Part shown: positions 1-22,834 of the stretch, piece by piece
Layout: each line of letters opens with the position of its first letter
How positions within the stretch are numbered: position 1 is the first letter of the stretch
Source: a virus
DNA: 22,834 nucleotides
Virus record (IMG/VR): IMGVR_UViG_3300020125_000143
Span: 1 to 22,834 of that record
Direction: 5' to 3' (one strand)
Notes under the pieces: model-generated
Told to the model about the DNA's origin: nothing
The model's database searches: none
What the model saw: only the letters and a program-made list of their open reading frames with translations
Program-made: the position numbers and the translations under genes

Positions 1-161
1 CCCCGCATAACATATTTTTAATACAGTGGTTTACAAAGCACTATCATCAATGGCAACAACAACCAAGTATTTTAAAAAATGGTGGCCAGCTTACTGTTTT
101 CGGTAAATATGGATTGTGGGCATATACCGATCATATTGATATTAAGAAAGAAGATTTATGA
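1..161 (+). CDS. C-terminal end of an unrecognised protein (5' truncated)
   Basis: An open frame enters from the left edge, reads in phase from base 3 and stops at TGA 159-161, giving 52 visible residues. The tail contains GGQLTVFGKYGLWAYTDHI and ends KKEDL. No signal, membrane segment or motif I can assign is present. It lies on the same strand as the packaging operon, about 70 bases upstream of the next start, so it is probably a phage gene of the preceding module. The reading frame is clear of stops, but 52 codons is weak evidence on its own and the function is unknown. Confidence 0.5.
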   Translation, partial: PHNIFLIQWFTKHYHQWQQQPSILKNGGQLTVFGKYGLWAYTDHIDIKKEDL

Positions 162-165
162 ACGC

Positions 166-195
166 TTGTCTGATAATTTTAATGAAGCATAAAAT
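166..195 (+). promoter_or_regulatory. Possible sigma70-type promoter ahead of the terminase operon
   Basis: TTGTCT (166-171) and TAAAAT (190-195) are separated by 18 bases, in the gap between the first partial gene and the start at 232. The -35 box is only a partial match. It is the best candidate in this gap, but AT-rich DNA yields such pairs by chance. Confidence 0.3.
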
Positions 196-231
196 CTCAT
201 TGTTATTAACGATTTGTTTTTAGGGGTATTT

Positions 232-648
232 ATGAAGAGAAACTTTTTAGAAGAGACAATCGCTATGCTGCATGGATGTGGAAAAACTGAACAGGATATT
301 GTTTGGATTGGTAATAATTTCAAGCGTATCTCATGGTCGTCGTTTAAGAAGATTGCTGATTTTGACTATGAGCCGAGCGGTCAGAGTCCCTATATTGATT
401 CTAGTTTCTTTATCCAGGGAGAAGATTGGTGGCTTGAGCGTGATTTGGAGATAAAAGATATTAAGAGTGTAGAGAGATTAAAAGTAGAGGTATGGAAATT
501 TGTTGATGTAGTAGATAAAGAATTCTCACTGCATGATATCATTGCCCCACCTTCTTTTGAGAGAACGGAATATCCAGTGTTTGGTGAAGATCCTCGATGG
601 AAAGATGAAAATAAAATATTTAAAATTGATCCTGCATTTAAGTTATGA
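232..648 (+). CDS. Unknown phage protein immediately upstream of TerL
   Basis: This is a 138-residue soluble, acidic, tryptophan-rich protein. I chose ATG 232 because AGGGG lies a few bases upstream; the frame also extends to TTG 214. Residues near the N-terminus (GKTEQDIVWIG) and a central stretch (GEDWWLERDLE) stand out. I have an impression of small phage proteins with a WW-ER motif beside terminases, but cannot name a family. Its stop overlaps the TerL start by 4 nt (ATGA), implying translational coupling. Position alone would allow a small terminase subunit, but no helix-turn-helix or oligomerisation signature is obvious, so that remains a guess. Confidence 0.8.
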   Translation: MKRNFLEETIAMLHGCGKTEQDIVWIGNNFKRISWSSFKKIADFDYEPSGQSPYIDSSFFIQGEDWWLERDLEIKDIKSVERLKVEVWKFVDVVDKEFSLHDIIAPPSFERTEYPVFGEDPRWKDENKIFKIDPAFKL

Positions 649-1991
649 ACGTAGAAACTCGAATCAAGCTTAATCGCTTTCAGCCTCGTTCGTATCAGCT
701 TCCTATTCTTGATGCCATTGAAAACAAACAGTATCGCCGCGTCCTTGCAATATTGCCTCGGCGTGCGGGCAAAGATATTACCGCGTTCAATCTTTGTATT
801 AGGCAGTGTCTTCGTCGCATCTGCGTGGTCTACTACATTTTCCCTACATATAGCCAAGCTAAGAAAGTTATCTGGGATTCTATTACTAATACTGGCGAGC
901 GGGTACTTGATTACATTCCTGATGAGCTTATTGCATCTAAGAATTCACAGGAGATGAAAGTTAGATTTAAAAATGGTTCTTTATTGCAGTTTGTGGGATC
1001 TGATAACTATGACTCTTTGATGGGTACCAACCCACATCTTTGTGTCTTTTCAGAGTACGCTCTTCAAGATCCTCGTGCTTACCAATATATTAGACCGATC
1101 TTAACTGCCAATGATGGAATAGCTTTATTTCTCTCTACCCCGAGGGGTAAGAACCATCTTTGGGAGCTCTATCAGATTGCTCAATACTCTCCTGACTGGT
1201 TCTGTTACAAGCTGACTGTTGAGGATACGCAACACATACCACTTTCTGAGATTGAGAAAGAGCGTATGGAAGGCATCATGTCAGAAGACTTGATTATGCA
1301 AGAGTATTACACCTCATTTGATATGGGCGTTGAGGGTGCTTACTATGCTAAATATATTGATCGTATGCGTGTGAAAGGTCAGATCGGTCAGGTTCCCTAT
1401 GAGCATGGATTTAAGGTGAACACTGCGTGGGATCTTGGCGTCAGGGATTCAACTACCATTATCTTTTTTCAGGTTATTGGTCAGTCAGTCAGGATTATTG
1501 ATTGCTATGAGAAGAATAAAGAAGGGTTGGAACATTTTATTAAAGTGTTAGAGGCTAAGCCCTATTCTTATGGGCGACATATTGCTCCTCATGATATTCG
1601 TGTACAGGAATTTGGATCCGGTGTTACTCGACTTGAGAAAGCACGGCAGCTTGGAGTGAAGTTTACAGTGGCTGATGATATCTCTCTTGTTGATGGAATC
1701 GAATCAGTTCGTTCAAATTTAAGTAAAATATGGATCGATGAAAAGAACTGTGCTCCTTTAATTAAGTCTATTGAAAACTATCGTCAGGAGTTTGATGCTA
1801 AACGTAAAGTGTACAAGTCTCACCCATTGCACGACTGGTCGTCCCATTTTGCGGATGCCATGCGCTATCTGTGTATTTCTTTGCCTAAGATGCGCGATTC
1901 GCTTTCGGCTCAAGAATTGGATAAACGGTACCAAGAGGCTATGCTAGGACCGAATGCTCATTTACCAGCAGTCTTTAGGGATGACATATGA
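645..1991 (+). CDS. terL: Terminase large subunit (packaging ATPase and nuclease)
   Basis: A 448-residue protein, a normal TerL length, expected to power DNA packaging through the portal and cut concatemers at the procapsid vertex. The N-terminal ATPase shows a Walker A-type loop PRRAGKD (38-44), a Walker B-like strand LCVFSE (132-137, Ser-Glu where Asp-Glu is common, a variant familiar in phage terminases) and a coupling motif LFLSTPRGKN (161-170). The C-terminal RNase H-like nuclease shows AWDLG (Asp263), APHD (Asp317) and HFADAMRY (Asp404), suitable acidic metal ligands. It overlaps its neighbours by 4 nt on both sides, so it is translated within one operon. Confidence in the family is high; catalytic assignments are by motif reading. 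Confidence 0.96.
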   Translation: MNVETRIKLNRFQPRSYQLPILDAIENKQYRRVLAILPRRAGKDITAFNLCIRQCLRRICVVYYIFPTYSQAKKVIWDSITNTGERVLDYIPDELIASKNSQEMKVRFKNGSLLQFVGSDNYDSLMGTNPHLCVFSEYALQDPRAYQYIRPILTANDGIALFLSTPRGKNHLWELYQIAQYSPDWFCYKLTVEDTQHIPLSEIEKERMEGIMSEDLIMQEYYTSFDMGVEGAYYAKYIDRMRVKGQIGQVPYEHGFKVNTAWDLGVRDSTTIIFFQVIGQSVRIIDCYEKNKEGLEHFIKVLEAKPYSYGRHIAPHDIRVQEFGSGVTRLEKARQLGVKFTVADDISLVDGIESVRSNLSKIWIDEKNCAPLIKSIENYRQEFDAKRKVYKSHPLHDWSSHFADAMRYLCISLPKMRDSLSAQELDKRYQEAMLGPNAHLPAVFRDDI

Positions 1992-2290
1992 AATACTTAC
2001 TTCTTCTTTCAGTATTTTCAGTTCAGGCAGCTCAGCAGACTAAACAACTTTCACGGCCAGTAGAGTCTTACATTCGCACAGCGCAAACAGCACGCGAAGA
2101 AATCAGACAGCTTTTAGCTATTCATCGAGAAAAGACAGACGCAGAGAAGATTAAACTCTCACGCAATCTGAGATTCTTACACCATGAATTACATAATAGT
2201 TTATTACAAGCTCGTTTTGACTATGAGCAATATTGCAAGAAAGTAAGGATGGAGAAAAAGGCAGTATTAGGTTTAATGGCGAAGGTATAA
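1988..2290 (+). CDS. Small secreted helical protein, function unknown
   Basis: A 100-residue protein with a probable Sec signal peptide (MKYLLLLSVFSVQA, cleavage likely after VQA), followed by a charged, mostly helical segment rich in Lys, Glu, Gln and Arg that could form a coiled coil. The start overlaps the TerL stop by 4 nt (ATGA). The following gene encodes a two-helix membrane protein, so the pair may act together at the envelope. A spanin-like or superinfection role would fit the size and export signal but no defining motif is present; no lipobox cysteine is visible at the signal end. Confidence 0.75.
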   Translation: MKYLLLLSVFSVQAAQQTKQLSRPVESYIRTAQTAREEIRQLLAIHREKTDAEKIKLSRNLRFLHHELHNSLLQARFDYEQYCKKVRMEKKAVLGLMAKV

Positions 2291-2292
2291 CC

Positions 2293-2568
2293 ATGTTTCT
2301 ATTTTTAGTAGTGATTGCATCTATTATTATCTGCACTGGTATTATTAATATTCTTTATGTTCTTTACAAAGAGCTTATTAATCCCATGCATCCAGCGCTT
2401 AGTCGCGTTTGGCTTGGGGTTAGTATTGGTGTAGTCCTTTCAGCTCTTTTGGCAGAGTTTCATATGTATCGCAAGGAACAGAAGCGGCAGCTCGATGCTA
2501 ACACAGTATTTCAAGATAAAGATCCCTATCCAAATTTACCCACCATTAAATTAGTAGACGCTAAATAG
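2293..2568 (+). CDS. Small membrane protein with two transmembrane segments
   Basis: A 91-residue protein starting at ATG 2293 with AAGG upstream; a longer frame from 2233 overlaps the preceding gene and lacks a better site. Hydrophobic segments lie at about residues 2-26 and 40-60 (LGVSIGVVLSALLAEF), followed by a charged cytoplasm-like tail ending NLPTIKLVDAK. Size and two helices resemble class II holins in layout, but such holins have no reliable sequence signature and the endolysin lies 5.4 kb away. It is the last gene before the terminator at 2600. Holin-like function is inference only. Confidence 0.72.
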   Translation: MFLFLVVIASIIICTGIINILYVLYKELINPMHPALSRVWLGVSIGVVLSALLAEFHMYRKEQKRQLDANTVFQDKDPYPNLPTIKLVDAK

Positions 2569-2599
2569 CCGGGATGTCCATTACTCTCTCCCGAGTGAG

Positions 2600-2632
2600 C
2601 CACCAGTTTCCATTCTGTTCTGGTGGTTTTTT
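2600..2632 (+). terminator. Intrinsic terminator closing the terminase operon
   Basis: A perfect 7-bp stem, CCACCAG (2600-2606) with CTGGTGG (2620-2626), has a 13-nt loop and is followed directly by six T residues (2627-2632). It lies about 30 bases after the membrane-protein stop. On the other strand it lacks a U-tract, so it ends plus-strand transcripts only. Confidence 0.85.
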
Positions 2633-2640
2633 ATTTGAAT

Positions 2641-2712
2641 CGTTCCCGAGCAGATTCGCACTGCTGCCCCTGCCGTGAAAGGGCAATATCCTAACTCCTA
2701 GACGACGGGAAC
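2641..2712 (-). tRNA. tRNA-Glu (anticodon TTC)
   Basis: Read on the minus strand, a 72-nt cloverleaf starts with acceptor strand GTTCCCG (2712-2706) pairing perfectly with CGGGAAC (2648-2642) plus discriminator G (2641). The anticodon arm TTGCC-CTTTCAC-GGCAG gives anticodon TTC, and GTCGTCTAG-type D-arm bases match bacterial tRNA-Glu. The T arm is AGCAG-TGCGAAT-CTGCT, so the usual TTC of the T loop reads TGC. No CCA is encoded. A TATAAT box lies on the same strand at 2766-2761, but I see no good -35 at 16-18 bp. The gene opposes the surrounding late genes. Confidence 0.9.
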
Positions 2713-2723
2713 AAAGAAAAAAT

Positions 2724-2753
2724 TTGCTCTTTAAATTACACTCACTCTATGAT
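2724..2753 (+). promoter_or_regulatory. Weak candidate promoter for the portal operon
   Basis: TTGCTC (2724-2729) and TATGAT (2748-2753) are 18 bases apart, downstream of the terminator at 2600 and about 40 bases before the portal start. The -10 box is good and the -35 poor. Some promoter is expected here because the upstream operon is terminated. Confidence 0.35.
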
Positions 2754-2791
2754 TAGGGTAATTATACAGTTTGTAAGCGTAAAGGGTAGCG

Positions 2792-4828
2792 ATGATCTTT
2801 CCACAGTTAGGTCCTCAGTACTACGATGAAAAAGATCGCGGTGTTCTGGCTAAAATGGAGTCATTTTATGCTGAATGGATTACATTAAACCAGGCGTTCT
2901 GGTCAGAAGCCGATATCTGTTCTCGTTTTGAAGCAAATGATCAGTCTTTATGGAATGACATGTATGGCAATCTTCCTGCTAACCGAAAGCGCCAATTTAC
3001 ATTTAATAGGATCAGGCGTGTTGTAAACATGATAGATGGCTATCAGCGAAGAAATCGTAAGTCTACAATCGTAATTCCCATAGAGAATGGTGATGCGATT
3101 ACCGCTGATCAATTTACAAAAATTTTACTCTGGATTAATAAACAAGAAGGTGTGCTTGAAACCATCTCGAGCTCATTTCGAGGTTCTTTAATCACAGGAA
3201 TGAACCTTCTTCAGGTGTGGATGGATTATCGTCAGGACCCAGTTTCAGGAAATATCCGTGTTGATAATTGTTCTTACAATAGCTTTCTCATTGACCCATT
3301 CTTCAGAAAAGCAGATCTATCCGATTGCAATGCGATCTGGAAACGTTCTTTTCTCACAAAGCGTGAAATACTCACGCTTATCCCAGATAGAATGGAAGAG
3401 ATATTACATCTTGTGGGAAACGAATCAGGAAGCGGACGAGATGCTAAGTTCCAATACATGCCAGAATCTTACAATTTCACTATGAAAGATCTTCTGACTT
3501 ACGACGAGTTCTACTATAGGGACTATCGCAAACAGAAGATGCTTGCTGATTCGCAAACTGGTGAAACAATTGAATGGAGATCAGATGATGAAGATCGTTT
3601 ACGACAGTTTTTGCAGCTTTATCCGCAAGTTACGGTCATTGAGCAAGAAGTTCCTACAGTTCGTCTTGCTATTGTGGTGCAAGGTAAGGTCATGTTTGAT
3701 GGCCCTAACCCAATGGGAATTGATCGCTATCCTTTTGTCCCTGTTTTTGCTTACTATAATCCTCAACTCCCATATTTTCCAGACCGTATTCAGGGGGTCG
3801 TAACAGGACTACGTGATGCTCAATATCTTTATAATCGCCGTCGTATTATTGAGCTTGATATTCTTGAGTCTCAAATTGCTTCTGGATGGAAATACAAAGA
3901 AAACGCACTCGTTAATCCTAAAGACATCTTCCTCCAAGGACAAGGTAAAGGTCTGGCGCTTAAAGAAGAAGCTCAAATGAGTGATGTTGAGCAAATTCAA
4001 CCGCCAGCAATACCAGCATCGATGATCCAACTTTCAGAGCTGTTAGCTAAAGAAGTCCAAGAAGTCTCTGGTGTTAACGAAGAGCTTTTAGGATCTGCTG
4101 TTGATGATAAAGCTGGCGTGCTAGCTATGCTTCGCCAAGGTGCAGGGCTTACCACACTACAAATACTTTTTGATAACTTAGACTTTGCACAAAAACAGCT
4201 TGGAAAGATTATGATTGATCTTATCCAGGCAAACTTTACTCCTGGTAAAGTGAAGAAAGTACTCGAAGGCCAAGAACCAGCTCCTCAGTTCTATAACAAA
4301 GCATTTGGTGTCTATCATGCTGCAGTTGAAGAAGGTCTAAATACTACGACGCAAAAGCAGATGAACTTTGCACAGCTTCTTCAGTTACGAGAACTGGGAG
4401 TACCAATCCCAGATGATCTCTTGTTGGAAGCTTCCACGCTTCAGGAAAAGAACAAACTTATCGAACGTGTTGCTCAAAATGCTCAGCAGGTTCAGCAGAT
4501 TCAGCAGTTGCAAACACAGGTTGCGCTTCAAGAACAGAAGGCAAAAACAGATCTTGCCCATGCTCGTGCAGAAGCAGATCGTGGTCTTGGCATCGAACGC
4601 GCTTCTCGTGTTCAGGAAAATCAGGCTCTTGCTATAGAGCGCAGAGCAGCGGCAGTCAAAGATCAGGAAACTGGATTCTTGAATTTGGTCAAAGCATTAA
4701 AAGAAATCGATTCGATGGATATTCAACACTTAGAAAAATTATTAACCCTTTCAAAAGCAATGCAGCAGAATGTTGAACAGTCAGCTCAACAACCAGTTGC
4801 ACCACAACAAGTAGAAGGGGTACGATAA
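2792..4828 (+). CDS. Portal protein, P22 gp1-like
   Basis: A 678-residue protein, a typical size for P22-type portals. It should form the dodecameric ring at one capsid vertex through which TerL pumps DNA. Early motifs include NRIRRVVNMIDGYQRRNR (about 75-90), the conserved start of P22-like portals. The wing and stem region has YNRRRIIELDIL (about 345-356) and VSGVNEELLG (about 425). The C-terminal 130 residues are Gln, Ala and Glu-rich with long coiled-coil-like helices (VQQIQQLQTQVALQEQ), fitting the helical barrel of this family. AAAGGG lies upstream of ATG 2792. A position two genes after TerL is usual. Family assignment is by recall of motifs. Confidence 0.93.
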   Translation: MIFPQLGPQYYDEKDRGVLAKMESFYAEWITLNQAFWSEADICSRFEANDQSLWNDMYGNLPANRKRQFTFNRIRRVVNMIDGYQRRNRKSTIVIPIENGDAITADQFTKILLWINKQEGVLETISSSFRGSLITGMNLLQVWMDYRQDPVSGNIRVDNCSYNSFLIDPFFRKADLSDCNAIWKRSFLTKREILTLIPDRMEEILHLVGNESGSGRDAKFQYMPESYNFTMKDLLTYDEFYYRDYRKQKMLADSQTGETIEWRSDDEDRLRQFLQLYPQVTVIEQEVPTVRLAIVVQGKVMFDGPNPMGIDRYPFVPVFAYYNPQLPYFPDRIQGVVTGLRDAQYLYNRRRIIELDILESQIASGWKYKENALVNPKDIFLQGQGKGLALKEEAQMSDVEQIQPPAIPASMIQLSELLAKEVQEVSGVNEELLGSAVDDKAGVLAMLRQGAGLTTLQILFDNLDFAQKQLGKIMIDLIQANFTPGKVKKVLEGQEPAPQFYNKAFGVYHAAVEEGLNTTTQKQMNFAQLLQLRELGVPIPDDLLLEASTLQEKNKLIERVAQNAQQVQQIQQLQTQVALQEQKAKTDLAHARAEADRGLGIERASRVQENQALAIERRAAAVKDQETGFLNLVKALKEIDSMDIQHLEKLLTLSKAMQQNVEQSAQQPVAPQQVEGVR

Positions 4829-4834
4829 GAATAT

Positions 4835-4904
4835 CTAACTATTATAGTTAGAGGTTTAACCCTTGCAGCCCTACGAAGCTTTGTGCGTAGTATGGGGTCT
4901 GCAG
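4835..4904 (+). promoter_or_regulatory. Structured RNA leader before the basic-protein cluster
   Basis: The 95-nt gap after the portal gene contains two inverted repeats. The first is CTAACTA (4835-4841) with TAGTTAG (4845-4851), a perfect 7-bp stem with a TTA loop. The second is a three-tier stem: TGCAG-CCC-TACG (4864-4875) pairs with CGTA (4886-4889), GGG (within 4894-4897) and CTGCA (4899-4903), interrupted by a GTAT bulge. No T-tract follows, so it is not an ordinary terminator. It may be an RNA processing site, a stabiliser or a translation control element for the gene at 4924. Confidence 0.45.
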
Positions 4905-4923
4905 TTACTATAAAGGAGCCGTT

Positions 4924-5358
4924 ATGGCAGCTAAACGTTACTACCAGTCGAAGAAAGATCGACGTGATGAGCGAGAAGGCGAAGAACGATATCTTCGCGG
5001 TCGTGTAAAAAATCTTCCAGAAAGCCGCTATAAAGAAAATCACGGCGGACCAATGGACCCAGAACATTACAGCGAACCACGTCGTGGTTCAGAGCGTGGC
5101 AACATGATCTCTGGATACCATCGGGACTATCCTGTAGGAACAGATCCTCGTAAAACAGAAGCGATGCAAGATGGCGGCATGATTCGTGAAGACATGCGTG
5201 CAATTGCTAACCTTCCACAAGAAGTCATGATGAAGCCTTATCCAATGACAGGGCCTTATCTTCCTGAAGGGTTGGATGATACCATTGCAGGCGTTGATCG
5301 TCAGATGGATTACGATGATCAAAAACGTCGCATGAATTTTTATCCTAAAAAGGTATAA
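4924..5358 (+). CDS. Charged phage protein with DGGM(I/V)RED motif, copy 1
   Basis: A 144-residue, highly charged, low-hydrophobicity protein with SD AAAGGAG just upstream of ATG 4924. The N-terminal 60 residues are rich in Arg, Lys, Glu and Tyr and look disordered. Residues 83-98 (DGGMIREDMRAIANLP) are the core shared with the protein at 5542-6024, and similarity continues through a Pro/Tyr-rich stretch to DDTIAGVDRQ. The two are therefore paralogous. They lie between portal and scaffold, where head-associated or internal proteins are common. No enzymatic motif is visible and the role is unknown; binding to DNA or to the head interior is plausible from charge and position only. Confidence 0.82.
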   Translation: MAAKRYYQSKKDRRDEREGEERYLRGRVKNLPESRYKENHGGPMDPEHYSEPRRGSERGNMISGYHRDYPVGTDPRKTEAMQDGGMIREDMRAIANLPQEVMMKPYPMTGPYLPEGLDDTIAGVDRQMDYDDQKRRMNFYPKKV

Positions 5359-5359
5359 C

Positions 5360-5506
5360 ATGCCCGCAATGCCACGCGTTAAAGGGAAGGCAACCAAGAT
5401 AGCATTTGCTATTTTAGGGAAACCTTTCAACTTTAAAAAACGTGATAAAAAAGAGCAGAAAATAAATCAAAGACTACTCTTTGAAGAAACTGTTCGGGTC
5501 AGATAA
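5360..5506 (+). CDS. Small basic protein, 48 residues
   Basis: A short frame from ATG 5360 to TAA 5504-5506 begins one base after the previous stop, with AAGG of the preceding codons serving as ribosome site. The product (MPAMPRVKGKATK..., ending ETVRVR) is strongly basic, with Lys and Arg clustered around residues 8-34 (FKKRDKKEQK). It is immediately followed by a UUCG-loop terminator, supporting a gene end here. It matches the character of neighbouring basic proteins. Function unknown; expression is inferred from spacing and charge alone. Confidence 0.55.
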   Translation: MPAMPRVKGKATKIAFAILGKPFNFKKRDKKEQKINQRLLFEETVRVR

Positions 5507-5509
5507 CGG

Positions 5510-5532
5510 GGGAGCTTCGGCTCCCTCTTTTT
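5510..5532 (+). terminator. UUCG-tetraloop intrinsic terminator inside the operon
   Basis: GGGAGC (5510-5515), TTCG (5516-5519) and GCTCCC (5520-5525) form a 6-bp stem closed by C(UUCG)G, an exceptionally stable tetraloop, followed by TCTTTTT. The GGAG of the next gene's ribosome site lies directly after the T-tract, so it may attenuate rather than abolish transcription of 5542 onward. Confidence 0.8.
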
Positions 5533-5541
5533 GGAGAAATT

Positions 5542-6024
5542 ATGGCTAAAAGAAAACAAGCACGACCTGATGATAGACTTGTCAGACGTGTTACTAATCG
5601 AGGCGAGGATAGAAGCGAACCTCGTCAAAATATGAACTATGACTATATGCCTGAATCTCAGTACGACTCACGAAGCCAAGAGCGTGCGATTAGACGCTTT
5701 GAAGCTCGTGATCACTATCGAGAGATTTACGATCTTGAACAACGTCGCGATCAACGTGATTTCGAACGTACTAAAGAGATGGAAAATGAATTCTACGCTG
5801 GTGTAGATCCACGCAGACGTGGTGAACTTGCCGATGGTGGAATGGTTCGTGAGGATCATAAAGCTATGGCTAATCTTCCACGACAGGCTATTCATTGTGA
5901 ATATCCACAAGCTGGATTCTATGAAACTCCCTATCTTGATGCATTAGTTCGTGGAATTGATGAATCACCAGATGATGATGGAACGTTCCATTCTCGATAT
6001 CAGAATGACCGTAGAAGATCGTAA
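5542..6024 (+). CDS. Charged phage protein with DGGM(I/V)RED motif, copy 2
   Basis: A 160-residue protein that is extremely rich in Arg, Asp, Glu and Tyr, with TTGGAG upstream of ATG 5542. The first 85 residues read as a disordered, helical-prone charged segment (FEARDHYREIYDLEQRRDQR). Residues 98-113 (DGGMVREDHKAMANLP) match residues 83-98 of the protein at 4924, and the following region aligns through YPQAGFYETPYLDALVRGID. The C-terminus is DDDGTFHSRYQNDRRRS. The pair probably arose by tandem duplication. No catalytic motif is visible. A role in the virion head or DNA condensation is inferred only from charge and position. Confidence 0.82.
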   Translation: MAKRKQARPDDRLVRRVTNRGEDRSEPRQNMNYDYMPESQYDSRSQERAIRRFEARDHYREIYDLEQRRDQRDFERTKEMENEFYAGVDPRRRGELADGGMVREDHKAMANLPRQAIHCEYPQAGFYETPYLDALVRGIDESPDDDGTFHSRYQNDRRRS

Positions 6025-6033
6025 AGGAATAAA

Positions 6034-6342
6034 ATGGCAGCAAAATCTAAAAAGGTAACCGTTGCTAAGGGTGTTAAAGTAGCTCGTGGCGTTGAGTCTA
6101 AAATGCGCAAGAAGAAAGGTTCTTCAAGCGCCGGTAAATACAAAGATGTAAAACCATCTCAGTTTGCAGGAAAGGCTGGCGGTGCATCAGAATTTTCATT
6201 CCCGATCCCTGACCTTGCTCATGCGCGCAATGCTCTTGCTCGTGCTCACTTTGCTCCCAATCCAGAAGGTATTCGCGAAAAAGTCTATCGTCTCTACCCA
6301 CAACTCAAAAAAAGAGCAAAAGCTCGTGGGAAAAAGGTCTAA
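6034..6342 (+). CDS. Small basic protein with HARNALAR motif (DUF6582-like)
   Basis: A 102-residue protein with AAAGGAA upstream of ATG 6034. The N-terminal 40 residues are Lys-rich with Val/Ala spacing. The conserved part is FPIPDLAHARNALARAHF (about 56-73), followed by GIREKVYRLYPQLKKRAKARGKKV at the end. I recall this HARNALAR ... KVxxxYP pattern from a small phage and bacterial family that I believe is DUF6582, with no established function; the number should be checked. It is basic overall and belongs to the cluster of basic proteins between portal and scaffold. Confidence 0.8.
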   Translation: MAAKSKKVTVAKGVKVARGVESKMRKKKGSSSAGKYKDVKPSQFAGKAGGASEFSFPIPDLAHARNALARAHFAPNPEGIREKVYRLYPQLKKRAKARGKKV

Positions 6343-6352
6343 AGGAGAACCT

Positions 6353-6679
6353 GTGGCTAAAAAGAAAATGGCAAAAAGCTTCAAAAAGAAAGTAGTGAAA
6401 CATCTTAAAGGAGATATTAGGTCTTTTAAGAAAGAAGCTGCTGAAGATAAAAAGCTGATTAAGTCTTTGAAACCTAGCAAGAAAAAAGATCCAAAATCAA
6501 AACCAAAGACTAAAGCAGGCAAGCGCGATAAAGTTAAAAAGGTCATGGAAGAATTTAAAGCTGGTGAATTACATAGTGGTAGCAAAAAGGGGCCACAAGT
6601 AAAAAGCCGCAAGCAAGCAATTGCTATAGCTTTAAGTGAATCTGGGCAATCCAAGAAACAAAAGAAGTCTAGGAAATGA
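6353..6679 (+). CDS. Lysine-rich protein with a DUF6496-like C-terminal domain
   Basis: A 108-residue protein starting at GTG 6353, selected because AAAGGAGAAC lies just before it; the frame runs further upstream only by overlapping the previous gene. The first 65 residues are almost a polylysine/serine histone-like tail (KPSKKKDPKSKPKTKAGKR). Residues about 65-100 (KVMEEFKAGELHSGSKKG then VKSRKQAIAIALSES) resemble the DUF6496 pattern found in bacteria and phages. The strong positive charge suggests nucleic-acid binding, perhaps packaged with the genome or acting on the nucleoid. It is the last gene before the terminator at 6717. Confidence 0.82.
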   Translation: MAKKKMAKSFKKKVVKHLKGDIRSFKKEAAEDKKLIKSLKPSKKKDPKSKPKTKAGKRDKVKKVMEEFKAGELHSGSKKGPQVKSRKQAIAIALSESGQSKKQKKSRK

Positions 6680-6716
6680 AAAACTCCTTCGTATACCGTG
6701 CTTTATGGTTACGCTT

Positions 6717-6747
6717 CCCCTCTAGTAACGCCCTAGAGGGGTTTTTT
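6717..6747 (+). terminator. Strong intrinsic terminator
   Basis: CCCCTCTAG (6717-6725) pairs perfectly with CTAGAGGGG (6733-6741) around a 7-nt loop and is followed by six T residues (6742-6747). It ends the portal and basic-protein operon about 40 bases after the stop at 6679. Confidence 0.93.
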
Positions 6748-6775
6748 GTGGTATGATTCATCGCAAAGGAGAACT

Positions 6776-7252
6776 ATGTCAGAAGAAAAACCAAAAAAAA
6801 CAGTCGGTGCTATTTCTAGCGAACTATTACTCGATGCTGATGATCAACATTCTGTTGTGGAACAGATGGAAGAACAGCTCAGTGAATGGGATGTTGAAGT
6901 ATTCAACTGTGTAGAGGCCCATAAAAAGGTATGGCCTAATAAAGATTTCTACATCATTGTTATTACTAAAGCCGAACGCCTGATGCCAAATGTGTTCCGC
7001 AATTATTTTCTGGCGCGATTATCTTGTCCAACACCAGATTATGATCAAGTAGTGTATAAATATGATAAAGCTTCTGACATTGTTAATTTTGTGTGGGTTA
7101 TACCGTCTCGTGACGCTTGTATTTATCTTAAAGAACACGCGCTCGAAGTAGCAGAAGAGGAACGGGACCTCCTAGAATATGTGTTAAAATTCTCAGATGG
7201 TACTTTATGGAAGGTATGTAAGCAATTAAATGGAGAGGAACTATGGTACTAG
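6776..7252 (+). CDS. Unknown phage protein upstream of the scaffold
   Basis: A 158-residue protein. ATG 6776 follows AAAGGAGAACT, which decides the start over the in-frame ATG at 6746 inside the terminator tail. The protein is acidic, starts with a short Lys/Glu-rich tail, then a globular part with hydrophobic strands (KDFYIIVITKAERL, IVNFVWVIPSRDACIYL) and ends with a helical EEERDLLEYVL segment. It resembles a conserved but uncharacterised protein I associate with gp56-type phages, without a name. Its stop overlaps the scaffold start by 10 nt, so the two are probably translated together and may act together in head assembly. Confidence 0.8.
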   Translation: MSEEKPKKTVGAISSELLLDADDQHSVVEQMEEQLSEWDVEVFNCVEAHKKVWPNKDFYIIVITKAERLMPNVFRNYFLARLSCPTPDYDQVVYKYDKASDIVNFVWVIPSRDACIYLKEHALEVAEEERDLLEYVLKFSDGTLWKVCKQLNGEELWY

Positions 7253-7977
7253 ATGACACACAACTGGCACAGGTAGTAAGTGAAACAGAAGAAACCCAGG
7301 AAACCCCTGATAACGTAGCTGCTGAACAAGAAAAACAGCAAGCCCAACCCGCATTGTCCTCAAAAGAGATCAACATGCGCAATATGCGGGAAAAGGCAGA
7401 GCAGTTACAGCGTGAGCGCGATGAAGCGCTCCGTAAGCTTCAGGAATTTCAGGCAGCTCAACAGTCAAAAGTTGAGTCTCCTGATGAAGATATTGTTATT
7501 GGTCAGGATGAGATCGCAGAAGGAAAACATCTTCGCCAAATAACCAAACAGATTAAAGAATTAAAACAGCAGTTAAAACAGAGTCAGCAGCAGTCAGCAG
7601 ACATGAGCGTAGAAACTCGACTTAAGAATCGATATCCTGACTTTGACAGTATTGTTTCTCGTGAAAACATAGAAGCATTGCGTGCTCAGTATCCCGAAGT
7701 TGCAGCAACAATTAATTCATCTCCTGATCTGGAAAGTAAATCAGTCTCTGCTTATACTTTGATCAAGAAGCTTGGTATTGTGCAGCAACCAGATGGATTT
7801 GAAGAGGATAGAGCTCGCATTCAACGCAATGCAGCAAAGCCTAGACCTGTGACAAGCGTATCGCCACAACAAGGAGATACTCCTCTTTCAAGGGCCAATG
7901 CTTTTGCTAACGGGTTAACTCCAGAGCTTCAAGCACAACTGCGTAAAGAAATGCAGGAAGCGATGAAGAATCATTGA
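7243..7977 (+). CDS. Putative scaffolding protein
   Basis: A 244-residue, acidic, Gln/Glu-rich protein. The N-terminal 35 residues are disordered and acidic; residues about 45-75 (MREKAEQLQRERDEALRKL) and 98-122 (ITKQIKELKQQLKQSQQQ) form strong coiled coils. A middle segment (RYPDFDSIVSRENIEALRAQYPEV, discussed in two parts at about 130-150) is the kind seen in gp56-type phage scaffolds. The C-terminus ends with an amphipathic, basic helix (ELQAQLRKEMQEAMKNH), the usual coat-binding position in P22-like scaffolds. Size, composition and position before the capsid gene support scaffold; no direct motif proves it. Confidence 0.8.
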   Translation: MVLDDTQLAQVVSETEETQETPDNVAAEQEKQQAQPALSSKEINMRNMREKAEQLQRERDEALRKLQEFQAAQQSKVESPDEDIVIGQDEIAEGKHLRQITKQIKELKQQLKQSQQQSADMSVETRLKNRYPDFDSIVSRENIEALRAQYPEVAATINSSPDLESKSVSAYTLIKKLGIVQQPDGFEEDRARIQRNAAKPRPVTSVSPQQGDTPLSRANAFANGLTPELQAQLRKEMQEAMKNH

Positions 7978-8015
7978 AGTTTCGAGATTGAAGGTCGAAC
8001 TTTCAAGGAATTTGT

Positions 8016-8357
8016 ATGAAATTGTCAGAACGTCAGCAGATATTTGCTCGTAATGTAGCGAAACTCATCGATTTTATATTTAGTACTGGATATACCTGTA
8101 CTTTGGGTGAGGCATATAGAACAGCTCAGCAGGCAGCTCTTTATGCAGCTCAAGGGAAAGGGATCGTTGATTCTCTCCATTGCTATCGTCTTGCAATTGA
8201 TCTACAGTTATTTTCTCTAGATGGAATTTATATCACTGATAGTGAGTCATATAAGTTCCTAGGTGATTACTGGAAAACGCTTCATCCAGATAATGGGTGG
8301 GGTGGTGATTTTTCTCCCCCACGTGTTGATGGAAATCACTTTCAAATGTCGAAATAA
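8016..8357 (+). CDS. Endolysin, M15-family peptidase
   Basis: A 113-residue single-domain protein with AAGGA before ATG 8016. It carries the M15 zinc-peptidase signature SLHCYRLAID (53-62), supplying His55 and Asp62, and a second site DGNHF (105-109), supplying Asp105 as probable base and His108 as third ligand. The surrounding text (GEAYRT, GKGI, NGWGGDF) fits the M15_4 group of phage endolysins, which cut peptide bonds in peptidoglycan crosslinks. There is no signal peptide, so release needs a holin. Unusually it lies between scaffold and capsid genes. A virion-associated role is possible but less likely. Confidence 0.92.
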   Translation: MKLSERQQIFARNVAKLIDFIFSTGYTCTLGEAYRTAQQAALYAAQGKGIVDSLHCYRLAIDLQLFSLDGIYITDSESYKFLGDYWKTLHPDNGWGGDFSPPRVDGNHFQMSK

Positions 8358-8398
8358 TAGACGTCTCCCTACTTCCTTATCTGATTTTCTTCTATGGA

Positions 8399-8422
8399 CC
8401 CACGGGACCAGTATCCCGTGGG
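8399..8422 (+). terminator. Perfect 9-bp hairpin after the endolysin, terminator-like
   Basis: CCCACGGGA (8399-8407) pairs perfectly with TCCCGTGGG (8414-8422) around a 6-nt loop. The following bases (GTAACATTTTGTTTG) contain T-rich stretches but no immediate U-run, so termination may be partial. It could also protect the 3' end of the endolysin message. The gap 8358-8501 holds nothing else I can support. Confidence 0.55.
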
Positions 8423-8501
8423 GTAACATTTTGTTTGTAAAATTCTTACATGAAGATCATGATTATAGGGAAAGTGTTCTAGCAAAACACAAGGGGATAC
8501 T

Positions 8502-8753
8502 ATGAGACAATTATTATTTTGTAGTTTACTAGTGGTAGGTTCTGCCTATCCATTACAAACAACTCAGGTTTCTACTTTAAGACCTACCGAACAATCTATC
8601 GTTATTAATATTCAAGAACCGCAACCCGCTCCACCATCTCCTGGAAATTCAAAAGTAAAAATAGCCTGGATTGCTGCCGGAAGTGCCATTATTTCAGCAA
8701 TTATCACCGCCTCAGTAACCTTGGGCGTAACTTTATCAAAATGTGGGGGATAA
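8502..8753 (+). CDS. Small exported membrane protein
   Basis: An 83-residue protein with AAGGGGAT before ATG 8502. It has an N-terminal signal-like segment (MRQLLFCSLLVVGSAYP, cleavage possible near residue 15-17), a Pro-rich linker (QEPQPAPPSPG, 38-48) and a hydrophobic helix at about 54-78 ending in SKCGG. The layout fits a protein held in the inner membrane with a short periplasmic part. With the endolysin just upstream and another exported protein 2 nt downstream, it may belong to a lysis cassette (holin or spanin partner), but no family signature is visible. Confidence 0.72.
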   Translation: MRQLLFCSLLVVGSAYPLQTTQVSTLRPTEQSIVINIQEPQPAPPSPGNSKVKIAWIAAGSAIISAIITASVTLGVTLSKCGG

Positions 8754-8755
8754 CT

Positions 8756-9040
8756 ATGTTATTACTACTTTTCTTTTTATGGACGTTTGGACTTGAAGCA
8801 GGAGGATGCTTTAGTAAGGTTCGAGCGCGAGTTCAACCAGAAGTCGGGCAACTTTCAGTTCAAAGACAGCAGCAGCGTCGGCTTACCCATCATCAGCAGA
8901 TCAGTGCTACGTTGGTTGCAACTGTCGAAGTAACAGCAACTGTTGTGTCTCATCGAATACCTGCGCATGGTCGAGGAGATTCTATAGGGGGAATAGATCC
9001 AATACGCAAAAGTGGTCTCGTTAAACACGTAGCAGATTGA
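8756..9040 (+). CDS. Small exported protein, possible lipoprotein
   Basis: A 94-residue protein. ATG 8756 is preferred over the in-frame ATG at 8741 because GGGGGAT lies upstream and the start then sits 2 nt after the previous stop. The N-terminus is a signal sequence (MLLLLFFLWTFGLEAGGC); Cys18 follows AGG, which weakly resembles a lipobox. The rest is Gln, Arg and Val-rich without known motifs (VQRQQQRRLTHHQQ, 35-48). A small outer-membrane spanin would need such a cysteine, so this is a candidate, but the lipobox is not canonical and the basic C-terminal half is atypical. Confidence 0.62.
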   Translation: MLLLLFFLWTFGLEAGGCFSKVRARVQPEVGQLSVQRQQQRRLTHHQQISATLVATVEVTATVVSHRIPAHGRGDSIGGIDPIRKSGLVKHVAD

Positions 9041-9043
9041 GTC

Positions 9044-9071
9044 GTCGACAAAACGTCGACAAGTTGTCGAC
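9044..9071. repeat. Three GTCGAC palindromes phased at 11 bp
   Basis: GTCGAC occurs at 9044-9049, 9055-9060 and 9066-9071, each exactly 11 bp from the next, about one helical turn. The last two combine into a larger inverted repeat, GTCGACAA-G-TTGTCGAC (9055-9071). The array ends 10 bases before the candidate -35 box at 9082. Phasing on one DNA face and location suggest a protein-binding array controlling capsid expression. Confidence 0.6.
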
Positions 9072-9081
9072 AGTTGAATAC

Positions 9082-9111
9082 TTGATTTTAACTCAGCACA
9101 AGTTCTACAAT
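9082..9111 (+). promoter_or_regulatory. Candidate promoter for the capsid gene
   Basis: TTGATT (9082-9087) and TACAAT (9106-9111) are 18 bp apart. The -10 lies within an inverted repeat, CTACAA (9105-9110) with TTGTAG (9119-9124), which could be an operator. Transcription would start near 9118, giving a leader of about 148 nt before the capsid start at 9266. Confidence 0.5.
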
Positions 9112-9137
9112 TATCCTGTTGTAGTGCACAGACTTGC

Positions 9138-9260
9138 GCGAGTGTGTGTAGTATGACCGGCGTATCGGCACTCGCCCTGCCATCTCGGCGTAATTGAGAA
9201 TCGCCAACTCAAGACGTACGTAAGCTTCGTCAGCTTGAAGTATTTATTTATTTCAAGGAG
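9138..9260 (+). promoter_or_regulatory. Structured 5' leader of the capsid message
   Basis: Several stems lie between the candidate promoter and the capsid start. GCGAGTG (9138-9144) pairs with CACTCGC (9169-9175), enclosing CCG (9157-9159) with CGG (9166-9168). GGCG (9187-9190) pairs with CGCC (9202-9205). AAGCT (9222-9226) pairs with AGCTT (9232-9236). A U/A-rich unpaired patch (9241-9253) then precedes the strong AAGGAG (9255-9260). This layout could stabilise and enhance translation of an abundant capsid mRNA. No coding frame is evident in 9041-9265. Confidence 0.45.
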
Positions 9261-9265
9261 CCGAC

Positions 9266-10213
9266 ATGGCAATAACTACAACCAGCACGTTGCCAGCACC
9301 GGTGCAGCAAAGCTTTAGCTATAAATTGCTCTCCGTGCCCGTGCCTAACATGATTCATAAAATACCTGCGATGAAGAAGAATATGCCCCGCAATGGTGGT
9401 ACAACCCTTCGTATGCGCAGATATAACCCATTGAATACTGCAATGGTTCCACTTGGGAACTCTGGCATTACTCCACCGCCACAAAACTTAACAGCGGTAG
9501 ATATTGATGCAAAGATCTCTTTTTATGGAACTTATGTTCAATTAAACGAGCAAGTAACATTACAAAACCAAGATCCAGTTCTTAATGAATGTGCAGCTCG
9601 TCTTGGTGTATCTCTTCGTCAAACTGAAGATCAGTTAACAAGAGATATGCTTGCATCAACTGCATCATTTATTAACTGTACTGGTGGTGTTAATGGTGAC
9701 ATCCCAACAGAAATTACACGTTCAGATGTTGATACTGTAGTTCGTACGCTCTTAAACAATAATGCGTACACAATTATGGATAACATCGAAGGTGAAGATA
9801 AATTCGGTACAGCTCCAGTTCGTGATGCATACTTTGCATTATGCTCTACGCAGCTTACTGGAAACCTTGATAACGTTGCTGGATTTATACAGAAGAACCA
9901 ATATCCATCACCAATGAATGCTCTGCGTTCAGAATGGGGTGCAATTGGTAACCTTCGTTTCTTAATATCTTCTATCGGTTCAGTTACACCAGCAGCTTCA
10001 AGCTTAGGTGCGAGCGTATTCAACATTTTCTGTGTTGGTATGGAAGCATATGCGTGTATTGAGCAAGATGGATATTCAGCAACATTCATTTATCGTCCAC
10101 CAATTTATGATGGCCCACTTGCGCTTAATGCGTCAGTTGGTTACAAGTTCGCGGAAGTTCCACGAATCACCAACGATTTGTGGGTTATTAACCTTCGTGC
10201 AACTTTAGCTTAA
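9266..10213 (+). CDS. Major capsid protein, N4-gp56 family
   Basis: A 315-residue protein with AAGGAG 5 nt before ATG 9266. The N-terminal part has GGTTLRMRRYNPLNTA (about 43-59) and a proline-rich loop NSGITPPPQNL, then YGTYVQLNEQVTLQNQDPV (about 91-109), the order found in the N4-gp56 family of HK97-fold capsid proteins. The C-terminal half contains strands typical of the A domain and ends with an IYDGPLALNASVGYKF strand pair. Length is slightly short for the family (often 300-400). It follows scaffold, portal and terminase genes. An antisense frame inside it is a shadow. Confidence 0.93.
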   Translation: MAITTTSTLPAPVQQSFSYKLLSVPVPNMIHKIPAMKKNMPRNGGTTLRMRRYNPLNTAMVPLGNSGITPPPQNLTAVDIDAKISFYGTYVQLNEQVTLQNQDPVLNECAARLGVSLRQTEDQLTRDMLASTASFINCTGGVNGDIPTEITRSDVDTVVRTLLNNNAYTIMDNIEGEDKFGTAPVRDAYFALCSTQLTGNLDNVAGFIQKNQYPSPMNALRSEWGAIGNLRFLISSIGSVTPAASSLGASVFNIFCVGMEAYACIEQDGYSATFIYRPPIYDGPLALNASVGYKFAEVPRITNDLWVINLRATLA

Positions 10214-10223
10214 GGAGAATAAC

Positions 10224-11267
10224 ATGGACGGAACTATAATCGGCCAAGGTTCGTTTGTTGTACCGGCAACTATTGTCCCGGTAAATATAGCAATACCTTC
10301 TGGCGTAGACTGGATGTATGTACTCAACGTTACCCGAATGGGGACGGTTGGTGGAGCATCAGCTTTCGGTTTCAGATACTACTGGCAGCGTGGTTTTCCA
10401 GCAGGAGCAGCAACAGTTGAATATTATGCAAACGGTGGCGCAGTTGTAACAGGCGATACAATCGTTGTTGGTGGGTTTACTCTTTATGATCCAACCCAAA
10501 ACACAATTGGTAACGCTATTGCAACGACAGCTTCTACAAACGCAACTCGACCAGTTGTGAGCACAGCTACAACTACAGGTCTTATCGCTAACGTATCTGT
10601 TGTCCGTATGAGCAATACAGCACAAACAGACGTAAACGGTATCGACATGGTAGTCGGTGCAGTGAACGCTGGTGTAAGCTTTACACTCTTAACAGCAACA
10701 AACGCTCTTGCAACCGCTCCAGGTGCAATCGGTGGTGCTGGATTCTATCGTGTCGTTAATACCGACCCAATATTCTATCCACGCCGTCGCTTTGTAACTA
10801 ACATTACACAAGCAGCAATAGCTCAAGTTTCTACTTCAGTAGCTCATGGATATGTAGTCGGACAAGATGTTCGATTCAACATCCCTGCAGTTTCTGGAAT
10901 GGTACAGTTAAATCCATCGCCAGATAACAACTACTTAAACGCAACTGTGTTAAGTATTGTTGATGCGTGGAACTTTACTATCAACGTAGATACAAGTGCT
11001 TTCACAGCATTTACATGGCCTACAATTGCTCAACAGCCAAGTAGCTTCCCAGAAGTTACCCCAGTTGGTGAGAATACTGCAGCTGCTCTAGCGGCAGGTA
11101 CAGATATATTGTCAGATGCGACAGTAAATACAGCATTTCTTGGTATGACTCTCGGAACAGGTGGTACAGGCGCTATCTCAGGTGCTGCAATCACAGGTCC
11201 TGCGGGTTCAGTAGCAGGTGACGTTGTTTACTGGAGAGCTGGTAAATCTTCATTTGGCGGACTGTAA
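10224..11267 (+). CDS. Capsid-adjacent structural protein with E1-FCCH-like beta modules
   Basis: A 347-residue, Thr/Ala/Val-rich beta protein with TAAGGAG overlapping the capsid stop and ATG at 10224. Three regions can be seen: an N-terminal beta part (1-110, with GSFVVPATIVPVNIAIPSG), a module at about 111-181, and a second at about 182-284 with VSTSVAHGYVVGQDVRFNIP, GMVQLN and FTINVDTSAFTAFTWP. The last matches the small beta-barrel often called the ubiquitin-activating E1 FCCH-like domain in phage proteins. The C-terminus (GMTLGTGGTG ... VYWRAGKSSFGGL) looks conserved. It is probably a decoration or minor capsid protein, translated with the capsid gene. Confidence 0.8.
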   Translation: MDGTIIGQGSFVVPATIVPVNIAIPSGVDWMYVLNVTRMGTVGGASAFGFRYYWQRGFPAGAATVEYYANGGAVVTGDTIVVGGFTLYDPTQNTIGNAIATTASTNATRPVVSTATTTGLIANVSVVRMSNTAQTDVNGIDMVVGAVNAGVSFTLLTATNALATAPGAIGGAGFYRVVNTDPIFYPRRRFVTNITQAAIAQVSTSVAHGYVVGQDVRFNIPAVSGMVQLNPSPDNNYLNATVLSIVDAWNFTINVDTSAFTAFTWPTIAQQPSSFPEVTPVGENTAAALAAGTDILSDATVNTAFLGMTLGTGGTGAISGAAITGPAGSVAGDVVYWRAGKSSFGGL

Positions 11268-11274
11268 TTAAGTT

Positions 11275-11298
11275 GGGGGGAGGTTTTATCCTCCCCCC
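11275..11298 (+). other. G/C-rich 9-bp hairpin between structural genes
   Basis: GGGGGGAGG (11275-11283) pairs with CCTCCCCCC (11290-11298) around TTTTAT. No T-tract follows on either strand, so it is not a standard terminator. Its location right after the capsid and decoration genes and before the ribosome site of 11317 suggests an mRNA-stability or translation-dampening element. Confidence 0.6.
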
Positions 11299-11316
11299 CC
11301 TAAGAAGGAGAAGAGA

Positions 11317-11703
11317 ATGGCAAAAGAACAACAAGTAAAAAAAGAGCAGCCAGTTAATGCACGGTATCAAAGAGACAAGGATAGAGAAAAGGTTCGTGGA
11401 ATTTTTCGTTATTACGAAGTTCCTGGAGGAACAGTCAGCTTCTGTTTTAAGGCATATAAAGAGGATCAGGTTGAACGATACGATTTAGTGGATGGTGAAA
11501 TCTACACATTACCTTTAGGTGTCGCAAAGCACTTAAATAAGAACACAGCGTATCCAATACATGCATATGCAACCGATGAGAGTGGAAGACCTGTACAACG
11601 CATAGGACAAAAGGTTCATCGTTGTGGATTCCAGTCTTTGGAGTTTGTAGATGTGGATGAACTTGGCCAAACCAAAGAAATCGTAACCGTAGAAAATATC
11701 TAG
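11317..11703 (+). CDS. Small conserved-looking structural-module protein
   Basis: A 128-residue soluble protein with AAGGAGAAGAG before ATG 11317. After a Lys/Gln-rich tail, it has KVRGIFRYYEVPGGTVSFCF (about 24-43), DGEIYTLPLGVAKHLNKN (about 59-76), and a C-terminal acidic end. I have an impression of this pattern from proteins that follow gp56-type capsid genes, but no function is established to my knowledge. It sits between the decoration-like protein and a lone FCCH-like module. A head-completion or connector role is positional inference. Confidence 0.78.
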   Translation: MAKEQQVKKEQPVNARYQRDKDREKVRGIFRYYEVPGGTVSFCFKAYKEDQVERYDLVDGEIYTLPLGVAKHLNKNTAYPIHAYATDESGRPVQRIGQKVHRCGFQSLEFVDVDELGQTKEIVTVENI

Positions 11704-11710
11704 GATTACT

Positions 11711-12073
11711 ATGCCACGCTGTTATGCGATTCCTAATCCAACCTTTCAACCTGCAATGAGGTTGATTGCATCTATTACACAATCACTTCCAGCTACAGTC
11801 ACAACAACATTCGATCATTTATATGTCAGTGGCACGATTGTTCGTTTAGATATACCAGTTGCTGATGGAATGCAGCAGGCAAATCAGTTCGTAGGGCCTA
11901 TTGTTGTGACGGGCTCTACAACATTTACTATCGACCTTGATACAACCAACTTCGAACCCTTTGCTATTCCTGTATCACCAGGACCTCACGAAGATATTTG
12001 CGCACAAGTTGTACCAGTGGGAGAATTAAATGAGCAGTTAACGGCAGCAGTTCGAAATACGTTACCGCACTAA
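11711..12073 (+). CDS. Stand-alone FCCH-like beta module protein
   Basis: A 120-residue protein; the start ATG 11711 lies 7 nt after the previous stop, with AGGATTACT as a modest ribosome site. Residues about 9-106 align by eye with residues 182-284 of the protein at 10224: NPTFQPAMRLIASITQ, TTTFDHLYVSGTIVRLDIP, GM-Q, FTIDLDTTNFEPF and a final PVGE. It is therefore essentially one module of that protein encoded separately. The short C-terminal tail is TAAVRNTLPH. A small structural or decoration component is likely; no enzyme motif is visible. Confidence 0.8.
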   Translation: MPRCYAIPNPTFQPAMRLIASITQSLPATVTTTFDHLYVSGTIVRLDIPVADGMQQANQFVGPIVVTGSTTFTIDLDTTNFEPFAIPVSPGPHEDICAQVVPVGELNEQLTAAVRNTLPH

Positions 12074-12082
12074 GGGGAAATT

Positions 12083-13237
12083 ATGGCAAATCCTACGCCA
12101 CCAACGCCTACGGCAACACCGGGAGCTCCTACAAGCACGTTGAGTGCTATTGAAACAAAAGTACGCCGATTAACGCGTTCTCCCTCAACTGCTCAATTAA
12201 GCCAAACAGATTTAGATAACTATATTAATACCTTTGTGGTGTACGATTTTCCTGAGATACTCAGGACTTTTAACTTACGTACCCAATTTACGTTCTTTAC
12301 CAATCCCGGACAGGACGTCTATCCAACAGATATTGCATCATTTGGGGGGGTAACAACTAATCCACTCTATAACTTTCAGAACTTATATATCACGGTGCAT
12401 CCACCAGTGTATATAGCTGGATATCAATGCTTGTGGAGCCAGTCTAGGGAAGAGTTTTATGGTATCTATCCTAAGATTACTAATATATCTCTTATTACCA
12501 ATGGCGATGGCGTTACTACTACATTTACTGGTGTTATTAACTCTCAACAATCGATAGTTCCATCAGGACTTAATCAACAAATATCCTTATTACAAAATGA
12601 AGTTCTATTTAGTTCAGCTGATGTTAACGGCGCGGGCTTGGCCCTTGCGGACGTGCCTTTATTGGACCCAGCAACGGGTAATCCAACGCTTATTGGTAAT
12701 TTATACAATCCTGCGTCGGCTGCTTATAAAGCTGCACAACAAACTCCGCCTACGGTCTTAGATGCAACCAATAACATTAATTATCTTACTGGTGCATTCA
12801 CCATTACATTTACTTCAGCTCCAGCTTCAGGCGTAGCTATTAACAGTCAGACAGTTTCTCAGGTTCTTACGTTGCCTCAGGCGGTGCTTTATTACTGTAA
12901 CCAGTTTATAGTCAGACCAGTTCCTGATCAGCCATATAGGGTTAACTTTGAGACGTATCAGCGACCGACAGCACTTCTTGCATCAGGACAAAGCCCAGAA
13001 TTAGAAGAGTATTGGCAGTACATAGCGTATGGTGCAGCAATTAAGATTCTTCAGGATCGTCTTGATATGGACTCAGTTGCGCTGATATTCCCTGAATTTA
13101 AACGACAAGAATCATTATGTTTACGAAGAACAATAGTTCAGTATACAAATGAGAGAACTGCGACTATATATAGTCAACAAACAACCATGGGCGGTAATGG
13201 CTATGGATGGGGCGGACCTTCAGGCGGTTATTTCTAA
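12083..13237 (+). CDS. Putative head-tail adaptor with an inserted beta domain
   Basis: A 384-residue protein with AAGGGGAA before ATG 12083. The N-terminus is Pro/Thr-rich and disordered (about 1-22), then helices ETKVRRLTRSPSTAQLSQTD and DLDNYINTFVVYDFPEILR of the kind seen in adaptor proteins such as T7 gp11 or P22 gp4. A central insertion (about 130-265) with NGDGVTTTFTGVI and INYLTGAFTITFTSAPASG is a beta domain often found in tail proteins. The end has EYWQYIAYGAAIKILQDRLD and a Tyr/Gly-rich tail. It probably binds the portal and the nozzle protein at 13867. The assignment is moderate. Confidence 0.75.
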   Translation: MANPTPPTPTATPGAPTSTLSAIETKVRRLTRSPSTAQLSQTDLDNYINTFVVYDFPEILRTFNLRTQFTFFTNPGQDVYPTDIASFGGVTTNPLYNFQNLYITVHPPVYIAGYQCLWSQSREEFYGIYPKITNISLITNGDGVTTTFTGVINSQQSIVPSGLNQQISLLQNEVLFSSADVNGAGLALADVPLLDPATGNPTLIGNLYNPASAAYKAAQQTPPTVLDATNNINYLTGAFTITFTSAPASGVAINSQTVSQVLTLPQAVLYYCNQFIVRPVPDQPYRVNFETYQRPTALLASGQSPELEEYWQYIAYGAAIKILQDRLDMDSVALIFPEFKRQESLCLRRTIVQYTNERTATIYSQQTTMGGNGYGWGGPSGGYF

Positions 13238-13253
13238 GTTTTAAGGAGTAGTA

Positions 13254-13865
13254 ATGGCATTTCTTCCCAATATTCCACAGCCCACGGATCAGTTATCAGT
13301 TTCCCAGGGCAATTTACTCAATAATTTTCAGATTTTAGGTGCAATTGCAGGTAATGCGAATACATCATCGGCAAGCATTAATGCAACTTCAGGATTCAAT
13401 TGGCTTTATTTGCCAGTTCAAGGTGCTAATCCTCCAGCAGGCGCAGCTTTTGCGGCAGGTCAGATCGGTTTATATTCGTTTCAGCAGCCTAATACGGGTA
13501 ATAATGAACTTTATATAAATAAATTGACCACTGGTGGAACACTAAGACAAATCCCTATGACTGCAGGGGAATTAAATCCTGATGGATGGACATATCTACC
13601 CTCAGGTCTTTTGCTTAAATTTGGAAGCTTCACGATTAACCCACCAAACCCAATAACTCAGAACTTTCCCGTTGCAGGAACTATACCTGTATTTAATACT
13701 ATTTATCAGGTCATTATTTGTAACAGCTCTCCTGTTAATGGAGATAGTAATCAATACACAAGAATTGTATCTTTTAATACGACATCTTTGACTATGTGGT
13801 CAACACAAAGAACAACAAGTACGGCAAGTTCTGCAGTAGTAAGATATCTAGCGATAGGAATCTAA
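13254..13865 (+). CDS. Tail fibre-like protein with gp53-like C-terminal domain
   Basis: A 203-residue protein with TAAGGAG before ATG 13254. The N-terminus (FLPNIPQPTDQLSVSQGNLL, about 3-22) is a widespread start of phage tail and fibre proteins that I recognise without a formal name. The C-terminal part, about 112-203, runs from WTYLPSGLLLKFGSF through FPVAGTIPVFNTIYQVII to VVRYLAIGI, matching the gp53-like fold of fibre tips (a Gly-Leu-Leu strand, an FP turn and a final AIG strand). It probably forms a trimer that contacts the host surface. Its position between adaptor and nozzle proteins suggests a short fibre attached there. Confidence 0.75.
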   Translation: MAFLPNIPQPTDQLSVSQGNLLNNFQILGAIAGNANTSSASINATSGFNWLYLPVQGANPPAGAAFAAGQIGLYSFQQPNTGNNELYINKLTTGGTLRQIPMTAGELNPDGWTYLPSGLLLKFGSFTINPPNPITQNFPVAGTIPVFNTIYQVIICNSSPVNGDSNQYTRIVSFNTTSLTMWSTQRTTSTASSAVVRYLAIGI

Positions 13866-13866
13866 C

Positions 13867-16194
13867 ATGCCAATGGATCGATTTCTTATAGCTCCCATAA
13901 ATACAGGTCTTGAGACCGATCTCAAGCCATGGCAAATTCTTGATGATGCCTTTACTGAGCTTCAGAATGCCTATGTATTTCGTGGTCGCGTAAGAAAACG
14001 ATTTGGTTCTCGTTGGATGGGAACAACTCAAGCATCTACTCGTTTGAGGGTAAGTCTTGGCAATAATACTAATGCAGCTATGAATTTACCTGCTAACACC
14101 GCAGCACATACACCACAGCTTGCCATAGGCCAGATGTTTACTTTAGGGTCTGATTTTTTCTATGTATATCAACTAGGTGCAGGAGTAGCAGTATATACAA
14201 CTAACCCAGCAGTAACTGCTGTTATAGATAGCGTTGCCGCTCCTAATACCATTACCTTTACTGGCGGTGCTCTTACGCAGGTTAACTGGTATCCAGGATT
14301 ACCTGTTATGGGTCTTACGCAGTATGAATCAGGAACGATAAATAACCATCCCTCATATGCATTTGATACTGAATTTGCCTATGTGTTTTCAGCTGGTGGT
14401 TGGGCTCGATCTGGTACGGCAGTTTGGCATGGATCAAATTTAAATTATTTCTGGACAACTAACTGGCAAGGTTCTGCAACTGATGCAGCATCTCCTCCAG
14501 TTATGTTCGTTACTAATTTCAATGCGACTATCGGTGCCCCAGGGGCTAATGATGATCCTATTTGGTGGACAGTAGATGGTACTAACTGGACAGCAGGAAC
14601 CGGTGCTAATGCATTCTATTTTGCTCCAGCAGGCGGTGCAGTTCAGACAGGCCCCTTTGTACGAACCGCAAGAATCATTGTTCCCTTTAAGAATAGATTA
14701 TTACTTCTTAATACTATTGAAAGTAACTCAGCAGGTAATAGCAATACGGCATTTGTTAACCGTTGTAGATTCTCTTTTAATGGATCTCCATTTGCTCGTA
14801 ATGCATGGTATGAACCTAATCAAAGTGATAATGGCGGTCTTGCTACTTCTAATGCAGCAGGGGCAGGATTTATTGATGCTACTACCGAAGAACAGATTAT
14901 TTCAGCAGAGTTTATTAAAGACCGTTTGATTGTATATTTCGAACGATCAACATGGGAACTCGCATACACTGGCAACGAAATCTTGCCCTTTGTGTGGCAG
15001 AAGATTAATACTGAGCTTGGATCTCAATCAACTTTCTCTACGGTGCCTTTTGATAAAGCAGTACTCACTATTGGTAATACTGGTGTGCATGCATGTAATG
15101 GCATTAATGTTGAACGTATTGATAGCAAGATCCCTGATGAGATCTTCGACTTTGAAACTAAGAATAATGGTACCCTTCGTACAGTTGGCATTAGGGATTA
15201 TTACACTGAGCTTGTCTACTGGACGTTTGTTCTTGATACCAAATTACAATCAACACAAACATTTCCTAACCAAATATTGGTCTACAACTATAAGAATGGA
15301 TCCTGGTCATTAAACGATGATTGCTTTACCATGTTCGGTTATTTCGAGCAGCAATCTGATATGACCTGGGAATCATCATCTCCTATTAAATGGTTTGAGG
15401 CACAATTTGATTGGACGAGTAATGTTATCCAAGCTAATCAACGACAAGTGCTTGGTGGAACTCCAGAAGGTTATGTATTAATTCTTAACCAAGAAGAGTC
15501 TCGTAACGCTTCATCCATGCAAATAACTAATATTACCTATGCAGCAACGGGTATATTAACGCTCAAGATTATTAATCACACACTTGATGCTGACCCTACA
15601 TTTAATCCATTTGATCAAGATTTTATCTTACTGGAAAATATTGTTGGTGATTCAGCGACTGAAACATTTCTCAATGGAACTATCTTTCCAGTAGACTCTG
15701 TTATTGATGCCGATACAATCACTATTAATACGTTTGGTGGGTTAACTTCAGGAACCTACGATGGTGGTGGGACGGCAGCGCGTGTATCTAATATTCAGAT
15801 CAAATCAAAAAGATATAATCCTTATATTTCTCAGGATCAGAACGTTTATCTTGCGAAAGTAGATTTTGCAGTTCAGAGAACAGCAGCAGGCGCTATTACG
15901 GTAGATTACTTCCCATCTTCTTCTCCAATATCGATGATTGATGGTGGGGTAAATACTGGTGCCATTATGGGCACAAGTGTCCTAGAAACTTCTCCATACA
16001 ATGCAACTATCTATCCTATGGAACAGTATCAGGAATTACTCTGGCATCCAGTCTATTTCCAGGCAACAGGAAACAATATTCAACTATTCATGTATTTCAG
16101 TGAAGATCAGATGATTAATCCAAATATTTCTCTTTCTGGTTTTGAAATGGAAGGATTCTGCCTGTATACGAATCCTGTTGGGAGAGCTCAGTAA
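13867..16194 (+). CDS. Tail nozzle/stabilisation-like protein (P22 gp10 / T7 gp12 type)
   Basis: A 775-residue beta-rich protein. ATG 13867 lies one base after the previous stop. The N-terminus GLETDLKPWQILDDAF then VFRGRVRKRFGSRW (about 14-49) is a signature of these phage proteins. The middle (about 265-440) has RTARIIVPFKNRLLLLNT, ATTEEQIISAEFIKDRLIVY and ERSTWELAYTGN, a beta-propeller pattern as in P22 gp10 and T7 gp12. Residues about 547-643 form an extra module (TGILTLKIINHTL, TFLNGTIFPVDSVIDADTI) recalling the FCCH-like modules upstream. It probably seals the short tail tube below the adaptor. The stop overlaps the next start by 1 nt. Confidence 0.82.
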   Translation: MPMDRFLIAPINTGLETDLKPWQILDDAFTELQNAYVFRGRVRKRFGSRWMGTTQASTRLRVSLGNNTNAAMNLPANTAAHTPQLAIGQMFTLGSDFFYVYQLGAGVAVYTTNPAVTAVIDSVAAPNTITFTGGALTQVNWYPGLPVMGLTQYESGTINNHPSYAFDTEFAYVFSAGGWARSGTAVWHGSNLNYFWTTNWQGSATDAASPPVMFVTNFNATIGAPGANDDPIWWTVDGTNWTAGTGANAFYFAPAGGAVQTGPFVRTARIIVPFKNRLLLLNTIESNSAGNSNTAFVNRCRFSFNGSPFARNAWYEPNQSDNGGLATSNAAGAGFIDATTEEQIISAEFIKDRLIVYFERSTWELAYTGNEILPFVWQKINTELGSQSTFSTVPFDKAVLTIGNTGVHACNGINVERIDSKIPDEIFDFETKNNGTLRTVGIRDYYTELVYWTFVLDTKLQSTQTFPNQILVYNYKNGSWSLNDDCFTMFGYFEQQSDMTWESSSPIKWFEAQFDWTSNVIQANQRQVLGGTPEGYVLILNQEESRNASSMQITNITYAATGILTLKIINHTLDADPTFNPFDQDFILLENIVGDSATETFLNGTIFPVDSVIDADTITINTFGGLTSGTYDGGGTAARVSNIQIKSKRYNPYISQDQNVYLAKVDFAVQRTAAGAITVDYFPSSSPISMIDGGVNTGAIMGTSVLETSPYNATIYPMEQYQELLWHPVYFQATGNNIQLFMYFSEDQMINPNISLSGFEMEGFCLYTNPVGRAQ

Positions 16195-16745
16195 TGGCAA
16201 CATCCAATCAATATGGATCATTTGTACCAACAAACTTTGTCTGGGATATTCAGCAGCTTCAGCAGATTGATGTAACAAGTCCTGAATTTAAAGAACTTCT
16301 TGTTCGTTTATATCAGAATATTAACTTGATTGCTTTGGGATTAAATATTAAAGATACTGGTCTTTATGCCATTAGTAATGAAGTGGTTAATGGTCAGCTC
16401 TGGTTCCCTAACCCAGCAAATACATCCTCAACAGCAGCTACTCCAGCTTTAAGGCAAGTATTTAGAAAGCTCGTTAACTTTGGTGCACTGCCTGATACTG
16501 CAACTAAATCTGTTCCCCATGGAATTACGTGTAAAACAACAACTGGTGGTACAACATTTACTCGTATTTATGCAACAGCTTCAGACACAACAAATAGAGT
16601 ATATATCCCAATTCCCTACGCTTCCCCAACACTTGCTAATAATATAGAAATCAATGTTGATGCAACTAATGTGAACATTACAACTGGCTCTAATAGAAGT
16701 GCGTTTAATGTTTGCTATGTGATACTTGAATACATTCAATCATAA
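16194..16745 (+). CDS. Phage structural protein of unknown function
   Basis: A 183-residue protein starting within the stop of the nozzle-like gene (TAATG overlap). Sections that look conserved are FVPTNFVWDIQQLQQIDVTS, EFKELLVRLYQNINLIALGLN (about 31-51), NGQLWFPNP and KSVPHGI (about 104-110), ending with an AFNVCYVILEYIQ strand. The beta-rich C-terminal half suggests a small structural domain. I associate the pattern with proteins that follow nozzle genes in gp56-type phages but know of no function. Translational coupling to the nozzle gene suggests a tail component. It is followed by a minus-strand terminator. Confidence 0.78.
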   Translation: MATSNQYGSFVPTNFVWDIQQLQQIDVTSPEFKELLVRLYQNINLIALGLNIKDTGLYAISNEVVNGQLWFPNPANTSSTAATPALRQVFRKLVNFGALPDTATKSVPHGITCKTTTGGTTFTRIYATASDTTNRVYIPIPYASPTLANNIEINVDATNVNITTGSNRSAFNVCYVILEYIQS

Positions 16746-16747
16746 AT

Positions 16748-16779
16748 AAAAAACCGTATCGCTCTGTGGTACGATACGG
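16748..16779 (-). terminator. Minus-strand intrinsic terminator
   Basis: On the minus strand, CCGTATCG (16779-16772) pairs with CGATACGG (16761-16754) around a 10-nt loop, followed by TTTTTT (16753-16748) and ATTTA. The plus strand has A-rich sequence after the stem instead, so the element stops leftward transcription, although no leftward protein gene lies nearby. Confidence 0.8.
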
Positions 16780-16828
16780 CCTAAAAAAAGGAAACGTGAG
16801 CATGAAGCAATCTCACGATGGTCCAAGT
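16748..16828 (-). ncRNA. Possible minus-strand small RNA
   Basis: Upstream of the minus-strand terminator is a second perfect hairpin, CGTGAG (16817-16812) with CTCACG (16800-16795), and a TATAAT box on the same strand at 16840-16835. A transcript of about 80 nt with two stems and a U-tail would have the form of a bacterial small RNA. TTGACA occurs on the same strand at 16853-16848, but only 7 bp from the -10, so no properly spaced -35 is seen. The element may merely stop read-through from the islet at 18786-19568. Confidence 0.28.
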
Positions 16829-16900
16829 CTATTTATTATAAGTTGCTTGTCAATTGTCATTTTTATTATGCTATCTATGAAATAAATTTAAGGAGATATT

Positions 16901-17425
16901 ATGGCATTTGGCGAATTCTTTACTGGAACTCCCGCAAGAACCGAACAGTTTGCTCGATTTACCCCTCAGCAGCAGGCAGCTCAAAATCAGATTCTTCAGC
17001 AGCTTTTGGCTTTACTTCAACAAAATGTAGGGGGTCAGCCAAACTATACAGGATTTGAACCAGTAGAACAGCGAGCTCGTACTCAATTTCAAACACAAAC
17101 AATTCCGAGCTTAGCTGAACGATTTACTGCTATGGGTAGTGGTGGATCACAAAGATCATCTGCGTTTCAGGGTGCCCTAGGATCTGCTGCTTCTGGTCTA
17201 GAACAGGGACTTGCTGCTTTGAGATCTCAATATGGATTACAACAACAGGGCTTACAGCAGAATAACTTGGCTAATTTATTAAGGGGAGGATTCCAGCCAA
17301 GCTTTGAAAGTTCTTATTTCCCACGCCAGCCTGGATTCCTAGAGAACGTAGGAACTCAAGTTCTTCCATCAGCTGCAAAATTGGGAGCATCATATCTTAC
17401 TGGCGGATTATCTGGATTATTTTAA
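16901..17425 (+). CDS. Putative internal virion/ejection protein, Gln-rich
   Basis: A 174-residue protein with TAAGGAG before ATG 16901. The N-terminus (FGEFFTGTPARTEQFARFTP) is a pattern I associate with proteins that precede ejection proteins in short-tailed phages. Most of the chain is Gln, Leu, Ala and Gly-rich (QQQAAQNQILQQLLALLQQN; LRSQYGLQQQGLQQNNL), consistent with long helices, and it ends in a Gly/Leu-rich segment (AKLGASYLTGGLSGLF). Such Gln/Ala-rich, low-complexity helices are common in podovirus internal proteins that leave the capsid with the DNA. The 9-nt gap to the next gene supports a joint role. Confidence 0.68.
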   Translation: MAFGEFFTGTPARTEQFARFTPQQQAAQNQILQQLLALLQQNVGGQPNYTGFEPVEQRARTQFQTQTIPSLAERFTAMGSGGSQRSSAFQGALGSAASGLEQGLAALRSQYGLQQQGLQQNNLANLLRGGFQPSFESSYFPRQPGFLENVGTQVLPSAAKLGASYLTGGLSGLF

Positions 17426-17434
17426 GGAGTATGT

Positions 17435-18802
17435 ATGCCACAAGTTATTCAAGAAGAAAGTTTAGGGGGAAGATTGGGAACGGGATTGGGATCTGGAATT
17501 GGATCAGCTCTCGATTTACTTGCTCAACAAAAACTTAATCAACTAGTACAAAGACAAGGTGAAATGAGATTCTCTAAAGCTCTTTCAGGTCTTGGCTATA
17601 CTCCTGAGCAGGCAGCATTTATTAATGCAATGCCAGATAAGTTTAAATGGGAGGCTGCACTTGCTTTACGAGGAGCACAGCCAGGTGCTCAACAACAATC
17701 TGCCCAAGGAGAACCATCGGTACAAGATCTTCTCCAGTATTTGCAAGGTCAACAAGGCGAACAACAAGAATCACAACAACCTGCATATCAACAAATGACC
17801 CCAGAGCAAATGCAACAAGAGGCTATTTCTTCTGGTCAAATTAAGCCCCTTACGGCAAATCAGTATCTTGATCGTTTAATGGCTTCCCAGGCAGCTCCTG
17901 CACAAGCAGAACAGGCTGCACCTAAATTAGCTCCTTTATCACCTCCAGAACCATTTATAAGTAAACTTCCTAAGCCTGAAGTAAAGGCTGCACTTGCTGA
18001 TAAATTTCCTGGTTATTTGAGTAAAGAAGAGCGTGCTGCTGCTCACCGTGAAAAGTTAGCTCGTAGCAAAGAAGAAGCTCGAGAAAGATCAGAACGATTT
18101 AAGATTACACAAGGTGAACGTAAGGAATTGGCAGATAAGGCTCGCTCAGCCAAGAATGTACTCGCAGATCTCGATCGCTTTGAGGAATTAGAAAAAGAAG
18201 GGAAGCTTGATACGCCTGGATATGTAGAATTTCTACAAAGAGCAGGCCTAGACATTCCTGCTTTGATGAATCCAGGAAGCGAAGAATTTAATAAGATAGC
18301 GAACAACTTTGTACGCGATGCTAAGAACTACTATGGTGGAAGAGTATCAAATTTCGAAGTAGAACAATTCTTAAAGACTGTTCCTAGTCTTTCCCAAAGC
18401 CCAGAGGGAAGAAAGCGCGTAATAGCAAATTTACGCCGTCTTAATCAGGGTGCAGTTGAGTACTTTAATACAGCTCGGGAAATTACCAAAGAGAACGATG
18501 GAGTTCCTCCTTATGATCTTTCTGAACAAGTTGAAGAACGTATTGAACCTAAACTTAATAAGTTAGCAGATCGCTTTAAGGAAGATCTTAAGAAAAAAGT
18601 TCCAGCAGGTCAGAATAAATTAATAACAGCGCTTCAGGCATCTACAGGTAGTTTGGCTGGAGGTTTAAAGAAGGTTGGTACAGGCGCACTTCTTGGAGGT
18701 GCACTTGGCGGTCTTGCTGCAGGACCAGCAGGAGCAGCAGCAGGCGCTCGATTAGGAGCAGGACTTGGCGGTGCAACTGAATTAATTAGGAATTTGCTCT
18801 AA
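17435..18802 (+). CDS. Putative internal virion/ejection protein with glycine-zipper tail
   Basis: A 455-residue protein with TAAGGAG before ATG 17435. It begins with a Gly-rich stretch (GGRLGTGLGSGIGSALDLL), has a Gln-rich low-complexity region (about 85-150) and a charged helical middle (KEERAAAHREKLARSKEEAR, about 195-215). The last 50 residues form a glycine-zipper-like membrane segment (GTGALLGGALGGLAAGPAG; GARLGAGLGGATELI). This architecture suits a virion protein that is ejected and inserts into the host envelope to make a DNA conduit. No lytic domain is evident. The 3' end overlaps a minus-strand gene by 17 nt. Confidence 0.7.
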   Translation: MPQVIQEESLGGRLGTGLGSGIGSALDLLAQQKLNQLVQRQGEMRFSKALSGLGYTPEQAAFINAMPDKFKWEAALALRGAQPGAQQQSAQGEPSVQDLLQYLQGQQGEQQESQQPAYQQMTPEQMQQEAISSGQIKPLTANQYLDRLMASQAAPAQAEQAAPKLAPLSPPEPFISKLPKPEVKAALADKFPGYLSKEERAAAHREKLARSKEEARERSERFKITQGERKELADKARSAKNVLADLDRFEELEKEGKLDTPGYVEFLQRAGLDIPALMNPGSEEFNKIANNFVRDAKNYYGGRVSNFEVEQFLKTVPSLSQSPEGRKRVIANLRRLNQGAVEYFNTAREITKENDGVPPYDLSEQVEERIEPKLNKLADRFKEDLKKKVPAGQNKLITALQASTGSLAGGLKKVGTGALLGGALGGLAAGPAGAAAGARLGAGLGGATELIRNLL

Positions 18803-19040
18803 GATTTAGATATTTAAATACATACATAACGATCGCTAGTAGTGGTATAAAAATAAATACGAGCACCGTATAAACTAAATGCATTCTTTTATAGCATGTT
18901 AAATTGCATGCAAAACTAATGCATGGAATTGGATAATCAAGAAGTTCGCTATCAAATGTATCCAATTTTTTGAACCTATATGGATCATGCCAGCATGCTA
19001 CAAAAGCTATCAGTAATAATAGAATATCTAGTTCGTCCAT
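18786..19040 (-). CDS. Small two-helix membrane protein of the minus-strand islet
   Basis: An 84-residue protein read leftward from ATG 19040, with GGGGA about 8 nt upstream. Hydrophobic segments lie at about residues 5-17 (DILLLLIAFVACW) and 53-77 (MHLVYTVLVFIFIPLLAIVM), separated by a Cys-containing loop (CISFACNLTC, 40-49) that would be extracytoplasmic or cytoplasmic depending on topology. Its end overlaps the convergent gene at 17435-18802 by 17 nt. It is the last gene of the leftward islet. Membrane activity, perhaps superinfection exclusion or a toxin-like effect, is inferred from size and context only. Confidence 0.6.
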   Translation of the reverse strand: MDELDILLLLIAFVACWHDPYRFKKLDTFDSELLDYPIPCISFACNLTCYKRMHLVYTVLVFIFIPLLAIVMYVFKYLNLRANS

Positions 19041-19058
19041 GATGTTTGTCCCCGTTGT

Positions 19059-19229
19059 TTAATATATGTAATGGTCTACGTAAATAACTGCATCTTCATC
19101 TAGTGAGCAGCAGGAGTTTTCTCTCATTCTTATCTTATGAACTTCGCAGGCAATCATTATAAGCACAACTGCGAACAATAAGACTGCTGCCAACCAGCCG
19201 ATTCTGTTTTTTCTGGAGTCGTCTGACAT
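19059..19229 (-). CDS. Tiny single-helix membrane protein (56 residues)
   Basis: A leftward frame from ATG 19229 to TAA 19061-19059 with AGGAGTTCCCCC as upstream ribosome site, better than those of its neighbours. The product starts MSDDSRKNRIGWL, has one hydrophobic helix (about 12-28, AAVLLFAVVLIMIAC), then a short charged tail with a Cys pair (ENSCCSLDEDAV). The IAC end of the helix faintly resembles a lipobox. It overlaps the 3' end of the upstream minus gene by 73 nt in another frame. Small size makes it easy to miss; the ribosome site and membrane helix are the main support. Confidence 0.55.
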   Translation of the reverse strand: MSDDSRKNRIGWLAAVLLFAVVLIMIACEVHKIRMRENSCCSLDEDAVIYVDHYIY

Positions 19230-19390
19230 GGGGGAACTCCTATGTAATGAAGCGTGAAAATCAATATTCCCGCTCCTATTAAGATTACCCAGAATGTCTT
19301 CGAATAAAAACTATCTATAATTTCTCGTATCATTTGTCTTGGTGATAGAGTAACACCAACACCTCTACACTCGTGTTTCCTGTTGCGCAT
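19157..19390 (-). CDS. Small single-helix membrane protein overlapping two neighbours
   Basis: A 77-residue frame read leftward from ATG 19390, overlapping the RHH gene end by 26 nt and the 56-residue frame by 73 nt, in three different frames. An internal ATG at 19333 (MIREIIDSFYSK) would give 58 residues and is an alternative start. The single hydrophobic helix is about residues 33-51 (FWVILIGAGILIFTLHYIG), followed by a Cys-containing tail (VPPCQTTPEKTESAGW). Ribosome sites are weak for both starts, so translation may depend on coupling to the RHH gene. Function unknown. Confidence 0.5.
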   Translation of the reverse strand: MRNRKHECRGVGVTLSPRQMIREIIDSFYSKTFWVILIGAGILIFTLHYIGVPPCQTTPEKTESAGWQQSYCSQLCL

Positions 19391-19568
19391 ATTCCTGTTG
19401 CCTTTGCTCGAGAGTATATTGTTCGTCTTTAAGTATTTCTAACATTACTGCACGCATAACGTATTTCTGAATCGTAATATGCTTAAGCGCACATTGAGCC
19501 TTAATACGAGCATGAAATTCTTTTGGTACATCAAGTATTAAACGCTTAAGTTCTTTCTCGTTATCCAT
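19365..19568 (-). CDS. Ribbon-helix-helix DNA-binding protein
   Basis: A 67-residue protein from ATG 19568, with AGGA 7 nt upstream. The core KRLILDVPKEFHARIKAQCA then HITIQKYVMRAVMLEIL (about 8-46) has the strand-helix-helix pattern of Arc/CopG/ParG-like repressors, which bind DNA as dimers through the paired N-terminal strand. The C-terminal tail is Gln/Glu-rich. It is the first gene of the leftward islet, under the promoter at 19604-19632, whose palindrome would be a natural autoregulatory operator. It could be a repressor, or the antitoxin of a toxin-antitoxin pair with one of the small membrane proteins. Confidence 0.82.
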   Translation of the reverse strand: MDNEKELKRLILDVPKEFHARIKAQCALKHITIQKYVMRAVMLEILKDEQYTLEQRQQEYAQQETRV

Positions 19569-19596
19569 AATAAAATCCTACCTGAATAACCCGATT

Positions 19597-19612
19597 ATGT
19601 ATAAATATACAT
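19597..19612. promoter_or_regulatory. Palindromic operator over the islet -10 box
   Basis: ATGTATA (19597-19603) and TATACAT (19606-19612) are perfect inverted arms around AA. The -10 box of the leftward promoter (19609-19604) lies inside it, so a bound repressor would block RNA polymerase. The adjacent RHH protein is the obvious candidate ligand. Confidence 0.65.
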
Positions 19613-19632
19613 TTCTCTTGAAAATTTGTCAA
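19604..19632 (-). promoter_or_regulatory. Strong sigma70 promoter of the minus-strand islet
   Basis: Read leftward: TTGACA (19632-19627), a 17-bp spacer, and TATATT (19609-19604). The -35 matches consensus fully and the -10 at five of six positions. Transcription would start near 19597, giving a leader of about 30 nt before the RHH start at 19568. It is the best promoter in the window. Confidence 0.85.
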
Positions 19633-19634
19633 AT

Positions 19635-19650
19635 AACTTGATTACAAGTT
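19635..19650. promoter_or_regulatory. Second inverted repeat in the divergent intergenic region
   Basis: AACTTG (19635-19640) and CAAGTT (19645-19650) flank ATTA. It lies just behind the -35 of the leftward promoter and overlaps a weak rightward pair, TTGAAA (19618-19623) with TTACAA (19642-19647), that could serve the fibre gene at 19701. It may be a second regulator site linking the two directions. Confidence 0.4.
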
Positions 19651-19700
19651 GCAAAGGGGTTCTAATGGGAGTGGAAAGTATCTTTTTTAAAGGAGAAAGT

Positions 19701-20576
19701 ATGACACCACAACCACTATTAGTGGGGTATGGATTAACACAAGCCTTAACAAATCTGGCGAATCCTCCCATTGTAGCAAATAGAGTCCCTACGGTAGCTG
19801 ATAAGCAGCAAATAGGTACTATTTGGATAGATAAGCCTGCTGTTACCGCATATATTCTTGTTGATATTAGCAATAACGCTGCAAACTGGGTGACCATTGT
19901 CGGACCGGGTGGCGCAGGTGTATTCTTCTCTCTTGAGGCAACAGGTGGAGATATTACTGCTGACGTGGGTAATATCATTGCAACTCTTGGAAATATAGTT
20001 GCATCTGCAGGAAATCTTGAAGCTACTATTGGAGATGTTATCGCAGGCGGTGCAGTTACTGCTCAAACAGGTGACATTACAGCTGATGCTGGAAACATAG
20101 TTGCTACCTTAGGTAATATTAGTGCCCCAGCGGGAACAATTACAGCCGATGGCAATATTACTTCTACAGCAGGTAGTGTTATCGCTGAAGTTGATCTTCA
20201 AGCAATAACTGGAGATATAGTTGCTGATGCTGGAGATGTCATTGTAACCGCTGGCGATATCACCGTCACAGCTGGAAGCATTACAGCAACAGCAGGAGAT
20301 ATTGTCGCAACTGCTGGTGTAGTGAGAGCCAACGTTGGTGGATTTGTATCGAGTGGTGGTGATGCTAACGTAGCGACTGTTGTTGTTACTGGAGACACTG
20401 GATCACCGGTAGCCAATAATATTCAGTTCTCAAACGTAGTTGATACAACACAGGGCGCTGGTGCATTAACACTACTATCTACCACAGCAAATCCAGGAAC
20501 TAACACAGGATTCTTTAAGATATATGTTGGTGTAACAACATGTTGGGTTCCATACTTTGACGATATTGCTCCTTAA
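19701..20576 (+). CDS. Tail fibre protein with about nineteen 7-residue repeats
   Basis: A 291-residue protein. I chose ATG 19701 because AAGGAG lies 5 nt upstream, like neighbouring genes; ATG 19665 (with AAAGGGG) is a possible alternative and TTG 19626 is unlikely. The N-terminal part (1-78) has ANRVPTVADKQQIGTIWID and AYILVDISNNAANWVTI, typical of phage tail proteins that start a fibre. Residues 82-220 are a tandem array of a seven-residue unit G-(D/N/S)-I-x-A-(D/T)-A, expected to form a beta-helical or beta-roll shaft. The C-terminus (NPGTNTGFFKIYVGVTTCWV) is a compact tip. Probably trimeric and host-contacting. Confidence 0.8.
   Translation: MTPQPLLVGYGLTQALTNLANPPIVANRVPTVADKQQIGTIWIDKPAVTAYILVDISNNAANWVTIVGPGGAGVFFSLEATGGDITADVGNIIATLGNIVASAGNLEATIGDVIAGGAVTAQTGDITADAGNIVATLGNISAPAGTITADGNITSTAGSVIAEVDLQAITGDIVADAGDVIVTAGDITVTAGSITATAGDIVATAGVVRANVGGFVSSGGDANVATVVVTGDTGSPVANNIQFSNVVDTTQGAGALTLLSTTANPGTNTGFFKIYVGVTTCWVPYFDDIAP
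19944..20360 (+). repeat. 21-bp tandem repeat array inside the fibre gene
   Basis: Degenerate 21-bp units encode the heptads of residues 82-220, for example GDITADA, GNIVATL, GDIVADA, GDITVTA and GSITATA. DNA copies have diverged by many synonymous changes, so protein-level selection maintains the repeat. Slippage or recombination could change the copy number and the fibre length. Confidence 0.75.
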
Positions 20577-20615
20577 GTTATTATCCTTATAGTTTCATTA
20601 CTTTAAGGAGATTGT

Positions 20616-20864
20616 ATGAATCAACGAGCGATGGTGCAGTTAGAAGTAGAAAAGAATGGCCGCATATTTATATTTCTGATGCCAATTGGTGCTCCATTTG
20701 GTGAATGTTATGATGCGGCCTTCGAATGTGCTTCACAGATTTTGGAAATGGCAAAAGAAGCGGCGGAGAAGGCAAATAAACAGGCCAAAACTCCGCCTCC
20801 TGTTATTGAAATGACAGGTCAGCAGTTTCAGGATGCCATAAAACAGGCTAACTGCGAGTCATAA
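20616..20864 (+). CDS. Small protein of the fibre module, unknown
   Basis: An 82-residue soluble protein with TAAGGAG before ATG 20616. It has an N-terminal beta hairpin (MVQLEVEKNGRIFIFLMPIG), the segment GAPFGECYDAAFECASQILE (about 24-43), then an Ala/Lys/Glu helix (MAKEAAEKANKQAKT) and a short C-terminal helix (GQQFQDAIKQANCES). Three cysteines are present (31, 38, 80). No family is recognised. Because it lies between two fibre genes it may be an assembly chaperone or adaptor of the fibre, which is positional inference. Confidence 0.72.
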   Translation: MNQRAMVQLEVEKNGRIFIFLMPIGAPFGECYDAAFECASQILEMAKEAAEKANKQAKTPPPVIEMTGQQFQDAIKQANCES

Positions 20865-20888
20865 ACAACTCTTAAAAGGAGAGTAGTA

Positions 20889-21233
20889 ATGGCAGTAAAA
20901 AATAGCATTAAGGCAATACCATTAAGCAGCATAGATTCGGCTACCTTCACAGGGGCCTATCAACTGCTTTCTGGTGCTGCAGGAATAACCAATGCCTGCT
21001 TTATGTTGCGCATAACAAATAACTCTACCGTACCAGTTACTGTAAGTTACGATGGGGTAAATGATCATGACTTTGTATTAAATGCAACGACATTGGTTGT
21101 GCCCCCAAGCACTATATCCCAGCCCAATAACTTTCTTGCCAATTTCGCCCAAGGACAAAAGGTCTATGTAAAGAGTGGAGCGGGAGTAGGCTTGGTATAT
21201 CTTGCTGGATATTTCCAACCATCAGCAGGATAA
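20889..21233 (+). CDS. Small beta-rich fibre-module protein, paralogue 1
   Basis: A 114-residue protein with AAAAGGAGAG before ATG 20889. It is beta-rich with Thr, Val and Ala. A central piece ITNNSTVPVTVSYDGVNDH (about 42-60) and the end QGQKVYVKSGAGVGLVYLAG (about 88-107) align with the next protein at 21243, so the two arose by tandem duplication. The fold probably resembles small beta-sandwich tail or fibre proteins. It has no signal peptide or membrane segment. A role as fibre tip, adhesin or decoration is plausible; no specific family is recognised. Confidence 0.78.
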   Translation: MAVKNSIKAIPLSSIDSATFTGAYQLLSGAAGITNACFMLRITNNSTVPVTVSYDGVNDHDFVLNATTLVVPPSTISQPNNFLANFAQGQKVYVKSGAGVGLVYLAGYFQPSAG

Positions 21234-21242
21234 GGAGAGCAT

Positions 21243-21584
21243 ATGGCAGCAGGAAATTTAACAGTACGGTTAGCAGCAGAACCATTACGATCCCTTGCAT
21301 TTGGCTCTATTAGTGGAGCTTATATGGGTATCGGTACTGCATTTGAAAACCCGTGCCGAATTATTCATATAACTAATACAACAGATGTAGTTCTTACCTA
21401 TTCATTTGATGGGATACATGATCACTTTGTTGTGGCATCTATGGGGTTCATTCTCCTTGATGTCATGATGAATAGTTCTTCTGTTGGGGGAGCATGGAAT
21501 ATAGCCCAAGGAACAAGAGTATATGTAAAAGGCGCCCCGACATCAGGTAATACGTATCTCGCAGTCTTTTATGGTAGTAATTAA
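21243..21584 (+). CDS. Small beta-rich fibre-module protein, paralogue 2
   Basis: A 113-residue protein with TAAGGAG (fused with the previous stop) before ATG 21243. It shares with paralogue 1 the segments ITNTTDVVLTYSFDGIHDH (about 41-59) and QGTRVYVKG ... GNTYLAVFYG at the end. The N-terminal halves are more diverged, and the loop after the DGxxDH motif differs in length, as expected for receptor-contacting parts. It is directly followed by the large fibre gene at 21594. Heteromeric or alternative tips of the same fibre is one reading; independent copies recruited as accessory adhesins is another. Confidence 0.78.
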   Translation: MAAGNLTVRLAAEPLRSLAFGSISGAYMGIGTAFENPCRIIHITNTTDVVLTYSFDGIHDHFVVASMGFILLDVMMNSSSVGGAWNIAQGTRVYVKGAPTSGNTYLAVFYGSN

Positions 21585-21593
21585 GGAGATCGT

Positions 21594-22834
21594 ATGTCAC
21601 AGGCGGGTACGTTTTTAACATTTAATCCTTCGGGAATTGTGATGACCCTTACCGGAAATCTTGGTGGGCCCGTACCGCCAACCGGTGGCAATATCGATAT
21701 CCTGGGAACTCAAGGTGCTATCTTTACCGGTAATCCAGGGATCAGCACACTTGTTTTAAGTTTTGATTTCTTAGATTTACCAAACACTGACAACCTAGGC
21801 GATGGTATCATCAGCTTCAATAGTGTCAGATATTTAAGCCAGTTTGGAACAGATAATATTTTTCTTGGACGTTTAGCTGGCAATACTACCTTAACAGGTA
21901 CCCAAAACACAGGTATTGGTTCATTGGCGCTCAATGCACTTACCACAGGATCAACCAACCTTGCATTGGGATACGAAGCAGCTCAGAGAATTACGACTGG
22001 ATCTCGAGACGTATCAGTCGGCCCATTGAATTCTCTAGGGTTATTAACTACTGGATCAAGCAACACAGCTGTTGGTACTTTTGCATTAGGGCAACTTGCA
22101 ACTGGAAGTAATAATATTGGTATTGGTGACAGTGCGGGTACGCTTCTTGTGGGCGCAGAATCTAACAATATTCTTATTGATAGTGGTGGTGTTGCAGCAG
22201 AAAGTAATGCGATAAGAATTGGTACCAGTGGTACTCAAACTACTTGCTATATAGCTGGTATAAATGGCGTTGCGACTGCAAATACTGTACTTGTTACCAT
22301 GAATTCTGTTACTGAGCAGCTTGGTACAATGGCCGTTCCTCCTACTGCTATAGATACATTAATGGGTAATACGGGAACTGCTTCAGGCACTACCGTTAAT
22401 GTCATTGCCAATACAGGAGAAGGTACTTCTCTTATAACGGGTGATAACGTCTCTACTCTTACGCTTGCATTTACTGACGCTGATTTTAACGTTGTTGTTG
22501 GTACTTCTGCATTTGCGGCAACGCACACAGTAGGTGTTGGACAAGCAAACGTTGGTATGGGTTGGCATACGCTCAATTCAGTTACAGATGGTAATGGTAA
22601 CACGGCTCTTGGATTTGATAGCTGCGTCTCGATTACTACTGGCGGTCAAAATATTGGTATTGGGGTTAATGCGCTTAACTCATTAACTACTGGTGGTAAT
22701 AATATTGCCATTGGAGCAGGTATTAACTCACTTGTTTCTGGTAATCGAAATATAGCCATTGGGGATAATTCTGGATCTACATACACGACCAATGAATCAG
22801 ATAACATCTTGGTGAATAATATTGGTGTTATCGG
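21594..22834 (+). CDS. Large tail fibre/adhesin with trimeric-head-like repeats (3' truncated)
   Basis: An open frame from ATG 21594 (TAAGGAG upstream) continues through the right edge with no stop, giving 413 residues so far. After a 85-residue N-terminal part come beta repeats of about 24 residues with NxGIGxxAL and LTTGSxN motifs (about 88-185), similar to trimeric autotransporter head repeats. Then SNNILIDSGG and SNAIRIGTSGTQTTCYIAGI (about 190-223), a spacer, and a second array (about 318-395) followed by ESDNILVNNIGV, apparently a second copy of the SNNI module. A trimeric receptor-binding fibre is likely; a C-terminal chaperone domain may lie beyond the window. Confidence 0.85.
   Translation, partial: MSQAGTFLTFNPSGIVMTLTGNLGGPVPPTGGNIDILGTQGAIFTGNPGISTLVLSFDFLDLPNTDNLGDGIISFNSVRYLSQFGTDNIFLGRLAGNTTLTGTQNTGIGSLALNALTTGSTNLALGYEAAQRITTGSRDVSVGPLNSLGLLTTGSSNTAVGTFALGQLATGSNNIGIGDSAGTLLVGAESNNILIDSGGVAAESNAIRIGTSGTQTTCYIAGINGVATANTVLVTMNSVTEQLGTMAVPPTAIDTLMGNTGTASGTTVNVIANTGEGTSLITGDNVSTLTLAFTDADFNVVVGTSAFAATHTVGVGQANVGMGWHTLNSVTDGNGNTALGFDSCVSITTGGQNIGIGVNALNSLTTGGNNIAIGAGINSLVSGNRNIAIGDNSGSTYTTNESDNILVNNIGVI

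Follow-up and report, generated by a model that had tools for sequence, protein, structure and literature searches.

Tandem pseudoknots are known from the STAXI RNA motif (RF01728), in which a pseudoknot is repeated two or usually three times (PMC2864571). In phage, the operator of the T4 and RB69 gene 32 mRNA comprises a 5'-leader H-type pseudoknot of ~28 nt and, after it, a less structured AU-rich stretch that overlaps the ribosome site; the gene product binds this operator in autogenous control (PMC535899; PMC3014915). According to a 2010 review of T4, gene 32 may be the sole case among viruses in which a pseudoknot serves translational autoregulation (PMC3014915).

The locus considered here lies in a 22.8-kb fragment of a virus record (22,834 bp, hereafter the window), in which a chain of predicted pseudoknots precedes the gene for the major capsid protein. 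STAXI is the closest to this array in kind, its pseudoknots likewise being arranged in tandem, whereas its listed occurrences are in Enterobacteriales, with ssb, topoisomerase, antirestriction and XerDC genes as neighbours, and the capsid-leader array stands before a capsid gene at the predicted 5' end of the mRNA. The RF01728 model returned none of 25 records (the window and 24 relatives) at E <= 10, and a cmscan of the leader at E <= 10 did not report it either. The gene 32 operator, which shares a leader pseudoknot upstream of the ribosome site, would be the closest in function, but it is a single pseudoknot in the message of an ssDNA-binding protein, whereas the capsid leaders carry 2-7 tandem units before a capsid gene and their binder is putative. 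Furthermore, UUAA(A) repeats span the ribosome site behind the gene 32 pseudoknot; the capsid leader has instead an AU-rich spacer with a CTTRAA/TTYAAG hairpin. In the preQ1-I, SAM-II and rpsO S15 leaders, a strand of the pseudoknot competes with a structure that masks the Shine-Dalgarno (SD) sequence. Relative to these, the capsid-leader units are tandem and variable in sequence, and YA and YT are the few unpaired bases that they conserve, hence a small-molecule pocket is not evident.

No Rfam 15 family scored at or above its gathering threshold in the leader, with only chance-level matches at E <= 10, and literature searches for tandem pseudoknots together with phage or capsid yielded nothing except STAXI. 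The array represents a new candidate family of structured RNAs, with which a phage capsid message would begin and for which the RNA-family library searched holds no match. It would also constitute an independent and much larger candidate case of pseudoknot control in phage, being tandem, located at the mRNA 5' end and concerned with the most abundant virion protein. It is fairly probable that the locus places two elements side by side, namely a position-independent palindromic DNA site and a pseudoknot leader that controls the capsid post-transcriptionally.

Tandem pseudoknots in the capsid leader

Three tandem compact H-type pseudoknots, of the form GRCG-YA..[S2]-YT-CGYC-A-[S2'], were identified between positions 9159 and 9237 (Table 1). 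The general unit in the leaders of relatives consists of the S1 5' strand (RRCG), YA, a short loop, the S2 5' strand, YT, the S1 3' strand (CGYY), usually an A, and the S2 3' strand.

Table 1. Positions of features around the capsid leader of the window (S1 strands in square brackets, S2 strands in braces)
Feature	Position	Strand	Description
GTCGAC array	9041..9075	.	three 11-bp-spaced units; half-site plus palindrome with perfect core; single-copy, group-specific DNA site
TTGATT-N18-TACAAT, promoter-like	9082..9111	+	weakly supported; ends 47 nt before pseudoknot 1, against 4-7 nt in many relatives
TGCACA-N18-TAGTAT, predicted capsid promoter	9125..9154	+	8/12 consensus; from analogy with relatives and window sequence
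Pseudoknot unit 1	9159..9181	+	[GGCG]TATC{GGCA}CT[CGCC]C{TGCC}
Pseudoknot unit 2	9187..9212	+	[GGCG]TAA{TTGAG}AAT[CGCC]AA{CTCAA}
Pseudoknot unit 3, 3'-most	9213..9237	+	[GACG]TACG{TAAGCT}T[CGTC]{AGCTTG}; near-invariant GACG/CGTC type
Alternative hairpin CTTGAAGTA-TTTATT-TATTTCAAG	9234..9257	+	-8.8 kcal/mol
Major capsid protein gene	9266..10213	+	PHROG 1357, N4-gp56 type

As a guard against circularity, units were selected by their CGYA...YTCG anchors only, with no pairing demanded outside these, which provided 94 units from 68 dissimilar leaders. The outer pair 1 of S1 was Watson-Crick in 78 of these units, relative to 39.7 in shuffled sequences (maximum 54), and an S2 of at least 4 bp could be formed in 66, relative to 17.1 (maximum 31). 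When the units were placed in a fixed register, eight of ten pairs varied, both partners having changed, and the remaining two belong to the fixed anchor. Paired cells amounted to 79.5% as against 63.7% in shuffles, none of 500 of which was as high, and 224 cells with double changes were counted as against 87. This signal was lost when the partner was slid by 1-3 columns (0.10-0.15, compared with 0.472 in register).

Complete units occurred at a density of 3.47 per kb in the leader, 0.009 per kb elsewhere and 0.002 per kb on the opposite strand, whilst a finder that makes no use of the anchors recovered 1.32 units per 200-nt leader as opposed to 0.07 in dinucleotide shuffles. The arrays hold between two and seven tandem units, with seven at a 24-bp period in locus L212. 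The S1 helix of the last unit was GACG/CGTC in 31 of 32 leaders, and first units vary. S1 helices within one leader displayed only a weak tendency to avoid cross-pairing (24 of 88 the same against 29 expected, p ~0.1). We consider it almost certain that the pseudoknots exist; their covariation, strand specificity, 5'-terminal position in many relatives and near-exclusive linkage to the capsid family are likewise evident from the sequence comparison.

The linkage to the capsid gene was established with two scans of 2.9 million IMG/VR viral contigs that utilized the unit sequences and were blind to gene content. A total of 48 unit positions were retrieved, 45 of which preceded a capsid-family ORF (39-93% identity) by less than 400 nt, while two preceded an interrupted capsid gene by ~830 nt; the remaining match was an outlier on a GC-rich, unrelated contig. 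The neighbourhood typical of STAXI was accordingly not encountered, as 47 of the 48 blind matches precede a capsid-family gene. In locus L073, whose capsid gene has an interruption after residue 12-14, the units precede the first exon piece, and they are likewise upstream of the interrupted gene of L052, the first piece of which was not located. It is this leader RNA structure, and not the DNA triplet described below, that would be the conserved element controlling the capsid gene. Nonetheless, capsids of this type can do without the device, since in L175 (79% capsid identity) and in the cultured distant relatives checked the capsid ORF directly follows the previous ORF without such a leader.

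It could be argued that the array functions as ssDNA or as a repeat at the DNA level instead of in the mRNA, given that STAXI, the other known tandem pseudoknot motif, has been discussed as possible ssDNA (PMC2864571). This is most improbable for the capsid leaders, where the array is strand-specific in the mRNA sense, is always 5' of one structural gene, starts at the predicted +1 and adjoins the SD sequence.

Transcript start and proposed control of capsid output

The sequence TTGATT-N18-TACAAT, which the preliminary description had taken for the promoter of the capsid gene, is indeed present 10 bp past the GTCGAC array, but it is a weak candidate for that role. Promoter-like matches were not in excess in the region (5, compared with 7.3 +/- 2.6 in shuffles), and a transcript from this site would begin ~40 nt earlier than one from the promoter predicted here. 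In 19 of 43 leaders the -10 element of the best sigma-70-like match ended 4-7 nt before the first unit, where 4.1 were expected, and in those 19 the message would begin with the first pseudoknot. The window offers a comparable arrangement, with TGCACA at 9125-9130 and a mediocre -10, TAGTAT, at 9149-9154, 4 nt before pseudoknot 1. By analogy, the capsid transcript probably starts at ~9159-9161 from TGCACA-N18-TAGTAT and not from the site proposed earlier. An imperfect hairpin, CACAGACTTGCGCGAGTGTGTG, was also noted at 9125-9154, just 5' of pseudoknot 1, where it overlaps the predicted -35/-10 spacer.

At the other end of the array, an alternative hairpin could form. Its 5' arm overlaps the S2 3' strand of unit 3, and the AAG of the SD sequence AAGGAG (9255-9260) falls within its 3' arm. 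The S2 3' strand contained CTT in 25 of 40 last units as against 16 of 57 other units, and in 18 of 40 leaders (4.8 in shuffles) the last such strand together with the bases that follow could pair with the SD region over at least 6 bp. The hairpin overlaps the SD sequence only in part, and about half of the leaders tested lack it or have a weak form. As judged from these pairings, the CTT can pair with either the AAG of the pseudoknot or that of the SD sequence, the two being mutually exclusive.

We propose that the array is most likely a post-transcriptional device of the leader RNA that sets capsid output, through either translation or message stability. With the last pseudoknot formed, CTT would be paired to the upstream AAG, leaving the ribosome site open; with it disrupted, CTT would pair with the SD sequence and translation would drop. 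The remaining units would supply further binding sites for a trans factor, possibly the capsid protein, protect the 5' end, or do both. Whilst the switch, its ligand and the effect on expression are what we infer from sequence, control of capsid output at the post-transcriptional level in some form is likely, with a translational switch ranked ahead of a stability shield. Operation in the manner of the gene 32 operator is plausible on these comparisons.

The shield warrants consideration in its own right, as the tandem pseudoknots may serve mainly to protect the 5' terminus against decay (RppH/RNase E or RNase J), giving a long-lived capsid mRNA without any translation switch. Such a role would suit an array that begins near the predicted +1 in many relatives, a copy number that varies from 2 to 7 units, as for a dose-like stabilizer, and a sequence that drifts freely whilst the fold is kept. 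However, a pure shield predicts that the 5'-most unit would be the more conserved, the opposite of what was observed, the 3'-most unit being far more so (GACG in 31 of 32), and the S2 3' strand of that unit overlaps the SD hairpin. We therefore regard a shield alone as somewhat unlikely.

A broader interpretation, which we advance only tentatively, is that the translational device represents a new class of viral cis-regulatory RNA, in which a chain of 2-7 pseudoknots running from +1 on the capsid mRNAs of a large uncultivated phage group would count or sense the capsid protein or block 5' decay, and the last knot, by mechanical coupling, would open the SD sequence. The units of such a chain, near-identical in fold and divergent in sequence, would dose the major structural protein post-transcriptionally. 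The proposal provides a testable model for the setting of capsid dosage in tailed phages, and the dozens of natural variants at hand could reveal how unit number and sequence tune output.

The capsid gene and its occurrence

The region had no detectable similarity to known phages at the DNA level, and the capsid of a cultured phage annotated as N4-gp56 family was 26% identical to that of the window. Many relatives have a capsid gene interrupted by inserts (L034, L052, L063, L073, L074, L076, L078, L079, L092, L097, L099, L103, L197 and L202), at points that differ between loci, namely after residues ~13, 28, 52, 88, 104, 144, 224 and 300. Searches of interrupted loci against Rfam returned no intron match (seven loci at the gathering threshold and four at E <= 1), and these inserts are possibly unrecognized introns.

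Capsid relatives with 39-88% identity were found in 4 of 151 genomes of the phylum of a Chlamydiota MAG (L175, L176, L177, L178 and L180, in genomes G110, G037, G166 and G152), whilst 150 Pseudomonadota genomes contained one close match, on a short contig in a bin, along with distant ones. These occurrences are only a hint of a Chlamydiota host, the binning of phage contigs being unreliable. The window also encodes a tRNA-Glu (ttc) on the minus strand (2640-2713), amid the late genes of the phage fragment.

A single-copy palindrome in the late region

Three GTCGAC hexamers spaced 11 bp apart were confirmed at 9044-9049, 9055-9060 and 9066-9071, and the 22,834-bp window contains no further copy, with approximately two, unclustered, expected by chance. 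Positions 9055-9071 (17 bp) form an inverted repeat without mismatch, GTCGACAA-G-TTGTCGAC, which had previously been missed and which is nested in a longer palindrome common to relatives, AAYYGTCGACAA-N-TTGTCGACRRTT. The array can thus be described as a 25-bp palindrome, AACYGTCGACAA-N-TTGTCGACRGTT (9051-9075), with a third half-site; alignment of the copies in relatives led to the same 25-bp consensus, to which an additional, third 11-bp unit is often joined, for instance TTGTCTACAA. A helically phased palindrome like this one would suit a dimeric DNA-binding protein.

The palindrome was present in 29 stretches among the 2.9 million IMG/VR viral contigs. It belongs to this phage group, as homologues of the terminase, portal, capsid or a late protein of the window are encoded at 21 of the 28 loci that the scan newly retrieved. 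Among 19 relatives that had been picked by capsid similarity alone, 10 carried it at a score of at least 15.5, relative to a mean of 0.26 and a maximum of 3 for 300 scrambled palindromes, and six carried it at the stricter score of at least 17.5, relative to none for scrambled versions. An unbiased enumeration of palindromes also returned this one as the most shared (12 genomes, one copy each), although the genome set was partly drawn by the pattern itself and the 19-genome test is the cleaner of the two.

Each of 16 positive large records carried the palindrome at essentially one place, the position of which varied among the late genes. It was located upstream of the capsid gene (the window and G021), after the portal gene (G025, G031 and G034), after the terminase gene (G026), between portal and capsid genes (G027) or 3' of the capsid gene (G028-G030). 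In G002, G005, G022 and G023 it is inside an ORF, some of these copies being weak. Within G002 and G022 the ORF is an HTH_36 initiator-like gene, which is found both with and without the palindrome.

The preliminary description had read the hexamers as an array through which an activator or repressor acts on a capsid promoter at 9082-9111, and had named a spacing that is not conserved in close relatives as grounds for abandoning this. The geometry is suggestive, with three half-sites on one face of the DNA 10 bp from a promoter-like site, and in three relatives an array is also present 5' of the capsid gene, as an 11-bp GTCGAC pair in the near-identical L060 and L061 and as a degenerate copy in L005. 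Nearly all of the 80 relatives examined, however, lack it there, the start of the predicted capsid promoter is 53 bp downstream of the triplet, and elsewhere the array adjoins other late genes. A switch of the capsid promoter is highly unlikely, because the palindrome occupies one place per genome that varies among late genes and is sometimes within an ORF. The original observation is true and its reading is partly wrong: the helically phased palindrome is real, conserved and specific to the phage group, whilst its assignment to the capsid promoter did not hold.

The palindrome may alternatively be a small mobile or self-propagating repeat without a regulatory role, comparable to the Rickettsia palindromic elements, which insert in genes. 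Its identical sequence is found at non-orthologous places, at times in frame as a (T)VDxLSTV-like peptide, and a related second class, CGTGACA-NNN-TGTCACG, behaves likewise. This is nevertheless unlikely for an element that is strongly palindromic and conserved in sequence, that almost always has exactly one copy per genome, and whose exact-core copies in capsid-bearing genomes are intergenic and in the late region. Where the palindrome is inside an ORF, the peptides that it can encode are in apparently disordered linkers (G005, G022, G023, G032, G033, L089 and L090).

Strong palindromes or phased short repeats that are single-copy and flexible in position are likewise typical of parS, attP/dif, telRL and replication iterons. 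Searches of 28 relatives for the corresponding proteins returned no ParB-family protein (parS/ParABS), no phage integrase family member (attP of a tyrosine recombinase) and no ResT/TelK catalytic domain (telRL of protelomerase phages). No phage gene or protein family tracked the presence or absence of the palindrome significantly among relatives, its 49-bp consensus had no match in phage and plasmid records, none was found in the four MAGs with capsid relatives, and literature searches gave primer-type text matches only.

We favour a palindromic site shared across uncultivated phages with N4-gp56 capsids, of which the GTCGAC triplet would be the single copy in the window. It would most likely be bound by a symmetric protein in a position-independent role, as opposed to switching one promoter, and could serve as bait for a putative DNA-binding protein of this phage group.

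The second palindrome class, TTCARNYCGTGACA-NNN-TGTCACGRNYTGAA, was mostly single-copy per genome and also varied in place. It was observed in G001, G002, G003, G004, G009, G010, G013/G014, G020, G021, G022, G024, G026, G027 and G030, as well as in L088 and L089. The centre GACA-NNN-TGTC is common to this class and the GTCGAC palindrome, and the two were within ~35 bp of one another in L088, L089 and G004.
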